Of a DNA stretch of 60,465 bases, positions 1-60,465 are shown in pieces. The notes beneath the pieces are model-generated. The model made no database searches and was not told where the DNA came from. It saw only the letters and a program-made list of their open reading frames with translations. The number at the start of each line of letters is the position of its first letter. Positions within the stretch are counted from its first letter, which is position 1. Origin of the DNA: a virus; IMG/VR virus record IMGVR_UViG_3300028025_001549, positions 1-60,465 of that record, one strand, 5' to 3'. A program made the translations under genes and the position numbers.

Positions 1-1
1 A

Positions 2-73
2 ACAGAGATTATCGAGTATATGAGAGAGTCAAAAGAGAACTTCTTTCATGTGCTTGAACAAATAGAGGAATAA
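2..73 (+). CDS. 3' end of a truncated upstream gene
   Basis: The window opens inside a reading frame that ends with TAA at 71-73. The 23 visible residues are acidic and helical (ending EQIEE). It ends 3 bases before the next gene. By T4 gene order the gene before this position would be the portal (gp20) or a small prohead core protein (gp67/gp68), but too little is present to choose. Confidence 0.5.
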   Translation, partial: TEIIEYMRESKENFFHVLEQIEE

Positions 74-76
74 CAA

Positions 77-538
77 ATGGCTGTCTTATTTACAACTGTA
101 AAAAATACTAACTTAGAAACTATCATTCACTTTGATACTGTTGCTGCTGAGTCTGGTACAATTACTATCGCTAACTTAACTGCTTCTACTCAGGTTCGTA
201 ATTCTGATACTCCAGCAGTAAATATCGTTAAGTTTTTCTGTACTGGTGCAGTTGGGGCTGGTACTCGTATTACTCGTAGCAGTAAAAATATTATTTCTGT
301 TGCTCCAGAAAATGCTCCAATCCTAGATTTGAATTCAAATGGTTTTGTTGATAACACTAACAACACTGCAGACATTGTAGTTGTTAATGATGCTGCTAAA
401 GCAGTTACTGGTTATATCGTTCTACGTAAAGTTGCTGGTTGGAATACTAAAGTTGAAACTGCTACTTACGGTGCTTACGATGATGAGTCTCGTGTTGGCG
501 CTTCTACCACTATCAGTGGTTCTCCAGATAAGGTCTAA
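77..538 (+). CDS. hypothetical protein upstream of gp21 (probable head protein)
   Basis: A 153-residue protein that I do not recognise. It is rich in Thr, Val, Ala and Asn with alternating beta-type pattern and few Lys, and has no signal peptide or membrane segment. This composition is typical of beta-sandwich virion proteins such as decoration or fibre proteins. It lies 2 bases before the gp21 protease gene, inside the capsid morphogenesis run, so a head-associated role is likely by position. The start ATG at 77 has only a weak purine stretch in front (the end of the upstream gene, GAGGAA). Confidence 0.65.
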   Translation: MAVLFTTVKNTNLETIIHFDTVAAESGTITIANLTASTQVRNSDTPAVNIVKFFCTGAVGAGTRITRSSKNIISVAPENAPILDLNSNGFVDNTNNTADIVVVNDAAKAVTGYIVLRKVAGWNTKVETATYGAYDDESRVGASTTISGSPDKV

Positions 539-540
539 CT

Positions 541-1194
541 ATGAAACTAATTAGAGAAGTCTACGACACTACCAACGTAATCGTTGAAGAGAAACTAGGC
601 AAACCAAAGCAATACTTTATTGAAGGTGTTTTCCTTCAATCAGAAATTACTAACCGCAATGGTCGTATGTACAAAGAAAGTACAATGGATCGTGAAGTTG
701 GTCGTTACATTAAAGAAGCAGTTGAGAACAATCGTGCATACGGTGAACTGGGTCACCCAGAAGGTCCAGGTATTAACCTTGATCGCGTATCACATATGAT
801 TACTTCTCTACGCAAAGAAGGTACGAACTATATTGGTCGTGCCAAGATTTTAGATACTCCAATGGGTCAAATCGCTAAAGGTCTTTTAGAAGGTGGCGCA
901 AACCTTGGTGTGTCTTCAAGAGCAATGGGTTCACTTAAGACTAATAACGAAGGTGTTCAAATTGTTCAGGACGATTTCATGCTGTCTACTGCAGCTGATA
1001 TCGTCGCCGATCCTTCAGCCCCCGATGCTTATGTGCGTGGGATTATGGAAGGTAAGGAATGGACATTTGTTGATGGAAAGTTTGTGGAGCAAAATATTGA
1101 AGAGGTAAAATCTTTCATTAAGAAAACTTCTTCTAGAAATCTAGAGGAAGCAAAGATTCAGGCTTTCCAACACTTTCTGAGTAAAATCAGATAA
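541..1194 (+). CDS. 21: gp21 prohead core protease
   Basis: A 217-residue protein matching the T4 gp21 serine protease family. It degrades the internal scaffold and trims capsid and internal proteins during prohead maturation. Family features visible are the early IEGVFLQSE strand, the GELGHPEGP loop near residues 62-70 that supplies the conserved His, and GVSSRAMGS near residues 123-131 carrying the candidate catalytic Ser. It sits directly before the scaffold (gp22) and capsid (gp23) genes, as in T4. Its cleavage preference in T4, (L/I)xE followed by a small residue, is relevant to the CTS-like peptides found at 43.6-51.4 kb. Confidence 0.92.
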   Translation: MKLIREVYDTTNVIVEEKLGKPKQYFIEGVFLQSEITNRNGRMYKESTMDREVGRYIKEAVENNRAYGELGHPEGPGINLDRVSHMITSLRKEGTNYIGRAKILDTPMGQIAKGLLEGGANLGVSSRAMGSLKTNNEGVQIVQDDFMLSTAADIVADPSAPDAYVRGIMEGKEWTFVDGKFVEQNIEEVKSFIKKTSSRNLEEAKIQAFQHFLSKIR

Positions 1195-1196
1195 AA

Positions 1197-1204
1197 TATA
1201 AATA
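1197..1204 (+). promoter_or_regulatory. late promoter (TATAAATA) before gp22
   Basis: TATAAATA matches the T4 late promoter -10 element exactly. It lies right after the gp21 stop and 33 bases before the gp22 start. A strong ribosome site (TTAGGAGA, 1223-1230) follows. Confidence 0.75.
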
Positions 1205-1236
1205 AATCATAGAACTATCCAGTTAGGAGAACATAG

Positions 1237-2271
1237 ATGTCAATCGAACAAAAAATCGCTGAAATTTTAGCTGAGTCTAAAAAGAAACAATTAGACGAAG
1301 CCAAGTTTGCAGGTGCAGAAGGTGGTAAGGATTCTGGTAAAGACGGTGCGCAAGCTGGCGACCAAGCCGTAATTCGCACAGGTAACCCAGTTCCAAATGG
1401 TGGTGAAACACCTAATCCCGATAATGCACGCAACAACGTGGACAATGAAAAAGAAGCTGAGGGTGGTACTTCTAAAAAGTCTAACCCAGCTAATAGCAGC
1501 GCAAATCCTGGCGACCAAGCTGTTGTCCGCAATGGTACTGCTGTTAAAGGTATGAAAGAAGATCTAGACGCTATGTTTGGCGCTGATGATCTGTCTGAAG
1601 AATTCAAGACTAAAGCTGCTACGATTTTCGAAGCTGCTGTTATGTCCCGTGTAACTGCTGAAGTTACTCGTTTAGAAGAAGAGTTCGAAGCAAAAGTAGC
1701 TACTACTGTTGCTGAAGAAATTGAGGGTATTGTTGAACAAGTTGATGGATACCTCGGCTATATTGCTGAGCAGTGGATGACACAGAATGAAATCGCCCTT
1801 GAGCGTGGTATTAAGTCTGATATACTAGAAAGTTTCGTTGATGGTCTGAAAGGACTATTCGAAGAACACTATATTGATGTTCCAGAAGAAAAGTATGACC
1901 TACTTGGTGAGATGGAAGAAACAATTAGTGAACTTAAATCTAAGATTGACGAGCAAGTTTCTGCTAATGTTGAGTTAACTAAAACAGTTAGCGAAGCAAA
2001 GCGTAATGAAATCGTTAAGACAGTTAGCGAAGGTTTAACTGATACAGAAGCTGAGAAGTTTGCTGGTCTAGTTGCTGAAGTAACTTTCGATGATGCTGAA
2101 ACTTATGAATCTAAAGTCAAGACTTTACGTGAATCTTATTTCACTACTAAAACTACATCAGGTGTAACATCTGTTGTAACTGATACTCCAGTTGAAGTAA
2201 TTACTGAAGCTGGCTCAAAGAAAGTAGATCCTAAAATGTCTGCTTACTTATCAGCTCTCAACAATAAATAA
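1237..2271 (+). CDS. 22: gp22 prohead core scaffold protein
   Basis: A 344-residue, very acidic protein (Glu/Asp/Lys rich), mostly alpha helical after a Gly/Asn/Pro-rich low-complexity stretch at about residues 25-100. It has the length, position and coiled-coil character of T4-type gp22, the main internal scaffold around which gp23 assembles. Several LxE or IxE sites, for example near LGEME, could be cut by gp21. It lies between gp21 and gp23 and has its own late promoter. Identification rests mainly on synteny and composition. Confidence 0.85.
   Translation: MSIEQKIAEILAESKKKQLDEAKFAGAEGGKDSGKDGAQAGDQAVIRTGNPVPNGGETPNPDNARNNVDNEKEAEGGTSKKSNPANSSANPGDQAVVRNGTAVKGMKEDLDAMFGADDLSEEFKTKAATIFEAAVMSRVTAEVTRLEEEFEAKVATTVAEEIEGIVEQVDGYLGYIAEQWMTQNEIALERGIKSDILESFVDGLKGLFEEHYIDVPEEKYDLLGEMEETISELKSKIDEQVSANVELTKTVSEAKRNEIVKTVSEGLTDTEAEKFAGLVAEVTFDDAETYESKVKTLRESYFTTKTTSGVTSVVTDTPVEVITEAGSKKVDPKMSAYLSALNNK
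2264..2270 (+). promoter_or_regulatory. late promoter (ATAAATA) before gp23
   Basis: ATAAATA overlaps the end of the gp22 gene, 25 bases before the gp23 start. The ribosome site AAAGGAAA follows at 2281-2288. The same heptamer precedes gp22, the gene at 44559 and the gene at 51450. Confidence 0.65.
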
Positions 2272-2295
2272 ATTTTAATTTAAAGGAAATCCAAA

Positions 2296-3585
2296 ATGGA
2301 TCGCAAACAATTAATGGAAAAATGGGCACCCGTGTTGAATCACGAAGGCTCTGCTCCAATCGAATCCGCTTACAAGCGTGAAGTAACTGCTGTTCTTCTA
2401 GAGAACCAAGAACGCGAAATGGGCAAGCAACAAGAAGCCCTATTCGAAACTGCTCCAACTAACTCTGTTGGTTCATACGGTGACACTGGCGGTATCGCTA
2501 AGTTTGACCCAGTATTGATCAGCTTGGTTCGTCGTGCAATGCCACAACTTATCGCTTATGATATCGCTGGTGTACAACCAATGACTCAGCCAACTGGTTT
2601 AATCTTCGCGATGAAATCACGTTACAGCACTCAAGGTGGTACTGAAGCGTTGTTCAACGAAGCTGATACAGACTTCTCTGGTACTGGTACTCACTCTGCT
2701 GCAGCTAACACTGACCCATTCACTTCTTACACTACTGGTACTGGCTTGGCTACTTCTGCAGCTGAGCGTCTAGGTCAAGGTGGTACTGGTGATGGTTCTT
2801 TCGGTCAAATGGCTTTCTCAATCGAAAAGACTTCTGTAACTGCTAAGACTCGTGCTTTGAAAGCTGAATACTCAGTTGAACTAGCACAAGACTTGAAGGC
2901 TGTTCATGGTCTTGACGCTGAAGGTGAACTAAGCAACATCTTGTCTACTGAGATTCTTGCTGAGATCAACCGTGAAGTTGTTCGTACTGTTTATACTACT
3001 GCAAAGCCAGGTGCCCAAGTTGGTACTGCTACTGCTGGTACTTTTGACCTTGACGTTGACTCTAATGGTCGTTGGTCTGTTGAAAAATTCAAAGGTCTAA
3101 TGTTCCAAATCGAACGTGAAGCCAATGCTATCGGTCAACAAACTCGTCGTGGTCGTGGTAACTTTATCATCACTTCAGCTGACGTTGCTTCTGCTCTAGC
3201 AATGGCTGGTGTTCTTGATTACTCTTCTGGTCTAACTGGTAAGAATAACTTGAACGTAGATGATACTTCTACTACTTTCGCTGGTGTTCTAAATGGCAAG
3301 TACAAAGTTTATGTTGACCCATACACTGCTAACGTACAAGCTCAACAGTTCTTCGTTGTTGGCTACAAAGGTCAATCAGCGTTTGATGCTGGTTTGTTCT
3401 ACTGCCCATACGTACCTCTCCAAATGGTTCGTGCTGTTGATCCTAACAGCTTCCAACCAAAGATTGGTTTCAAGACTCGTTATGGCATGGTTGCTAACCC
3501 ATTCGTTTCATTGGATGGTACTGGCGGTCTAACTGCTAACGAGAACTACTACTACCGTCGTGTTAAGGTTACTAACCTAATGTAA
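2296..3585 (+). CDS. 23: gp23 major capsid protein precursor
   Basis: A 429-residue protein with the T4-type major capsid signature: GSYGDTGGIAKFDPVLISLV near residues 56-75, QPMTQPTGLIFAMKSRY, the ETSVTAKTRALKAEYS-type region, and VRAVDPNSFQPKIGFKTRYG near the C-terminus. It forms the hexamers of the icosahedral head. In T4 about 65 N-terminal residues are removed by gp21; here LFE followed by T at about residue 51 is a plausible cut site. Codon use is highly biased (GGT, ACT, GCT), as expected for the most expressed late gene. A terminator follows. Confidence 0.97.
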   Translation: MDRKQLMEKWAPVLNHEGSAPIESAYKREVTAVLLENQEREMGKQQEALFETAPTNSVGSYGDTGGIAKFDPVLISLVRRAMPQLIAYDIAGVQPMTQPTGLIFAMKSRYSTQGGTEALFNEADTDFSGTGTHSAAANTDPFTSYTTGTGLATSAAERLGQGGTGDGSFGQMAFSIEKTSVTAKTRALKAEYSVELAQDLKAVHGLDAEGELSNILSTEILAEINREVVRTVYTTAKPGAQVGTATAGTFDLDVDSNGRWSVEKFKGLMFQIEREANAIGQQTRRGRGNFIITSADVASALAMAGVLDYSSGLTGKNNLNVDDTSTTFAGVLNGKYKVYVDPYTANVQAQQFFVVGYKGQSAFDAGLFYCPYVPLQMVRAVDPNSFQPKIGFKTRYGMVANPFVSLDGTGGLTANENYYYRRVKVTNLM

Positions 3586-3634
3586 TCGGACAGGGCTTCG
3601 TAATGATTATGAAGCCTACGTAGATAGGTATTTT

Positions 3635-3665
3635 AAAGGGGGACTTTCGGGTCTCCCTTTTTTTT
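3635..3665 (+). terminator. rho-independent terminator after gp23
   Basis: A 10-base-pair stem (AAAGGGGGAC / GTCTCCCTTT, one G-T pair) with loop TTTCGG and an eight-T run. It ends the capsid transcript. The same loop and upper stem recur at 22421-22442, also with a late promoter at its 3' side. Confidence 0.85.
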
Positions 3666-3669
3666 CTTC

Positions 3670-3676
3670 CTAAATA
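3670..3676 (+). promoter_or_regulatory. late promoter (CTAAATA) after the gp23 terminator
   Basis: CTAAATA, the late-promoter form described for T4-like cyanophages, begins 4 bases after the T-run and ends 5 bases before the next ATG (3682). The resulting transcript would have almost no leader. Confidence 0.6.
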
Positions 3677-3681
3677 ATAAT

Positions 3682-4200
3682 ATGACAATATCTATTCCAG
3701 CTGGACTTAATCCTCTATCGCCAAATGGCTTTAACTTTAGTATATCTAAGGTTCCAGGAGTTACATTCTTTTGCCAACAAGCAAATATTCCTGGCATTAT
3801 GTTAGGCGATCCTACTTTCTCCACACCATTCTCAACTCAGCCGTTACCTGGAGATACGCTTTCGTATGATCCACTAACGATTCAGTTTTTGATTGATGAG
3901 GAAATGTTAAACTATAACGTAATCTATAATTGGATTGTTGCTTTGGGTTTCCCTGAATCATATGGGCAATACACAACTTTACTTTCCAATGATCAAACTG
4001 CATACGGTGAACTTGCAAAGAACTATTCTGATGCTACTTTGCAAATATTAGATTCTAACAACAACCCTGTTAGAAGTGTTACCTTTCAAGATGTATTTCC
4101 TACTTCTTTAGAAACTCTTACCTTTGCTTCAACTAATGATGGTGTTAACTATCTTATCGGTAGTGCAACATTTAAATTCGGACTCTATAGATTTGCATAA
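3682..4200 (+). CDS. T4 gp19-like tail tube family protein
   Basis: A 172-residue protein resembling the T4 gp19 tail tube family (also the fold of the gp54 tube initiator). Visible traits are the N-terminal GLNPLSPNGFNFSI, FFCQQANIPGI, STPFSTQPLPGDTLSYDPLT, FLIDEEM and WIVALGFPES. These proteins form the hexameric inner tube of the contractile tail. In T4 order gp19 lies between gp18 and gp20, upstream of this window, so this copy behind gp23 may be a second paralogue such as a tube initiator or terminator. Gene gp3 occupies this place in some relatives, so the exact role is uncertain. Confidence 0.7.
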   Translation: MTISIPAGLNPLSPNGFNFSISKVPGVTFFCQQANIPGIMLGDPTFSTPFSTQPLPGDTLSYDPLTIQFLIDEEMLNYNVIYNWIVALGFPESYGQYTTLLSNDQTAYGELAKNYSDATLQILDSNNNPVRSVTFQDVFPTSLETLTFASTNDGVNYLIGSATFKFGLYRFA

Positions 4201-4205
4201 TTAAT

Positions 4206-4234
4206 TTGACTTTTTTGCAGATTTATAGTATAAT
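4206..4234 (+). promoter_or_regulatory. sigma70-type promoter for uvsY-uvsW
   Basis: TTGACT (4206-4211), 17-base spacer, TATAAT (4229-4234). The UvsY start codon follows at 4252 with TTGAGGTT as a weak ribosome site. This separates the early recombination genes from the late capsid block. Confidence 0.8.
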
Positions 4235-4251
4235 GTTATTTTGAGGTTATT

Positions 4252-4689
4252 ATGAATATAGAACAATTGCAGGAACAGTGGGACATTGATTGCCAAATAG
4301 ATGATAACTATCTTGGTGAAACCACTACAGCTACCCCCAAACTTCACGCTAAGTATTTAAAACTACTTGTCAATATCAAACTCAAACACACTAAGTTGGG
4401 TTCTGATTATAACATCCTCCGTAAAAATAAATTCCGTTTGTATCGTGGTGAACTATCGCGCGATGAATTAGTTGCGCTCGATTGGCCACAATGGCAAGGT
4501 GTCAAGCCACTCAAGAATGAGATGGATGAATTCCTACAAGGTGATACTGAACTAAACGTAATGCGTGTTAAAATTGATTATCTTGAAACAATGATATATT
4601 TCCTTGAGTCAGTTCTTGGCCAAATTAAAGCAAGAGACTGGCAAATTAAATCACATATAGAATGGAAGAAATTCCTAGCTGGAATGTAA
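4252..4689 (+). CDS. uvsY: UvsY recombination mediator
   Basis: A 145-residue, charged, helical protein matching T4 UvsY in length (137 aa) and in the LH.KYLKLL..IKLKH..L..DY..L pattern at residues 31-60, followed by YRGELS and LEWPQW-type residues. UvsY loads UvsX recombinase on gp32-coated single-stranded DNA. It is followed by UvsW with a TAATG overlap, a pairing also seen in T4 and cyanophages. Confidence 0.9.
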   Translation: MNIEQLQEQWDIDCQIDDNYLGETTTATPKLHAKYLKLLVNIKLKHTKLGSDYNILRKNKFRLYRGELSRDELVALDWPQWQGVKPLKNEMDEFLQGDTELNVMRVKIDYLETMIYFLESVLGQIKARDWQIKSHIEWKKFLAGM

Positions 4690-6164
4690 TGATATTAAAG
4701 ATTGAGAAACTTGATGAAGTTTATGTTCGCATATTTTCTGACTCTAGTATTGAGCAAGAATTAGTAGACTTCTTCACATACGAATATCCAGGTGCTCGGT
4801 TTACACCACAGTTCAGAGCAAGACTGTGGGATGGCAAAGTTCGCTTATATGATGGTATTCGTAAAACTCTTTACCTTGGGCTTGTTCCTTATGTTGAACA
4901 GTTTGCCGTAAGTAATGGTTATGCAGTTGAGTATGTTAATACCGTGTCAGTGGTTAATGATATCAAGACAACTGATGTAGAAGGTTTTGTTACTGCGTTA
5001 GAGTTACCAGAAAAAATTGAGATTCGTGATTACCAAATAGAAGCAATGACAACTGCTCTTGCTAAAGAACGCACACTGTTACTTTCTCCAACTGCTTCTG
5101 GTAAATCGTTTATCATCTATTCAATTATGCGCTGGCATTTAAATGCTGGACGTAAGTGCATTATTATTGTTCCAACAACCTCATTGGTTGAGCAGTTGTT
5201 TACTGACTTTGAAGATTACTCAACAGTGAACCAATGGCCAGTTCAAGAGCATGTTCAAAAACTATACAGCGGTTTTACTAAAGATATAACCAAGGATGTT
5301 TTAATTACAACTTGGCAGTCGGTTTATCTACAACCAAAATCTTGGTTCTCTCAGTTCAATGTTATCTTTGGTGATGAAGCCCACCAATTTAAAGCGAAGT
5401 CCCTTACCACAGTTATGGAAAAGATGGACAAGATTCGCTACCGTATTGGCACAACAGGTACGTTAGATAATAAGAAGATTCATAAATTAGTTCTTGAAGG
5501 TATGTTTGGTCCAGTGCATAGAGTTACCACTACTAAGAAACTAATGGATAGTGGGAAACTTGCTGAACTAAATATCATGTGTGTACTACTTAAATATAAC
5601 GAAGAGATTCGTAAAGAACGCAAAAACAAAACGTACCAAGAAGAAATGGACTGGCTTATATCTTGTGAACCAAGAAATAAGTTTATCCGAAACTTGGCAG
5701 TAAATTCTAAAGGTAATACGCTAGTTCTTTTTCAATACGTTGAAAAGCACGGTAAAGTTCTTTACGACCTTATTAAAAATAAAGTACATGACAAAAGAAA
5801 AATATTTTTTGTCTACGGTGGCACTGAAACCACAGATAGAGAAGCAATCCGTCATATCACAGAGGGGGAAAGTGACGCCATTATCATTGCTTCTTTTGGC
5901 ACTTTTAGTACTGGAATTAATATCCCATCATTGGAGAATGTAATTTTTGCATCACCTTCAAAAAGTAAGATTCGTAACCTACAATCAATTGGTCGTGGTC
6001 TAAGATTGAAAGATGGCAAAACAACTTGCAACTTATTTGATCTTGCTGATGACTTACATTGGAAGTCTTGGAAGAATCATACGCTTAATCATGCAGCAGA
6101 GCGTTATAAAACTTACGCTGAAGAAGAGTTTAAAATCAAACTTGTTGAGGTTGATTTATGCTAA
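4689..6164 (+). CDS. uvsW: UvsW superfamily 2 DNA/RNA helicase
   Basis: A 491-residue helicase taking ATG 4689, which overlaps the UvsY stop (TAATG); an in-frame ATG at 4662 would overlap UvsY by 28 bases and is less likely. The N-terminal third (ARFTPQFRARLWDGKVRLYD) is the UvsW DNA-binding domain. Walker A is SPTASGKSF, motif II is DEAH, motif III TTGT, and motif VI QSIGRGLR. UvsW remodels R-loops and replication forks and switches T4 from origin to recombination-dependent replication. Confidence 0.93.
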   Translation: MILKIEKLDEVYVRIFSDSSIEQELVDFFTYEYPGARFTPQFRARLWDGKVRLYDGIRKTLYLGLVPYVEQFAVSNGYAVEYVNTVSVVNDIKTTDVEGFVTALELPEKIEIRDYQIEAMTTALAKERTLLLSPTASGKSFIIYSIMRWHLNAGRKCIIIVPTTSLVEQLFTDFEDYSTVNQWPVQEHVQKLYSGFTKDITKDVLITTWQSVYLQPKSWFSQFNVIFGDEAHQFKAKSLTTVMEKMDKIRYRIGTTGTLDNKKIHKLVLEGMFGPVHRVTTTKKLMDSGKLAELNIMCVLLKYNEEIRKERKNKTYQEEMDWLISCEPRNKFIRNLAVNSKGNTLVLFQYVEKHGKVLYDLIKNKVHDKRKIFFVYGGTETTDREAIRHITEGESDAIIIASFGTFSTGINIPSLENVIFASPSKSKIRNLQSIGRGLRLKDGKTTCNLFDLADDLHWKSWKNHTLNHAAERYKTYAEEEFKIKLVEVDLC

Positions 6165-6628
6165 TTAATAACGAATCGTATATAGTGTTGAAACTAAGCA
6201 CTGGTGAACAACTTATGGGAATTCTTGAACAAGAAGATGCAACCCATATCCAAATATTAGATCCTATGATTATCAGAACTATACCTGTTGTAAGTGAAGG
6301 TAGAGAGCACGTTACTGCTCATCCTTATTGCCAATTTACAGGCGACAATGTTTTTGATATCGAGAAACGAAACGTAATCTTTATTAAACCATTGTTGGCT
6401 ACAATGATTCCCCACTATCTTAGAATTGTAAAAGAACATGAAAATAGTCCTGCCTTGCGAACACAGAAACGTGCTGAGGATTTAGACTGGGGAGATGGGG
6501 GAGATATCTCAAGAGAAGAAGCGATTCGTAGAATACAAATGCTTGAGAATATTACTGGGATCTCCGTGGCGGAGCAAGAGGAAGAACCAGAAGGTTGGTT
6601 CATTGAAGGAAACGATACTAAGCACTAA
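6158..6628 (+). CDS. hypothetical protein with Sm-like N-terminal half
   Basis: A 156-residue protein. The first ~45 residues (YIVLKLSTGEQLMGILEQED then IQILDPMII) fit the beta-strand pattern of a short Sm/LSm-like barrel, with the GEQLMG loop typical of such folds. The C-terminal part is acidic and helical and ends in PEGWFIEGN. It overlaps the UvsW stop by 7 bases, so it is co-transcribed and lies just before late sigma factor gp55. The protein at 22659 has a similar opening (VFKLLNGEEIIAK). Function unknown; the Sm-like assignment is inference from pattern. Confidence 0.6.
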   Translation: MLINNESYIVLKLSTGEQLMGILEQEDATHIQILDPMIIRTIPVVSEGREHVTAHPYCQFTGDNVFDIEKRNVIFIKPLLATMIPHYLRIVKEHENSPALRTQKRAEDLDWGDGGDISREEAIRRIQMLENITGISVAEQEEEPEGWFIEGNDTKH

Positions 6629-6675
6629 TCACTTATATCAAACCCGACATGGTTTATTATACCCATGTATGAGTA

Positions 6676-6728
6676 GAAAGGCAAATTTAAATAACTGCAA
6701 GATGCAAGTTAAATGAAGTTTGCCTTTC
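6676..6728 (+). other. long imperfect hairpin before gp55
   Basis: GAAAGGCAAA (6676-6685) pairs with TTTGCCTTTC (6719-6728), and TTTAA (6686-6690) with TTAAA (6709-6713). A 5-base bulge separates the two stems. The right arm contains the -35 element of the gp55 promoter, so structure and promoter overlap. No T-run follows. Confidence 0.5.
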
Positions 6729-6748
6729 ATCATTATATAAGGTATACT
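6720..6748 (+). promoter_or_regulatory. sigma70-type promoter for gp55
   Basis: TTGCCT (6720-6725), 17-base spacer, TATACT (6743-6748). The gp55 start is 39 bases downstream with AAGGAAG as ribosome site. The 17-base spacing equals that of the other early promoters here. Confidence 0.6.
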
Positions 6749-6786
6749 ATGGATATGTTGATAAATTTAAGGAAGCAATAAATGCT

Positions 6787-7431
6787 ATGGCTCATTACGT
6801 AAACAATAAAGACTTTCTCGCAGCAATCGTTGAGATGAAAGAAAAAGTTAAACATGCTGAAGAGAATGGTTTACCAAAGCCAATCATTAGTAACTATATC
6901 GGCGAGTGCATCTTAAAGATCGCAACTCACTTATCATATAAGCCGAATTTTATTAACTACTCGTATCGTGATGATATGATTCTTGATGGGATTGAAAACT
7001 GTATTCAGTATATAGATAACTTTGATCCTGCTAAATCAAGCAATCCTTTTGCTTACTTTACACAAATTATTTACTACGCATTTTTAAGACGCATAGCCAA
7101 AGAAAAGAAACAATCATATATTAAAGGTAAGTTGATTCAGAACATGCCATTTGAAATGTTTGAACTTCAAGAACATGATGAGACTGGCGAATTCCATAAT
7201 GCTTATCTTGAATTTATGCAAAACAACAGCACGTTCGATGATTTCATAGGCAGGAAAAAAGAAAAAGCTGCCAAGAAGAAAATGGAAAATACATTGAACG
7301 CATTTATAGATGATGAGGTGATAGATGACACGATCGATATCGGATTGGATAGCGGAATTGAGCAAGGGAGTGCGAGTGAGTCATCGGAACTACCCACCGA
7401 TCCGCAGATCGAAGAAACGAAAGAACATTAG
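6787..7431 (+). CDS. 55: gp55 late-gene sigma factor
   Basis: A 214-residue protein matching T4 gp55, the small sigma-like factor that directs host RNA polymerase to late promoters together with gp33 and the gp45 clamp. The family region YRDDMILDGIENC followed by NPFAYFTQIIYYAFLRRI (about residues 58-102) corresponds to sigma region 2 (core binding and -10 melting). The C-terminal ~45 residues are acidic. Presence of this gene agrees with the CTAAATA/ATAAATA late promoters. The last 56 bases are overlapped by the next gene. Confidence 0.92.
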   Translation: MAHYVNNKDFLAAIVEMKEKVKHAEENGLPKPIISNYIGECILKIATHLSYKPNFINYSYRDDMILDGIENCIQYIDNFDPAKSSNPFAYFTQIIYYAFLRRIAKEKKQSYIKGKLIQNMPFEMFELQEHDETGEFHNAYLEFMQNNSTFDDFIGRKKEKAAKKKMENTLNAFIDDEVIDDTIDIGLDSGIEQGSASESSELPTDPQIEETKEH

Positions 7432-8509
7432 AACAATCAAGAGATTTGCTTGGGATGCTAGTGATAACATATTTGACTTGAATAAAATTATGAACGAAAA
7501 TACAAACGAAAAAATCTTTCTTGGTGTTAGTGACTTTGACGACTTGATTACTTCAGAGATCCTGAAGCGTCGTGTTGAAGCAGGACAACGTACAACTCAT
7601 CGTGAAACCAGCGTTCTTTGTAATAGAGAACAATGGGCTGAGTGGGCAGAAGAAACCTTTGAGAAAGACCTTCATGTTCAAGGTAACTCCTCTAATGGTA
7701 TTATTATTGAGCGTGACACTAATAACTATATTAAGTTCGATGTTAATAGCAACACAACTTCAGTTCGTGCTTATGGTGATTCTGACTTTGGTGATGCAAT
7801 CGTTGCGCTTGTTGAGTCTAAGTTTGATGTTGTAACATCCCACATTGAGTGGGTTTATGGTGCTGATGGTAACTCTGTTAATGTTCCATTGAATCGTGAT
7901 CGTCTTCCAGTTGATGAGATGTATCCATTCCTTGATGGTGAAAAACTTGGTGATTATTATGAACGCTACATGGCGTCCTCAGCGAATATCCTACTATTGA
8001 TTGGTCCACCTGGAACTGGTAAGACTACGTTCATTCGTGGTCTACTGGCTCACACAAACTCATCCGCAATCGTTTCATATGATTCTGGGATTCTTGAGAA
8101 AGATGGTTTCTTTGCTCGCTTTATTGAGAGTGATGATAACGTAATGGTTCTTGAAGACTCTGATGCGTTTCTAAAATCTCGCAGTGATGGCAACACAATG
8201 ATGCATCGTTTCCTTAACGTAGGTGATGGTCTTGTGACAACCAAAGGTAAGAAAATGATTTTCTCTACCAACCTACCATCTATTCGTGATGTTGATTCTG
8301 CATTGGTTCGTCCAGGTCGTTGTTTTGATATTTTAACTTTCGATACACTGAATGTTGAACAAGCAAATATCTTGGCTAAACGTCTGGGTGTTACTATCCC
8401 GACTCGTCCACGTGGCAAAGAGACTGAACCATATAGCATTGCTGAAGTATTTAATCAAAAGACTGAAGGTATGACAACTGCATCAACTAGAAAGGTAGGT
8501 TTCATTTGA
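7376..8509 (+). CDS. AAA+ ATPase overlapping gp55
   Basis: An AAA+ protein of about 377 residues. I favour the GTG start at 7376, preceded 5 bases away by AAGGGAG; the next ATG (7490) lacks a ribosome site. The N-terminal ~190 residues match nothing I recognise. The ATPase core follows: Walker A GPPGTGKTT, Walker B VMVLEDSDA, sensor 1 FSTN, and an RPGR arginine-finger region, an arrangement like Bcs1/FtsH-type AAA domains. Its stop overlaps the start of gp47 by 4 bases, so it is tied to the gp47-gp46 nuclease operon. The role is unknown; it could remodel a replication or recombination complex. Confidence 0.8.
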   Translation: MSHRNYPPIRRSKKRKNIRTIKRFAWDASDNIFDLNKIMNENTNEKIFLGVSDFDDLITSEILKRRVEAGQRTTHRETSVLCNREQWAEWAEETFEKDLHVQGNSSNGIIIERDTNNYIKFDVNSNTTSVRAYGDSDFGDAIVALVESKFDVVTSHIEWVYGADGNSVNVPLNRDRLPVDEMYPFLDGEKLGDYYERYMASSANILLLIGPPGTGKTTFIRGLLAHTNSSAIVSYDSGILEKDGFFARFIESDDNVMVLEDSDAFLKSRSDGNTMMHRFLNVGDGLVTTKGKKMIFSTNLPSIRDVDSALVRPGRCFDILTFDTLNVEQANILAKRLGVTIPTRPRGKETEPYSIAEVFNQKTEGMTTASTRKVGFI

Positions 8510-9561
8510 AGGTAGCCATTATCACTGATCAGCATTTCGGTGCTCGTAATGATAGTATTGCTTTCTTAGACTTCTTTCAAAAATTCTATGATAATACTTT
8601 CTTTCCTACTCTTGACGCATCTGGCATTAACACTGTTCTTGTTCTTGGTGATACATTTGATAGACGTAAATATGTCAACTTCTATGCTCTCGATCGTGCC
8701 AAGAAAATGTTCTTCGATAAATTGGAAGAGCGTGGCATTACTGTTTATATGCTGGCTGGGAATCATGACACTTATTTTAAAAACACTAATGAAGTAAACT
8801 CTCCCGACTTATTGCTTGCTGAATACAACAATATTGAAGTCATCGATGAACCAAAAACTATTAATGTAAATGGTTTTGAGGTTTGTATGTTACCTTGGAT
8901 CTGTCCTGAAAACTATACACAAAGTCTTGACGAAATAAAGAACACCACTTCTACATTATGCATGGGGCATCTTGAGATCGCTGGGTTCGCAATGTATAGA
9001 GGAATGGAATCCCATGAAGGATTTTCTGCAGAAACTTTCAACAAATTTGACTTGGTTTTTAGTGGTCATTATCACCATCGTAGTAACGACCGCAATATTC
9101 ACTATCTGGGAAATCCGTACGAACTTACTTGGCAGGATTATAACGATCCCAGAGGATTCCACTTGTTCGACTTCACTACAAGACAACTCGACTTCTTTGA
9201 AAATCCTTATCGAATGTTCGAAAGACTCGAGTACACCGACAAAGAAACTGAGCCGATCGACCTTGATCAGTTAGATCTTAAAGACAAGTATATTAAATTA
9301 GTTGTTTTGGAAAAGACTGACTTTTATAAATTTGACAAATTCATTCAGAAGTTGTATAATAAAGGTTGCCACGAAATTAAAATTGTGGAAGACTTTTCTG
9401 AATTTCAAGAAGGTGAAATCAATGAAGAGATTAACTTAGAAGATACAGTTTCTGTTCTTTCTAATTATATTGAATCAATTGAAACCGATGTTGACAAAGA
9501 AAAGGTTAAGTCATATATGCGTGGCTTATATACTGAGGCGATTAACATAGAGGTTATCTAA
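8506..9561 (+). CDS. 47: gp47 recombination nuclease subunit (SbcD/Mre11-like)
   Basis: A 351-residue calcineurin-type phosphoesterase with all Mre11/SbcD metal motifs: TDQHFGAR near residues 7-14, GDTFDRR, GNHDTYF, and GHYHHRS. With gp46 it resects DNA ends in recombination-dependent replication and host DNA breakdown. The ATG overlaps the preceding AAA ATPase stop. One small gene separates it from gp46. Confidence 0.95.
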   Translation: MKVAIITDQHFGARNDSIAFLDFFQKFYDNTFFPTLDASGINTVLVLGDTFDRRKYVNFYALDRAKKMFFDKLEERGITVYMLAGNHDTYFKNTNEVNSPDLLLAEYNNIEVIDEPKTINVNGFEVCMLPWICPENYTQSLDEIKNTTSTLCMGHLEIAGFAMYRGMESHEGFSAETFNKFDLVFSGHYHHRSNDRNIHYLGNPYELTWQDYNDPRGFHLFDFTTRQLDFFENPYRMFERLEYTDKETEPIDLDQLDLKDKYIKLVVLEKTDFYKFDKFIQKLYNKGCHEIKIVEDFSEFQEGEINEEINLEDTVSVLSNYIESIETDVDKEKVKSYMRGLYTEAINIEVI

Positions 9562-9827
9562 TGTATCAACAAGAGATTCAATTCTTCTGGCCACTTACTG
9601 AGCAGATTAAACTTGACTTAGATTATACTGAATGTGATAAGCCAAAGTTGTGGACAACACTACCACTTATTGGTGGCACTGGTATGACATTAATGTCTAC
9701 TGGTGGTGATGTTACTTGGTCAACTAGATTAGGTAATTGGGAACTCCCCAATGAAACAAAACAACCAAGCAAATTTCAAAAGTTTATGATGAAGTATTTC
9801 TTGGGTTGGAAATGGATGGGTAAATGA
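9561..9827 (+). CDS. hypothetical protein between gp47 and gp46
   Basis: An 88-residue protein with many aromatic residues (seven Trp) and a basic C-terminus ending FLGWKWMGK. No known domain is recognised. It overlaps gp47 by one base (TAATG) and gp46 by 4 bases, so all three are translationally coupled. A small accessory factor of the gp46/47 complex is possible from position only. Confidence 0.65.
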   Translation: MYQQEIQFFWPLTEQIKLDLDYTECDKPKLWTTLPLIGGTGMTLMSTGGDVTWSTRLGNWELPNETKQPSKFQKFMMKYFLGWKWMGK

Positions 9828-11539
9828 TTGTATTTAAAAGTGTAAGCTGGAAGAACTTTCTTTCTACTGGCAACTCACCTAATAAGGTTCTCTTAAACAA
9901 ATCGCAAACTACTTTAATCATCGGTAAGAATGGTGAAGGTAAAAGCACAATCTTAGATGCATTGTGCTTTTCATTGTTTGGTAAGCCCTTTCGTAATGTT
10001 AACAAAGGTCAGCTGATTAACTCTATCAATGGTAAGGGTTGTTTAGTTGAGGTTGAGTTTGAAGTTAATGGCAAAGAGTATAAAATCATTCGTGGTATTA
10101 AACCAAACGTATTTGAGATTTGGTGTGAGAATGAAATGCTTAATCAGGATGCTGCTTCTCGTGATTACCAAAAGATCCTTGAGCAACAAATCCTTCGATT
10201 AAACTATAAGACTTTTACTCAGGTAGTTATCTTAGGTTCTGCGTCATTCGTTCCATTTATGCAGTTGTCTTCATCACAACGTAGAGAAGTTATTGAGGAT
10301 ATCCTTGACATTAGAATCTTCTCTACAATGAATACCTTATTGAAAGAAAAAGCGCAGGAGACTAAAGATGCTATTACCCGAACAGAGAATGATATCAGGA
10401 GTGCAAAAGACAAGGTCGAAAATCAACAGACGATTATCAAAACGATTACCGAAGCAAAGACTACCGCAATCGAAAGCATCGTATCAAAGATATCTGTTAA
10501 CAATGCTGAAATTTTACAGACAGAGGGCGAGATCGAACTTATCGTTTCGGAGATCGATACTCTTAAAGCAAGCATCAATGATAAAGGCAATGTTACTGAA
10601 GACATCGACAAAGCCAAGTCAATCAAATCCAAGTTACTCCAGAAGATCGAAACTTGCGAGCACCACTCGGAGTTTTTTAACGAACATGACGTATGTCCAA
10701 GTTGTAACCAAGATATCGCAGAAGAATACAAAGAGAGTATTGTCAAAGATCTTAATGAGAAAATGTTGGACAACAACACAAAGATTAATGAACTCGAAAC
10801 AATACTTACAAACCTCAACGAAAAGTTATCTGAAATTAACGAAGTGGTTGGGCAAATTACCGATAAGAACATTGAGTTATCTACAAGAAACAGTACGATC
10901 ACCTTACTCAACAAACAAATCCGTGAACTTGAAGCTGAGACCCAAAGGGTTAAATCTGACACAACTAACATCGATGAGGAGAAGGGTAAACTAAAAGAAC
11001 TTGCCCAAGATGCGTTGAATAAGATTACTCAAAAGAATCAGTTGATGGAACATCGTAACATTGAAGAAGTTGCCAATGTTCTATTGAAGGACACTGGTAT
11101 TAAGACTGCGATTATTCGTGAGTATTTACCAGCGATGAATAAGTTGATCAATAAATATCTGAACGCAATGGATACGTATATTCACTTTGAACTTGACGAA
11201 GCGTTCAATGAAAAGATCAAGTCTCGTTTCCGTGATGAGTTTACTTATGCAAGTTTCTCTGAGGGCGAGAAGATGCGTATTGACCTTGCGATCCTTTTTA
11301 CTTGGCGTTCAATTGCAAAGATGAAGAACTCGGTCAACACTAACCTTCTCTTACTTGATGAAATCTTTGATTCAAGTTTAGATACGGCAGGGACTGACTA
11401 TTTCCTTACGCTTATGAATACCCTCGGAGAGAATTCAAACATCTTTGTTATCAGTCATAAGGGTGATCAACTCTTTGATAAGTTCAGATCTGTCATAAAA
11501 TTTGAGAAACGCAACGACTTTTCAGTGATTTCACAATAA
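9824..11539 (+). CDS. 46: gp46 recombination nuclease ATPase (SbcC/Rad50-like)
   Basis: A 571-residue SMC/Rad50-type ATPase. Walker A IGKNGEGKSTILD (about residues 33-45), coiled-coil arms, a zinc hook CPSC near residue 296, signature FSEGEKMRIDLAI, and Walker B LLLLDEIFDSSLD near the C-terminus. It partners gp47 at DNA ends. The coiled-coil arms (10380-10970) use ATC and other codons somewhat differently from the ATPase head. A terminator follows. Confidence 0.95.
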   Translation: MIVFKSVSWKNFLSTGNSPNKVLLNKSQTTLIIGKNGEGKSTILDALCFSLFGKPFRNVNKGQLINSINGKGCLVEVEFEVNGKEYKIIRGIKPNVFEIWCENEMLNQDAASRDYQKILEQQILRLNYKTFTQVVILGSASFVPFMQLSSSQRREVIEDILDIRIFSTMNTLLKEKAQETKDAITRTENDIRSAKDKVENQQTIIKTITEAKTTAIESIVSKISVNNAEILQTEGEIELIVSEIDTLKASINDKGNVTEDIDKAKSIKSKLLQKIETCEHHSEFFNEHDVCPSCNQDIAEEYKESIVKDLNEKMLDNNTKINELETILTNLNEKLSEINEVVGQITDKNIELSTRNSTITLLNKQIRELEAETQRVKSDTTNIDEEKGKLKELAQDALNKITQKNQLMEHRNIEEVANVLLKDTGIKTAIIREYLPAMNKLINKYLNAMDTYIHFELDEAFNEKIKSRFRDEFTYASFSEGEKMRIDLAILFTWRSIAKMKNSVNTNLLLLDEIFDSSLDTAGTDYFLTLMNTLGENSNIFVISHKGDQLFDKFRSVIKFEKRNDFSVISQ

Positions 11540-11568
11540 CCCTACAGGTAGTAGGGTTAAAAAACCCT
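11538..11568 (+). terminator. terminator with two mutually exclusive hairpins after gp46
   Basis: AACCCTAC (11538-11545) pairs with GTAGGGTT (11551-11558). Alternatively AGGGTT (11553-11558) pairs with AACCCT (11563-11568). The two structures share one arm. The same AACCCTAC hairpin recurs at 23100, and both lie shortly before a CGCTTTACTTT promoter. Confidence 0.6.
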
Positions 11569-11605
11569 TTAAAATCAATAACTTACGGCTGCAATTAAAT
11601 ATCGC

Positions 11606-11634
11606 TTTACTTTTACCAAAGGATAGTGTATAAT
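11606..11634 (+). promoter_or_regulatory. CGCTTTACTTT-class promoter
   Basis: TTTACT (11606-11611) within ATCGCTTTACTTTT, 17-base spacer, TATAATAG. One of five promoters sharing this extended -35 block. It drives the small gene at 11666 and the peptidase-VWA gene. Confidence 0.75.
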
Positions 11635-11665
11635 AGTTGTATAAATTGATTGAAAGGTGTTTATT

Positions 11666-11851
11666 ATGCAAATTCATAAAGATATGTGGGCAGACTTTAA
11701 TGACTACGAACTAGCCAAACTCTGCTATACGTATGGCATCGAAGAAGAATTGGTGTTCGCTGATAACCTTACTTTGGCAAATCGCGACGAAGTTGAAAAA
11801 TTGCTCACTGATTTTGAAATGGATATCGCTGCAGCTGGAGAATACCTATAA
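11666..11851 (+). CDS. small acidic hypothetical protein
   Basis: A 61-residue acidic protein starting MQIHKDMWADF. The ATG at 11666 is chosen over an in-frame GTG at 11657 because AAAGGTG lies just in front. It overlaps the next gene by one base (TAATG), so it is coupled to the peptidase-VWA protein. No known domain is recognised. Confidence 0.65.
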   Translation: MQIHKDMWADFNDYELAKLCYTYGIEEELVFADNLTLANRDEVEKLLTDFEMDIAAAGEYL

Positions 11852-14034
11852 TGGATATCAAATCATCAGACCTTTCCGCACGTCTACTCGCTACTGAAAA
11901 TCTTTCAGTTCAACGTGCTAGAACTCGCACTGCATCATTCGATGTAAAATCCCGTGTATTAACACTACCTCTTTGGAAGGACATGACTCCCGAGATTGAG
12001 GATATGCTTGTTGGTCACGAAGTCGGTCATGCATTGTATACGACTGAAGACTACTTTGTTCCTATTCAACAGAATTCAAAAATTATGACTTACCTCAACG
12101 TACTGGAAGATGTACGTATTGAGAAACTCATCAAGCGCAAATATCCAGGGCTGCGTAAACGCATGAACGAAGGATATAAGCAACTGAACGATCGCGACTT
12201 CTTTGGTGTCAAACAAGTTCAGTCCTTTGACGACCTGTTGTTGATTGATAAAATTAATCTTTACTTCAAAGCAGGATTCTCCTGTGGTGTTCAATTTTCA
12301 CCTGAAGAAAAACAATTCGCAAATCGTGCTGAACGCACCGAGACTGTTGAAGAAGTTATCGCTCTGGCTGAAGAAGTATGGGCTTATTCAAAAGAACAGT
12401 TGGAAGAAAAGAAGAAGAAAGCATTACAAAATGCTACACCTGAAGATCTTGAAGACCTCGAAGAGCAAGAAGATTCCGATGGTGAGTTTGATGATGCTGA
12501 TATTGATTATGATGACTTCGAGGAAACTGACGAAGAACAAGAACAAGAACTGAAGCCAGCCAAACAAAAATCTTCTAGTGAAGAAAAGAAAGAAGAGCAG
12601 GAATCCCCTTCAGTTGGTGACCAAGAACTTGAGTCAAAAACCGAGAAAGCATTCGCTGAGAAGTTGGAAGACCTCGCTGACGAAAGCACTGAATATCTTT
12701 ATCATGAATTTGATACTGAATATATGGTTGACCCAGTTGTTGGCTATAAAACAATTCTCAATGAAACCAAAGCAGTATGGGTCAAAGACGAAGAGAATGT
12801 TACCGAGGAAGATCGCAAGTTTATTGCTTCCGAGAATGGTAAGTACGATAAGTTTAAAGCTGAGACTACCAGTGCAGTCAACTACTTGGTAAAAGAATTT
12901 GAGATGCGTAAGTCTGCCGCCCTATACAAACGTGCTCAGGTTTCTAAGTCTGGTACATTGGATATGAAAAAAGTTTATGCATATAAATTGCAGGATGACT
13001 TGTTCAAACGTGTTACTATTCTCCCACAAGGTAAGAACCATGGTATGTTGTTCTTGCTTGACTGGTCGGGTTCAATGGATGGTGTTCTTGAAGATACATT
13101 GAAACAAGTTATCAACTTAGCAATGTTCTGCGCTCGAATCAATATTCCATATCGTGTGTTGGCATTCACATCGCAATACAATGACCGTAAGTATCCTACT
13201 GAAGCAGAACAGATTCGTCAACGTAACTTCATTACCAACAAACGTATTCGCAATGAAGGTAAGAATGTTCTTACTAATGCCAACAACAATTTCAATCTCC
13301 TTGAGTTGTTTTCTAGCAAGATGACTACCAGCGAATTCCATTCTATGGGTAAACGTGTTATCAATCGTAGATTCCAATGGAACGAAGGGTATAGCACTGG
13401 TGGCACTCCGCTGAATGAAGCATTGGTTTGGATGTATCTTAACATCGACAAGTATATCAAACAGAATTCTATTGAGAAGCTGACCTTGATTACGTTGACT
13501 GATGGTGAGGGTGGTCCGCTATATTCTTCTGAGGGTGATATGTCTGATACACGTTATGGATATGATTCCAGCGGTATGACTAAGAAAATCAAACAGAAAC
13601 ATTTTATCCGTGATGAAGTTACGCAAAAGACTTATCAGTTGACAAGATTCGCGAATCCTCAAACTGAAACGTATTTGCGTATGATTAAAGATCGTCATAA
13701 TATTATGGTTGTTGGTTTCTATATCTGCCGCAATGCTCGTCGTGACTTGCAGTGTGCGCTGAATTCTAACCTACCATCATTCAATGGTGATACTTATTCT
13801 CAAATTGAATCTTGGAGGAAAGACTTCCGCCACCAAGGGTTTGCGTCAATTAAGAATACTGGTCGCGATGATCTGTTCTTGATTCCTCAAACTGCAACGA
13901 AGATTGTTGAATCTGACCTTGATGTAAAAGCCGATGCAAATGCAAAGGTTATTGCAAAGGAATTCGGTAAGTTTTTGAACGTAAGGAAGACTTCCCGAGT
14001 CCTACTCAATAGGTTCGTAGGCTACGTTGCGTAA
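11851..14034 (+). CDS. HExxH peptidase-like plus VWA domain protein (CobT-like)
   Basis: A 727-residue protein with three parts. Residues ~50-70 contain GHEVGHALY, a zinc-metallopeptidase HExxH motif, followed by VLEDVRIEKL with a candidate third ligand. Residues ~180-265 are a highly acidic low-complexity linker (DLEEQEDSDG-type). From about residue 390 a von Willebrand A domain carries the MIDAS motif DWSGSMDG and a later TLTDGEGG. The layout resembles CobT-like proteins. It is encoded next to a CobS/MoxR-type AAA ATPase, the usual VWA partner. Such pairs act as chelatases or as remodelling chaperones; here a real cobalt chelatase is doubtful because of the HExxH motif. Confidence 0.85.
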   Translation: MDIKSSDLSARLLATENLSVQRARTRTASFDVKSRVLTLPLWKDMTPEIEDMLVGHEVGHALYTTEDYFVPIQQNSKIMTYLNVLEDVRIEKLIKRKYPGLRKRMNEGYKQLNDRDFFGVKQVQSFDDLLLIDKINLYFKAGFSCGVQFSPEEKQFANRAERTETVEEVIALAEEVWAYSKEQLEEKKKKALQNATPEDLEDLEEQEDSDGEFDDADIDYDDFEETDEEQEQELKPAKQKSSSEEKKEEQESPSVGDQELESKTEKAFAEKLEDLADESTEYLYHEFDTEYMVDPVVGYKTILNETKAVWVKDEENVTEEDRKFIASENGKYDKFKAETTSAVNYLVKEFEMRKSAALYKRAQVSKSGTLDMKKVYAYKLQDDLFKRVTILPQGKNHGMLFLLDWSGSMDGVLEDTLKQVINLAMFCARINIPYRVLAFTSQYNDRKYPTEAEQIRQRNFITNKRIRNEGKNVLTNANNNFNLLELFSSKMTTSEFHSMGKRVINRRFQWNEGYSTGGTPLNEALVWMYLNIDKYIKQNSIEKLTLITLTDGEGGPLYSSEGDMSDTRYGYDSSGMTKKIKQKHFIRDEVTQKTYQLTRFANPQTETYLRMIKDRHNIMVVGFYICRNARRDLQCALNSNLPSFNGDTYSQIESWRKDFRHQGFASIKNTGRDDLFLIPQTATKIVESDLDVKADANAKVIAKEFGKFLNVRKTSRVLLNRFVGYVA

Positions 14035-14048
14035 GTTGTTGATTTTAA

Positions 14049-14066
14049 AGGGGATTTTATTCCCCT
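14049..14066 (+). terminator. short hairpin before the CobS-like gene
   Basis: AGGGGA (14049-14054) pairs with TCCCCT (14061-14066), loop of six. No T-run follows, so termination would be weak. It sits 30 bases before a CGCTTTACTTT-class promoter, repeating the hairpin-then-promoter layout. Confidence 0.45.
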
Positions 14067-14095
14067 CAAATCTGCAAGGGATTACAAAATTTCGC

Positions 14096-14124
14096 TTTAC
14101 TTTAATGCAAGGTTGGCGTATAAT
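14096..14124 (+). promoter_or_regulatory. CGCTTTACTTT-class promoter
   Basis: TTTACT (14096-14101) in TTCGCTTTACTTTA, 17-base spacer, TATAATAG. The stretch from 14091 to about 14137 is nearly identical to 23130-23176, which suggests a duplicated cassette. Confidence 0.75.
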
Positions 14125-14172
14125 AGTTGTATAAGTTGATTAAATTATGATGTTTTTTTGAAAGTGAGTTAT

Positions 14173-15336
14173 ATGATGGCTAAAATTGACCCTGTGTTTC
14201 AGACTGAGTTTGAGACAAAATTGTTTGAATTGTTCCCAGACGTAAAGACTGAAGGCATGGTTCAAAATGCGCAGTTGCTAGAAACAATGCGTGCTCTTAA
14301 TACGAAGACCTCGCCCAAGTGGTTGATGGTGAATAAAGTAAGTCGTGGTTTGTATGCGATTGATGGTAGTAAACCTATGGTCGTTGGCAATACTGTATTG
14401 AAACCCCAACCAAAGATTGAATCGTTTACAGTGGATTATACTAATACAGCATCTTTGATCCCTGCGAAGGATCCGAACTTTGTTCCATTCGGTAACTATG
14501 CCGACTTGGAAAATATTATTAAGGCGAAGATTTTCTATCCAGCCTATATCAGTGGTCCGACTGGGAACGGTAAGTCAACTATGATTGAGCAGATTTGCGC
14601 CAAGCATAAGCGTCCATTGATTCGTGTTAACTTGAATATGATGACTGATGAGGAACAACTCATCGGTACGAAAACCCTTGAAGATGGTAACGTGCTTATC
14701 GTTGAAGGTCCAGTCCTTATCGCTATGCGAACTGGTTGCACTTTGTTGCTTGACGAGATTGATGCTGGCTCAGCAAATACTTTGCTTTGCTTGCAACCAA
14801 TCCTTGAGGGTAAACCTTATTACTTCAAACTAAAGAATGAGATGATTGTTCCTGCTCCTGGATTTAATATTTTCGCCACTGCGAATACCAAGGGTAAGGG
14901 TTCAGATGATGGTCGTTACATTGGTACGAACGTCTTGAACGAAGCATTCTTGGAACGATTCGCTGTGACCTTTGAACAGGATTATCCTAACGCAAAGATT
15001 GAGCAAAAGATTATTGAGAATCTGATGGAAAGCTACGAATGCAAAGACGTAGAGTTCGCAGAGACATTAGTTAAATGGGCTGACGCAATCCGTCGCACGT
15101 TTGCTGATGGTGGTGTGGATGAAACTATTACGACTCGTCGTATGATTCATATTGTTCGTGCTTATGCAATCTTTAAGAAGCGTGAGAAAGCAGTGGAACT
15201 TTGCTGCAATCGGTTTGACACTGCTACTAAGAATGCATTTATCGACCTGTATGATAAAGTTGCAAATCCTGCGCCTGAGGTTATTGCAACACCTGAAGTT
15301 GCTGCAACACCTGCAAGTGATGAGGTTCCATTTTAA
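14173..15336 (+). CDS. cobS: CobS/MoxR-type AAA+ ATPase
   Basis: A 387-residue protein from ATG 14173; an upstream in-frame TTG (14158) is less likely. The N-terminal ~80 residues contain KWLMVNKVSRGLYAIDG, a winged-helix-like motif also seen in the next gene. The AAA core has Walker A GPTGNGKSTM, Walker B CTLLLDEIDAG and sensor 1 FATANTKGKG. Proteins of this type are widespread in T4-like marine phages as cobS. The ATPase would act on or with the VWA protein encoded just upstream. The C-terminus ends in a short Pro/Ala/Thr repeat (ATPEVAATPAS). Confidence 0.88.
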   Translation: MMAKIDPVFQTEFETKLFELFPDVKTEGMVQNAQLLETMRALNTKTSPKWLMVNKVSRGLYAIDGSKPMVVGNTVLKPQPKIESFTVDYTNTASLIPAKDPNFVPFGNYADLENIIKAKIFYPAYISGPTGNGKSTMIEQICAKHKRPLIRVNLNMMTDEEQLIGTKTLEDGNVLIVEGPVLIAMRTGCTLLLDEIDAGSANTLLCLQPILEGKPYYFKLKNEMIVPAPGFNIFATANTKGKGSDDGRYIGTNVLNEAFLERFAVTFEQDYPNAKIEQKIIENLMESYECKDVEFAETLVKWADAIRRTFADGGVDETITTRRMIHIVRAYAIFKKREKAVELCCNRFDTATKNAFIDLYDKVANPAPEVIATPEVAATPASDEVPF

Positions 15337-15338
15337 AC

Positions 15339-15367
15339 TTGACTTGCAATCTAAATCGTAGTATAAT
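15339..15367 (+). promoter_or_regulatory. sigma70-type promoter
   Basis: TTGACT (15339-15344), 17-base spacer, TATAAT (15362-15367), directly after the cobS stop. AAAAAGGAA ahead of 15398 is a strong ribosome site for the next gene. Confidence 0.75.
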
Positions 15368-15397
15368 ATTATTTGAAACTGAAAAAGGAAATTGATT

Positions 15398-15850
15398 ATG
15401 TTGAAATTTGTTGACCTGAGCATGGCTCAAAAGAAATGCGTTGTTGCTTTGATTGAAGCCCAACCCTCTCTTAAGAAAAATGGCAAGATCTCTTTGAAAG
15501 AAGTCGTTGCTATCACCCAAGACTTGGCATCCAAGCGTACTGCTGGTGCTGTCAAGATTGGTTATCCTAACTGGTTGTTCAAGACCAATAAAGTAGAACG
15601 TGGTGTGTACCAATTGCCAGTTCCTACTGACGCTGAACTTTCTTCTTATACGAAAGCACTAACCAACAAACCTGCGTCTAGCAAGATTGTTAAGAACAAG
15701 AAAGTGGTAAAGGTTGTTTCTAAAGCGAAACCTTCCACTGATCTTTCTGAGACCACTCGTCTTGAAAAGATTATTAATGATTCTGTTGAAGTTGATCAGG
15801 ACACTGAAGACTTCAATCAGATCTTACGTGAGAACGGCATCGAAGTCTAA
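15398..15850 (+). CDS. hypothetical winged-helix-like basic protein
   Basis: A 150-residue protein. ATG 15398 is chosen over TTG 15392 because of AAAAAGGAA at 15383-15391. The N-terminal half is helix-helix-strand and contains YPNWLFKTNKVERGVYQLP, which parallels the motif KWLMVNKVSRGLYAIDG in the neighbouring CobS-like protein. The C-terminal half is Lys-rich then acidic. A DNA- or partner-binding winged helix is likely, but the target is unknown. It has its own promoter and a strong terminator, so it is a single-gene unit. Confidence 0.65.
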   Translation: MLKFVDLSMAQKKCVVALIEAQPSLKKNGKISLKEVVAITQDLASKRTAGAVKIGYPNWLFKTNKVERGVYQLPVPTDAELSSYTKALTNKPASSKIVKNKKVVKVVSKAKPSTDLSETTRLEKIINDSVEVDQDTEDFNQILRENGIEV

Positions 15851-15865
15851 CTCACGTCTTTGGTA

Positions 15866-15903
15866 CCAGAGGGGTCACTGCCATCTCCCCTCTGGTTTTT
15901 TTT
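15866..15903 (+). terminator. strong rho-independent terminator
   Basis: CCAGAGGGG (15866-15874) pairs perfectly with CCCCTCTGG (15887-15895), followed by eight T. This is the clearest intrinsic terminator in the window. Confidence 0.92.
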
Positions 15904-15938
15904 ATTTTGTGATGGTTAAATTATGGAGTCATTTTAAA

Positions 15939-16199
15939 ATGTCTAAACAAAACTTGCTGTTGAAGCACCTTAATGCTGGTAAAGCATTCACCGCAAAGCA
16001 AATCTCTGCTTCTTTCGGTATCGCTCAACCAGCGTCCACAATCCGTAACTTGCGTGAGCAAGGCTACTGCGTTTACTCTAACCCAGCAGTTGTAAATGGT
16101 GCTGAAGTTGTTAAGTACCGCATTGGTAAGCCAACTCGTGCTATGGTCGCTCTTGCTGCAGCTGTGCGTGGTTCTTCTGTATTTACTCGTACAGTTTAA
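15939..16199 (+). CDS. small winged-helix-like DNA-binding protein
   Basis: An 86-residue basic protein starting MSKQNLLLKHLNAGKAFTAK. The helix-turn-helix pattern (TAKQISASFGIAQPASTIRNLREQGY) followed by a strand pair with YRIG is typical of small winged-helix proteins. It lies alone between a terminator and a hairpin, after a short TTATGGAGTC leader. It may be a phage transcription factor or nucleoid protein. Family not recognised by name. Confidence 0.7.
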   Translation: MSKQNLLLKHLNAGKAFTAKQISASFGIAQPASTIRNLREQGYCVYSNPAVVNGAEVVKYRIGKPTRAMVALAAAVRGSSVFTRTV

Positions 16200-16214
16200 T
16201 TAAGTGAGTTATAA

Positions 16215-16238
16215 ATGGGCATTCTTCGGAGTGCTCAT
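16215..16238 (+). terminator. UUCG-capped hairpin
   Basis: A 10-pair stem (ATGGGCATTC / GAGTGCTCAT, two G-T pairs) closed by the very stable TTCG tetraloop. Only three T follow, so it may act as an mRNA end stabiliser as much as a terminator. Confidence 0.6.
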
Positions 16239-16262
16239 TTGTAGCATCCATTTGGAGATACT

Positions 16263-16364
16263 ATGACTGAGATTATTTTAACTATTACTTTCCTTATTAT
16301 CATTGCTATAATTTGGAAAGGTATTTCCTGTTTGAAGAACAGTAAAGAAACATCGGAGGATTAA
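16263..16364 (+). CDS. 33-residue membrane peptide
   Basis: A short frame with ATG 16263 after TTTGGAGATA, a good ribosome site. Residues 4-18 form one hydrophobic segment rich in Ile, followed by Trp-Lys-Gly and a charged tail. It overlaps the next gene through TAATG. Single-pass membrane peptide of unknown role; the ribosome site and coupling support it as real. Confidence 0.6.
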   Translation: MTEIILTITFLIIIAIIWKGISCLKNSKETSED

Positions 16365-16705
16365 TGCCAACACCAGAAGAAGTAAAAGCATCGCAAATTG
16401 CCACCACAGGTGGTCGTAAATTTGATGGTGGTAAACTACAATATGGTTTGCTCCCACCACTTGCATTAAAAGCAACTGTAGAAATCCTAACATTTGGTGC
16501 GGAGAAATATGAACCAGATAATTGGAAGAATGTTCCTGACTCAAAACGTAGATACTTTGACGCAATGCAAAGACATCTTTGGGCATGGAAAGAGGGAGAA
16601 CAAGATGATCCCGAAACTGGCAAGAATCACTTGGCACACGCAATGTGTTGCCTAATGTTCTTGTATGAACACGATGTAAAGTATTCTAAGGATTCAAATG
16701 TTTAA
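16364..16705 (+). CDS. dATP/dGTP diphosphohydrolase-like protein (MazG-fold family)
   Basis: A 113-residue protein with GGRKFDGGKLQYGLLPP, LTFGAEKYEPDNWK and a C-terminal HLAHAMCCLMFLYEHD, the pattern of the phage family annotated as dATP/dGTP diphosphohydrolase N-terminal domain. The E-x-x-E/H-x-x-D type helices would bind Mg and hydrolyse nucleoside triphosphates. In phages such enzymes may adjust dNTP pools or remove unwanted nucleotides, which could matter if the phage DNA carries modified bases. It overlaps the next small membrane gene by 8 bases. Confidence 0.75.
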   Translation: MPTPEEVKASQIATTGGRKFDGGKLQYGLLPPLALKATVEILTFGAEKYEPDNWKNVPDSKRRYFDAMQRHLWAWKEGEQDDPETGKNHLAHAMCCLMFLYEHDVKYSKDSNV

Positions 16706-16874
16706 AATGTTAATTACATTTATTTCTTTGTTCATTATATTCTATACTGGAATTGAAATCTTCCGTAAGTTTACTGGCAAAGAGAAATGGGAAATCGCAA
16801 AGACAATTTCATATAGTCTAGCAATTTCTCTGGCAGTGGTAGTGTTTCTGGTTTTAATTGTTGTTTTATTTTAA
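16698..16874 (+). CDS. 58-residue membrane protein, two segments
   Basis: ATG 16698 opens a frame inside the end of the previous gene (8-base overlap). Residues 2-17 and about 39-58 are strongly hydrophobic, separated by a charged loop (FRKFTGKEKWE). Two-pass membrane protein, function unknown. It precedes the SPFH lipoprotein, so both may act at the host inner membrane. Confidence 0.6.
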   Translation: MFKMLITFISLFIIFYTGIEIFRKFTGKEKWEIAKTISYSLAISLAVVVFLVLIVVLF

Positions 16875-16883
16875 GGATTAATT

Positions 16884-17687
16884 ATGAAAAGTGTTTTGAA
16901 AATCTCTGCCCTTGTTACTGCTATGGCTCTGGCCACTGGTTGTACTCGTATTGAAACTGGAGAAGTTGGTCTGCGTCGTGGCTTTGATAAGCAAGTTAAG
17001 AATGAAGAGTTGCTTCCTGGATCTTTCAACCAAGTTATTATTGGAGAGGTTCTAACATTCCCTGTGAAAGAAATTTCAGTCAAGGTTGAGGATATGACTC
17101 CATTGGCTAAAGATAATAGCACAATGAAAGACTTTGATGCATTGGTTACATATAATATTAACCAAGCCCAAGTAGCTGAAATTTATAACAGTAAGAATCG
17201 TAGCTTCCATGCTACACATAATGGTGATGTTTACTTGATGTATAACTACATCTTCAATGCTTCACGCAATGCTATCTACAAGTCAGCACGAAAGTATGAA
17301 GCACTTGAGATGGGTGATGCTCGTCAAGCAATGGAAACTGAAATCAAAGAACAGATTACACGAACTCTGGCTGAGGAAAAGTTGGATGGTACTATTGTTA
17401 TCGGACAGGTTCTAATCCGTAACATCGTACCTGCTGATTCAGTTGTTGCTTCTGCCAACGAATTGGTAAAAGCAAAGAATGAATATAAGACTGAAGAAGT
17501 TAAGGTGGCTACTGCTCGTAAGCGTAACGAATCTATGCAAGCAAACCCTATGGCTATCCCATTGCTGAAAGCAGAAGCCGAAGCAGATGCTATGCGTAGT
17601 TTGCCAGGTGCCATTGCCAACTTTAAGGGACAGACACTTGTTATCAATGGTGTAGTAACTCCAACTGTAACTACTAACCAAAAATAA
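16884..17687 (+). CDS. SPFH/band-7 (prohibitin-like) lipoprotein
   Basis: A 267-residue protein. The N-terminus has a basic start, hydrophobic core and lipobox ATGC at residues ~17-20, so it should be lipid-anchored in the envelope. The rest is SPFH-like: TGEVGLRRGF, PGSFNQVIIGEVLTFPVKE, VTYNI, then a long helical segment (ASANELVKAKNEYKTEEVKVA) typical of the band-7 coiled coil. Bacterial HflK/HflC and prohibitins of this fold scaffold membrane proteases. A phage copy could shield phage proteins from FtsH or organise the membrane; this is inference. The ribosome site is TTTTAAGGA. Confidence 0.85.
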   Translation: MKSVLKISALVTAMALATGCTRIETGEVGLRRGFDKQVKNEELLPGSFNQVIIGEVLTFPVKEISVKVEDMTPLAKDNSTMKDFDALVTYNINQAQVAEIYNSKNRSFHATHNGDVYLMYNYIFNASRNAIYKSARKYEALEMGDARQAMETEIKEQITRTLAEEKLDGTIVIGQVLIRNIVPADSVVASANELVKAKNEYKTEEVKVATARKRNESMQANPMAIPLLKAEAEADAMRSLPGAIANFKGQTLVINGVVTPTVTTNQK

Positions 17688-17689
17688 AT

Positions 17690-17718
17690 TTGACAAAAAT
17701 GTCATTTAGGGGTATAAT
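17690..17718 (+). promoter_or_regulatory. perfect consensus sigma70 promoter for the replisome operon
   Basis: TTGACA (17690-17695), 17-base spacer, TATAAT (17713-17718). It begins 3 bases after the lipoprotein stop and drives the gp45-gp44-gp62-regA operon. Confidence 0.88.
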
Positions 17719-17740
17719 GTATTATACATATTATTATACC
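17711..17740 (+). promoter_or_regulatory. palindromic element overlapping the -10 box
   Basis: GGTATAAT (17711-17718) is inverted as ATTATACC (17733-17740), and GTATAAT is also inverted as ATTATAC at 17721-17727. The symmetric block covers the -10 element and the start point, the position of a repressor operator. It could also fold as a hairpin at the mRNA 5' end. Confidence 0.5.
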
Positions 17741-17759
17741 AAACAAAAAGGAGATAATA

Positions 17760-17936
17760 ATGGACCAAGTATTTGTACGTTGTGCCCTAGATGGACATGA
17801 GAATCAAAAGTATTGTGGATTGGTTGAACACTACAAAACCAATGGAACTGCCGACCAGTGCCCACATCAACAAGAATGTAGTGATTTGAAAACCCATGTT
17901 AATAATGAAGAAGGAAAATTAAATGAAATTAAGTAA
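17760..17936 (+). CDS. 58-residue four-cysteine protein
   Basis: ATG 17760 follows AAAAAGGAGATAATA, a strong ribosome site. Four Cys at residues 8, 19, 34 and 40 could form a small zinc-binding fold. The frame overlaps the start of the sliding clamp gene by 14 bases, so it is translated with it. Function unknown; the ribosome site and Cys pattern make it likely real. Confidence 0.65.
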   Translation: MDQVFVRCALDGHENQKYCGLVEHYKTNGTADQCPHQQECSDLKTHVNNEEGKLNEIK

Positions 17937-18579
17937 AGAAACCGTAGGATTGATTAAGAACTTTGCTGGTATTAATAGCAATCTGCTTTTGAAGTCTGGT
18001 AATAAACTAGCCACTATCTCGGCTCAGAAAAACGTAATGGCTGATGCAGTTGTTACTGAAACATTCCCCGACTTCGGCATCTATGATCTTAATGAGTTCC
18101 TCGGTGCCATGTCTTTGTTTGAAGATCCAGAATTGACATTCAATGAGAAATGGGTAACGATCGAACAAGGTGGTAACAGCATTAAGTATTTCGCAGCTGA
18201 TGCAAGCGTATTGACTGCTCCGCAAAAAGCAATTACCTTCCCTGATGCAGAAATTGAATTCCCTATGAGTGCTAATATGCTCAGCATGATTCAACGCACC
18301 GCTTCTGTGCTGCGTGCTTCTGACGTGTCAATCGTTGGTGATGGTTCAACTATTGCTGTAGTTGTTGGTGACAAAAAGAATGCCACTGGTAACTCGTATA
18401 ACTCCGCAGTTGGCGCAACTGATAAGAAGTTCAAAGTTAATTTGAAGGTAGAAAACCTAAAGATGATTCCAGGTGACTATCAAGTGTCTATTTCCAGTAA
18501 GAAGATCTCTCGCTTCAAAGGTGCTGGCGATTTAGTTTATTATGTTGCAGTTGAGGCAGATTCTACATTCGAAGTTTAA
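17923..18579 (+). CDS. 45: gp45 DNA polymerase sliding clamp
   Basis: A 218-residue protein matching T4 gp45 in length (228 aa) and pattern: start KLSKETVGLIKNFAGINSNL, FPDFGIYDLNEFLG, and the C-terminal VYYVAVE-type strand. It forms the trimeric ring that tethers gp43 to DNA and also activates late transcription with gp55. First large gene of a gp45-gp44-gp62-regA operon in T4 order. Confidence 0.95.
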   Translation: MKLSKETVGLIKNFAGINSNLLLKSGNKLATISAQKNVMADAVVTETFPDFGIYDLNEFLGAMSLFEDPELTFNEKWVTIEQGGNSIKYFAADASVLTAPQKAITFPDAEIEFPMSANMLSMIQRTASVLRASDVSIVGDGSTIAVVVGDKKNATGNSYNSAVGATDKKFKVNLKVENLKMIPGDYQVSISSKKISRFKGAGDLVYYVAVEADSTFEV

Positions 18580-18595
18580 TTGAGAGATTTATATT

Positions 18596-19546
18596 ATGAT
18601 TGATTCACGTGATGACCAGTTTCTGTGGGTGGAGAAATATCGCCCACAGAAAATCGATGATTGTGTCCTTCCAGAATCATTGAAGGATACATTCAAGCAG
18701 TATATCGCCCAAGGCGAACTACCACACTTTCTTCTTTCGGGGACAGCTGGTGTAGGTAAAACTACCGTAGCAAAAGCACTATGTAATGAGATTGGTGCTG
18801 AATATATTATGATCAACGGCTCAGAGGAATCAGGTATTGATACCCTCCGAACTAAGATTAAAGGATTCGCTTCAACGGTATCCCTAACTGATTCACCAAA
18901 GATTGTTATTATTGATGAGGCAGATTATCTTCAAGCCAACTCTACTCAGCCAGCATTGCGTAGTTTCATTGAAGAGTTTTCTGCTAATTGTCGCTTTATC
19001 TTTACTTGTAATTTTAAGAATCGTATCTTAGAAGCGATTCATTCTCGTTGCGCTTGTATTGATTTTAAGATTGATAATAAAGATAAGCAAGTTCTTCTTG
19101 GTCTATTCTTCAAACGTGCCACGCAGATTCTCAAACAAGAGAATGTAGACTTCGACCAGAAAGTGGTTGCTGAGTTAATCACTAAACACTTTCCTGATTA
19201 CCGCAGGGTTCTAAACGAACTTCAGCGTTACAGTGTTTCAGGTAAGATTGATTCGGGTATCCTAGTCAACATGAGTCAGGAATCTTTCAAAGACTTGATC
19301 AAGTTGATGAAAGAAAAAGACTTTACCAATGTCCGTAAATGGGTAGGTAAAAATTCTGATTCAGATACAGTAGCATTGTTCCGTGAACTATATGATAATT
19401 CTGTAACCTATATGGCTCCAGAAAGTATTCCTCAACTTGTTTTAATTTTAGCAGACTATCAATACAAAGCAGCATTTGTAGCTGATCACGAACTAAATAT
19501 TATGGCAGCATTGACCGAGGTAATGGCCAATGTTAAATTCAAATGA
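18596..19546 (+). CDS. 44: gp44 clamp loader large subunit
   Basis: A 316-residue AAA+ ATPase like T4 gp44 (319 aa). Start region FLWVEKYRPQKIDDC, Walker A GTAGVGKTTVAKAL, Walker B IVIIDEADYL, the SRC motif HSRCACI and sensor 2 region. Four copies with one gp62 load the gp45 clamp. 16 bases separate it from gp45. Confidence 0.96.
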   Translation: MIDSRDDQFLWVEKYRPQKIDDCVLPESLKDTFKQYIAQGELPHFLLSGTAGVGKTTVAKALCNEIGAEYIMINGSEESGIDTLRTKIKGFASTVSLTDSPKIVIIDEADYLQANSTQPALRSFIEEFSANCRFIFTCNFKNRILEAIHSRCACIDFKIDNKDKQVLLGLFFKRATQILKQENVDFDQKVVAELITKHFPDYRRVLNELQRYSVSGKIDSGILVNMSQESFKDLIKLMKEKDFTNVRKWVGKNSDSDTVALFRELYDNSVTYMAPESIPQLVLILADYQYKAAFVADHELNIMAALTEVMANVKFK

Positions 19547-19553
19547 GGATGCC

Positions 19554-19886
19554 ATGGAATTTATTGATTATGTAACATACGTAGTAGTTTGGGTAATGGG
19601 TGCGGTCTATGGTTGGTATGCAAGAGAGCGTCATGCGAAACGAACTATTGATAGATTCTTTTCTGAGGTTGCGGATGAAGTTGATGAACAAGTCAATGAC
19701 TCAGTAATCCCAATTAAGATTGATCGACATAGTGGTGTCTTTTATGTTTACAATAAAGATACTGAAGAGTTTATGGGTCAGGGTAATACTAAAAAAGATT
19801 TAGAATTTAATCTTGCAAAAAGATTTCCTGATAAAAAGTTTGCTGCAGATAAAGAAAGTCTGAAGGTTCTCAATGAGTCCTTTTGA
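19554..19886 (+). CDS. hypothetical membrane-anchored protein in the clamp loader operon
   Basis: A 110-residue protein from ATG 19554, which has GAGGAT in front; an in-frame ATG at 19530 would overlap gp44 further. One N-terminal hydrophobic segment (DYVTYVVVWVMGAVYGW) precedes a charged soluble part with GVFYVYNKDTEEFMGQG, a strand-turn-strand pattern. It overlaps gp62 by 14 bases. Insertion between gp44 and gp62 is not the T4 arrangement. Function unknown. Confidence 0.7.
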   Translation: MEFIDYVTYVVVWVMGAVYGWYARERHAKRTIDRFFSEVADEVDEQVNDSVIPIKIDRHSGVFYVYNKDTEEFMGQGNTKKDLEFNLAKRFPDKKFAADKESLKVLNESF

Positions 19887-20256
19887 TTTTTTAAATGCTA
19901 TAAATTCAACCAAAGAAAATTTATTTGAAAAGGATCCGCAAGCAGGTAAGGATTATAAACCTTTCCTAATAAATAGAGGGTTATCGTATTTTCCCGATAC
20001 TATCTTTTATGCTAATCAGATGAATCAACATGCTGGTTTGGATAAAGATATGCAGTTTTTCTTTTTCCTAAATATTATTTCAAGGAAGAAGAGGTTTAGT
20101 AAGTGGTCTAAAAAAGACGCTGAAACTGAATCTCTTGAACTTGTTAAAGAGTATTATGGATATTCAAGTGAGAAAGCGACAGAAGCACTTAAAGTCCTGT
20201 CTGAAGAGAACTTGATTATGATAAAAGAAAAATTATATAAAGGTGGAAAATCATGA
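19873..20256 (+). CDS. 62: gp62 clamp loader small subunit
   Basis: A 127-residue protein, short relative to T4 gp62 (187 aa) but like the cyanophage versions: SPFDFLNAINSTKENLF, FLINRGLSYFPDTIFYANQMN, and FFFFLNIISRKKRFSKW. It forms the clamp loader with gp44. It overlaps both neighbours by a few bases and lies right before regA, as in T4. Confidence 0.92.
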   Translation: MSPFDFLNAINSTKENLFEKDPQAGKDYKPFLINRGLSYFPDTIFYANQMNQHAGLDKDMQFFFFLNIISRKKRFSKWSKKDAETESLELVKEYYGYSSEKATEALKVLSEENLIMIKEKLYKGGKS

Positions 20257-20672
20257 CTGTTGAAATGATTTATTACGACTGGACTCCAGAGTCTATGCTT
20301 GAAGTGAGTTTACCTGAGCCTGATAACTTTCTAAAGGTTCGCGAAACTTTGACACGCATTGGCATTGCTTCTAGGAAAGAAAATAAACTGTACCAATCTT
20401 GCCATATCTTGCATAAGCAGGGTAGGTATTTTATCGTTCACTTCAAAGAACTATTTGCTTTGGACGGTAAAGAATCGAATATCACTGCAGGTGATATTGA
20501 GCGTAGGAATGCGATAGCTGGTTTGCTTCAGGATTGGGATCTGTTAAAGATCCTAAATAATTCTCAAGCCGACCAGAAAGCATCTCTGTCGCAAATTAAA
20601 GTTGTTTCTTTCAAAGAGAAAGAACAATGGGAATTAGTACCGAAATATAACATAGGAAAAAAATCAAAATGA
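20253..20672 (+). CDS. regA: RegA translational repressor
   Basis: A 139-residue protein with the RegA pattern (T4 RegA 122 aa): VSLPEPDNFLKVRETLTRIG, QSCHILHKQGRYFIVHFKELFALDG, DIERRNAIAGLLQDWDLL. RegA binds AU-rich ribosome sites of early mRNAs, including those of gp44/gp45 in T4, and shuts off their translation. It overlaps gp62 by 4 bases. Confidence 0.95.
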   Translation: MTVEMIYYDWTPESMLEVSLPEPDNFLKVRETLTRIGIASRKENKLYQSCHILHKQGRYFIVHFKELFALDGKESNITAGDIERRNAIAGLLQDWDLLKILNNSQADQKASLSQIKVVSFKEKEQWELVPKYNIGKKSK

Positions 20673-20845
20673 TTAAACTTGAACTTGAAATTAATGAAGT
20701 AAACATGATTCTTGCAGTGTTGGGTAAGCATCCTTTCGAGGAAGTTGCCAGCCTAGTTGTTAAAATTAAACAACAAGGTGACCCACAAGCCGAAGCAATT
20801 GTTGCCGCACAAGCAACAGCTGCAGCTGAACTACCAGCTGCATAA
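20669..20845 (+). CDS. 58-residue conserved small protein after regA
   Basis: ATG 20669 overlaps the regA stop by 4 bases and follows AGGAAAA. The protein has a strand (KLELEINEVNMILAVLG), the phrase KHPFEEVASLVVKI, and an Ala/Gln-rich tail. Small proteins with a hPFEEV motif at this place are common in T4-like marine phages. Function unknown. Confidence 0.7.
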   Translation: MIKLELEINEVNMILAVLGKHPFEEVASLVVKIKQQGDPQAEAIVAAQATAAAELPAA

Positions 20846-20847
20846 AG

Positions 20848-20991
20848 TATCCACCTTAGGATCCGTCGTAGTCTACGGTTATAGGCGTCCGTGCAATTGA
20901 ACTGACATACGTAATTGTCGCTGGATAAAGTAACCAGCATTTTAATATGGCTCTCTTCATTTCGCCTTCGGGGATTTGCTTGAGAGTTTTT
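20848..20991 (+). ncRNA. structured intergenic region, possible regulatory RNA
   Basis: The 171 bases between the regA operon and the next gene contain nested inverted repeats: TATCCA (20848-20853) with TGGATA (20922-20927); CGTA/TACG at 20867-20877; GCAATT (20893-20898) with AATTGT (20913-20918); GCTGG (20920-20924) with CCAGC (20934-20938); and CTCTC (20951-20955) with GAGAG (20982-20986) followed by TTTTT. The last pair is terminator-like. It is not a tRNA. A small RNA or a structured leader is possible. Confidence 0.4.
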
Positions 20992-21016
20992 CTAACTCGC
21001 TTAATAGGAGAAAACA

Positions 21017-21241
21017 ATGTTGAATAACATTAACACAGCCATCGATTCCTTCCAAGGAATCAAAACTAAATTCGTTGAGACCTGCGTCAAAAACGAAGAA
21101 CTCAAAAAACCCCTCAATACTTTTATTGCTGCGCAATCTTCCTTTGCGAAGAATGTGGCAAAATCGTATAATGACTTCTTCACTGCCTTGGGTATGTCAG
21201 CATATACCTTCGATGCGAAGAAAGCATTCACTAAACAGTAA
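21017..21241 (+). CDS. small helical protein, phasin-like pattern
   Basis: A 74-residue all-helical protein with FVETCVKNEELKKPLNTFI and AAQSSFAKNVAKSYNDFF. The repeated amphipathic helices resemble short phasin-type proteins, but this is weak evidence. TAGGAGAAAAC gives a strong ribosome site. It precedes a small heat shock protein gene by 10 bases. Confidence 0.6.
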   Translation: MLNNINTAIDSFQGIKTKFVETCVKNEELKKPLNTFIAAQSSFAKNVAKSYNDFFTALGMSAYTFDAKKAFTKQ

Positions 21242-21251
21242 GGGGACGACA

Positions 21252-21755
21252 ATGACACATCTAACATTATTTGGTCCAGGATTTAAGGACTTTGATAAAT
21301 TCTTTGTCGGCTTTGAAGATCACGCAAAACAGTTACAGTCTTTGCACGCTGATCTAACTAAAAACATTCCAAACTACCCACCATATAATATTCGTAAGAA
21401 TAGTGAGAACTCATACACAATCGAAATCGCAGTTGCTGGTTTTGGTGAGTCTGAGATTGATGTTGAGATTGATGGCGGTAAGTTGATTGTTAAGGGTAAT
21501 GTTGATGCAGCTACTGAAGCACTAGAAGACAACTTCTTGTTCAAAGGTATTGCTACACGTGCATTTACTCGTGCATTTGCTATTGATGATCATATTGAAG
21601 TCAAGAACGCAGAACTATTCAATGGTATGCTTAAGATCGCTTTGGAGCGTTTGATTCCAGAAGAACAAAAGCCAAAGAAAGTTAAAGTAAAGACTGCAGG
21701 TAAAAAAGAATTCTTACGCGAGGACTCTTATGACAAAGCTGCTGAAACACTTTAA
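21252..21755 (+). CDS. Hsp20 small heat shock protein
   Basis: A 167-residue protein from ATG 21252 (the frame is open upstream but AGGGGACGAC precedes this ATG). The alpha-crystallin domain spans roughly residues 45-140: YNIRKNSENSYTIEIAVAGF, IDVEIDGGKLIVKG, FTRAFAIDDHI, and NGMLKIALER. Hsp20 genes are common in T4-like cyanophages, where they may help head or tail assembly or protect host functions. The C-terminus is basic. It overlaps the next small gene by 26 bases. Confidence 0.92.
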   Translation: MTHLTLFGPGFKDFDKFFVGFEDHAKQLQSLHADLTKNIPNYPPYNIRKNSENSYTIEIAVAGFGESEIDVEIDGGKLIVKGNVDAATEALEDNFLFKGIATRAFTRAFAIDDHIEVKNAELFNGMLKIALERLIPEEQKPKKVKVKTAGKKEFLREDSYDKAAETL

Positions 21756-21825
21756 GAATATCATTATTGGTATTGCTGACGGAATCCAAACATTCAGAAC
21801 TTACAAAGCAGGTAAAGTCAAATGA
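21730..21825 (+). CDS. 31-residue basic small protein
   Basis: ATG 21730 lies inside the end of the Hsp20 gene, and the frame ends with an ATGA overlap to rubrerythrin. The sequence is basic at both ends around NIIIGIADGI, a short amphipathic helix. Tight coupling on both sides and the absence of any gap support expression. Function unknown. Confidence 0.5.
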   Translation: MTKLLKHFKNIIIGIADGIQTFRTYKAGKVK

Positions 21826-22277
21826 GCAATTCTGTAACATTAAAAAATCTTGAGAGTGCATTGGCTGGCGAGTCAATGGCTCATATCAAGTATCGCTACT
21901 TTGCCAAGATTGCTCGTGAAGAAGGTTTCGAAGATGTTGCAAAACACTTTGAGCATACTGCTGATCAAGAAATCAAACACGCATGGGGACATCTTGAGTT
22001 GCTAATCGGCAAGCCATCCACTAAGGAATGTTTGCAGAAAGCAATTGATGGAGAGACTTATGAGTTTACAGAAATGTATCCACAGTTTGAAGCAATTGCT
22101 ATAAAAGAAAAAGATCTGCAAGCTGAGAAAGAAATGCGTGGTCAGATTCAAGAATCATTTGAACACGCAGAAGCATTTAAGGCTGTGTTGGCTAAAGCTG
22201 AAAAGCGTTTTGCTGCTTTGAAGAAAGTAGAAGAGCGCCATGCTAATGCTTACAAACAGGTCATGGGGAGTTTATAA
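21822..22277 (+). CDS. rubrerythrin diiron protein
   Basis: A 151-residue ferritin-like four-helix protein with rubrerythrin motifs: LESALAGESMAHIKYRYFA (first Glu ligand), FEHTADQEIKHAWGHL (ExxH), and in the second half YPQFEAIAIKE and FEHAEAF. It lacks the C-terminal rubredoxin domain of full rubrerythrin, which is instead encoded by the next gene. The family reduces hydrogen peroxide. Its stop overlaps the rubredoxin ATG (TAATG). Confidence 0.9.
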   Translation: MSNSVTLKNLESALAGESMAHIKYRYFAKIAREEGFEDVAKHFEHTADQEIKHAWGHLELLIGKPSTKECLQKAIDGETYEFTEMYPQFEAIAIKEKDLQAEKEMRGQIQESFEHAEAFKAVLAKAEKRFAALKKVEERHANAYKQVMGSL

Positions 22278-22405
22278 TGGATTACGTATGTATAGTTTGC
22301 GGACACGTACATGATGAGGAAACAGAAGGTAAGTGGGAAGATCTTCCTGCTGACTTTGAATGCCCAGAATGTGGTGTTGGCAAAGATGATTATGTAGAAA
22401 TGTAA
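22277..22405 (+). CDS. rubredoxin-like protein
   Basis: A 42-residue protein with the two iron-binding knuckles CIVCG (residues 5-9) and CPECG (residues 32-36) and the linking WEDLPADFECP, the classic rubredoxin pattern. It is shorter than free rubredoxins (about 52 aa) and equals the domain normally fused to rubrerythrin. One-base overlap with the rubrerythrin gene suggests they work as an electron-transfer pair. It is too short for automatic gene finders and easily missed. Confidence 0.88.
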   Translation: MDYVCIVCGHVHDEETEGKWEDLPADFECPECGVGKDDYVEM

Positions 22406-22420
22406 TTAGTCGTGACAAGT

Positions 22421-22442
22421 AGGGGGACTTTCGGGTTCCCCT
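22421..22442 (+). terminator. hairpin overlapping a late promoter
   Basis: AGGGGGAC (22421-22428) pairs with GTTCCCCT (22435-22442), loop TTTCGG. The core GGGGGACTTTCGGGT is identical to the terminator after gp23. Its last two bases are the first two of the late promoter CTAAATA, and no T-run follows. Confidence 0.65.
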
Positions 22443-22447
22443 AAATA
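22441..22447 (+). promoter_or_regulatory. late promoter (CTAAATA)
   Basis: CTAAATA 6 bases before the ATG at 22454, which would give a nearly leaderless transcript. It shares its hairpin-then-CTAAATA arrangement with 3635-3676. Confidence 0.6.
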
Positions 22448-22453
22448 CTTGTT

Positions 22454-22657
22454 ATGATGAAAGCAAAACTATCACCAAACCTAATATCCTTCTTTCTGGT
22501 TCGCAGAGGGAATTGGATGCTCAAAGTATCGGTGTATAAGAATAAACAGATTCTAGTTTTTATGCAACACGTATATGACATGGATAAAATTATTATGCAA
22601 TATTTCCATGATCAAAACCAAGCAGCAGATTTTATTGAATATATGATAGAGGAATAA
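22454..22657 (+). CDS. hypothetical small protein
   Basis: A 67-residue protein (a second ATG at 22457 is possible). Basic N-terminus (NLISFFLVRRGNWMLKVSVYK) followed by VFMQHVYDMDKIIMQYF and an acidic end. It reads as strand-strand-helix. No known function. Position after a late promoter suggests late expression, together with the Sm-like protein 1 base downstream. Confidence 0.65.
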   Translation: MMKAKLSPNLISFFLVRRGNWMLKVSVYKNKQILVFMQHVYDMDKIIMQYFHDQNQAADFIEYMIEE

Positions 22658-22658
22658 C

Positions 22659-22961
22659 ATGATTAAAGTTTTTAAACTATTGAATGGTGAAGAGATTATC
22701 GCCAAGACTGAAGTAAATGGACTTGGATATACATTATCTGATCCCGCTGCAATTGTAATTCAGCAAACAGAAAAGGGTGTTGGCGTTGGACTTGCTCCAT
22801 ATATGCCATATGCCGAAAGCGATATTACTTTATACGCTTCTTCTATTACAACTGAAGGTACTCCCTCAAAGAATATGGCGAACGAATATAACCGAATCTT
22901 CGGATCGGGTATCGAGGTTGTTCCTGCCAGTGCTTTAAGCGGACTTCAAATCGTCTCCTAG
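22659..22961 (+). CDS. Sm-like small phage protein
   Basis: A 100-residue protein with VFKLLNGEEIIAKTEVNGLGYTL, then DPAAIVIQQTEKGVGVGLAPYMPY and ITLYASSITTE, a beta-rich pattern seen in conserved marine phage proteins that resemble the Sm/LSm barrel. Sm-type proteins bind RNA as rings (Hfq is the bacterial member). The C-terminal ~40 residues use more C-ending codons than the rest. It is followed by an unusual GC-rich structured stretch. RNA binding is inference. Confidence 0.65.
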   Translation: MIKVFKLLNGEEIIAKTEVNGLGYTLSDPAAIVIQQTEKGVGVGLAPYMPYAESDITLYASSITTEGTPSKNMANEYNRIFGSGIEVVPASALSGLQIVS

Positions 22962-23063
22962 GACGTGCCAGGACGACCGTAGGGACGTTTTTCGGCTTCA
23001 AACAGGGGTTTACCCACCCCTACCTCCCCAACGGCTCTACAGCCCTCTCTCGGGGTCTAAATA
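22962..23063 (+). ncRNA. GC-rich multi-hairpin stretch, possible RNA element
   Basis: This non-coding stretch is far richer in G and C than its surroundings. It contains repeated GGACG words, a hairpin AGGGGT (23004-23009) with ACCCCT (23016-23021), a hairpin GGCT/AGCC (23033-23044), and an outer CCCC (23026-23029) with GGGG (23052-23055). A CTAAATA late-promoter word ends it (23057-23063) with no evident late gene directly behind. It may be a structured 3' end of the Sm-like mRNA or a small RNA. Confidence 0.35.
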
Positions 23064-23099
23064 CTAATAAAAAAGTATTAAAAATCAATGACTTAGGAT

Positions 23100-23123
23100 A
23101 ACCCTACAAACTGTAGGGTTTTT
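23100..23123 (+). terminator. terminator hairpin before a CGCTTTACTTT promoter
   Basis: AACCCTACA (23100-23108) pairs with TGTAGGGTT (23112-23120), then TTT. The arm AACCCTAC and the nearby phrase AAAATCAAT(A/G)ACTTA are shared with the locus after gp46 (11538-11590). Confidence 0.7.
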
Positions 23124-23134
23124 CAACATTTCGC

Positions 23135-23163
23135 TTTACTTTAATGCAATCTTGGAGTATAAT
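23135..23163 (+). promoter_or_regulatory. CGCTTTACTTT-class promoter
   Basis: TTTACT (23135-23140) in TTCGCTTTACTTTA, 17-base spacer, TATAATAG. Starts the transcript for the small basic protein and the ligase operon. Confidence 0.75.
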
Positions 23164-23195
23164 AGTTGTATAAATGATGAAAAAAGGAAATGATT

Positions 23196-23390
23196 ATGTA
23201 TAAGTCTAAGTCTGAGTTGCGTATTGAAACCGAACAAGCCATCAAGAAATTCTTGAAGCAAGGTGGTTCTATTGAGGTTGTAAAATCCCGCAAAGGACCA
23301 AAGATGGTTATGCGTTCCAAAGTTACCAAACAAGCATCCACTGGTACTTCTGGTTTCGCTGTTGGTTTTCCACGTAAGTCGTTCGTTTAA
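23196..23390 (+). CDS. small basic protein, possible RNA polymerase-associated regulator
   Basis: A 64-residue protein from ATG 23196 with AAAAAGGAA in front (23190 is an alternative start). It contains ELRIETEQAIKKFLKQGGSI, resembling the AFLxxGGxI motif of SutA-type RNA polymerase-associated proteins, followed by a very basic tail (KSRKGPKMVMRSKVTK). The SutA comparison rests on a short motif only, so the function is tentative. Confidence 0.6.
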   Translation: MYKSKSELRIETEQAIKKFLKQGGSIEVVKSRKGPKMVMRSKVTKQASTGTSGFAVGFPRKSFV

Positions 23391-23406
23391 TTTTAGGAGA
23401 TCATAA

Positions 23407-23781
23407 ATGTCTGAATTCAAATCTTGGGAAGAGATGTCTGTGTTGGAACAAATGCAGTGCCAATACTGGGATATGTATAAAGATGCGTATGGTAGTCGCC
23501 CTCGTGGTATCGACACCACTGAGTGGACCGAGGAACAATTCATGGCAGAATTTGAAACCCTTGGTAAAGTTATTGAGCGTGAAGAGATCGCTCGCAAGGA
23601 ATCTGAAGCCCAAGCATCAATCCGCTTTGAGGCGCAGATCCAGTCTATGATATCTTCTGGCGCAAAGAATCGTGAAGCAGCACTCGCTTGGATTCACGAA
23701 GCCGAAGGTAGCAATGGTGATGACGAATATCTTTGCTTCTTGCTCGGTCTTCCTTATGGTTACTTCAGGAAAGCAGCATGA
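23407..23781 (+). CDS. conserved phage hypothetical protein
   Basis: A 124-residue acidic, helical protein. Phrases WDMYKDAYGSRPRGIDTT, EFETLGKVIEREE and the C-terminal GDDEYLCFLLGLPYGYF belong to a hypothetical family I recognise from many unrelated tailed phages. Ribosome site TTAGGAGA. It overlaps the next gene by 4 bases. Function unknown. Confidence 0.7.
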   Translation: MSEFKSWEEMSVLEQMQCQYWDMYKDAYGSRPRGIDTTEWTEEQFMAEFETLGKVIEREEIARKESEAQASIRFEAQIQSMISSGAKNREAALAWIHEAEGSNGDDEYLCFLLGLPYGYFRKAA

Positions 23782-23966
23782 GAGTTTTCCAAGAGACCAC
23801 CAACTGGAAGGAACATAATGTTCCAAACCATATCTACTATACCAGTGATAGCAAAAGCAAAATCTATGCATTCTATAACACGGTAACAGGTCAGGTTAAG
23901 AAATTCAAAAACCCAATTCGCTGGGACATGCGGTATAGAACTTTTAAGGAATTGAAACACAAATGA
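23778..23966 (+). CDS. small basic hypothetical protein
   Basis: A 62-residue protein from ATG 23778, overlapping the previous stop (ATGA) and the ligase start. It is rich in Lys, Arg, Tyr and Trp, with a beta-type pattern (IYAFYNTVTGQVKKFKNPIR). No family recognised. Coupled between two solid genes. Confidence 0.6.
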   Translation: MRVFQETTNWKEHNVPNHIYYTSDSKSKIYAFYNTVTGQVKKFKNPIRWDMRYRTFKELKHK

Positions 23967-25264
23967 ATATTAATGCACTCTTTAATGACCTCGCTGCCAA
24001 CCCATCACGCAATTATAAGTTAGAGAAACTGCGTGAACACCAAGGGCATGAAACCCTCCGTGAAGTAATTCGTTTGGCTCTTTGCCCATTTACTCAGTTC
24101 TATCAGCGCAAGATTCCTACATATAAATGCGATGGTACTAATGCGAACATTGAATCAATCTTGCCAGCGTTGTATGACTTATCTTCTAGACAAGTTACAG
24201 GTAATGCAGCGATTGAATATCTGCGAATGTTATTGTCTTCACTTAATGAAGATGACGCAAAGGTTCTTGAGCGTATCATTGATAAGAGTTTAGATTGTGG
24301 GGTTCAAGTATCAACTGCCAACGATGTATGGCCAGGATTGATTACCGAATATCCATGTATGTTGTGTAGCCCATTCGAACAAAAGCTGGTTGATAAAATT
24401 AATTTCCCTGCTTATGCTCAGATGAAGATGGACGGTATGCGTTTCAATGCGATCGTTCGTGATGGTAAATGTGAATTTAGGAGCAGAAATGGAAAAGAAA
24501 TCCTCTTATTGGGTAACCTCGAGCAAGAATTTATTGCTCTTGCTGGGTCTATCGATTGCGTGTTTGATGGAGAACTTCTGGTTATGCTTGACGGTGATTA
24601 TCAGTTTGCTGATCGCCAGACTGGCAATGGAATCTTAAACAAAGCAAACAAAGGGACTATCTCAGCCAAAGAAGCAGCAATGGTTCACGCTACTGTTTGG
24701 GATTTGATTCCTTATGTTCAATTCGTTGACGGATATTGTGGAACTCCATACTCAAAACGATACTCAACTCTTGAAGCAATTGTTTCAAAACAAAAGCCAG
24801 AGGGTAAAAGGATTTGGAATGTTACTTCAACTATCGTTCAAACGCTAGAAGAAGCCCAAGAGATTTTCCAAGGATATCTTGCAGAAGGTTACGAAGGTAT
24901 CATTCTTAAAGATGGTAATGGTGTTTGGGAAGATAAGCGTGCAAAACATCAGATTAAATTCAAAGGTGAACTTGAGTGTGACCTGAAGATCGTTGCAATT
25001 GAAGAAGGTACTGGTAAATATGCAGGTATGCTTGGTGCAATTGTTTGTGAATCTTCTGATGGTAAGATTAAGGTAAACGTGGGTTCTGGTTTCAATGATG
25101 CGCATCGCAAGAATCTAGGGAAAGAAATACTTGACAAAATTGTGGCAATCAAGTATAATAGTCGTATAAAGAATAAGTTGGGAGACGAAAGTTTATTCCT
25201 TCCAATCTTTGTTGAAATTCGTGATGATAAAGATATCGCAGATAGTTCAAAGGATATAAAATGA
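23963..25264 (+). CDS. 30: ATP-dependent DNA ligase
   Basis: A 433-residue ligase of the T4 gp30 type. Motif I is KMDGMRFN with the AMP-accepting Lys near residue 155; motif III VFDGELLV; motif IV EGIILK; motif V HQIKFKGELECDLKI, followed by the OB-fold domain. The N-terminal ~140 residues form the helical DNA-binding domain. It seals nicks in replication and recombination. A consensus promoter is embedded in its 3' end. Confidence 0.94.
   Translation: MNINALFNDLAANPSRNYKLEKLREHQGHETLREVIRLALCPFTQFYQRKIPTYKCDGTNANIESILPALYDLSSRQVTGNAAIEYLRMLLSSLNEDDAKVLERIIDKSLDCGVQVSTANDVWPGLITEYPCMLCSPFEQKLVDKINFPAYAQMKMDGMRFNAIVRDGKCEFRSRNGKEILLLGNLEQEFIALAGSIDCVFDGELLVMLDGDYQFADRQTGNGILNKANKGTISAKEAAMVHATVWDLIPYVQFVDGYCGTPYSKRYSTLEAIVSKQKPEGKRIWNVTSTIVQTLEEAQEIFQGYLAEGYEGIILKDGNGVWEDKRAKHQIKFKGELECDLKIVAIEEGTGKYAGMLGAIVCESSDGKIKVNVGSGFNDAHRKNLGKEILDKIVAIKYNSRIKNKLGDESLFLPIFVEIRDDKDIADSSKDIK
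25131..25159 (+). promoter_or_regulatory. perfect consensus promoter inside the ligase gene
   Basis: TTGACA (25131-25136), exactly 17 bases, TATAAT (25154-25159), read within the coding sequence for KYNSRIKN of the ligase. It would start a transcript for the genes from 25261 onward, including the radical SAM enzyme. Confidence 0.65.
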
Positions 25265-25626
25265 AAGTAGCAATCAATCGTTGTTTTGGTGGGTTCGGTA
25301 TTTCGAATGAAGCATTCGAGAAATTACTGGACCGTAAAGGTATTGCATTTGATAAAGTCGAAGCTGAGGAAGGTCGTGCTTTTGTGGGTGCGACTTATTA
25401 TGAGGCAGGTTACTCTGGTAATGATGACTACTACCTAAGTGATTACAGTATGACTGAGGATCGCGCAGATCTAGATTTGATCGCAGTTATTGAAGAACTG
25501 GGTGATAAAGCAAACTCTTTTGCAGCAGATATTCGTATTGTTGAGATTCCTGACGATGTCAAATGGCACATTCATGAGTACGATGGACTTGAACATGTAG
25601 CAGAAGATCATAGGACTTGGGATTGA
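25261..25626 (+). CDS. conserved phage hypothetical protein
   Basis: A 121-residue acidic protein starting MKVAINRCFGGFGISNEAFE, a start shared by a hypothetical family seen in many large phages. Later IRIVEIPDDVKWHIHEYDG fits the same family. It overlaps the ligase by 4 bases and the next gene by one base. Function unknown. Confidence 0.7.
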   Translation: MKVAINRCFGGFGISNEAFEKLLDRKGIAFDKVEAEEGRAFVGATYYEAGYSGNDDYYLSDYSMTEDRADLDLIAVIEELGDKANSFAADIRIVEIPDDVKWHIHEYDGLEHVAEDHRTWD

Positions 25627-27134
25627 TGGCTGACATAATTATACTAAGTGGTTCAAAGGTAAATGAAGATACTATGCCTCAGATCCAACGATCTCTTGGT
25701 CCGTATCGCATTGCTTCTGAGTTAAAGAAACATGGATATAGCGCAGTTGTTATTGACTATTGTCAATACATGACAGCAGAAGAAATTAATAATGCTTTAT
25801 CTAAACATTTAACTAAAAATACCTTATGGGTAGGATATTCATCAACATTTTTCTTCTTAACTAAACCAGATGGTGTTTTTTCAAAAATTGAAAAGATGTA
25901 TCAAACCAATTCATATGAAAAAATGCAAAGCATTTATGCTTATGTTAAAGAGAACAGTTCAGCTAAACTTGTTTTTGGTGGAGCGTATGCATTAATCTCT
26001 CATGCTGATCATAAAATTGATTACTACCTAGCAGGATATGCTGATGTTACTTGTGTAGATTTAACAAATTTTTTGGCTGGAAAAACTAAACAAATCCAAT
26101 ACCCAATACCAATTGAAACTGATGATGGCGGCAAATCTATTTTAATAGATGCGTCGAAATACCCAGAGCCTCAAATGGATACACTTCAAACATTCTATCA
26201 TGATAAAGATTTTTGTTTACTTCCAGGTGAAGGTATTCCTTTAGAATTTGCAAGAGGATGTATTTTTAAATGTAAGTTTTGTTCATACCCATTGCTAGGT
26301 AAAAAGAAAGGCACTTATATTAGGGATATGGAAGAAGTTCGTGATGAACTTCTTAGACTTTGGGAAACCAATGGCACAGATTCTTTTTATATTACTGATG
26401 ACACGTTTAATGATGATAATGATAAAATGGAAGAGTTTCACAAACTGTTTACTTCATTACCATTCAAACCGAAGTTTGCTTGTTTCTTAAGATTAGATTT
26501 AATTGATAGGTTCCCTCATCAAGCAGATCTTCTTCTTGAAGCTGGATTGGTTGGCAACTTTTTTGGTATTGAATCATTTAATCATAAAAGTGCAAAAGCA
26601 ATTGGTAAAGGATTGCATCCAGATAGAATTAAAGAAAGATTGAAATGGGTTCGTGAAAAGTGGAAGGGTAAAGTTAATACTGGTGTTGGCTTAATTATTG
26701 GATTGCCATATGATGATGACAAATATTTCCAAGAACTTTGGGATTATATTCATAGTGGTGATTACCCAGTTCAACATACATCATTTAATGCTTTACACAT
26801 AACAGATAAAACAAAAGGGGTTAATCTTTATGGATCTGAGTTTGCTATGAATCCTGAAATTTATGGTTATGCTTTTGATGATAACGGACATTGGTATCAT
26901 AAGGAACAAGGCTTGGATTTTAATATGTGCAGGAATATTGCTTATAATTTTGGCAATAGCATGTCAGACAAAACATTAGTTCCAGACTTTCAAGTAATAA
27001 CATATTTAAATCTTGGTATACCTATGCAAGATATTGTTACTTTGACTGAGAATCAGATACGGTCAAAATACAATATTGCTGAGATGAATAATGATAAATT
27101 GACCATGTATAAACAAATGATTGGAGCAATATAA
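25626..27134 (+). CDS. radical SAM enzyme with B12-binding-like N-terminal domain
   Basis: A 502-residue protein from ATG 25626 (TGATG overlap). The N-terminal ~150 residues look like a Rossmann-type B12-binding domain (IASELKKHGYSAVVIDY, LWVGYSSTFF, KLVFGGAYAL). The radical SAM core carries C212-x3-C216-x2-C219 in ARGCIFKCKFCSYP, followed by FYITDDTFNDD and GIESFNHKSAKAIGKG, as in B12-dependent radical SAM methyltransferase-like and MiaB/HemN-like enzymes. It uses more AT-ending codons than the neighbours, which suggests recent acquisition. The substrate cannot be read from sequence; nucleic acid or peptide modification is possible. Confidence 0.88.
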   Translation: MADIIILSGSKVNEDTMPQIQRSLGPYRIASELKKHGYSAVVIDYCQYMTAEEINNALSKHLTKNTLWVGYSSTFFFLTKPDGVFSKIEKMYQTNSYEKMQSIYAYVKENSSAKLVFGGAYALISHADHKIDYYLAGYADVTCVDLTNFLAGKTKQIQYPIPIETDDGGKSILIDASKYPEPQMDTLQTFYHDKDFCLLPGEGIPLEFARGCIFKCKFCSYPLLGKKKGTYIRDMEEVRDELLRLWETNGTDSFYITDDTFNDDNDKMEEFHKLFTSLPFKPKFACFLRLDLIDRFPHQADLLLEAGLVGNFFGIESFNHKSAKAIGKGLHPDRIKERLKWVREKWKGKVNTGVGLIIGLPYDDDKYFQELWDYIHSGDYPVQHTSFNALHITDKTKGVNLYGSEFAMNPEIYGYAFDDNGHWYHKEQGLDFNMCRNIAYNFGNSMSDKTLVPDFQVITYLNLGIPMQDIVTLTENQIRSKYNIAEMNNDKLTMYKQMIGAI

Positions 27135-27664
27135 TGAGACGTGAACTTGATGAAGCACTCTGCGCAAAGTATCCGCTGATCTTCAAAGATCGTAATGCAG
27201 ATATGCGCACCACTGCCATGTGTTGGGGACTTGAGTGTGGTGATGGGTGGTATAACATCATCGATGTTCTGTGTGGTCTATTGACTTCTGACTATCGTCA
27301 AGCGCAAAGTCGTTACGAATCTATCAAAGATTTAGTTGATCAACCACGCTGGGAAGGTAGTAAAGATATTGTCACCCAAGAAAAAATTGATGAAGCCAAA
27401 GCCAAACTAGATGAAGAAACTCTAAAGGTTCCAGTTGCGGTTCAGGTTAAAGAGAAGTTCGGTGGACTTCGATTCTATGTTCAGGCTGCAACTGATAAAC
27501 ACTATCAGTATATCTCTTTTGCTGAGAGTATGAGTTATCGTACTTGTGAGGAGTGTGGTGCTCCAGGTAAAACATATACCGATGGATGGCACACAACTCT
27601 TTGTGATATCCATGCAGCAATGGCTGGTAAGGAAGAAGAATATCAGTATGAGGAGAATGAATAA
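27134..27664 (+). CDS. conserved phage hypothetical protein with zinc-ribbon
   Basis: A 176-residue protein of a family common in large phages: WGLECGDGWYNIID near residues 31-44, then PVAVQVKEKFGGLRFYVQ, and a C-terminal TCEECGAPGKTYTDGWHTTLCDIH that supplies three Cys and a His for a zinc site. It may bind nucleic acid. It overlaps the radical SAM gene by one base. Confidence 0.75.
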   Translation: MRRELDEALCAKYPLIFKDRNADMRTTAMCWGLECGDGWYNIIDVLCGLLTSDYRQAQSRYESIKDLVDQPRWEGSKDIVTQEKIDEAKAKLDEETLKVPVAVQVKEKFGGLRFYVQAATDKHYQYISFAESMSYRTCEECGAPGKTYTDGWHTTLCDIHAAMAGKEEEYQYEENE

Positions 27665-28032
27665 TGTTTTACGGTAAAGATACTATTGAAAAGAACTTTG
27701 ATGTTCTCCTACAGAAATTAGAACAACAAGAATTGTTTTTGTTTGAACCAATGCCATCTTATAAAGAAGGCGACCGATGGACTGACGAATTTCGTATTCG
27801 TGATGGTCATACTAAACTTGCTGATGGTTCTTGGGTTACTATTCATAAAGTAACTACTTGGGTTCAAAAGATGAAACAAGATACTATTGAAGTATATGAC
27901 AATTATCAAGATGCTCTAAGAAAGAATCGATTATTGGTTCAGAAAAATCGTGAAATGGAATATGGACTGCGAGTTGCTGGTAAAGCATTGAAGAACTCGT
28001 TGGAATTAACTAAGGAGATGATCGATGAGTGA
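27664..28032 (+). CDS. hypothetical protein
   Basis: A 122-residue protein with an N-terminal helix (KNFDVLLQKLEQQELFLFEPM), a central strand region (FRIRDGHTKLADGSWVTIHKV) and a C-terminal coiled-coil-like part. No family recognised. TAATG overlap with the upstream gene and 8-base overlap with the next one. Confidence 0.6.
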   Translation: MFYGKDTIEKNFDVLLQKLEQQELFLFEPMPSYKEGDRWTDEFRIRDGHTKLADGSWVTIHKVTTWVQKMKQDTIEVYDNYQDALRKNRLLVQKNREMEYGLRVAGKALKNSLELTKEMIDE

Positions 28033-28315
28033 TAAAGTATGGGTAATGGTTGATGCCATTTATACGTATCGGATGAGGTATTGTGTTGAAGCACCAAAAG
28101 ATCATCCTGAGTATGCGCTTGATGATGTAACAATGGAAACTGCTAAAGAATTTTCTCAGTTGGGTCTTGGTGAAACTATTACAAGTCATCGTGTGGTTTC
28201 AACAATGGAAGCATTAGATATGTGTGATGTTGATAATGATTATTGTAAATCTTGGACTGATGAGCAGAAGATGAATGCTTTCTTTACAAGAGAAGGTGAC
28301 AAGAGGGAATTTTAA
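28025..28315 (+). CDS. hypothetical protein
   Basis: A 96-residue acidic protein (MSDKVWVMVDAIYTYRMRYCVE...). It starts with a beta strand pattern and ends with EQKMNAFFTREGDKREF. No family recognised. Overlaps both neighbours, so part of the same unit. Confidence 0.6.
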   Translation: MSDKVWVMVDAIYTYRMRYCVEAPKDHPEYALDDVTMETAKEFSQLGLGETITSHRVVSTMEALDMCDVDNDYCKSWTDEQKMNAFFTREGDKREF

Positions 28316-28884
28316 TGTTTATATTTGACGTAGAAACTCTAGGTGTTGAATCAAATGCAGTTATCCTTTCAGCTGCATTGATTCATTTCGATCCAGAGAA
28401 GCGTCCAACATATCAAGACCTGCTAGACAATGCATGTTTTGTTAAGTTGAATGCAAAGGATCAGGCGAAACGTCTTGGGAGAACTGTGGATGTTGGAACA
28501 CTTGAGTGGTGGTCTAATCAACATGAATATACTCGTAGCGTATCGTTTGATTCACAACCAACTGATATGTATGCAGAAGATGCAATCAAAGAGTTGCATA
28601 ACTATATGAACAAGTTCATTAATGCAAATGGACAGACTATGTGGGCTCGAGGTTCTCTTGATCAAATGGCAATTGACTCACTTGCTAAAAAACTTGACAT
28701 GCAACCAATTACAGGGTATAATATGTGGAGGGACGTTAGAACTGCTGTTGATTTAATGAGTGGCGGAACTAATGGTTATTGTGATGTAAACCATCCTCTA
28801 TTTGAACGAGCGCAAGTTATTAAACACCACCCTGTTCATGATTGTGCTCTTGATGCTATGATGTTAATGTATGGGAAAAACTAA
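28315..28884 (+). CDS. DEDD-type 3'-5' exonuclease
   Basis: A 189-residue protein with the DnaQ-like acidic motifs: FIFDVETLGVES at the N-terminus (DxE), the tract TLEWWSNQ, ARGSLDQMAID in the middle, and HPVHDCALDA near the C-terminus (HxxxxxD). It resembles the phage family of 3'-5' exoribonucleases/DexA-like nucleases. It sits two genes before DNA polymerase. DNA or RNA substrate is uncertain. Confidence 0.85.
   Translation: MFIFDVETLGVESNAVILSAALIHFDPEKRPTYQDLLDNACFVKLNAKDQAKRLGRTVDVGTLEWWSNQHEYTRSVSFDSQPTDMYAEDAIKELHNYMNKFINANGQTMWARGSLDQMAIDSLAKKLDMQPITGYNMWRDVRTAVDLMSGGTNGYCDVNHPLFERAQVIKHHPVHDCALDAMMLMYGKN
28694..28722 (+). promoter_or_regulatory. perfect consensus promoter inside the exonuclease gene
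   Basis: TTGACA (28694-28699), 17 bases, TATAAT (28717-28722), preceded in the spacer by GGG as in other promoters here (GGGTATAAT). It would drive the SGNH hydrolase and DNA polymerase genes. Confidence 0.65.
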
Positions 28885-29285
28885 TGTTAGAATGTTTAAT
28901 CGCAGGGGATTCAATAGCAGTTGGAATTGCCAACGTAAGAAAAGAATGCGTTTCGTACTCTAAAGGTGGAATTAATTCTTACCAATGGCTCAATAAAAAT
29001 ATTCAGAATACGCCACTTCAAGCACGTCATGTTATTATCTCGCTTGGTTCAAATGACCACAAGTATATTAAAACAGAACAAGAACTAAGAACTATTCGTC
29101 AACTTACAAATGCCCAAAGAGTTTATTGGGTAATGCCAAGCAATAAGTTTCCAAATGCACAGTCAGCAGTTTGGCATGTTGCCAATGAACATAATGATAT
29201 AATCCTTAATACTGAAAGATATCAAACAGATGGTGTGCATCCATCATGGGCAGGGTATAAAGAATTAGCTGAGAAAACAAAATAA
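28884..29285 (+). CDS. SGNH/GDSL-type hydrolase
   Basis: A 133-residue compact protein with the SGNH blocks in order: block I IAGDSIAVG (catalytic Ser near residue 9), a Gly block KGGINSYQW, block III SLGSNDHKY, and block V DGVHPSWAGY with the Asp-x-x-His pair. SGNH enzymes cleave esters such as acetyl or acyl groups. A member in a replication operon, one base from DNA polymerase, is unexpected; it could deacylate a cell-wall glycan or a modified base or nucleotide. Short for the family (usually about 180-200 aa), so some loops are missing. Confidence 0.8.
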   Translation: MLECLIAGDSIAVGIANVRKECVSYSKGGINSYQWLNKNIQNTPLQARHVIISLGSNDHKYIKTEQELRTIRQLTNAQRVYWVMPSNKFPNAQSAVWHVANEHNDIILNTERYQTDGVHPSWAGYKELAEKTK

Positions 29286-31771
29286 TGGAATTTTATACTT
29301 CGGTTCACCCGATTGGAGATCGAATCTTCATTCGTGGTGTTGAGAATGGTAAGCGTTACCAACGCAAACTAGATTTCTCTCCTACTCTTTATGTAACTTC
29401 AAAGAAACCCTCCAAGTGGAAGACACTGGAGGGATCATTCGTTGATGAAGTGAATCCTGGATCTATCAAAGATACCAGAGAATTCATTAAACGATATGAT
29501 GGTGTTCAGGGATTTGATGTTTACGGTAACTCAAACTATGCGTATCAATACATCAGCGATAACTATTCACATGATGTTAATTGGGATATGGAACAGATTA
29601 AGGTATTCACCATTGACATTGAAACTTCAACTGAGAATGGTTTCCCTGATATCAAATCTGCCAATGAAGAGATTCTGTTAATCACTGTCAAAGAACTATC
29701 AACTAAACGTATTATTACTTTCGGCAGTAAGACTTATGTCAATCCTCGTGAAGATGTAATCTATGTTAATTGTAAAGATGAACAAGCACTTCTTACTCAA
29801 TTCCTAGAGTTTTGGTCTAAGAGTCATCCTGATGTTATCACTGGTTGGAATACTGACTTCTTCGATATGCCATATCTTATTCGTAGGATTGAGCGTGAAC
29901 TTGGCGATGGTGAATCTAATAAACTAAGCCCATGGGGTTATGTGAATGAGCGCAAGACGTTCATCAAAGGTAATGAAGAGATTCACTACGATATCGTTGG
30001 TATCGCTCAACTAGATTATCTTGAACTTTATAAGAAATATACATATTCTAAACAGGAATCATATCGCCTTGATTATATCGCTGACCAAGAACTTGGTGAC
30101 AAGAAGAAAGTCAATCCAGGTGATTCTTTCAAAGATTTCTATACCAATCACTGGCAAGAATTCGTTGACTATAACATACATGACGTAGAGTTGGTTGACA
30201 AGTTAGAAGATAAGATGCGTCTGATTGAGTTGCATTTGACTATGGCTTACAATGCGAAAATTAATTTCGAAGATGTTTATTCTCAGGTTCGTATGTGGGA
30301 TACGATTATCTATAATCACTTGCGTAAAAAAGGTATCGTTGTTCCAGCAAAGTCTTACTCTGGTAAAGATTCTCAGTTCGAAGGTGCTTATGTTAAAGAT
30401 CCTATCATTGGTCTACATAAATGGATGGCATCCTTTGACTTGAACTCATTGTACCCTCACTTGATCATGCAGTATAACATTAGTCCTGAGACTTTGACAT
30501 CTGAAAAGATTAGTGTCACTGTTGACAAACTACTCAATCAAGAGATTGATACTACATATGTTAAGCAACGAGATCTTGCGCTAACTGCCAACGGCTGGAC
30601 TTATACCAAAGAGTTCAAAGGGTTTATGCCTGAGTTGATGGAACAGATGTATAAGAATCGTTCTAAGTTTAAGAAACAGATGCTTGTTATTCAGCAAGAG
30701 TATGAGAAAGATAAGTCCAAGAAACACTTGTTGAAAGATATCTCTCGTCTTAATAATCTGCAGATGGCAATGAAGATTGCTCTTAACTCTGCTTATGGTG
30801 CGATGGGTAATCAGTATTTCCGATACTTTGATATCCGTATGGCTGAGGGTATTACTACGTCAGGTCAGTTGTCTATTCGTTGGATGGCAAACAAGTTAAA
30901 TGCATTTATGAATAAAACTCTCAAGACTGAGGGTAAGGATTACGTTGTTGCGATTGATACTGACTCAATTTATCTTACTCTTGAAACTCTAGTTGAGAAG
31001 ATGTGTGAAGGTAAAACTGACGAACAGAAGATTAGGTTTATGGACAAGATCTGTGAAGATGTTTTTCAACCATTCATTGATAGTGGGTATCAAGAACTGG
31101 CTGATTATATGAATGCGTATAGTCAGAAGATGCAGATGAAGCGTGAGGTTCTGGCTGACAAAGGTATCTGGACTGCTAAGAAACGATACATTCTTAATGT
31201 TCATAACTCAGAAGGTGTTCAGTATGAGAAACCAAAGATTAAAGTTATGGGTCTTGAGATGGTCAAGTCTTCTACACCAGCGGTCATTCGTGACAAGTTG
31301 CGAGATTCAATTGAGGTTATTCTTAGAGGTAATCAAGCCGATCTTCAGAACTATATCATGGAATTCCGTAAAGAGTTTGATAAACTTCCCGTTGAAGAGA
31401 TTGCGTTTCCTCGTGGCGTGAATGGTATGAAACAGTACGCTGGTTCACCTATCTATTCTAAGGGTACACCAATTCATGTTCGTGGTGCGTTGTTGTTTAA
31501 TCACTACACTAAGAAGATGGGACTTGATAAAAAGTATCAACCAATTCGGGATGGTGATAAGATTAGATTTGTCTATGTTCGTAAACCTAATAAATTCCAA
31601 GAAGATGTTATTGCGTTTAGTCAAGAGTTGCCACCAGAGTTTGAATTGCACTCCTACATAGATTATGACAAGATGTTTGAAAAAGTATTTACTGATGCTC
31701 TTCAAATTATTATTGGTTCGCTTGGTTGGTCTACTTCCGAGCAAAGTTCATTGGAGGATTTCTTTGGCTAA
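29285..31771 (+). CDS. 43: gp43 family B DNA polymerase
   Basis: An 828-residue replicative polymerase, as in T4-like cyanophages and shorter than T4 gp43 (898 aa). Exonuclease motifs: FTIDIETSTENGFPD (Exo I), ITGWNTDFFDMPYL (Exo II), and YNIHDVELVD (Exo III). Polymerase motifs: SFDLNSLYPHLI (A), KIALNSAYGAMGNQ (B), IDTDSIY (C), followed by KKRYI. The C-terminus ends SSLEDFFG, a clamp-binding tail like T4 gp43. Confidence 0.97.
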   Translation: MEFYTSVHPIGDRIFIRGVENGKRYQRKLDFSPTLYVTSKKPSKWKTLEGSFVDEVNPGSIKDTREFIKRYDGVQGFDVYGNSNYAYQYISDNYSHDVNWDMEQIKVFTIDIETSTENGFPDIKSANEEILLITVKELSTKRIITFGSKTYVNPREDVIYVNCKDEQALLTQFLEFWSKSHPDVITGWNTDFFDMPYLIRRIERELGDGESNKLSPWGYVNERKTFIKGNEEIHYDIVGIAQLDYLELYKKYTYSKQESYRLDYIADQELGDKKKVNPGDSFKDFYTNHWQEFVDYNIHDVELVDKLEDKMRLIELHLTMAYNAKINFEDVYSQVRMWDTIIYNHLRKKGIVVPAKSYSGKDSQFEGAYVKDPIIGLHKWMASFDLNSLYPHLIMQYNISPETLTSEKISVTVDKLLNQEIDTTYVKQRDLALTANGWTYTKEFKGFMPELMEQMYKNRSKFKKQMLVIQQEYEKDKSKKHLLKDISRLNNLQMAMKIALNSAYGAMGNQYFRYFDIRMAEGITTSGQLSIRWMANKLNAFMNKTLKTEGKDYVVAIDTDSIYLTLETLVEKMCEGKTDEQKIRFMDKICEDVFQPFIDSGYQELADYMNAYSQKMQMKREVLADKGIWTAKKRYILNVHNSEGVQYEKPKIKVMGLEMVKSSTPAVIRDKLRDSIEVILRGNQADLQNYIMEFRKEFDKLPVEEIAFPRGVNGMKQYAGSPIYSKGTPIHVRGALLFNHYTKKMGLDKKYQPIRDGDKIRFVYVRKPNKFQEDVIAFSQELPPEFELHSYIDYDKMFEKVFTDALQIIIGSLGWSTSEQSSLEDFFG

Positions 31772-32312
31772 TATCCGTATCATTAAAACTGGAATCAATG
31801 TTTCAAAGATAGTGAAACAATTGAAAGAACACCCAACTGATTGGGGTTCACAAAAGAATATAGAGAATGTAGGTTCTTTAATTGATAGAGGGTTTGCTGA
31901 TTTACCAGTAGATGCATTACAATTAGTTATGGGTAGTGTACAAAAAGCAGAAGACTTTGTTGGGGATAGTGAGATGTGTATTCCAACTCCTGCCATAAAT
32001 CATCATACTGAAGTTGTAAGTTTTATGAAACGTAATTTCAAGAAGTTCAGTCGTTGTGGATTCCTTTCTCTTCCAATTGGAGGTCATGTTGGGTTGCACA
32101 TTGATGAAGGAACTTACTATCTTACACGAGATCGTTATCATCTATCCATTTTAGGAAGATATAGATATTTTGTAGGCGATGAGTATGTAGATGTTGAACC
32201 TGGAACATTACTTTGGTTCAACAATAAGTTAAAGCACGGAACTGAGAACACTGGCGATTGCACAAGGATTACATTTGTCTTTGATGTTCCACATTCGAAA
32301 AATAATCCATGA
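31764..32312 (+). CDS. aspartyl/asparaginyl beta-hydroxylase-like 2OG-Fe(II) oxygenase
   Basis: A 182-residue protein. I place the start at TTG 31764, which has GGAGGA (31753-31758) 5 bases in front; there is no suitable ATG. The double-stranded beta-helix core shows SLPIGGHVGLHIDEGTYY (HxD pair), RYHLSILG, VDVEPGTLLWFNNKLKHGTEN (distal His) and RITFVFDV. This matches the aspartyl/asparaginyl hydroxylase branch of 2-oxoglutarate, Fe(II)-dependent enzymes. Its coding region overlaps the polymerase stop by 8 bases. Confidence 0.8.
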   Translation: MANIRIIKTGINVSKIVKQLKEHPTDWGSQKNIENVGSLIDRGFADLPVDALQLVMGSVQKAEDFVGDSEMCIPTPAINHHTEVVSFMKRNFKKFSRCGFLSLPIGGHVGLHIDEGTYYLTRDRYHLSILGRYRYFVGDEYVDVEPGTLLWFNNKLKHGTENTGDCTRITFVFDVPHSKNNP

Positions 32313-32974
32313 TACATTTAAATTTCCCTTCAAATTCTCCAATGCTACCTGCGTTTGATATTGCTCTACATAATAGTTCTATTGATATAGAAAATTGTCA
32401 ACAATTAGTAAAAGTAGTTCTTAAAGAACAACCGAATATTATTGCAATTAAGTCTAGTAATCCTAACGATGATCCTAACTGGATAACAGGTAAACTATGG
32501 TCATATAACTTTTTAGATTTTGATTATCCATGTGTGCGTTATCTAGAGAAGTTTATATATCAAAAATACTTAGAGTATGCATTATTTTGTAGTATTGATT
32601 CATCTAAACCAGTATATGTTCAATGTTGGGTTAATATCATTAACAATGATGGAAGAAATATTACACGACACCATCACGCTAATGCGCATGGGGAAGCCCC
32701 AGCAGAGTATTCTTATATCTCAGGGAATATAGCCTTACAGACAGAAAACACAAGCACATTTTTTGCACATCCTATATCGCAAACTAATATATACCGAGGT
32801 ATTCCAAATATAAATGGTGAGTTGATTTTATTCCCATCATTTATGGTTCATTGGACGTCAAAAAATTTATCAGATATGCCAAGGATAACAATTTCATTTG
32901 ATATTATAACAGAAGAAGTTTATAATATGGTAGAAAACACTAATTACAGATTACTTACGAAAGGGAATATATGA
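32309..32974 (+). CDS. 2OG-Fe(II) oxygenase
   Basis: A 221-residue protein with YVQCWVNIINNDGRNITRHHH, SGNIALQ, GELILFPSFMVHWTSKN and RITISFDI, the pattern of the phage 2OG-Fe(II) oxygenase family with a WxN start and a FPSxxxH distal His. The iron-binding first pair is less clear (HHHAN or HxH). It is AT-rich in codon use compared with gp43. It overlaps both neighbours by 4 bases and follows another oxygenase, so the two may act together. Confidence 0.75.
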   Translation: MIHLNFPSNSPMLPAFDIALHNSSIDIENCQQLVKVVLKEQPNIIAIKSSNPNDDPNWITGKLWSYNFLDFDYPCVRYLEKFIYQKYLEYALFCSIDSSKPVYVQCWVNIINNDGRNITRHHHANAHGEAPAEYSYISGNIALQTENTSTFFAHPISQTNIYRGIPNINGELILFPSFMVHWTSKNLSDMPRITISFDIITEEVYNMVENTNYRLLTKGNI

Positions 32975-33222
32975 AAGTTTTGAAATTTTACGCTGAGTGG
33001 TGCGGTCCATGTAAAGGACTTAGCATGGTTATTAAAGGTGCTGGTGATAAAATTAAAATTCCAATTGAAGAACTGGATATTGATAATGAGATGATGACAT
33101 CAATTGAGTATGGTGTTCGTTCTGTCCCTACTATGATTCTTATCGATGAACATGGAACTGAAGTGAAACGACACGTTGGTACATTAAATGAAGAGCAATT
33201 ACTCACTTTCCTAAAGGTATAA
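32971..33222 (+). CDS. thioredoxin
   Basis: An 83-residue thioredoxin fold protein with active site AEWCGPCKG at residues 8-16 and the cis-Pro segment SVPTMILID near residues 48-56. It is shorter than host thioredoxin. It could reduce ribonucleotide reductase (nrdA/nrdB are at 56.6-59.9 kb) or support the oxygenases just upstream. Confidence 0.92.
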   Translation: MKVLKFYAEWCGPCKGLSMVIKGAGDKIKIPIEELDIDNEMMTSIEYGVRSVPTMILIDEHGTEVKRHVGTLNEEQLLTFLKV

Positions 33223-33223
33223 T

Positions 33224-34297
33224 ATGGCAAGCATCCTAGACAAAATTAAAAAGAATTCTACAATCAAAGACTCTGCGATTCTTTCTGAATCAAAGTTCTT
33301 TAAGAAGAAGGATATGATTCCAACTTCTGTTCCAATCATCAATGTGGCTTTGTCTGGTCGTCTTGATGGTGGATTGACTCCAGGTATCACTATGTGGGCT
33401 GGTCCATCGAAACACTTTAAAACTGCTTTCAGTTTACTGATGGCAAAATCTTATCTTGACAAATATCCAGATGCTGCTTTACTTTTTTACGATTCTGAGT
33501 TCGGTACTCCTCAGTCTTACTTTGATACTTTCGGGATTGACACATCCAGAGTTGTTCATACTCCACTTACCGATGTAGAACAATTGAAGTTTGACATCAT
33601 GCAACAACTATCTGAGGTTGAGCGTGGTGATCACCTAATTATTGTTATTGACTCAATTGGTAATCTGGCTTCTAAGAAAGAAGTTGATGATGCCATGGAA
33701 GGTAAGTCTGTTGGTGATATGACTCGAGCAAAACAATTAAAGAGTTTGTTCCGTATGGTTACACCACATCTTAACTTGAAAGATATTCCGCTGGTTGTTG
33801 TTAATCACACCTACATGGAAATTGGTATGTTCCCCAAAGCAATCGTTGGTGGTGGCACTGGTGCAATGTATTCTGCAGATAACGTATACATTCTTGGTCG
33901 TCAGCAAGAGAAAGAAGGAACAGAGATTGTAGGTTACAACTTTATTATCAACGTAGAGAAGAGTCGTTATGTCAAAGAAAAATCCAAAATCCCTGTTAGT
34001 GTATCTTTTGATGGTGGTCTATCTAAGTGGTCTGGTCTACTTGACGTGGCACTTGAGTCAGGACATGTCATCAAGCCATCGAATGGTTGGTACCAAAAAG
34101 TAAACAAAGAAACTGGTGAGATTGAAGACAAGAAACATCGTATTAAAGATACGGACTCCAAAGAGTTTTGGTTGTCAATTCTTACAAGCAAGTCTTTCTA
34201 CGATTTTATCAAGAACAAATATTCAATTGGTCAAGGTGAAGTAATGATGCGTGATGATCTTGATGAAGCACTTGAGGCTCTAGAATTCGATGAGTGA
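33224..34297 (+). CDS. uvsX: UvsX RecA-like recombinase
   Basis: A 357-residue RecA-family protein. Walker A WAGPSKHFKT near residues 62-71, Walker B HLIIVIDSIGN, L1/L2 regions around MTRAKQLKSLFRM and VVNHTYMEIG, and an acidic C-terminus (DLDEALEALEFDE). It performs strand exchange, loaded by UvsY. It begins right after thioredoxin and overlaps the next gene by 8 bases. Confidence 0.96.
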   Translation: MASILDKIKKNSTIKDSAILSESKFFKKKDMIPTSVPIINVALSGRLDGGLTPGITMWAGPSKHFKTAFSLLMAKSYLDKYPDAALLFYDSEFGTPQSYFDTFGIDTSRVVHTPLTDVEQLKFDIMQQLSEVERGDHLIIVIDSIGNLASKKEVDDAMEGKSVGDMTRAKQLKSLFRMVTPHLNLKDIPLVVVNHTYMEIGMFPKAIVGGGTGAMYSADNVYILGRQQEKEGTEIVGYNFIINVEKSRYVKEKSKIPVSVSFDGGLSKWSGLLDVALESGHVIKPSNGWYQKVNKETGEIEDKKHRIKDTDSKEFWLSILTSKSFYDFIKNKYSIGQGEVMMRDDLDEALEALEFDE

Positions 34298-34586
34298 ACA
34301 TCTTGCGAAACCTCCATTCGTTGTAGTTGAGAATCGCAAAACAGGAGTTGACGCAATAAAGTTGACTTCTGGACCGTATTCAGGTATAATTTATACTTAC
34401 GGTAAAGTGAAGTTTGATGAACAAGATGATGGTACTTGCAAACTTTGCTTTGAGTATGACGTCATAGAAAATGAACAAGAGTATGTTGCTGAAGAGTTTG
34501 AACACTACATCGGCGACTTGCTTCAGTTTATTATGATGGACCAACTACAGAAAAACAATATTACTTACACTGGCGGAACTGAATGA
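34290..34586 (+). CDS. hypothetical protein between uvsX and gp41
   Basis: A 98-residue acidic protein (GVDAIKLTSGPYSGIIYTYG, then FEHYIGDLLQFIMMDQL). Small genes at this exact place occur in T4-like cyanophages. It overlaps uvsX and gp41. A consensus promoter for gp41 lies inside it. Function unknown. Confidence 0.65.
   Translation: MSEHLAKPPFVVVENRKTGVDAIKLTSGPYSGIIYTYGKVKFDEQDDGTCKLCFEYDVIENEQEYVAEEFEHYIGDLLQFIMMDQLQKNNITYTGGTE
34362..34390 (+). promoter_or_regulatory. sigma70-type promoter inside the gene before gp41
   Basis: TTGACT (34362-34367), 17 bases, TATAAT (34385-34390). It is placed to start a separate transcript for the gp41 helicase. Confidence 0.6.
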
Positions 34587-35977
34587 GAATTGAAACAAAG
34601 ATTTTAAGTAATCTTGTATATGATGAACAGTATTGTCGTAAAGTAATTCCCTTTATTAGAACTGATTATTTCTCTGAACGAAAAGAAGCAATCCTTTCTA
34701 AGATTATTGTGGAGTTCTTTACGAAGTATAACAAACCATTAACAAAAGAGATCCTATCAATTGAGGTAGGAAACCGAACTGATATCAACGACAAAGAACT
34801 TGCTGAGATTAATAGTTATGTAGATACAATGACTCACGAAGAAGTTAATGAGTCATGGATGTTGGAACAAACAGAAAAGTTCTGTAAAGATAAGGCAGTC
34901 TATAATGCAATTCTACACTCGATCCGAATCATTGATGGCGGAGATAAAGTTAACACCAAGGATTCCATTCCTTCTATCCTTTCTGATGCTCTTGCCATCT
35001 CTTTCGATAATCACGTTGGCCACGATTACATCGAAGACAGCGATGCACGTTATGACTACTATCACCGAGTTGAAGAAAAGGTTCCATTCGATCTAGACAT
35101 GTTTAACAAAATCACCAAAGGTGGTTTGTCCAAGAAAACTCTTAACATTGTTTTGGCTGGTACTGGTGTTGGTAAGTCTTTGTTTATGTGTCACGTTGCA
35201 GCTGGAGTATTGACTCAGGGTAAGAACGTGCTTTACATTACTATGGAAATGGCTGAGGAACGTATCGCTGAACGTATCGATGCGAACTTGTTGAACCTTA
35301 CCATGGATGAGTTGAAAGTTATTGATAAAGATATCTTTGATAATCGTATCAAGAAGATCTCTAGTAAGACGCAAGGTAAGTTAATCGTTAAAGAATACCC
35401 AACTGCTGGCGCACATGCTGGTCACTTTAGAGCATTGCTTGAAGAGTTGAAGTTGAAGCGTGAGTTTCTTCCTGATATTATCTTCATTGACTATCTGAAT
35501 ATTTGCGCAAGTCAGCGAATGAAGCAAGGTGGAAGTATTAACTCTTATACATATATTAAGTCCATCGCTGAAGAGTTGCGTGGTTTGGCAGTAGAATATA
35601 ATGTTCCGATTGTTTCAGCCACACAAACTACTCGAAGTGGATTTACAAATAGCGATCCAGGTTTGGAAGATACTTCTGAATCATTTGGATTACCTGCCAC
35701 TGCTGACTTAATGTTTGCGTTAGTTTCAAATGAAGAACTTGAACAGTTGAATCAAATTATTGTAAAGCAATTGAAGAATCGTTATAATGATCCTAGTTTT
35801 TATAAGAGATTTGTTATTGGTGTTGATAGAGCAAAGATGAAGTTATATGATGTTGAAGCGTCTGCTCAAGTAGGTTTATCTGATTCTGGTCAAGTTCAAG
35901 ATGATGTACCTATGTTTGATAAGAGCGAATTTGGTAAACGACAAAAAGCAGAAGCATTCAGTGGGTTTAAGTTTTAG
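34583..35977 (+). CDS. 41: gp41 replicative helicase (DnaB-like)
   Basis: A 464-residue RecA-fold hexameric helicase. Helical N-terminal domain, Walker A AGTGVGKSLFMCHVA near residues 191-205, YITMEMAEERIAERIDANL, Walker B DIIFIDYLNI, and SATQTTRSG. The C-terminus resembles T4 gp41 (GKRQKAEAFSGFKF). It unwinds DNA ahead of gp43 with the gp61 primase (54859). Confidence 0.95.
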   Translation: MRIETKILSNLVYDEQYCRKVIPFIRTDYFSERKEAILSKIIVEFFTKYNKPLTKEILSIEVGNRTDINDKELAEINSYVDTMTHEEVNESWMLEQTEKFCKDKAVYNAILHSIRIIDGGDKVNTKDSIPSILSDALAISFDNHVGHDYIEDSDARYDYYHRVEEKVPFDLDMFNKITKGGLSKKTLNIVLAGTGVGKSLFMCHVAAGVLTQGKNVLYITMEMAEERIAERIDANLLNLTMDELKVIDKDIFDNRIKKISSKTQGKLIVKEYPTAGAHAGHFRALLEELKLKREFLPDIIFIDYLNICASQRMKQGGSINSYTYIKSIAEELRGLAVEYNVPIVSATQTTRSGFTNSDPGLEDTSESFGLPATADLMFALVSNEELEQLNQIIVKQLKNRYNDPSFYKRFVIGVDRAKMKLYDVEASAQVGLSDSGQVQDDVPMFDKSEFGKRQKAEAFSGFKF

Positions 35978-35986
35978 GAGAATAAT

Positions 35987-37348
35987 ATGGTAAAAGTAAT
36001 TGTAGCTGAAAAGAAAATTGATTGCTCACATTTGTTGGGTAAATTTGTTGATGAATCACATTATGATATTCTTGTTGAAGAAGATTGTGATGTTTACGCA
36101 CCACCAAACTGCGACCTAGCAACTCAAGCTGAGTGTAATGTTCCAAAAGATTGCGGGACTTGTGCCACAGGCGCAGACGAACACCGAATTGTATTTAAAT
36201 TCCGTAAAAACTATTTTAGTAAAGAACAACAAGATGCAGCATACGCTGGACTTAGAGAAGCAGCTATTCGCACAGAGAATCGTGGACTTGCTTCTGGTAT
36301 CAAAGATGGCATTGTTGCCACTTCAGAAGGTCGTGAGTGGGTTACCAACTACCAACAAGAAATGATGGAGCAGTTGATCAAGAATCGTAACTCATCTCTT
36401 GACAACGAAGACGTCATTGAAACTATCCGTGGAAAGTATCCACGTGAAGTAGATAAGAAAATGGCTGGTGGTAGCGGTAAGAATAACGTATGGGTCATCT
36501 CACGTTTCCGTGGTAAGTTTGATTTCGAAGCATGGTTGGATTCTATCAAACCAATGAATCGTCAAGAACGAGCAACTGCCACTGAAGAAGTATTGAAGAT
36601 GGTAAGTACCACTACCTATGGCACTGCAGTTAATTCTGGTATTGCTGGTTGGTTCGATCGTTATCCACGCATTCCTTATGGTCGTGCTACTTCTTATACA
36701 CGTGATAATCCAGAGAAGTTTGCTATGGCATATCCATTCTTACAAAATCTTGCCAAAGGTTTTAAAGATCTCCTGCCATGGCGTTATAATAATCAAATGC
36801 AAGCTGCAGAGAAACTAGACCCACGTTTCTTGGTTCCTGGAACTCCATTCACAACTATCACTGTGAACAAAACATTCCGAACTGCAGCCCACTATGACGC
36901 TGGTGATTTAAATACTGGTCTATCTAATCTATTGACTTTGTCAAATGACGGTAATTATACTGGCGGATATTTGATTGCTCCAGAATATCGTGTTGCGGTA
37001 AACGTAAGACCTGGAGATTTGTTATTGATTAACAACCATGAAGTTATGCATGGTAATACTGAAATCAAATGTGCTGAAGGTTCTGAGCGTGTATCATTGG
37101 TATGTTATTTCCGTGAGAAGATGCTAGAACTTGGGTCACATGAATATGAAGACACTCGCTATAACTTTGTTGAATCGCGTAGACTAAACAAAGAACATCC
37201 ACTTTGGAAACCCCTGTGGAATGGTGTATCTGAATCTATGTGGGACAGCCAAGAATGGTATGACTATTGTGAAGACAAACTTGGTCGCGAAGAGTTAATG
37301 AAGTATCACCCAGAAGCCAATGCTTCTTCACTAGAAAGTTTCTTCTGA
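35987..37348 (+). CDS. TET/JBP-type DNA base oxygenase
   Basis: A 453-residue protein with the TET/JBP branch of 2OG-Fe(II) oxygenases. Residues ~80-105 contain RTENRGLASGI; the core has FTTITVNKTFRTAAHYDAGD (H302 and D304), YTGGYLIAPEYRVAVNVRPGDLLL, NNHEVMHGNTEI (distal H355), and ERVSLVCYFREKM (R368 for 2OG). The N-terminal ~65 residues are Cys-rich (C35, C43, C50, C57, C60), which could be a metal site. TET enzymes oxidise 5-methylcytosine and JBP enzymes oxidise thymine in DNA. It heads a run of seven genes that fit a DNA hypermodification pathway. Ribosome site TTAGGAGAA. Confidence 0.85.
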   Translation: MVKVIVAEKKIDCSHLLGKFVDESHYDILVEEDCDVYAPPNCDLATQAECNVPKDCGTCATGADEHRIVFKFRKNYFSKEQQDAAYAGLREAAIRTENRGLASGIKDGIVATSEGREWVTNYQQEMMEQLIKNRNSSLDNEDVIETIRGKYPREVDKKMAGGSGKNNVWVISRFRGKFDFEAWLDSIKPMNRQERATATEEVLKMVSTTTYGTAVNSGIAGWFDRYPRIPYGRATSYTRDNPEKFAMAYPFLQNLAKGFKDLLPWRYNNQMQAAEKLDPRFLVPGTPFTTITVNKTFRTAAHYDAGDLNTGLSNLLTLSNDGNYTGGYLIAPEYRVAVNVRPGDLLLINNHEVMHGNTEIKCAEGSERVSLVCYFREKMLELGSHEYEDTRYNFVESRRLNKEHPLWKPLWNGVSESMWDSQEWYDYCEDKLGREELMKYHPEANASSLESFF

Positions 37349-38052
37349 TGTGTTCAGTCATTGGTGCTTTGATTCAGAATCCTACTTCAAAAGATTTTGA
37401 AACTATCCGTAAGGTATTCCTTGAGTCTAAGATTCGAGGAATGCACGCAACAGGTATGTCTGTCATTTATAATGGTAAGGTTCTAACATTCAAAGAGCCA
37501 GTTCCTGCTGATAGATTTGTGCATTTAGATGATTTAGAGGAGATGGTTAATGATGACGGTAATCTTTACCTTATTGGTCACTGTAGATATTCTACTAGCG
37601 ATTTATTGTATAACCAGCCGATAGCAAATGAAGAACACTCTATTGTTCACAATGGGGTTATTACTCAAGAACTAGCAGAGAACTGGGATAAGTTATTCAA
37701 CTACAAATGTGAAACAAAGAATGATTCTGAATTAGTATTACATTCTGATTCACCTCTTGAAGAATATACTGATGCATCAATGGCTGTTTGTGAACTAACT
37801 GTGGATAAGAAACTTCTTGCATATCGTAACGGTAAGCGTCCATTATACTTGACTTCTTTAGTGAATGGCGTTATAATTACTTCTACTGCGGATATTCCTA
37901 AACGTGCAGGTATTAAAATGCCAGCAGTTGAGATTCCAATGAATACATATATTACATTTGATGAACGTATGACAATGAATGTTCAAGTTGTTCAAACAAC
38001 AAAAACTGATTTACAAAAGGTAGATTATGAATCTCAAACCATATCCAACTGA
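37348..38052 (+). CDS. class II glutamine amidotransferase
   Basis: A 234-residue Ntn-type amidotransferase. The second residue is Cys (MCSVIGALI), the nucleophile after Met removal; RGMHATGMSV, GHCRYSTS, NQPIANEEHSIVHNGVI and NDSELVL follow the GATase II pattern. It releases ammonia from glutamine for a partner enzyme. It overlaps the TET/JBP gene by one base (TGATG) and the amidoligase by 26 bases. GATase II plus amidoligase pairs are known in phages and bacterial surface-modification loci. Confidence 0.88.
   Translation: MCSVIGALIQNPTSKDFETIRKVFLESKIRGMHATGMSVIYNGKVLTFKEPVPADRFVHLDDLEEMVNDDGNLYLIGHCRYSTSDLLYNQPIANEEHSIVHNGVITQELAENWDKLFNYKCETKNDSELVLHSDSPLEEYTDASMAVCELTVDKKLLAYRNGKRPLYLTSLVNGVIITSTADIPKRAGIKMPAVEIPMNTYITFDERMTMNVQVVQTTKTDLQKVDYESQTISN
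37849..37877 (+). promoter_or_regulatory. sigma70-type promoter inside the amidotransferase gene
   Basis: TTGACT (37849-37854), 17 bases, TATAAT (37872-37877). It could raise expression of the amidoligase and acetyltransferase genes. Confidence 0.5.
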
Positions 38053-38911
38053 TAAATTTACTTACGGAATGGAAATAGAGTGGGGTGATATTCCTCGCTC
38101 TTTTTCAATTCCAGAACATCTCGGCACTTGGGAATTCTCAGAACGAGATATTATTAATCTAAGAGAGCCATATCAATATGTCTGCGCTGACCCACTTGGT
38201 ATCGATCCTCCATTCGGTGGTGAGATCAACACGAAACCGACTAGAACTTGGGAAGAACAAGTTGATCGGTATTTTGAACTTCAAAAACTATTCACAGATA
38301 ATGGTACTCCACCTACAATTGGTGCTACTGCTCATACACACATTCATTGTCGTGTGCCTAATCTACGTGATGATATCGATGCACTGAAGCGTCTAACCAA
38401 ATACATTAAAGAAAACCAACACGATACTGTAGAGAACGTATATGGTTACTTTGAGCACAATCAAATGAAAGGTGCCAAAGGCGCAAAGATGTATTTGAAG
38501 TTTGATGGTGGTCGTACTCTTCCAGATTATATGGCAGATAACATCATCAATCTAGCAACAGACTTTCCTTCATTCATTAAGATGCACGCTGCAGGTAAAG
38601 ATGGAGTGTCAATGGGTCGCCCATTCCGATACGCTATTAATATGTACGCATTGAAACATATCGATACTGTAGAGTTTAGATTGTTTCGTGGAACAATGGA
38701 TCGTACTCAATTAGAATCTTGCTTTAGATTTGTTCAAGACTTCCTCGATGCTGCGCTGAACGATGGTCAAAGTGTTCTTGAACTAATCTCAAATAACAAT
38801 TATACTTTCCCTCCAATGATTTGGGAGTTGAATCAGTTTATTGGCTGGGAGAAAACTAAACATCCAGAAGATCGTGGAGAAAAGGTAAGAACTTATGTTG
38901 AAGTTGTCTAA
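38027..38911 (+). CDS. amidoligase (COOH-NH2 ligase family)
   Basis: A 294-residue protein of the amidoligase_2 type with a glutamine synthetase-like fold: FTYGMEIEWG at the start (the Glu-x-Glu metal pair), TGATAHTHIHCRVP-like region near residues 100-115, and VEFRLFRGTMD near residue 210. Family members join an amine to a carboxyl group using ATP. Encoded between a glutamine amidotransferase and a GNAT acetyltransferase. It could form an amide on a modified base or on a peptide; the sequence does not say which. Confidence 0.85.
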   Translation: MNLKPYPTDKFTYGMEIEWGDIPRSFSIPEHLGTWEFSERDIINLREPYQYVCADPLGIDPPFGGEINTKPTRTWEEQVDRYFELQKLFTDNGTPPTIGATAHTHIHCRVPNLRDDIDALKRLTKYIKENQHDTVENVYGYFEHNQMKGAKGAKMYLKFDGGRTLPDYMADNIINLATDFPSFIKMHAAGKDGVSMGRPFRYAINMYALKHIDTVEFRLFRGTMDRTQLESCFRFVQDFLDAALNDGQSVLELISNNNYTFPPMIWELNQFIGWEKTKHPEDRGEKVRTYVEVV

Positions 38912-39449
38912 GTGTTCCCGTGCTGAATTTATCTCAAGTATAGATCAGACGAATCCACTTGATAACTTTGCCAGAACATTTGTTGCCAAAGCAGATATGC
39001 AAGACCAATGGGATTATTGTATTGGTGTATATGATGGTAATGATTTAACTGCTGCAATTATTACCACAATATCAAAGACCAAACCTCATGTTGCCAACCT
39101 TCAACTCTTACACACATTTGCAAAACATAGAGGTAAAGGTTCTGCTAGAATTCTATGCGAGGATTCGTTAAAACGTGCCAGAACAAATGGGGCTACATAT
39201 TATAGGGTGTCCTCTGAGAAACCTGCAGTGGGGTTTTACGAGCGTCTGGGGTTTAAGTTTTGGGGAGCCCAAAAGAGCGGATGCTCCCTATCGGTCTTTA
39301 GAATAGGGGGAGATACCTTCTTAGAGGGCGACTACGACCTCTCCGACACGACTATCAATAAAGCGGTCAACCGTAAGGGTAAAGGGGGTTGTACGACCTT
39401 CTACGACCTTGCAAACACCCAAAATAGGGTCAAAATAGACGATTTTTGA
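38895..39449 (+). CDS. GNAT acetyltransferase
   Basis: A 184-residue protein. The GNAT core spans residues ~40-130: acceptor strand YCIGVYDGNDLTAAIIT, acetyl-CoA loop HRGKGSARILCEDSLKRA (the RGxGxA motif), and YRVSSEKPAVGFYERLGFK. The last ~50 residues fall outside the GNAT fold and use GC-richer codons than the first part. The gene overlaps the amidoligase by 17 bases. It could acetylate the amine added by the modification pathway. Confidence 0.82.
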   Translation: MLKLSKCSRAEFISSIDQTNPLDNFARTFVAKADMQDQWDYCIGVYDGNDLTAAIITTISKTKPHVANLQLLHTFAKHRGKGSARILCEDSLKRARTNGATYYRVSSEKPAVGFYERLGFKFWGAQKSGCSLSVFRIGGDTFLEGDYDLSDTTINKAVNRKGKGGCTTFYDLANTQNRVKIDDF

Positions 39450-39461
39450 GTCAAATATCGC

Positions 39462-39490
39462 TTTACTTTTATTGCGAAATAGGGTATAAT
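39462..39490 (+). promoter_or_regulatory. CGCTTTACTTT-class promoter
   Basis: TTTACT (39462-39467) in ATCGCTTTACTTTT, 17-base spacer, TATAATAG. It drives the ParB-like to P-loop kinase half of the modification cluster. No clear hairpin precedes it, unlike the other four of this class. Confidence 0.75.
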
Positions 39491-39523
39491 AGTGGTTGTA
39501 ACAATTGAAAATGGAACTATATC

Positions 39524-40810
39524 ATGAAACACACTACAAAATTTTATCTATATGCATGGTTAAAACGACAACCATATACAGTTAATATGGGAAAGAAGGT
39601 TTCGCAAAAAACTTCTTACGTTTCATCAGCATCATCACAAGAGTTCTGGAATGATTTTGGTAATGCCAAACTAGAACAGTATTGTATTTTTGAATCTGAT
39701 GATGAAGCAGTTGTTAGTGCATCTGAGTGGTGGGGACTTGATTATGGTATGAAAGTTTTGGGTAAAAATAAATTCTACAACAAGGTCAACAATGCCCATC
39801 GTGGCGACCAATCGTTAGTAACAGAAGAAATCAAACAGAAGATAGTTGACTTCTATGAAGGTAAATTGAAGCCAGAAACAACTACTGATACATTCTCACT
39901 TGGTAGGAATATTATTGACAAGGTTGAGAATGGTTTTTACCCAGTCATTCAATATCCAGTATACAAACTGGTTGAATTACAACGTAACCAAGCACGGGCG
40001 ATTGAACAGAATGTCACTACTGAAGACCAGATTGTTCGAGCATATAATGACTCACCAGAACAAGTGTTGCGTGATATCACTCCAGCAACATTAGTGAAAC
40101 GTCCAGATGGTAGTCTTGAAATTGTTAATGGCCATACTCGAATTGGTGCTGCTTCTAGATGTCGTGGATGGAATGAGATTCCTGTTTGTATAATAGAAGA
40201 ATCTGACTTTGGTGACACGAAAAAAGATATCGCTATTAATATCTTGCTCGCTGGTAGTTATGCTAATCGCCGAAGTCCAGTCATTACTAAAGAAAACACT
40301 GATGAAGACCTTATGTTCCAGATGGAAAATTATCTGGTAATTCAGGAGATGGATGCTTCTGTTGAAACTGCTCAAGAGTATATCAGAGAAGTTCTTACTG
40401 CTGAGTTTACAAAGAGCGCAGGTTCTAAAAGGGCAGCATCAGGTATTGTTACTAAGATTTTTAACAAGTACGAGAAACAGAAAAATGAAATGTCAATCAC
40501 TAAGAACATGATTGTTTATAGTGATTCTGAACTGCGTGATTATTGTTATAAGAAATATGAGAAGCGTGGCATCGCTGCTGTTCACTCAACTATGAGTAGC
40601 ATGGCTCACTTTGACCCACTTGGTTTTATCTTCCATCACTCAAGTCATATGAATACTCTCCCTAAGAAACTCGCTATTGTACTTCACTGTAGGACAAAAG
40701 ACGAATATGTAAAAGGACAAGCTGCTGGTAAAGTTACCGCAATGCAAAGGGTCATCGATGGCTATAAACTACCTGTCGTGATTGATGTTTTACCTTCCTT
40801 TGAAGAATAA
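39524..40810 (+). CDS. ParB/Srx-fold domain protein
   Basis: A 428-residue protein. The middle (about residues 180-230) has LVKRPDGSLEIVNGHTRIGAASRCRG-type sequence followed by IPVCIIEES, the ParB N-terminal domain pattern (GHTRIxAA in place of GRHRLxAA). The N-terminal ~130 and C-terminal ~190 residues match nothing I know. ParB-fold domains bind CTP or cut or bind DNA and recur beside predicted base-modification enzymes. It overlaps the next gene by one base (TAATG). It could recruit the modification enzymes to DNA. Confidence 0.7.
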   Translation: MKHTTKFYLYAWLKRQPYTVNMGKKVSQKTSYVSSASSQEFWNDFGNAKLEQYCIFESDDEAVVSASEWWGLDYGMKVLGKNKFYNKVNNAHRGDQSLVTEEIKQKIVDFYEGKLKPETTTDTFSLGRNIIDKVENGFYPVIQYPVYKLVELQRNQARAIEQNVTTEDQIVRAYNDSPEQVLRDITPATLVKRPDGSLEIVNGHTRIGAASRCRGWNEIPVCIIEESDFGDTKKDIAINILLAGSYANRRSPVITKENTDEDLMFQMENYLVIQEMDASVETAQEYIREVLTAEFTKSAGSKRAASGIVTKIFNKYEKQKNEMSITKNMIVYSDSELRDYCYKKYEKRGIAAVHSTMSSMAHFDPLGFIFHHSSHMNTLPKKLAIVLHCRTKDEYVKGQAAGKVTAMQRVIDGYKLPVVIDVLPSFEE

Positions 40811-41826
40811 TGGATTACAGACAACCACAAAATAATAGAGAAGCGTTCATCCGCTGGTACGCATGGTCATTAAAGTATGATGACTGTGACCCAGCTGTTT
40901 GGGCAACGAACTACCTCAACAAACGCTACGAGCATAATGATGAACAACGTCTTTGGCTTGCGTGGCTTTACGGTAACACTTATCAATTACCAACTGCGTG
41001 GGTATTGATGAATGAATTTCCTGATTATGAATTAGCAACAGTTGATAGAATTACGCAATGGAATACTACAAACTACAAACGACTGCGTTACCAAACTGAT
41101 ACAAAGTGGAACAAGGGGCATCTACCTGCCATGTTTGCTTCTTATCAACAGTTCATTGGTAACAGAACACAACGAGAAAGAATGGAAGGTTTTTATGGAG
41201 ATAATGAGGAAGCAAACTTTGATAACTTGTGGGAAAGCGTTAAGTCTGGGCTGCATAAGTTTGGTCGCTATTCCACTTGGTTTTATCTTCAGCATCTTAA
41301 GCATACCGCTGGTATTCGCATCAGCCCTACTAGTCTCATGCTGGATGATTATGATGGCTCTCGCTCTCATCGTAATGGATTACTTTGCGCCCTCGGCAGA
41401 CACGACGATATGGATAGAAAACTCAATGCAGGCGAGTATGCAACTCTTGAGCACGAAGCCAGATCTATTATCACCGAAACCAAAGATAGATTCCCAGATT
41501 TGGAAGCGCAAATAGATTTCTTTACAATGGAAACCTGCTTATGTTCATTCAAGAAAATCTTTAGAGCACACCATGGTCGTTACCTTGGATATTACCTAGA
41601 TCGTCAGGCTGAAGAGATTATCAAAGCTGAGGGTGATGGTTGGTATGGTATTGATTGGGATGTCCTTTGGCAAGCAAGAGATGAAACTATTGACTTACGC
41701 TTGGATAACAAAAGAGGAATTGATAAAGAAAAGTTTCCTGCATTTATAAATTCAGGTAGAATAGAAAACTTGGAATGGATGTTTGATGATGAAGAACCTA
41801 TGTTGATTGGATTGGAGAATTTTTAA
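40810..41826 (+). CDS. candidate alpha-glutamyl/putrescinyl-thymine pyrophosphorylase-like protein
   Basis: A 338-residue helical protein rich in Trp, Tyr and Arg. Phrases EQRLWLAWLYGNTYQLPTAW, W..TNYKRLRYQTDTKWNKG, and SRSHRNGLLCALGRHDDMD (about residues 182-200) resemble the family that comparative genomics linked to phage hypermodified thymines, the pyrophosphorylase clades and the related helical part of 5-hmU DNA kinases. I rely on pattern memory, so the family call is moderate. Its neighbours, a ParB-like protein, a P-loop kinase and a TET/JBP oxygenase, are the expected company. Confidence 0.55.
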   Translation: MDYRQPQNNREAFIRWYAWSLKYDDCDPAVWATNYLNKRYEHNDEQRLWLAWLYGNTYQLPTAWVLMNEFPDYELATVDRITQWNTTNYKRLRYQTDTKWNKGHLPAMFASYQQFIGNRTQRERMEGFYGDNEEANFDNLWESVKSGLHKFGRYSTWFYLQHLKHTAGIRISPTSLMLDDYDGSRSHRNGLLCALGRHDDMDRKLNAGEYATLEHEARSIITETKDRFPDLEAQIDFFTMETCLCSFKKIFRAHHGRYLGYYLDRQAEEIIKAEGDGWYGIDWDVLWQARDETIDLRLDNKRGIDKEKFPAFINSGRIENLEWMFDDEEPMLIGLENF

Positions 41827-42248
41827 TGGCTATTACTAAAGGACAATTTGGTGGATTGACTGGTGCGATTTATGATGATATGAATAGTAGTGTAACTATT
41901 TCATCACCAATGATGGGTAGCGCAAGCACAATTACTACCAGTTCTAATATCACACCAATGCGCACTCCGACTGAAGTTATTCTAGATCGTTATCAGTTAA
42001 ATGAAATCACTGTTCAGCATCGAGTTCAAGAGTTTGAACTTATGAAACTGCGTGAAAGTAATGTAGATTATGCTACTGAGATTAAACAAAATCTAGCCAA
42101 GTGGGCTTCAGAAGAAGTTACTAACAAGATGACCTTTACTAAAAAGACAGAAATAAACACAGATACCCATTCTTTCCGTGGACGTGTATGGGTCTTTAGT
42201 AAAGAAGAACTAATTAAAATGATTGAGGAAATTAGAAATGGCATTTAA
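41826..42248 (+). CDS. hypothetical protein in the modification cluster
   Basis: A 140-residue protein. The first ~50 residues are Ser/Thr/Met-rich and probably disordered; the rest has a helical part (NEITVQHRVQEFELMKLRE) and a strand-helix ending SFRGRVWVFSKEELIKMIEE. No family recognised. It overlaps the upstream gene by one base and the kinase by 11 bases, so it is bound into the cluster. Confidence 0.6.
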   Translation: MAITKGQFGGLTGAIYDDMNSSVTISSPMMGSASTITTSSNITPMRTPTEVILDRYQLNEITVQHRVQEFELMKLRESNVDYATEIKQNLAKWASEEVTNKMTFTKKTEINTDTHSFRGRVWVFSKEELIKMIEEIRNGI

Positions 42249-42849
42249 TGAAAACGTGGGTGTAGTTGACACCATCAAAGTAGAAAGGGTAACTAATGCT
42301 ATGAAGACCAGAAAGATTATCGCAGTTGGTGGCTCACCTGGAACTGGCAAGACTACTTTGTTTCGTAAGTTTATGGAAGATAAAACTTGGCTAGAAGTTT
42401 CCCCTGCCAAGTTGGTAAATGCCAGTTACAATACCGAGAGAGATTTATACATCCTTGGTAAGTATGATGATGGCGAAGTATTCGCTGGAACTGACCGACT
42501 ATCCATGGCAGTTCAACCACCTCTTCAAGAATGGGTCGCCTCCCATAATTGTAATATCCTTTTCGAGGGAGATCGGGTTTTTAACCAATCATTCCTAGAG
42601 TTCTGTATGGGTCTCCCAAATACACAATTAGAAGTGGTATTTCTAAAGGCTCCAAAAGATATCCTAGAACAACGCTATAAAGATCGTGGATCCGACCAAT
42701 CTGAGCAATTCCTACGTGGAAGAGAAACTAAATATAGTAACCTGATGTCAAACTTTGATTTGATGCCATATATTACTGAGTTTGCAAACACTAACTTAGA
42801 GGAGCAGACGAAGGTACTTGCTTTTTTGGAGAAGCAATTTATTAGTTAA
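42238..42849 (+). CDS. P-loop kinase (candidate DNA base kinase)
   Basis: A 203-residue protein from ATG 42238 with GAGGAAA in front; an in-frame TTG at 42223 is less likely. Walker A is AVGGSPGTGKTTLF near residues 28-41, then NCNILFEGDRVF as the Walker B-like strand, and a lid-like basic segment QRYKDRGSDQSEQFLRGRETK near residues 147-167. This is the layout of small nucleotide or base kinases. In known phage pathways a kinase phosphorylates a hydroxymethyl group on a base in DNA before an amine replaces it. The last gene of the cluster. Confidence 0.72.
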   Translation: MAFNENVGVVDTIKVERVTNAMKTRKIIAVGGSPGTGKTTLFRKFMEDKTWLEVSPAKLVNASYNTERDLYILGKYDDGEVFAGTDRLSMAVQPPLQEWVASHNCNILFEGDRVFNQSFLEFCMGLPNTQLEVVFLKAPKDILEQRYKDRGSDQSEQFLRGRETKYSNLMSNFDLMPYITEFANTNLEEQTKVLAFLEKQFIS

Positions 42850-42869
42850 GCAAGCATCTTCTAGGGAAT

Positions 42870-43565
42870 ATGAATTACCTAGAGAAAGCTGATTTTGACT
42901 GGATGGACTTACTCAATTTCTATGAGCGTCCATTTAGAGCAAAACTCATTCCAGCAAAAGTATGGGTAGATCTAGATTCATATAAACACGACTCAATCGG
43001 GTTAACAAACTATGCTAGAAAATGGCGCACTAAGATAGAGTGGCGCAATGAAAAGTCCAAAGCAAAGTGGGCAACAAATTATGTAGCAATCGGTGGCGAG
43101 TATTCTCCTGATGATCGCCAAATAACCCTACAGATTTATACAAAGAAATTTAATAGTTTCCCTTTCACTGATAAATCTTGGTCATCATTTAAGATGAGAT
43201 TTATTCAGACTCTTATGCATGAGATAATTCACTTCATGCAATATGACAGAAGGGGTGATGAATGGAGTAACTACGTTGTTCCATATAAGAAAGTTGGCAT
43301 AGCCAAGAAAGATGAACAGAGAGCATACCTCTCTGAGTTTGATGAGATACAAGCATATGCGCATTGTGTGTATCTAGACTTTAAAATGCGCAGACCAAAT
43401 GTAGATATCGACACCCTGTTGAATCGTTATAAGACAAAACGAGATTCATCTACACTCCACTATTTCTTAAAGACGTTCGACTACGATTTAAGAAACAACA
43501 TAGCCACTCGTAAGATTATAGACCAGATCGGTAAATGGGATCGCAAGTATAATCGCATGACCTAA
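42870..43565 (+). CDS. zinc metallopeptidase-like protein
   Basis: A 231-residue protein with LMHEIIHFMQYD near residues 112-123, an HExxH zinc site, followed by SEFDEIQAYAHCVYLD, in which a Glu could be the third ligand (gluzincin-type spacing). The rest is basic and helical. Such phage proteins include SprT-like and virion-associated peptidases. It precedes a late promoter. Target unknown. Confidence 0.7.
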   Translation: MNYLEKADFDWMDLLNFYERPFRAKLIPAKVWVDLDSYKHDSIGLTNYARKWRTKIEWRNEKSKAKWATNYVAIGGEYSPDDRQITLQIYTKKFNSFPFTDKSWSSFKMRFIQTLMHEIIHFMQYDRRGDEWSNYVVPYKKVGIAKKDEQRAYLSEFDEIQAYAHCVYLDFKMRRPNVDIDTLLNRYKTKRDSSTLHYFLKTFDYDLRNNIATRKIIDQIGKWDRKYNRMT

Positions 43566-43568
43566 ATA
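43562..43568 (+). promoter_or_regulatory. late promoter (CTAAATA)
   Basis: CTAAATA overlaps the metallopeptidase stop codon and lies 24 bases before the ATG at 43593, with GGGGTT as a ribosome site. It opens the late internal-protein block. Confidence 0.65.
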
Positions 43569-43592
43569 TCCCTATGTTAATATGGGGTTATT

Positions 43593-44507
43593 ATGGCTAC
43601 AGCAAATACAATTCTTTCTGATATAAATGAAATCCAAACTGGATACTTTCTCAATGGAGAAAAGTGGTATGACAGCGATGCTAAAGCACAGTTTGAGCAA
43701 AGAAGTAAACAAGCAACTCCAGAAGAAGTAAAGGATGCTATTGCCAAAGCAAAGGTAATGGCAAGTGAGTTTGTTATATGGGCTAAGAATAATGGTTACA
43801 GATTGCCAATTAAAAATATTTGGTGGACTGCTCGACCAAATTCAATGTCGTCTGCTGTTGGTTATCCTGTTGATCAAAAGAAAAACCCAACTGATATTCT
43901 AGTTAAGTTTAGCTCTGGACCATCTGATGGGTTTCTAGGATTATCTGCTAAAGCCACCCAAGGTAAAGGAGAGATTGGATTTAAGAATCCTGGACTTGGA
44001 ACTATTGACAGAAATCTAGGATTGCATCTAACTGAAGAATATAACAATCAAGTAAAGCAAGCAGTTAAGAAATACTCATTACCTGAGACTGCCACTACCC
44101 GTAAAACATACATACGAGCAAATCCAGGTATCAAAAAACAAACAGAAGAAATTGGTGTATCTATCTTGGCAGCAATGCGCGATGAATTAATGGTTCGTCT
44201 ACAAAAAATGAAACAACCAGAGTTAATGAAGTACCTTTTAACTGACTGGATGGACGCTGATATAATGAAACCTCCTTACATCAAAGTTACTGGTCAGGGG
44301 AATAAAGAGCCATACCGAGCCATTGTTATGGATCCTACCGCCAATGATAAACTAAGTGCTTTGGGTAAATATGCAATTACTTTAGAAAATGTGGGTAATG
44401 AGTCTATCGGTGTTAAAGCAGGTGAAAAGAAGATTATGAAGATCCGATTTAAGTTCGAATCCGAAAAGATCGCTTCCTCTGTTAAGTTATCTGGGGAACC
44501 TTGGTAA
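43593..44507 (+). CDS. late protein with D...SxK nuclease-like motif
   Basis: A 304-residue protein. SDINEIQTG in the first 20 residues offers an I-N-E site for gp21. About residues 95-135 read DILVKFSSGPSDGFLGLSAK, then GEIGFKNPG, resembling the D-x(n)-SxK strand pair of restriction-endonuclease-like folds; the late protein at 47150 has the same layout (SDVYV...GVSLKV). The assignment is inference from pattern. Late promoter directly upstream, so probably a virion or internal protein. Confidence 0.55.
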   Translation: MATANTILSDINEIQTGYFLNGEKWYDSDAKAQFEQRSKQATPEEVKDAIAKAKVMASEFVIWAKNNGYRLPIKNIWWTARPNSMSSAVGYPVDQKKNPTDILVKFSSGPSDGFLGLSAKATQGKGEIGFKNPGLGTIDRNLGLHLTEEYNNQVKQAVKKYSLPETATTRKTYIRANPGIKKQTEEIGVSILAAMRDELMVRLQKMKQPELMKYLLTDWMDADIMKPPYIKVTGQGNKEPYRAIVMDPTANDKLSALGKYAITLENVGNESIGVKAGEKKIMKIRFKFESEKIASSVKLSGEPW

Positions 44508-44520
44508 CATATTGCGTATT

Positions 44521-44527
44521 ATAAATA
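44521..44527 (+). promoter_or_regulatory. late promoter (ATAAATA)
   Basis: ATAAATA in the 51-base gap, 31 bases before the ATG at 44559. Confidence 0.65.
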
Positions 44528-44558
44528 ACCATATAACACTACTTAATTGATGGATTAA

Positions 44559-45428
44559 ATGAAAGATTATAGACAACTAATCAGAGAACTACCGAGTAAA
44601 ACGATAGTCCTAGCCTGTTCGAAGTTTAACCCTCCGACTATCGGACATGAACTTCTAATCAAGGCAGTCAAATCTGTAGCCGAGCAAAAGAATGCCAGCT
44701 ACGCCATTTATGCATCCGATTCTAGCGATGCGAAAAAGAATCCCTTAATTGTAGAAAAGAAATTGCAGTATTTGAATGCATTGTTTCCGAACACGCAGTT
44801 CAATACTTACTCTGACAACATGAGCGAAGTGGTTGCTAAATTAAAAGAAACCTATCGTAATGTTATCATTGTTACCAGCGCAGACAAAGTAGCTTCCATG
44901 AAGAAATCTCTAAAGGAAGCTACAGTCATATCAGCTATGGATAAAGATCCTGACAGCGAAGACGCTACTCGTAATTATGCAGTCAAAGGTTTATACGAAG
45001 ATTTTAAAAAGAATCTACCATCAGCAATACGTGATATTGATTCTCGTAGATTAATGAATGATATTAGAATTGGTTCAGGACTTGATCCAATCAAAGAAGA
45101 AATTAAATTAGTTAAAGACGAACTACGTGAACAATATTTTCGTGGCGAAATCTTTAATGTTGGTGAGCAAGTAGAAGCCGATGGCCAACAATATGAAATT
45201 GTTAAGCGTGGTTCTAATCACCTATTATTAAAAGAATCTACTGGTAAATTAGTCAGCAAGTGGATTCAGAATGTTAAATTAGTAGAGAAAAAAGTAGAAA
45301 AGAAAAAGCTGAAGTCTTTTAAATCTACTGTTAGAAATACTGAACAGCCAGCTGGTTTGGCTCCACAAGATTTTACTTCTAGAACATTTGATGCGTTTTC
45401 AAACACTACAGTTACACCTGGAATTTAA
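44559..45428 (+). CDS. HIGH-type nucleotidyltransferase with CTS-like N-terminus
   Basis: A 289-residue protein. It starts MKDYRQLIRELPS, containing the LIRE site of a capsid-targeting-like peptide. Then VLACSKFNPPTIGHELLIKA (residues ~17-36) carries the (T/H)xGH nucleotide-binding motif of the nucleotidylyltransferase family (NMN adenylyl- and cytidylyltransferase relatives), with DAKKNPL and VTSADK further on. The C-terminal ~80 residues include a Lys-rich linker and FNVGEQVEADGQQYEIVKRG, an SH3-like strand pattern. It is likely packaged and injected, acting on host nucleotides or cofactors early. That role is inference. Confidence 0.75.
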   Translation: MKDYRQLIRELPSKTIVLACSKFNPPTIGHELLIKAVKSVAEQKNASYAIYASDSSDAKKNPLIVEKKLQYLNALFPNTQFNTYSDNMSEVVAKLKETYRNVIIVTSADKVASMKKSLKEATVISAMDKDPDSEDATRNYAVKGLYEDFKKNLPSAIRDIDSRRLMNDIRIGSGLDPIKEEIKLVKDELREQYFRGEIFNVGEQVEADGQQYEIVKRGSNHLLLKESTGKLVSKWIQNVKLVEKKVEKKKLKSFKSTVRNTEQPAGLAPQDFTSRTFDAFSNTTVTPGI

Positions 45429-45875
45429 ATGAACGAATTAACAACTGCAATTAAAGTTTTGCTGGCTAATGCTACTGTAATGTATTACAAAGTGCATCAG
45501 TTCCATTGGAATATAGAGGGTATTGAGTTCACTCAGTACCACGAGTTCTTTGGCGATTTATATGCTGAAGTTTATGGATCAATCGATCCAACTGCAGAAT
45601 GGCTACGCAAGTTAGATGAATATGCTCCAGTAAGTATGGATGAGTTATTCAAATATAAAACATTAAAAGAAGAATCTCAACGTGTTGAGAAACTTGAAGA
45701 TATATTCGTGAGTCTTATCGCTGCAAACCAAGAAGTCTTGGACAGCCTAAATAAAGTGTTCACTATTGCTAATGCCAATAAACAGCAAGGTGTTTGTAAC
45801 TTTATAGCGGATAGAATAGATACTCATCAGAAGCATGCTTGGTTCTTAAAAGCATCTGCGAAGAAAATAGGATAA
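45429..45875 (+). CDS. Dps/ferritin-like protein
   Basis: A 148-residue four-helix protein with the Dps ferroxidase pattern: YYKVHQFHWNIEGIEFTQYHEFFGDLYAEV (His and Glu/Asp ligands around residues 21-48), then SIDPTAEWLRKLDEYAPVSM. It follows the nucleotidyltransferase gene with no gap. Dps proteins store iron, consume peroxide and coat DNA. In a late block it could protect the packaged genome or the host DNA. A hairpin follows. Confidence 0.88.
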   Translation: MNELTTAIKVLLANATVMYYKVHQFHWNIEGIEFTQYHEFFGDLYAEVYGSIDPTAEWLRKLDEYAPVSMDELFKYKTLKEESQRVEKLEDIFVSLIAANQEVLDSLNKVFTIANANKQQGVCNFIADRIDTHQKHAWFLKASAKKIG

Positions 45876-45892
45876 CCCTCAGAAGTTGAGGG
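45876..45892 (+). terminator. hairpin after the Dps gene
   Basis: CCCTCA (45876-45881) pairs with TGAGGG (45887-45892), loop of five, starting right after the stop codon. A CGCTTTACTTT-class promoter follows 15 bases later, the same layout as at 11538, 14049 and 23100. Confidence 0.5.
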
Positions 45893-45907
45893 GATTGCAA
45901 ATATCGC

Positions 45908-45936
45908 TTTACTTTTATTGCAAAATAGGGTATAAT
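45908..45936 (+). promoter_or_regulatory. CGCTTTACTTT-class promoter
   Basis: TTTACT (45908-45913) in ATCGCTTTACTTTT, 17-base spacer, TATAATAG. The bases from 45903 to 45938 are nearly identical to 39457-39492. An early-type promoter in front of CTS-type internal proteins is unexpected. Confidence 0.75.
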
Positions 45937-45956
45937 AGGTTAATAGGATATAAAAA

Positions 45957-47153
45957 ATGAAATCATTTAGCACATACTTAAAAGAGTCTGCCGAAGAAGG
46001 TACTAAACTAAAGCACATCACCCATCCTGAAGATCGTCCACTGATGCATGGCCATGATGGCTTTGAACATGCTCATGGTGCTTTGTCTCATGCGCATGAG
46101 CATATGAAGTCTGGTAAAAATAATAGCAACCTTACTACAAAGTATGATGGTTCACCTGCTGTAGTTTTCGGTTCTCATCCAAAGACTGGTAAGTTCTTTG
46201 TTGCTTCTAAATCTGCTTTCAATAAAGATCCAAAGATTAATCATACTGATGCTGATATCGATAAGAACCACGGACATGCTCCAGGTCTTGCTGCCAAATT
46301 AAAAGCTGCGTTACACCACTTACCCAAAGTTACTCCAAAAGGTAAAGTCTATCAGGGCGACATTATGCACTCTGAAGGTGATGTTAAGCACGATAAGAAA
46401 ACTGGCAAAGCATCTTTTACTCCAAACACTATTACCTATACTGCTTCTGGCGATGAAGCCAAGAAAGCAGCAAAAGCAAAAGTAGGTGTTGCTGTTCATA
46501 CTCAATATCACGGTAAAGATATCCACTCGATGTCTGCTCATCACGAAGTTGATCACCACGAATTCAAACAGCATCCTGATGTTCACCACCACGATGCCAG
46601 CTACGATACTAGCAAAGCGTCGCACTCTCAAGCCAATCAAGATGAGTTCCATAAGCATATGGCTGCAGCAAAAGCAGTTCATGATACTCATGGCGACAAA
46701 ATGTATAACGCTGTTCACTCTGCCCATAGTGGTGAGCATGGTCATTTAGCCACTTACATTAACTCAACTGTTCGCAATAACACTACTCCAAACGTAAAAG
46801 ATTTCAAAGCCCATCTTGAAACACACCACGCTAAACAAGTTGCTGGTGTTAAGACTGAAAAGTCTCAAGACGCTAAACGTGCTAAAGGCAAAGAAGAAGT
46901 TGATCACGTAGAAAAGAATAAGGCTCATTACGAAAACGTATTGACTGCACATAACCATCTTGCTGCTGCAAAGAACTCTTTGGTTAAGTCGCTAGAAAGT
47001 GGTCATAGCAATTATGAACACCATATCGAAGGTAAAGAATCTAAGCCAGAAGGTTTCGTTGTTAACCATGAACACAATGGTAAAACTGAACCTTCTAAAC
47101 TTGTGAATCGTGCTGAGTTCGCAAGATCTAACTTGTTGAAGGTGCGTAAATGA
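45957..47153 (+). CDS. KxDG ligase-like protein with CTS-like N-terminus
   Basis: A 398-residue, very His- and Lys-rich protein. It starts MKSFSTYLKES (capsid-targeting-like, LKE site). LTTKYDGSPAVVFG at residues ~59-72 has the KxDG motif I of covalent nucleotidyltransferases (ligases and capping enzymes), followed by VASKSAF, VYQGDIM (motif III-like) and FTPNTITY (motif IV-like). The family is found in T4-like marine phages without a proven activity. The C-terminal half is charged and probably extended. It may be packaged in the head. It overlaps the next gene by 4 bases. Confidence 0.65.
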   Translation: MKSFSTYLKESAEEGTKLKHITHPEDRPLMHGHDGFEHAHGALSHAHEHMKSGKNNSNLTTKYDGSPAVVFGSHPKTGKFFVASKSAFNKDPKINHTDADIDKNHGHAPGLAAKLKAALHHLPKVTPKGKVYQGDIMHSEGDVKHDKKTGKASFTPNTITYTASGDEAKKAAKAKVGVAVHTQYHGKDIHSMSAHHEVDHHEFKQHPDVHHHDASYDTSKASHSQANQDEFHKHMAAAKAVHDTHGDKMYNAVHSAHSGEHGHLATYINSTVRNNTTPNVKDFKAHLETHHAKQVAGVKTEKSQDAKRAKGKEEVDHVEKNKAHYENVLTAHNHLAAAKNSLVKSLESGHSNYEHHIEGKESKPEGFVVNHEHNGKTEPSKLVNRAEFARSNLLKVRK

Positions 47154-48196
47154 AATCCTTTAAATCTTTCTTAAACGAAGAAATCTATTTCGATGATGAT
47201 CTGACAGAAGCAGTCGATGACGCTTCCAAAGAAGGTGGTGTTTCAAATAACACTAAAGGTGTTCTACACGAGATTCTAACTGGCAAGCACCTTAATGGTG
47301 GCAAGCATATGGAGAAACATGTTAATGAACACAATGAAACTCCTGAGCAAACTCATAAACGATTAAAGGATTCAATTCACCCAGCTGACTATAAGCGCAT
47401 TGATGCCAATGCTAAGTCTGCTGCTAATCACATTAAGAAACATATTGAGTCTACTCATCCAGGTCACGCTATTCATGCTGTTACTCATACTTCCAAACCT
47501 GGAGATACAGAAAAGGTAACTGGTCACAAAGCAACTCAGAAAGAAGATTCTTCTGATGTTTATGTTTCTACTAAGCATCCTAAGACTGGTAAAGTAACTC
47601 ACCATGGTGTAAGTTTAAAAGTTAGCGATAACTCTAGCAAGAATATTCCTTCATCAAGTCTTGGTATGGAATCTGGTGGCTCAAAAGCCAGAGAACATTA
47701 CAAAGCACATCAAGAAGGAATTCTAAAAGCACATCCACAATTAAAAGGTAAGAATAAAGAACAGCGTAAAGAAGCTGCAAAAGCAGATCCTAAGATGCAC
47801 GCTGATGTTAAAGAACGCAACAAAGTGCTATTGCACAAAGTTGCACACAGTCATGCTGCTGAATTACAGCATCACTTAGATACTGGCAATCATGAGCACG
47901 TAGTTAAGCATATTCGTGAGGTTCTACATGCTCATAAAACACCTGCTCAAGAAAGGGGTCATACCTTTATCAAGCATACCACTTACAAAACTGCCAAAGG
48001 TGTTCAACACCACGCTAGTAGCCCAAGTGAAGACCATGAACATATTTTAAAAGATCATAAGAATCTTTCAGTTAAATCTAGTGGTGGTTCTGTTCACTTC
48101 TATCATAATGGTAAGAAGTTTGCGTCTCAAGCCCATAAGTTTGATTCACAAAGCGATCCACTAAGTTCATTAAAATCCGCAGGTAAGGCAGTCTAA
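47150..48196 (+). CDS. His/Lys-rich late protein with CTS-like N-terminus
   Basis: A 348-residue protein starting MKSFKSFLNEEI, again a capsid-targeting-like peptide with an LNE site. His and Lys dominate throughout (for example VNEHNETPEQTHKRL). Residues ~135-175 hold SSDVYVSTKH then GVSLKVSDNSSKN, a D...SxK strand pair like the gene at 43593. DNA contact inside the head is plausible for such a basic, His-rich protein. No family recognised with certainty. Confidence 0.6.
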   Translation: MKSFKSFLNEEIYFDDDLTEAVDDASKEGGVSNNTKGVLHEILTGKHLNGGKHMEKHVNEHNETPEQTHKRLKDSIHPADYKRIDANAKSAANHIKKHIESTHPGHAIHAVTHTSKPGDTEKVTGHKATQKEDSSDVYVSTKHPKTGKVTHHGVSLKVSDNSSKNIPSSSLGMESGGSKAREHYKAHQEGILKAHPQLKGKNKEQRKEAAKADPKMHADVKERNKVLLHKVAHSHAAELQHHLDTGNHEHVVKHIREVLHAHKTPAQERGHTFIKHTTYKTAKGVQHHASSPSEDHEHILKDHKNLSVKSSGGSVHFYHNGKKFASQAHKFDSQSDPLSSLKSAGKAV

Positions 48197-48197
48197 T

Positions 48198-48434
48198 ATG
48201 CTATCATTCAAAGAATACCTAGATGAAGCCATCGTTCATAATGGTATTCACGCAGAGATAAAAAAAGATAGAATTGATTTCCATTATGGTGGTAAATTAG
48301 TTCACAGCCGTAAGGGTGATTATTCAAACCCAACTAAAACCGACCATAACACTGCTAAGAGTATTGCAACTAGAGTTCATTTATCTGTTAAGAATAAACC
48401 AGGTGGGTATACTTTAAACTATGGGAAGATATAA
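48198..48434 (+). CDS. small CTS-type internal protein
   Basis: A 78-residue basic protein starting MLSFKEYLDEAI, nearly the same N-terminal peptide as the next gene (MLSFKEYLVE). The gp21-like cut would be after LDE. The rest is Lys/His-rich with a beta pattern (IDFHYGGKLVHSRKG). It resembles the T4 internal proteins in size and charge. Confidence 0.65.
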   Translation: MLSFKEYLDEAIVHNGIHAEIKKDRIDFHYGGKLVHSRKGDYSNPTKTDHNTAKSIATRVHLSVKNKPGGYTLNYGKI

Positions 48435-48721
48435 TGCTATCATTCAAAGAATACCTTGTAGAATATGCAATTGATGCCAAGGGGCATAAGAGTTCCGAAG
48501 GTGGATTGACACAAAAAGGTGTTGATGCATATAATCGTAAGACTGGCGGAAACTTAAAGATGGCTGTTACTACACCACCATCTAAGTTAAAGAAAGGTAG
48601 TAAAGCTGCCAATCGTAGAAAATCTTTTTGTGCACGTATGAGTGGCGTTGATGGTCCAATGAAGAAACCAAATGGTGAACCAACTCGTAAAGCACTGGCA
48701 TTAAGAAAATGGAATTGCTAA
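48434..48721 (+). CDS. small CTS-type basic protein of a widespread phage family
   Basis: A 95-residue protein. After the N-terminal MLSFKEYLVEY (LVE site) it has SSEGGLTQKGVDAYNRKTGG and RRKSFCARMSGVDGP, then TRKALALRKWNC, a conserved family in large phages with no assigned function. Very basic. Overlaps the previous gene by one base (TAATG). The family usually lacks the CTS-like start, so the peptide may have been added to target it to the head. Confidence 0.7.
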   Translation: MLSFKEYLVEYAIDAKGHKSSEGGLTQKGVDAYNRKTGGNLKMAVTTPPSKLKKGSKAANRRKSFCARMSGVDGPMKKPNGEPTRKALALRKWNC

Positions 48722-48722
48722 T

Positions 48723-51422
48723 ATGTTAACATATAACGAATTAAAAGAAAAGTGTAACTGCTGGAAAGGTTACAAACGTGTTCCAGGCACTAAACCATGC
48801 GCAGAGGATAGTTGTATGAAAGAAGAATTAGAAAAACACCACGTGTTAGCATTTGGTCGTATGAACCCAATCACTTCTGGCCACGAAGCAGTAGTTAATA
48901 AACTACATTCAGTTGCTAAGGAACATGGCGCAAGTCACAGTCTTGTAGTTTCTCATAGCCAAGATGCTAAGAAAAACCCATTGACTGGTGAACAGAAAGT
49001 TGCTCACGCTAAGAATGCATTCCCTGGGACTAATGTAAGTTCTGCAAGCAAAGATAAGCCAACTATCCTACACCATGCCGCAGCTGCTCATGCTGCTGGC
49101 GCAACTCACTTACACGTAGTTGCTGGATCTGATCGCCATGAAGAGATGCATAATCTTCTTCATAAGTATAATGGTAAAGACTCTGGTCATGGCCATTATA
49201 ACTTTAAAAAGATTACTGTTCATTCTTCTGGTGAACGTGATCCAGACGCTGAGGGTACTACTGGTATCTCTGCAAGTAAAATGCGTGAGCATGCTGCTTC
49301 TGGTAACAAAGCAGAGTTTCATAAAGGTGCTCCATCAAATATGAAGCCAGAACATAAGGACGCCATGTATAACGATGTGCGTAAAGGTATGAATATAAAA
49401 GAAGAAACTGTTCAAGAAGAACTACGTCCAGATATGGGCGCAGGTGCTTATGTCAATGATTTTATTAAATCTACTAATCCAAGATTTAATAACAAATCTA
49501 AAGAAGAACGTCGCAAGATGGCTATTGGTGCATTCATGGCTGCTAAATCTAGACTAAAAGAAGGTCGTGGATTAGCGGACAAATATTGGAGCATGGCTCA
49601 GGATCGTAAAGAAACTGCCGATGAGAATAAAGATAATCATGAAATATATCATACCCATATGGCTGATCATCATGACCATATGAGTCGTTACCATGAAGAA
49701 CTTGGTCAGCATACTCATGCTCAATCTCATGCAGATAAGGCAGAAATTCATCACGAGAAATCAATGCAAAGACCAAACCGTAAATCCACTGTTAAAGAAG
49801 GTACTCTTCAAGGTAACATCGGTGGTGGTGATGCCATGAACACTACAACTTCTGCTCCATCTGCATCAACCGCAAAGGATACTACTATGGGTAAAAAGAT
49901 TAAAGGATTTAAATTCTTTAATGGCGAGAATGATAAACAAATGAATATGAATCAGCCAGTTAAAGAAGCAACCGAATTAGATTCTCCTTCTAAACATGCT
50001 GAACATATTGTCGCAGCTGATACCGATGATGAAGCAAAGAAACGAATCGCAAAAGTTCCAACTAAGCACCTTCAATCAGCACATCATTGGAATCTTGGTT
50101 ATTCTGGTGGAGAACACAAATATACTACGCATGTTAAATCTGAGTTGCAAAAGCGTGGTGCAATGTTATCTGCTTCTGAATCTTCAAAACGATTTGACGA
50201 AGAAGTAAAGAAAGAAGACCCTCCATTTGATGGACCATACAAATCTACTTTCAAGAAACCAAATAATCCAAATCGTACTGGAATGGATGCTGCTCGTTCA
50301 TTGGCTCAGCGTTCAATGGATCAACTCAATAAAAAGAAACCAGTTAATGAAGAAACTCTTGATGAGCGTAACAAAGCAAATGCTCTTATGCGTAAAACTA
50401 TGGACGCATCCCGTGGCGCCAAGTTTAAGTTAAAGAATCCAGTACCTGACGCTGATCCAAAACACAAAACTGCCAGAGACCACAACGTAGCAATTGGACG
50501 TGCTTTACGTAACGAAGCCACTACTGGTAATCCAGGATTTGGATATCATGGTCAACATAAGACTGAAAATGATGCCGATGAAGCATATAAAAAGATTCAC
50601 GCTCATGTTAAAAGTTTGACTGATAGTGATGACAAAACTGTCAAGCACTATCTTGATTCTGCTCATGGTCGCCATCTAGTTGGCCATGAAAATGATCATG
50701 ATCATATTAAGAAAGACTTCAAGAAATTCTCGAAGTACTACAAACCAGAAATGCACGAAGCCACTGCGCAGAAAGGTGTTAACGTAGATAAAGTTAATAC
50801 TGCTGGACAAGAGCCTCATGACGAGAAATTTGAAACAGCACCTAAGACAGTATCCAAAATTAAAAAAGTAAAAGAGGAAAATATGAAATCATATAAAGAG
50901 TTTTTACAAGGATTAGATGAAAAACTAATTGGTAAACAACACAAGATCGACAAGAATAAGAATGGTGAGGTTGATGGGCATGACTTTGAACTTCTTCGTA
51001 AAGAAGAAGTTGAATTAGATGAGTCTACTTACGCATCTGCTGATCAGGCAAAAAATGTTGTTGCGGCATTAAAGCAAAAACATAATGATGGTAATTATTC
51101 TGTTAAACAAACTAAGAATGGACACAAAGTAGTTCATGCTTATGATAGCGACGCTAAAGTTAAATCTGCTTGTAAATCAGTGAATGAAGAAGCTGATCAC
51201 TTACTTGAATATGAGTCTGATGAAAGCGGTGTATATCGTCACACTAAGAAAGCTACTTACGGAACTTCTTACCAAGACCCAGAAGGTGCTGATGAGACTG
51301 CAGCTGATATGAAGAAAAAAGAAAAGAAAGCAGCTGGTCGTAAAACTGGTCAAAGTACTGGTTCTTACAAGCCACGTGCAACTATGTCCAAGCTGAAATC
51401 AGCTGGCGCAACTTATAAATAA
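48723..51422 (+). CDS. large modular internal protein with nucleotidyltransferase domain
   Basis: An 899-residue, His/Lys-rich polyprotein-like product. It opens MLTYNELKEKC (LKE site). Residues ~38-215 are a HIGH-type nucleotidyltransferase: VLAFGRMNPITSGHEAVV, VVSHSQDAKKNPLT, VVAGSDRHEEM and ISASKMREHA. The remaining ~680 residues are short segments separated by a repeated acidic motif (IKEE, VKEA, VNEE, VKEE, VNEE at about 225, 412, 540, 716 and 818). A second CTS-like start (MKSYKEFLQGLDE) lies in frame at residue 721. It may be cut into several pieces by gp21 during maturation. Confidence 0.7.
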   Translation: MLTYNELKEKCNCWKGYKRVPGTKPCAEDSCMKEELEKHHVLAFGRMNPITSGHEAVVNKLHSVAKEHGASHSLVVSHSQDAKKNPLTGEQKVAHAKNAFPGTNVSSASKDKPTILHHAAAAHAAGATHLHVVAGSDRHEEMHNLLHKYNGKDSGHGHYNFKKITVHSSGERDPDAEGTTGISASKMREHAASGNKAEFHKGAPSNMKPEHKDAMYNDVRKGMNIKEETVQEELRPDMGAGAYVNDFIKSTNPRFNNKSKEERRKMAIGAFMAAKSRLKEGRGLADKYWSMAQDRKETADENKDNHEIYHTHMADHHDHMSRYHEELGQHTHAQSHADKAEIHHEKSMQRPNRKSTVKEGTLQGNIGGGDAMNTTTSAPSASTAKDTTMGKKIKGFKFFNGENDKQMNMNQPVKEATELDSPSKHAEHIVAADTDDEAKKRIAKVPTKHLQSAHHWNLGYSGGEHKYTTHVKSELQKRGAMLSASESSKRFDEEVKKEDPPFDGPYKSTFKKPNNPNRTGMDAARSLAQRSMDQLNKKKPVNEETLDERNKANALMRKTMDASRGAKFKLKNPVPDADPKHKTARDHNVAIGRALRNEATTGNPGFGYHGQHKTENDADEAYKKIHAHVKSLTDSDDKTVKHYLDSAHGRHLVGHENDHDHIKKDFKKFSKYYKPEMHEATAQKGVNVDKVNTAGQEPHDEKFETAPKTVSKIKKVKEENMKSYKEFLQGLDEKLIGKQHKIDKNKNGEVDGHDFELLRKEEVELDESTYASADQAKNVVAALKQKHNDGNYSVKQTKNGHKVVHAYDSDAKVKSACKSVNEEADHLLEYESDESGVYRHTKKATYGTSYQDPEGADETAADMKKKEKKAAGRKTGQSTGSYKPRATMSKLKSAGATYK
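50883..51422 (+). other. possible internal translation start within the 899-residue gene
   Basis: ATG 50883 is in frame with the large gene and is preceded by AGAGGAAAAT, a good ribosome site. The product would be 179 residues, starting MKSYKEFLQGLDEKL, a CTS-like peptide. Either the large gene is a fusion of two internal-protein genes, or a shorter protein is also made. Confidence 0.45.
51415..51421 (+). promoter_or_regulatory. late promoter (ATAAATA)
   Basis: TATAAATA at 51414-51421, overlapping the end of the 899-residue gene and 29 bases before the ATG at 51450. The ribosome site CAAGGAGAA follows. Confidence 0.65.
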
Positions 51423-51449
51423 AACAAGTCCAATTCAAGGAGAATTAAA

Positions 51450-52217
51450 ATGGCACTATGGTCAAATACAGATGGCGATGCAGGTAAACCAAAATACCTA
51501 TCAGACGCTGACAAAGCAATTACATTCGGTATGGATGCTACCGAAATCACAGCAGGTGGCGATAACGTAACTTCAGTTGGTGTTGCCAATGCAGGTGCTC
51601 GTTACTTAGAAGTACCAGCAGTCACCTTCTCTGGTGGCGCAGGATCTTCTGCTGCAGCTACTGCTACTATCGCTGGTGGCGTAGTTACAGCTGTTACTGT
51701 TACTAATACTGGTACTGGTTATACTTCAGTACCAACTGTTGCTATCGCAATCCCAAGACGCACTATTCCTACTACTGGTATTACTATTGCTACTGACACT
51801 ATCGCTTATACAGCGCATGGTCTAAGTGCTGGTGATGCTGTTAAGTACTTCCATGGCGGTGGCACTGCTGCAACTGGTTTAACAAATAACACAACATATT
51901 ATGTTATTGCTTCTGGTCTAACAGCCGATGCATTTAAAGTTTCTGCTACTGATGGTGGTACAACTGTTGACATTAGTGGTACTGGTAACAATGCTCAATA
52001 CTTTGAACTTGCTACTGCTGTAGCAACTATCCAAGCAACTGCTGTAGCTGATCAAGGTTATGGTGCTGGTAGTGGTATTGCTGCTACTCACGCTGGCTGG
52101 GTTCGTCGCACTGTTGGTACTGGCGGTCGTGCTGGTCGTGTGTTTACTGAGACATTAGTTGCCATGGGTTCTATGTCTTCTGATGCTTCTGACGATACAG
52201 TTCTGCCTGACGCTTAA
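51450..52217 (+). CDS. virion structural protein
   Basis: A 255-residue Gly/Thr/Ala-rich protein with no Cys and few charged residues. It contains a beta repeat of the type VTVTNTGTGYTSVPTVAI (about residues 75-100) found in phage adhesins and decoration proteins, and YFHGGGTAATGLTNNTTYYVI. Strong GCT/GGT/ACT codon bias like gp23 suggests high late expression. Capsid decoration or tail-tip role possible. Confidence 0.7.
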   Translation: MALWSNTDGDAGKPKYLSDADKAITFGMDATEITAGGDNVTSVGVANAGARYLEVPAVTFSGGAGSSAAATATIAGGVVTAVTVTNTGTGYTSVPTVAIAIPRRTIPTTGITIATDTIAYTAHGLSAGDAVKYFHGGGTAATGLTNNTTYYVIASGLTADAFKVSATDGGTTVDISGTGNNAQYFELATAVATIQATAVADQGYGAGSGIAATHAGWVRRTVGTGGRAGRVFTETLVAMGSMSSDASDDTVLPDA

Positions 52218-52233
52218 TAAGTAGTTATGTATG

Positions 52234-52254
52234 ATGGGGGAATTGTTCCCCCAT
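52234..52254 (+). terminator. hairpin after the structural gene
   Basis: ATGGGGGAA (52234-52242) pairs perfectly with TTCCCCCAT (52246-52254) with a TTG loop. Only scattered T follow. It separates the highly expressed structural gene from the next run. Confidence 0.7.
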
Positions 52255-52277
52255 TCCTTTGAGAGATATAATGTGGT

Positions 52278-52655
52278 ATGAATGAAAAGTTAAGTGAAGC
52301 GAATTTTCTAATCTACGCAATGCATCACTATGATAATACGCAGTGTTATAGTTTAGCAGAATTCGAAGACGATTTAAAAAAGTTTTTATATCTTAAGAAA
52401 TTAATCTCTAGGTATAAAAACAATGGCGATTTAAAAGAAAGACTAATACTCAATCATATAATCGTTCTTTATAATTTGTTTGGTGAAGCAACCACCAAAA
52501 TGCTTTTTTATAAAGTAGATGAAGAATGTTGGGATATCCTAGTTACATTTCTAGTATATCTAAACTTAATGCCAGAACATATAGTTGACTATGGTATTAC
52601 TTTATCAGAAGTTGTATTAGATGAGAGAGTTATCTCCACACTAAGGAAAATTTAA
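52278..52655 (+). CDS. conserved late hypothetical protein
   Basis: A 125-residue helical protein: HHYDNTQCYSLAEFEDDLKKFLYLKKLISRY and LKERLILNHIIVLYNLFG. I recognise the pattern from structural regions of T4-like marine phages but no function is known. Overlaps the next gene by one base (TAATG). Confidence 0.65.
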   Translation: MNEKLSEANFLIYAMHHYDNTQCYSLAEFEDDLKKFLYLKKLISRYKNNGDLKERLILNHIIVLYNLFGEATTKMLFYKVDEECWDILVTFLVYLNLMPEHIVDYGITLSEVVLDERVISTLRKI

Positions 52656-53179
52656 TGAGCCGTATTATAGACAACGTGGTAGCATATAAAGTGCTCCGAA
52701 TGTTAATTACTAACTTCACTGATACTGAAGCATTCAAACTTGGTATCATTGATGCGAAAGGTAACACGCTAAGAAAGTCTAATCAATTCAGCACTGAAGC
52801 GGAACGTAATGCATTCACGTATTTGAATCGTCTAGTATTTAACATGAAGAAACTAATCAACAAGATTGGTGGTGAGAATAAATTAAAAAGTATGGCTGCT
52901 GCAATTTGGTTGATTCGTGAGAACTATCAAAGTGGTTCAAGAACTACTTCTGGATTAGAAGCAAAATATAAAAAACTAATGGAAACTAATATCCATTTGG
53001 TTGAAGAAGAAATTCTAGTTGGCAGATTCCTTAAAGAAGAAGGTGAAGGTGGTGCACCGACCAATAATACTTCTGGTCCAGTGTCAACACAAGAGCCAAA
53101 GATCTATCCAAATAGCAAGAAGAAACCTATTATGGGTATGGCTAGACGCAAGCCAGTGGCAGTTAAAGAGATCGTCTAA
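52655..53179 (+). CDS. conserved late hypothetical protein
   Basis: A 174-residue protein. Residues 1-110 are helical (IIDNVVAYKVLRMLITNFTDTEAFKLGIID), the rest a Pro/Gly/Lys-rich tail. It travels with the preceding gene. Probably a virion-associated or lysis-region protein. Overlaps the next gene by one base. Confidence 0.65.
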   Translation: MSRIIDNVVAYKVLRMLITNFTDTEAFKLGIIDAKGNTLRKSNQFSTEAERNAFTYLNRLVFNMKKLINKIGGENKLKSMAAAIWLIRENYQSGSRTTSGLEAKYKKLMETNIHLVEEEILVGRFLKEEGEGGAPTNNTSGPVSTQEPKIYPNSKKKPIMGMARRKPVAVKEIV

Positions 53180-53622
53180 TGTGGATGATGAGTTTCATTC
53201 CTGATGCTTGGTTGCATCTTGCAGTAATTTATGTATTATTCGCAGGGGTGGGATTATATGCATTAAGTTTTTTCACTAGATTTATACCACCACTAATTCC
53301 GTATTCTGGGATTACTAGAATTGTGGCAACGGTATTGATAGTGTGTGGCATTTATTTTTATGGCAGTTACTCTACTGAGATGTCATGGAGAAATAAAGTA
53401 GCGCAACTTGAAGAACAAGTTAAAATTAGTGAAGCAAAATCTAAAACAGCCAATGTTGAAATACAAACTGTTTATAGAGATAAGGTTAAGATAGTAAAAG
53501 AAACGCAAGTAGTAATACAAGAACGAATTAAAGAAGTCGAGAAGCGCATTGATTCACAATGCACTATTGACACTGAAGTTATTAATATCCTCAATGAAGC
53601 TGCAAAGAGGAAAGCCAAATGA
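53179..53622 (+). CDS. i-spanin (Rz-like)
   Basis: A 147-residue protein with two N-terminal hydrophobic segments (about 7-30 and 43-63) followed by a long periplasmic coiled coil (SWRNKVAQLEEQVKISEAK) and a Cys near the end (SQCTID). Coiled coil plus membrane anchor and an overlapping downstream lipoprotein gene are the hallmarks of a two-component spanin. With the o-spanin it fuses inner and outer membranes at lysis. Confidence 0.8.
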   Translation: MWMMSFIPDAWLHLAVIYVLFAGVGLYALSFFTRFIPPLIPYSGITRIVATVLIVCGIYFYGSYSTEMSWRNKVAQLEEQVKISEAKSKTANVEIQTVYRDKVKIVKETQVVIQERIKEVEKRIDSQCTIDTEVINILNEAAKRKAK

Positions 53623-53879
53623 AACTATTATTAATCGTTCCTGTATTATTATTGACTGGGTGTTTAGCGACACCAGTAAAAAGAAGTTTTCCTGATGTTC
53701 CTGTGGAACTAAAGGTTACTTGTCCTGATTTGACTACTCATGAACCAACAACTAAACTAAGCGAAGTTATATCTACTGTTACAAAAAATTACGGGCAATA
53801 CCAAGAATGTCAAATTAAAAATGAAACTTGGATTGAATGGTATAACACCCAAAAACAAATATTCGAGAGTGTAAAATAA
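53619..53879 (+). CDS. o-spanin (Rz1-like lipoprotein)
   Basis: An 86-residue lipoprotein with signal peptide and lipobox LTGC (Cys near residue 15). The mature part is Pro-containing near its start. It overlaps the i-spanin gene by 4 bases. Anchored in the outer membrane and paired with the i-spanin. Confirms a Gram-negative host. Confidence 0.82.
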   Translation: MKLLLIVPVLLLTGCLATPVKRSFPDVPVELKVTCPDLTTHEPTTKLSEVISTVTKNYGQYQECQIKNETWIEWYNTQKQIFESVK

Positions 53880-53880
53880 C

Positions 53881-54234
53881 ATGGACTTAGAGAGATTAGC
53901 AAAAATGGAAGCACAGGTTGAAACCATTAAAGAGGATGTTAAAGATTTGAAATCAGACATCAAGGAAATTCACTCTCGTGTCACCACATCCAATAGAGAG
54001 ATTGTTGACAAGATTGATGACATGCAAACTCGTCTTGAACACAAGATGAATGCAAATGCTCAAATTTCACAAAATCAACACGAAGAAATTCGTAAAGATG
54101 TTGTTGAAGATTTAGCAAAAATGAATGACCGTGTCTCTGCGCTTGAACAATGGAAATGGTATGTTATCGGTGGCGCAGCAGTTGCAGGATATATGCTTGC
54201 TCATCTAGACTTCTTTGTTAAATTAGTAAAATAA
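53881..54234 (+). CDS. XhlA-like coiled-coil membrane protein
   Basis: A 117-residue protein with a long coiled coil (VETIKEDVKDLKSDIKEI and more) ending in RVSALEQWKW and one C-terminal transmembrane segment (YVIGGAAVAGYMLAHL). The layout matches XhlA-type lysis accessory proteins. It directly follows the spanin pair, so a lysis role is likely. No separate holin or endolysin is seen in this window. Confidence 0.75.
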   Translation: MDLERLAKMEAQVETIKEDVKDLKSDIKEIHSRVTTSNREIVDKIDDMQTRLEHKMNANAQISQNQHEEIRKDVVEDLAKMNDRVSALEQWKWYVIGGAAVAGYMLAHLDFFVKLVK

Positions 54235-54249
54235 TAAAAGGTAATCTAT

Positions 54250-54819
54250 ATGGCATCTACATTCAAATTACTAGCAGATAAAATGGGTGGCAGAGATGCT
54301 GCTGCTTATATCGGTACTAGTGGAGAAATCTTCTATGACCCAAGTGGCGCAACTCCACTCCGTATATCTGATGGTACAACTCCAGGTGGTATCCCATTCG
54401 GTGGTGGTACTGCATTTCAATCATTCACTCCACAATTTAAAACTGTTACTGGCAATACTCTTGCTGGAACTGTTACTACTGGCACTTATGTTCTTCAGGG
54501 ATTAATTTGTCACTTTAGAGTTAATGTTAGTTTTGCTGCAACATCAGACTTTGGTTCTGCCAATCAGTATCAAATCACATTACCATTCCCAACTGCTCAC
54601 ACTGTGACTATTCGTGGTGGAACTTTACATGCTCCTACCCCTAATGATGCAATTTATCATATTGCAGGAATTACAGATATTGCTGATTCTACAACTATAA
54701 TGAAATTATATTATTCTGGAAGCGCAACAGATTTGGCTTGGAAATCTTCCACTCCAGTTTCTGCAACAAATACTGCTAGCCACTTTGACATTTCTGGTGC
54801 ATATCAGATAGCAATATAA
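54250..54819 (+). CDS. tail fibre-like structural protein
   Basis: A 189-residue Gly/Thr/Ser-rich beta protein. YIGTSGEIFYDPSGATPLRI followed by SDGTTPGGIPFG is a hallmark of phage virion and tail-fibre head domains. The remainder resembles a C1q-like or receptor-binding beta sandwich. It may be a short fibre or a virion-attached adhesin. Confidence 0.75.
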   Translation: MASTFKLLADKMGGRDAAAYIGTSGEIFYDPSGATPLRISDGTTPGGIPFGGGTAFQSFTPQFKTVTGNTLAGTVTTGTYVLQGLICHFRVNVSFAATSDFGSANQYQITLPFPTAHTVTIRGGTLHAPTPNDAIYHIAGITDIADSTTIMKLYYSGSATDLAWKSSTPVSATNTASHFDISGAYQIAI

Positions 54820-54821
54820 AT

Positions 54822-54850
54822 TTGCTTTGCAAGAGCATATGGGGTATAAT
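54822..54850 (+). promoter_or_regulatory. sigma70-type promoter for primase, near-leaderless
   Basis: TTGCTT (54822-54827), 17-base spacer, TATAAT (54845-54850). The primase ATG is at 54859, only 8 bases after the -10 box, so transcription would start at about the first codon. Confidence 0.65.
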
Positions 54851-54858
54851 TACTCTAT

Positions 54859-55890
54859 ATGCTCTATATTGACAACAAATACGCACAAATCCTTGGCACT
54901 CGTCTAAGGAACTTCAAACAAAAGAAAGACTACCTCTGGAACTACTCGTGTCCAGTTTGTGGAGATTCTTCGAAGAACAAACTAAAGGCTCGTGGTTATA
55001 TTTACCGTGGCGAGCAAGAGTTGTTCGTGAAGTGTCACAACTGCGGTTATGGCACTAACCTTGGTAATCTTATTAAGTATGTAGATGCGAAACTTTATGA
55101 TGAATATGTTTTGGAACGCTACAAAGCTGGCGCATCAAAACATCATGATCACAAAGACGTTAAAGTAACAAGCGTCATCATAGAAACTCCCAAAGAAGAA
55201 TTACTCGAAGACGATATCCTCTCAAGTTTATCTCGTCTGGACAAACTGCCACTAACGCATCCAGCAGTTCAGTACCTAGTTAAAAGAAAAATTCCAAAAG
55301 ATAAGTGGCATCTATTATACTTTGCTCCAAAGTTTAAAGCATTTACTAATTCAGTAACTGCTAAATTCCAAGAGCCAATTAAAGATGAACACCCAAGAAT
55401 GATAATACCATTCTTTACACCTGCAGGTAAATGCTTTGCTTTTCAAGGCAGAGCATATGGTGCAGAAGAACCTAAGTATTATACTATTAAAGTTGATGAA
55501 ACACAGGAGAAAATTTATGGACTCGATCGCTTGGATTATAGCAAACGTATATATGTGGTTGAAGGACCAATTGATTCGTTATTCTTACCGAATTGTATCG
55601 CTGTGTCAGGAGCCAGTTTTGATACCCCTACTATTCGGCAGTTACTTGCTAACGCAACGATTGTAATGGATAATGAACCAAGAAGCCGAGAGATAACTAA
55701 GTTTCTTGAAAAGAATATTGAAGCAGGGTATAGTGTTTGTATGTTTCCAGAACATATTAATCAGAAAGATATCAATGATATGGTTTTAGATGGTAAAATG
55801 AAACCAGATGAGATTGTTGATACGATAAATACAAATACCTTCAAAGGAATGGAAGCAAAATTGAAATTTAGTACATGGAAGAAAATATGA
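54859..55890 (+). CDS. 61: gp61 DNA primase
   Basis: A 343-residue DnaG-like primase. The N-terminal zinc site has SCPVCGDS and KCHNCGYG (residues ~30-72). TOPRIM-like residues follow: IYVVEGPIDSLFL (Glu motif) and IVMDNEPRSRE (acidic motif). It makes RNA primers with the gp41 helicase. The start MLYIDNKYAQIL matches cyanophage primases, which supports this ATG although no ribosome site precedes it. Confidence 0.93.
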   Translation: MLYIDNKYAQILGTRLRNFKQKKDYLWNYSCPVCGDSSKNKLKARGYIYRGEQELFVKCHNCGYGTNLGNLIKYVDAKLYDEYVLERYKAGASKHHDHKDVKVTSVIIETPKEELLEDDILSSLSRLDKLPLTHPAVQYLVKRKIPKDKWHLLYFAPKFKAFTNSVTAKFQEPIKDEHPRMIIPFFTPAGKCFAFQGRAYGAEEPKYYTIKVDETQEKIYGLDRLDYSKRIYVVEGPIDSLFLPNCIAVSGASFDTPTIRQLLANATIVMDNEPRSREITKFLEKNIEAGYSVCMFPEHINQKDINDMVLDGKMKPDEIVDTINTNTFKGMEAKLKFSTWKKI

Positions 55891-56555
55891 ATGTTAGAAT
55901 GATTAGTTATAGTAAACCCTCTCGAGAGATGTATGATGAGGGTTTGTTAGATGTGCAGGAGTTAGTTGCGTTCTGTGCACGTGTTAGTAATCCAAGCAAC
56001 CAGTTCAACACAGATACATCAGAGAAGTTAATTAAATATTTAATTAAGCATCAGCATTGGTCACCACTAGAAATGGTCAGTGCGTGTTTAGAAATTGAAA
56101 CTACTCGTGACATCGCAAGACAGATTTTGCGTCATCGCTCTTTCTCGTTTCAAGAATTCAGCCAACGATATGCAGATCCAACCAAAGACTTATCTTTCGT
56201 TCTTAGAGAAGCCCGACTTCAAGATACGAAGAATCGTCAAAATAGCGTTGAGAATGAAAATCTAGCATTGGCTGCTTGGTGGGAAGAAAGACAAAAGCGT
56301 GTTATTGAAGAAGCAAGAAATGCTTATGAGTGGGCAATTACCAATGGTATTGCCAAAGAACAAGCAAGAGCAGTATTGCCAGAAGGACTGACTGTCTCAC
56401 GTTTATACATGAATGGTACACTGCGTAGCTGGATTCATTTTATCGAACTCCGATCCGCCAATGGTACACAAAAAGAACACCAAGAAGTCGCACGACAATG
56501 CGCAAAGGTTATTGCTGAGGTATTTCCTCTAGCAAACGAATTAATAAAACTATAA
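55887..56555 (+). CDS. thyX: ThyX flavin-dependent thymidylate synthase
   Basis: A 222-residue protein from ATG 55887 (ATGA overlap with primase). The ThyX motif RHRSFSFQEFSQRYA is present near residues 79-93, followed by the ARAVLPEGL motif. It makes dTMP from dUMP with FAD and methylene-tetrahydrofolate. It provides normal thymidylate, so thymine itself, not 5-hmdUMP, is the likely precursor in this phage. Confidence 0.95.
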   Translation: MNVRMISYSKPSREMYDEGLLDVQELVAFCARVSNPSNQFNTDTSEKLIKYLIKHQHWSPLEMVSACLEIETTRDIARQILRHRSFSFQEFSQRYADPTKDLSFVLREARLQDTKNRQNSVENENLALAAWWEERQKRVIEEARNAYEWAITNGIAKEQARAVLPEGLTVSRLYMNGTLRSWIHFIELRSANGTQKEHQEVARQCAKVIAEVFPLANELIKL

Positions 56556-56572
56556 GAATATCGGGGCATCAT

Positions 56573-58369
56573 ATGGAAGAGATTGTACATGGCATTAAAG
56601 TTGATTACACACGTGATAAACTTTTTGATGAATTAGGTAAGTTACGATTAAAAGAAAGTTACATGAAAGATGATGAGGTAAGCCCACAAGAGAGGTTTGC
56701 TTTTGTTTCTAACACATTTGGGAGTAATCCAGAACATGCGCAACGACTATATGAATACAGTAGTAAGCATTGGCTCTCTTATTCTACTCCCATTCTCAGT
56801 TTTGGTCGTAGTAAGCGTGGCATGCCTATATCATGTTTCCTTAATTATATCGAAGATACTGCGGAGGGTCTAGTTGATAATCTATCAGAAACTAATTGGC
56901 TTTCTATGCTTGGGGGTGGTGTTGGGATTGGTTTTGGTATTCGTTCAGCAGACGATAAATCTACTGGTGTCATGCCTCACCTCAAGATGTATGACGCAAG
57001 TTCTTTGGCATATCGCCAAGGTCGTACTCGCAGGGGTAGTTATGCTGCTTACCTGTCTATTGATCATCCAGACATTATTAACTTTCTAGAAATGCGTAAA
57101 CCAACAGGCGACCAGAATATGCGTTGCTTGAATATGCACCATGGTATTAATATTCCAGATGCGTTCATGGAAATTATTGAGAAGTCAATGTTAGATCCAA
57201 ACTTTGATGACTCATGGAATCTAGTTGATCCAGCATCAAATGAAGTTCGTGAAACTGTTTCAGCAAGAGAATTATGGCAACGTATCCTTGAGATGCGTAT
57301 GATGACTGGTGAGCCATATCTTCACTTCATTGATGAATCAAATCGTAAGATGCCGCAGTGGTTAAAGGATAAGGGATTATCCATTAATCAATCTAATCTT
57401 TGCTCAGAGATTATTTTACCAACAGATGTTAAGAGAACTGCAGTTTGTTGTTTGTCATCTTTGAATCTTGAACACTATGATGCTTGGAAAAATGATAAGT
57501 TGTTTTTGAAAGACGTTGCTGAAATGCTTGATAATGTACTCCAGTATTTTATCGACAAAGCACCAAACACTATTAAACGTGCAAAATATAGTGCTACTCG
57601 TGAACGTAGTATTGGTATCGGTGCTCTTGGTTGGCATGCGTATCTTCAACGAAATAATCTTCCATGGGAATCTTCACAAGCAGTTGGAAGAAACAAACAA
57701 ATCTTTGCTCATATCAGAGGACAATTAGATGAAGCGAATAAGTTATTGGGATTGGAGCGTGGTGAAGCACCTGATGCAGTGGGTACTGGGAATAGGTTTA
57801 GTCATCTTATGGCTATTGCTCCCAATGCTTCTTCTTCCATTCTCATGGGCAATACTAGTCCTAGCATTGAACCTTACCGTGCCAATGCTTATCGCCAAGA
57901 CACTCTATCGGGTTCTCACTTAAATAAGAACAGGTGGCTCGATGCGATTATTCAAAAGGAAGCAGTCAATCATAAAGAAGGTTGGTCAGATGAAGTATGG
58001 TCAAGCATTATTGCGAACGATGGTTCAGTTCAGCACTTGGATTGGATGGACGACTGGTCAAAAGATGTTTTCAAAACTTCTATGGAAATCGACCAGCGTT
58101 GGGTCGTCCAACATGCAGCAGACAGGCAAGTATATATAGACCAAGCCCAGTCGTTGAATGTTTTCTTTAGACCAGATAGTCATATCAAATATATTCATGC
58201 TGTTCACTTTCAAGCATGGAAGCAAGGACTTAAAACAATGTACTACTGTCGTTCTGATAAGATCGCCAAGGCAGATAAAGTATCAAAGCGTATTGAACGT
58301 GAAGTCATTAAAGAAATCGATCTTCATGCATTAGCTGAAGGAAATGATTGTTTGGCTTGTGAGGGTTAA
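56573..58369 (+). CDS. nrdA: class I ribonucleotide reductase alpha subunit
   Basis: A 598-residue NrdA, much shorter than T4 NrdA (754 aa). It has no ATP-cone, starting directly at the catalytic barrel. Visible Cys: PISCFLN, NQSNLCSEI, AVCCLSSLNL, and a C-terminal CLACEG pair that would accept electrons from thioredoxin. NTSPSIEPY is the substrate loop. Lack of the ATP-cone implies loss of overall activity control by dATP, common in marine phage enzymes. Confidence 0.95.
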   Translation: MEEIVHGIKVDYTRDKLFDELGKLRLKESYMKDDEVSPQERFAFVSNTFGSNPEHAQRLYEYSSKHWLSYSTPILSFGRSKRGMPISCFLNYIEDTAEGLVDNLSETNWLSMLGGGVGIGFGIRSADDKSTGVMPHLKMYDASSLAYRQGRTRRGSYAAYLSIDHPDIINFLEMRKPTGDQNMRCLNMHHGINIPDAFMEIIEKSMLDPNFDDSWNLVDPASNEVRETVSARELWQRILEMRMMTGEPYLHFIDESNRKMPQWLKDKGLSINQSNLCSEIILPTDVKRTAVCCLSSLNLEHYDAWKNDKLFLKDVAEMLDNVLQYFIDKAPNTIKRAKYSATRERSIGIGALGWHAYLQRNNLPWESSQAVGRNKQIFAHIRGQLDEANKLLGLERGEAPDAVGTGNRFSHLMAIAPNASSSILMGNTSPSIEPYRANAYRQDTLSGSHLNKNRWLDAIIQKEAVNHKEGWSDEVWSSIIANDGSVQHLDWMDDWSKDVFKTSMEIDQRWVVQHAADRQVYIDQAQSLNVFFRPDSHIKYIHAVHFQAWKQGLKTMYYCRSDKIAKADKVSKRIEREVIKEIDLHALAEGNDCLACEG

Positions 58370-58906
58370 ATGTTTGACATAAATCAAATTTACAAAATTG
58401 ATAATCTCCTAGATGATAATGAAAGATCTATATTAAATAAGTTTACTGATCAATATACTTGGACATTTACTGGATTTTCACATGATCCAAACTGTAGAAG
58501 ATTTTGGATAAAAGATTTTTGGGGCGATGATTTTGGGTATTGTGTTGAGGTAGAAACTGTATTCAGAGAAAAAATTGAAAAGATTCTTGGATTAAAACTA
58601 GAAACTTGTGATTTATATCTTAATGGTCAAGCGCATGGTCAATGTGGTTCATTACATTGTGATGTAAAAGAACATATTGATGGTAATTTTATAACGATAG
58701 TATATTTTCCATTAGAATTCTGGCATCCTGAGTGGGGCGGGTTCACTGTAATTTTAGATATTAATGAGAACCCACATGTTATATACCCAAAACCAAATAG
58801 TGTTGTTATTTTTAATTCTAGATTTGCCCATGTTGGATTAGAGCCAACTGTGCATTGTAAAGAACAAAGAGTATCACTAGCGCATAAATTTAAAATTATA
58901 GGATAA
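58370..58906 (+). CDS. 2OG-Fe(II) oxygenase between nrdA and nrdB
   Basis: A 178-residue prolyl-hydroxylase-like protein. Iron site HCDVKEH (HxD) near residue 99, then TIVYFPLEFWHPEWGGF, IFNSRFAHVG (distal His) and QRVSLAHKF (Arg). It starts with the codon right after the nrdA stop and uses AT-rich codons compared with nrdA and nrdB, suggesting insertion into the nrdA-nrdB pair. Substrate unknown. Confidence 0.82.
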   Translation: MFDINQIYKIDNLLDDNERSILNKFTDQYTWTFTGFSHDPNCRRFWIKDFWGDDFGYCVEVETVFREKIEKILGLKLETCDLYLNGQAHGQCGSLHCDVKEHIDGNFITIVYFPLEFWHPEWGGFTVILDINENPHVIYPKPNSVVIFNSRFAHVGLEPTVHCKEQRVSLAHKFKIIG

Positions 58907-58908
58907 CA

Positions 58909-59901
58909 ATGATAACTAAAACAAAAAACAATTTAACAGACGAACGTAATTATTTTAAACCATTCAACTATCCATGGGCATATGATGCGTGGTTGAAACA
59001 TGAGCAAGCACATTGGTTACATTCAGAAGTGCCAATGGCAGAAGATGTTAAAGACTGGAAGAAGAAACTAACACTGGAAGAAAAGCAATTCCTTACTAAC
59101 ATCTTTAGATTCTTCACACAGGGTGACATCGATGTGGCAGGTGGTTATGTGAATAACTATCTACCATACTTTCCTCAGCCTGAGATTCGTATGATGCTTA
59201 TGGGCTTTGCTGCAAGAGAAGCATTACACATTGCTGCATACTCTCATCTAATTGAAACTCTCGGCATGCCTGAGTCTACTTACAACGAGTTTCTCGAATA
59301 CCAAGAGATGAGGGATAAGCATGACTATGTACTTGACATTTCTAGTCGCAATGGTACTATCGCTAGTACTGCTGAGCATATTGCTGTTTTCAGTGCCTTT
59401 ACTGAAGGCATGCAGTTGTTTAGTTCTTTTATCATGTTGCTTAATTTTCCACGTCACGGCATCATGAAAGGTATGGGACAAATCGTTACTTGGTCTATCG
59501 TTGATGAAACGATGCACTCAGAGAACATGATTCGTCTATTCAAAGAGTATATTAAAGAAAACAATGAAATCTGGAATGACGAACTCAAAGGAAAGATCTA
59601 TACTATTGCTGAAAAGATGGTACAACTAGAAGATAAGTTTATTGACTTATGCTATGCAGCTGGCGATATGCGTGAACTTTCTGCAGCTGATGTTAAACAA
59701 TATATTCGTTACATTGCTGATCGTCGTCTAATCTCTCTTGGTATGAAAGGTATCTTTAAAGTTAAAAAGAATCCACTTCCATGGGTTGAAGAAATGATCA
59801 ATGCTCCAGTACACGGTAACTTCTTTGAGAATCGTGTAACAGATTACGCAAAAGGTGCGCTGTCTGGTTCTTGGAATGACGTATGGGGTAAGGCAGCGTG
59901 A
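58909..59901 (+). CDS. nrdB: class I ribonucleotide reductase beta subunit
   Basis: A 330-residue ferritin-like protein with RNR R2 ligands: the ExxH in FAAREALHIAAYSHLIE with the radical Tyr in the canonical ExxHxxxY spacing, and DETMHSE as the second ExxH. The C-terminal end is short. Forms the diiron-tyrosyl partner of NrdA. Stop overlaps the desaturase ATG (TGATG). Confidence 0.95.
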   Translation: MITKTKNNLTDERNYFKPFNYPWAYDAWLKHEQAHWLHSEVPMAEDVKDWKKKLTLEEKQFLTNIFRFFTQGDIDVAGGYVNNYLPYFPQPEIRMMLMGFAAREALHIAAYSHLIETLGMPESTYNEFLEYQEMRDKHDYVLDISSRNGTIASTAEHIAVFSAFTEGMQLFSSFIMLLNFPRHGIMKGMGQIVTWSIVDETMHSENMIRLFKEYIKENNEIWNDELKGKIYTIAEKMVQLEDKFIDLCYAAGDMRELSAADVKQYIRYIADRRLISLGMKGIFKVKKNPLPWVEEMINAPVHGNFFENRVTDYAKGALSGSWNDVWGKAA

Positions 59902-60465
59902 TGGAGTTAATCTATCTGTTGATTGTGACGCACATTACCATTGTGTGCGTCACTCTATATCTTCATAGAGGACAGACTCATAGAGGAATAACCTTTCATC
60001 CAGCAGTTACACAATTCATGCGTTTCTGGCTTTGGTTAACAACAGGCATGGTAACAAAACAATGGGTAGCCATACATCGTAAACATCATCAGATGTGCGA
60101 GAAAGAAGGTGATCCTCACTCACCTCATGTCTATGGCATTTGGAGAGTGGTGTTTGGTGGTGCTTTATTGTACAATGATGCAAGTAAAAATAAAGCAATG
60201 GTTGATCAATATGGAGTTGGAACACCAGATGATTGGTTAGAAAACAATATATACTCAAAACATAGCAGAGCAGGCATCATGATTATGTTAGCCATCAATA
60301 TTATTTTGTTTGGCTGGATTGGTCTGCTTCTATGGGGCATTCAAATGATTTGGATTCCATTCTGGGCAGCAGGTATTGTTAATGGTGTTGGTCATTGGTT
60401 TGGTTATCGAAACACTGATACCAAAGATCGTTCAAAGAACATATCAATATTTGGTATCATTATTG
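59901..60465 (+). CDS. fatty-acid desaturase (truncated by window end)
   Basis: At least 188 residues of a membrane desaturase: hydrophobic N-terminal segment, first His box HRGQTHRG (about residues 22-29), second box HRKHHQ, two further transmembrane segments, and a third box in NGVGHWFGYRN. This is the delta-9 acyl-lipid desaturase pattern. Membrane desaturases next to nrdB are known in T4-like cyanophages, where they may alter host membrane fluidity. The 3' end lies outside the window. Confidence 0.88.
   Translation, partial: MELIYLLIVTHITIVCVTLYLHRGQTHRGITFHPAVTQFMRFWLWLTTGMVTKQWVAIHRKHHQMCEKEGDPHSPHVYGIWRVVFGGALLYNDASKNKAMVDQYGVGTPDDWLENNIYSKHSRAGIMIMLAINIILFGWIGLLLWGIQMIWIPFWAAGIVNGVGHWFGYRNTDTKDRSKNISIFGIII

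Follow-up and report, generated by a model that had tools for sequence, protein, structure and literature searches.

The eight tightly packed plus-strand genes at positions 35987-42849 of IMG/VR record IMGVR_UViG_3300028025_001549 very likely form an operon for the hypermodification of a DNA base, as judged from the protein families that they encode. The record is a fragment of a T4-like bacterial virus known from environmental DNA alone, and its whole length of 60,465 nt is referred to here as the window. An earlier, sequence-only reading had proposed such an operon with seven linked genes on one strand. The operon itself was borne out by the identification of its transferase and kinase, and all seven genes are open plus-strand frames, but an eighth ORF overlapping the kinase start had been overlooked (Table 1). 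Thymidine hypermodification by a TET/JBP oxygenase, an amino acid:DNA transferase (ADDT) and a kinase is known or predicted from before; Iyer and co-workers are said to have predicted in 2013 cassettes of TET/JBP, aGPT-Pplase2 and kinase in general. The version containing a class II glutamine amidotransferase (GATase) and an amidoligase was not found in the literature searched, which covers Iyer 2013, Lee 2018/2022 and Burke 2021 through citing papers.

Table 1. Genes of the cluster, their positions in the window and the matches on which their assignment is based.
Position	Strand	Product	Match
35987..37348	+	TET/JBP-type 2-oxoglutarate/Fe(II) dioxygenase	PF12851 1.8e-26; phrog_24024 2e-150
37348..38052	+	Stand-alone class II glutamine amidotransferase (Ntn glutaminase)	PF13522 (GATase_6) 1e-8
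38027..38911	+	Amidoligase (carboxylate-amine ligase, glutamine-synthetase-like fold)	PF12224 (Amidoligase_2) only 0.04, below cut-off; AlphaFold2 fold
38895..39449	+	GNAT N-acyltransferase	PF13673 7.1e-9; PF00583 3.4e-8
39524..40810	+	ParB/Srx-like protein, degenerate GIY-YIG-like N-terminus	PHROG ParB 0.02
40810..41826	+	ADDT / aGPT-Pplase clade 2 transferase	PF18724 4.4e-23, 82.7 bits (cut-off 26.2)
41826..42248	+	Small protein between ADDT and kinase	No family match above cut-off
42238..42849	+	P-loop kinase	PF18751 (Ploopntkinase3) 6.3e-7, 29.5 bits (cut-off 27)

The families named earlier for the oxygenase, the GATase and the GNAT were recovered by Pfam, while a search of the cluster proteins against NCBIfam gave no match above the cut-offs. 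The TET profile has human TET2 as its top match in the PDB (5e-7), and the HxD...H metal site (H302-x-D304...H355) together with the distal R368 is invariant in the 22 relatives aligned. The GATase possesses the N-terminal nucleophile Cys2 and glutamine-binding motifs, and the residues Cys2, R30-G31, H78-x-R80, H101-N102-G103 and N125-D126 are invariant in 24 relatives, including those whose cassettes lack an amidoligase. The proposed amidoligase scored below the Pfam cut-off, but its AlphaFold2 model (pLDDT 86, pTM 0.88) has the expected fold, with YbdK, glutamine synthetase and gamma-glutamylcysteine ligase folds as top PDB matches in Foldseek (E of about 1e-3 to 1e-2, probability up to 1.00) and annotated amidoligases as viral matches. 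On the strength of this model the protein is confirmed as an amidoligase, which would act as a swappable tailoring enzyme. Its residues E16, E18, H105, H107, E216 and R218 are invariant in the alignment, and its profile matched no PDB sequence. A search of 84,980 bacterial and archaeal genomes with this profile yielded just three weak matches and so points to no host or cellular source.

The case for base modification had been hung on the proteins at 40810 and 42238, which Pfam places with the ADDTs and the P-loop kinases and not in families unrelated to base modification. The former, previously a pyrophosphorylase-like candidate, had tblastn matches in 376 phage records, including ViI-type Ackermannviridae at 27-28% identity, and no sequence match in the PDB. 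The ADDTs of the cassettes and those from loci without GATase have 23 residues in common, e.g. E45, D97, K102, R153, R188-N189-G190, E223, E241, C245 and K248, and the two groups differ at positions near the conserved E241 and C245. The enzyme is predicted to swap the phosphate of 5-(phosphomethyl)uracil in DNA for a nucleophile. The kinase match is modest and just above the cut-off; the profile picks up kinases located beside ADDT genes in Glutamicibacter phage Montesquieu and mycobacteriophage Hangman (1e-38 to 3e-36), and the P-loop residues G37, G42-K43 and T45 as well as G89-T90-D91 are invariant in the alignment. Its PDB matches are to P-loops only and are uninformative. We propose it as a candidate 5-hydroxymethyluracil DNA kinase, starting at the ATG at 42238 and not at the TTG at 42223 given in the ORF list.

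The suggestion that the TET/JBP enzyme supplies the hydroxymethyl group has gained in weight. Neither the window nor any of ten relatives sized 84-174 kb encodes a dUMP hydroxymethylase of the thymidylate synthase (TS) type (PF00303), and the window and nine of these relatives encode ThyX; 5-hydroxymethyluracil is thus most likely made by the TET enzyme in finished DNA. We propose this enzyme as a hydroxylase of the thymine C5-methyl group acting on polymerised DNA.

The cassette is carried by hundreds of viral contigs in IMG/VR, from which the best 80 loci per scan were compared, with counts given as one per distinct sequence. In the synteny survey that the sequence-only reading had suggested, the order TET-GATase-[amidoligase-GNAT]-ADDT-kinase was kept, with near-complete co-linearity across divergent contigs. 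Among the matches listed, GATase loci have the ADDT downstream in 80/80 and the kinase in 62/62 cases, amidoligase loci have the GATase upstream in 98/98 and the ADDT downstream in 64/64, and the GNAT follows the amidoligase in 93 of 106 distinct loci. This linkage far exceeds chance, a part of it being due to shared descent, since the relatives belong mostly to one broad phage lineage and represent the best 80 loci per scan. Even so, of 66 distinct complete cassettes, 17 lack the neighbouring helicase gene that flanks the cassette of the window.

Within this conserved order, the interval between TET and ADDT-kinase varies among relatives and holds amidoligase-GNAT, a different GNAT (GNAT'), amidoligase with a low-molecular-weight phosphatase, glycosyltransferase with inositol-phosphate synthase, or none of these. 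A second large class, TET-GATase-GNAT'-ADDT-kinase, keeps the GATase without the amidoligase in 21 of 72 distinct loci among the matches listed, so that the GATase-amidoligase pair, put forward earlier as a tailoring unit, is not supported as one. GNAT' is a GNAT by fold, and the weak similarity of the GNAT and GNAT' profiles (E 0.0018, probability 15%) led us to treat them as different GNATs, with no claim of separate origin. In a tree of ADDTs, the GATase-positive cassettes lie apart from the GATase-free ones, the latter being few and on long branches, and the state changes between amidoligase-GNAT and GNAT' at least ten times on well-supported branches. Judged by these sequence comparisons, the GATase belongs to the core as the partner of a single ADDT clade, and amidoligase-GNAT is a swappable module.

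The ParB-like protein, counted before as a member of the pathway, was rejected as a core component on account of its variable, nuclease-rich slot: it is missing from 23 of 41 amidoligase-class cassettes among the matches listed, and the slot in relatives is empty or occupied by an HNH-like protein or unrelated ORFs. The ParB assignment itself is weak, but related proteins in the same slot have matches to ParB_N/ParBc_2, likewise weak (0.006-0.01). The GIY-YIG-like N-terminus was judged by eye. The gene is probably an accessory derived from a mobile nuclease. The small ORF in front of the kinase is common but not universal (the window and the first 154 loci together contain 86 homologous ORFs).

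Taken as a whole, we consider it likely that the operon hypermodifies thymidine stepwise on polymerised phage DNA, most likely yielding bulky bases that contain additional nitrogen. In the chemical route that we infer, ordinary dTMP from ThyX would be incorporated as T, its methyl group would be hydroxylated in DNA by the TET/JBP enzyme to 5-hydroxymethyluracil, and the resulting hydroxyl would be phosphorylated by the P-loop kinase. The ADDT would then displace the phosphate by a nitrogen nucleophile. Here we favour ammonia that the GATase would release from glutamine, with 5-aminomethyluracil as the product, over the alternative of a free amino acid such as M6 and ViI use. Next, the amidoligase may use ATP to join a carboxylic or amino acid to the amine, and the GNAT may N-acylate the product. 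These last two steps would constitute a replaceable module, with the other GNAT alone, amidoligase plus a phosphatase-like protein, or extra enzymes in relatives. The GATase is proposed as the ammonia source since its catalytic residues are kept where no amidoligase is present, and the phosphomethyl base is the only activated electrophile that such cassettes can make. Ammonia as the nucleophile of the ADDT is nevertheless a tentative assignment, with somewhat less than an even chance. About as tentative is the wider idea that the GATase and its dedicated ADDT clade provide a 5-aminomethyl handle on which interchangeable acylating modules create chemically different bases in closely related phages. 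The benefit would likely be resistance to restriction or other DNA-targeting defences.

The nucleophile is the point at which a competing reading, essentially that of the earlier note, departs from ours: the ADDT would attach an amino acid to the phosphomethyl base in the manner of M6 and ViI, the GATase and amidoligase would amidate or extend its carboxylate, and the GNAT would cap the amine. We give it roughly one chance in three. It draws on the Pfam name of the transferase family and on the adjacent, overlapping ORFs of GATase and amidoligase, a glutaminase with a ligase being the classic amidotransferase arrangement. Furthermore, the characterised or annotated ADDT/aGPT-Pplase systems of Lee 2018/2022 reportedly use amino acids, and the ADDT homologs with known products take amino acids and are not known to use ammonia, which counts against the ammonia step. 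However, the GATase with intact catalytic residues persists in those 21 of 72 distinct loci, among the matches listed, where neither amidoligase nor another ligase was found. Its presence tracks one ADDT clade, which that of the amidoligase does not, and it is near E241/C245 that the GATase-specific ADDTs deviate.

That TET-ADDT-kinase and GATase-amidoligase-GNAT are two independent neighbours, the latter acting on peptide, cell wall or a metabolite as for phiEco32/LUZ24-type phages, is improbable. A GATase-amidoligase module need not act on DNA, since the pair also occurs in LUZ24-like operons, and likewise in Vibrio phages, where neither TET nor ADDT was found close by. The literature tentatively assigns genes of this kind to cell-wall or metabolite modification. 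In the cassette, however, these genes occupy the interval from TET to ADDT and their frames overlap, no amidoligase lacking GATase or ADDT appeared among the matches listed, and other tailoring enzymes fill the same slot in relatives. The LUZ24-like/phiEco32-like modules (Iyer et al. 2009, as cited in PMC10580990) share the class II GATase and Amidoligase_2 with the window, whose amidoligase is a distant relative of theirs, and lack TET and ADDT in the stretches examined. Unlike the cassette and its immediate neighbours, they have ATP-grasp, GGCT and COOH-NH2 ligase type 2 companions. The modified base might instead be cytosine, a host C5 methyltransferase providing 5mC for conversion by TET to 5hmC and onward by kinase and ADDT. 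Methylophilales phage Melnitz has a gene annotated as HhaI-type methylase beside a TET and a kinase from the family of the window's kinase, so this family may accept hydroxymethylcytosine, and phage TETs reportedly act on 5mC (Burke 2021). We regard this as unlikely, as the ADDT relatives belong to thymidine pathways and a search of the window and of ten relatives up to 174 kb long found no C5-cytosine methyltransferase (PF00145), which argues for thymine. Thymine with a TET-made hydroxyl is a highly probable identity for the base; enzymes of the host, such as a C5 methyltransferase, could change this picture. That the cassette is decayed or unexpressed, or that the DNA is ordinary and has mere traces of 5hmU, is very improbable given that all frames are intact, that catalytic residues are invariant across divergent relatives and that relatives number in the hundreds.

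Comparison with known systems places the core of the operon on familiar ground. In PMC6449724, 5hmdU in DNA is described as phosphorylated by 5hmdU DNA kinase and then further modified. Pseudomonas phage M6, Salmonella phage ViI and Delftia phage phiW-14 (Lee et al. 2018, 2022, through PMC6449724) have a 5hmU DNA kinase, for which the window has a candidate, and resemble the window in an aGPT-Pplase/ADDT and in tailoring enzymes predicted to act on polymerised DNA. Their 5hmU reportedly arises among the free nucleotides through a TS-type dUMP hydroxymethylase, in contrast to the TET of the window, and is tailored by PLP, flavin and radical-SAM enzymes instead of GATase, amidoligase and GNAT. 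Rhodococcus phage Tonitrus, annotated with thymidine hypermodification, has TET, aGPT-Pplase2/ADDT and kinase (plus ParB) (PMC11955845). This core set has thus been reported before, and the GATase/amidoligase version was absent from the literature and the cultured phages searched (for the latter, one empty search had no positive control). Tonitrus, Hangman and Microbacterium phage Kozie share core enzymes and the logic of thymine hydroxylation in DNA, with TETs distant from that of the window. No GATase is named for Tonitrus (PMC11955845) and none was matched in Hangman and Kozie, in a search without positive control; Kozie has a FAD-dependent DAO enzyme in its place. The nearest TETs of isolated phages are those of Caulobacter phage Cr30 and Stenotrophomonas phage DLP6 (43-46%, full length), and 247 bases of the Cr30 gene are the sole nucleotide match to isolated phages. 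Like the window, Cr30 has ADDT and kinase downstream of its TET; it differs by a TS-family gene and by an inositol-1-phosphate synthase within its cassette. DLP6 has the TET only within the region examined. Neither showed a GATase match in a search without positive control. Restriction data for DLP6 were set aside as evidence for modified DNA, the published sentence on restriction enzymes being incomplete.

If the proposed pathway is true, a TET-initiated, glutamine-fed route joins the known ways in which phages remodel thymine in finished DNA, and its compact DNA-acting set of in-DNA hydroxylase, kinase, transferase, ligase and acyltransferase might lend itself to DNA functionalisation. It would also show that close relatives swap their finishing enzymes at a single locus, as an arms race against defences sensitive to modification would lead one to expect. 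A halogenase was rejected as a widely shared step, as only one locus (L073) has one adjoining the ADDT. Close relatives also carry a B12-type radical SAM protein as an extra enzyme.

Eight genes on the + strand, overlapping by 1-26 bases almost throughout, lie between a helicase and a SprT-like gene (see table) in this T4-like phage, a single virus record of 60,465 bases. They encode, in order, a TET/JBP dioxygenase (TET), a class II glutamine amidotransferase (GATase), an amidoligase, a GNAT acetyltransferase, a ParB-like protein, an amino acid:DNA transferase (ADDT), a small protein and a P-loop kinase. The sole real intergenic gap (74 bases) lies 5′ of the ParB-like gene. All seven genes listed in the sequence-only reading are there, but it overlooked the small gene before the kinase; the kinase starts with the ATG at 42238. 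Elsewhere in the window, T4-like head and scaffold genes (gp23-like, gp22-like), replication genes (gp46/47-like nucleases, clamp, family B polymerase, UvsX, DnaB-like helicase) and nucleotide-metabolism genes (ThyX, class I ribonucleotide reductase) were recognised. Shortly downstream of the cassette, a ferritin-like gene (PF00210 7.9e-23, 45429-45875) may serve as an iron buffer for TET, which depends on Fe(II), or be unconnected with it.

The family assignments were borne out by Pfam matches for TET (1.8e-26), GATase (1e-8), GNAT (7e-9), ADDT (4.4e-23) and, narrowly above the cut-off, the kinase (6.3e-7). The amidoligase match (0.04) is below the cut-off, but its structure was modelled with good confidence on the basis of 21 relatives (pLDDT 86, pTM 0.88), with YbdK, glutamine synthetase and gamma-glutamylcysteine ligase as PDB neighbours and annotated amidoligases as viral ones. 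Human TET2 is the best solved match to the TET profile (5e-7). Invariant catalytic residues are H302-x-D304/H355/R368 of TET, Cys2 and the glutamine-binding motifs of the GATase, and the P-loop and GTD motif of the kinase; the window's ADDT has residues in common with GATase-free ADDTs, including one from a ViI-type phage.

IMG/VR scans yielded confirmed stretches for ADDT (306), amidoligase (264), GATase (562) and TET (586). Among the best 80 of each, with distinct sequences counted once, linkage was near-complete: TET is upstream of GATase in 131/133, and downstream of GATase follow ADDT (80/80) and kinase (62/62); GATase precedes the amidoligase in 98/98, which is followed by ADDT (64/64) and kinase (45/45). 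This sample holds mostly T4-like relatives and is biased toward close ones, with TET identity falling to about 41-50%. In 17 of 66 distinct loci with upstream room and both GATase and ADDT, the cassette does not adjoin the helicase gene found beside it in the window, so it is conserved as a unit in at least two genomic contexts.

The GATase belongs to the core of this cassette and the amidoligase does not. A second large class (21/72 distinct loci) reads TET-GATase-GNAT′-ADDT-kinase without amidoligase, where GNAT′ is a second type with GNAT fold and the GATases retain every catalytic residue. In a third, GATase is accompanied by an amidoligase that has diverged and by a low-molecular-weight phosphatase-like protein. 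In the ADDT tree, GATase-positive cassettes separate from five GATase-free ones, whose long branches make their placement rough; parsimony counts 18-25 changes between amidoligase-GNAT and GNAT′, at least 10 of them forced by well-supported branches. The GATase-amidoligase pair, formerly taken as the tailoring unit, is not supported in that role.

Nor is the ParB-like gene, which had been listed in the pathway-like set, part of the core: it occurs in 18 of 41 amidoligase-class cassettes. Its slot is empty in some relatives, with ADDT directly after amidoligase-GNAT. Elsewhere the occupant is an HNH-like protein, an unrelated ORF or a ParB-like protein that has diverged strongly and whose N-terminus, judged by eye, looks GIY-YIG. 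Nuclease-like genes (HNH-like, GIY-YIG/ParB-like, restriction-like) recur at 39524-40810 and its equivalents, in the manner of a hot spot where such genes insert.

The combination of TET/JBP, aGPT-Pplase2/ADDT and kinase is already known: in Rhodococcus phage Tonitrus, its annotation is thymidine hypermodification (PMC11955845). Mycobacteriophage Hangman, Microbacterium phage Kozie and Caulobacter phage Cr30 also proved to carry this core. Such systems were reportedly predicted by Iyer in 2013, and the M6/ViI versions are said to have been proved by Lee in 2018/2022. GATase-amidoligase pairs are likewise known from LUZ24/phiEco32-like phages, but there without this core. A full-text literature search with incomplete journal coverage returned no paper on a TET/ADDT/kinase cassette that is combined with amidoligase or GATase, and 50,697 phage records held only distant GATases (24-29%) and two distant amidoligases.

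Concerning the modified base, neither PF00303 (thymidylate synthase/pyrimidine hydroxymethylase) nor the C5 methyltransferase PF00145 was detected in the window or ten relatives of 84-174 kb, whereas ThyX is present in the window and 9/10 relatives. The simplest reading is therefore that T would be incorporated as normal and hydroxylated afterwards in DNA by TET, in agreement with the hydroxymethyl source suggested earlier. Cytosine, for which Melnitz phages may provide a precedent, is disfavoured here by the missing C5 methyltransferase. In the Methylophilales phage Melnitz (L157:4010-8090), an annotated HhaI-like C5 methyltransferase, a TET (PF12851 3.6e-11), a 427-aa protein and a kinase of the same family stand in a row, possibly for cytosine hypermodification via phosphorylated 5hmC.

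With thymine as substrate, TET would convert T to 5hmU, the kinase would produce phosphomethyl-U, and ADDT would displace the phosphate before tailoring. Because the GATase is kept where the ligase is absent, its ammonia needs another electrophile, for which the phosphomethyl base is the cassette's own candidate. We thus favour ammonia as the ADDT nucleophile, although an amino acid in this role is nearly as likely. Ammonia would give a 5-aminomethyl handle, to be acylated directly by GNAT′ or extended and capped by amidoligase and GNAT.

That GATase, amidoligase and GNAT act on the base is supported by the quite different enzymes in the tailoring position of relatives, as expected of tailoring enzymes: a TET-associated glycosyltransferase in one phage stretch (L278), and in another (L285) a glycosyltransferase with myo-inositol-1-phosphate synthase. 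The latter enzyme also lies within the TET-ADDT-kinase cassette of Cr30; an inositol-derived base is conceivable. A B12-type radical SAM enzyme, for which L010 gives a weak B12-binding match, follows ADDT and precedes the small gene in close relatives but is absent from the window itself; it is another optional tailoring step. The tryptophan-halogenase-like flavoenzyme of L073, in the same slot, may introduce a halogenation step into a DNA-modification cassette.

Coordinates of flanking genes and of alternative tailoring genes in stretches of related phages (L-numbers)
Feature	Location	Pfam match
Helicase, left flank	window, 34583-35977	
SprT-like gene, right flank	window, 42870	
Radical SAM enzyme adjoining ADDT	L010:11017-12510; L015; L019:2379-3899; L009:1785-3257; L066:6777-8198	PF04055 6.7e-18
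Tryptophan-halogenase-like flavoenzyme, between ADDT and small gene/kinase	L073:10139-11611	PF04820 7.9e-93
myo-Inositol-1-phosphate synthase	L285:8333-9541	PF01658 2.9e-21
myo-Inositol-1-phosphate synthase	Cr30, L002:17293-18474	

In Kozie, a DAO-type flavoenzyme takes the tailoring position: genes 1-4 (L158:1-3273), directly 5′ of the terminase and none of them annotated, encode TET, ADDT, this flavoenzyme and kinase. Many T4-like phages (DLP6, C48C1, L263, L288, L290 and others) have a TET of this same family although neither ADDT nor kinase was found in its vicinity, and glycosyltransferase-like genes are often its neighbours; several end products probably depend on TET. Records of isolates commonly label it ‘SNF2 DNA repair protein’, which seems to be a misannotation.
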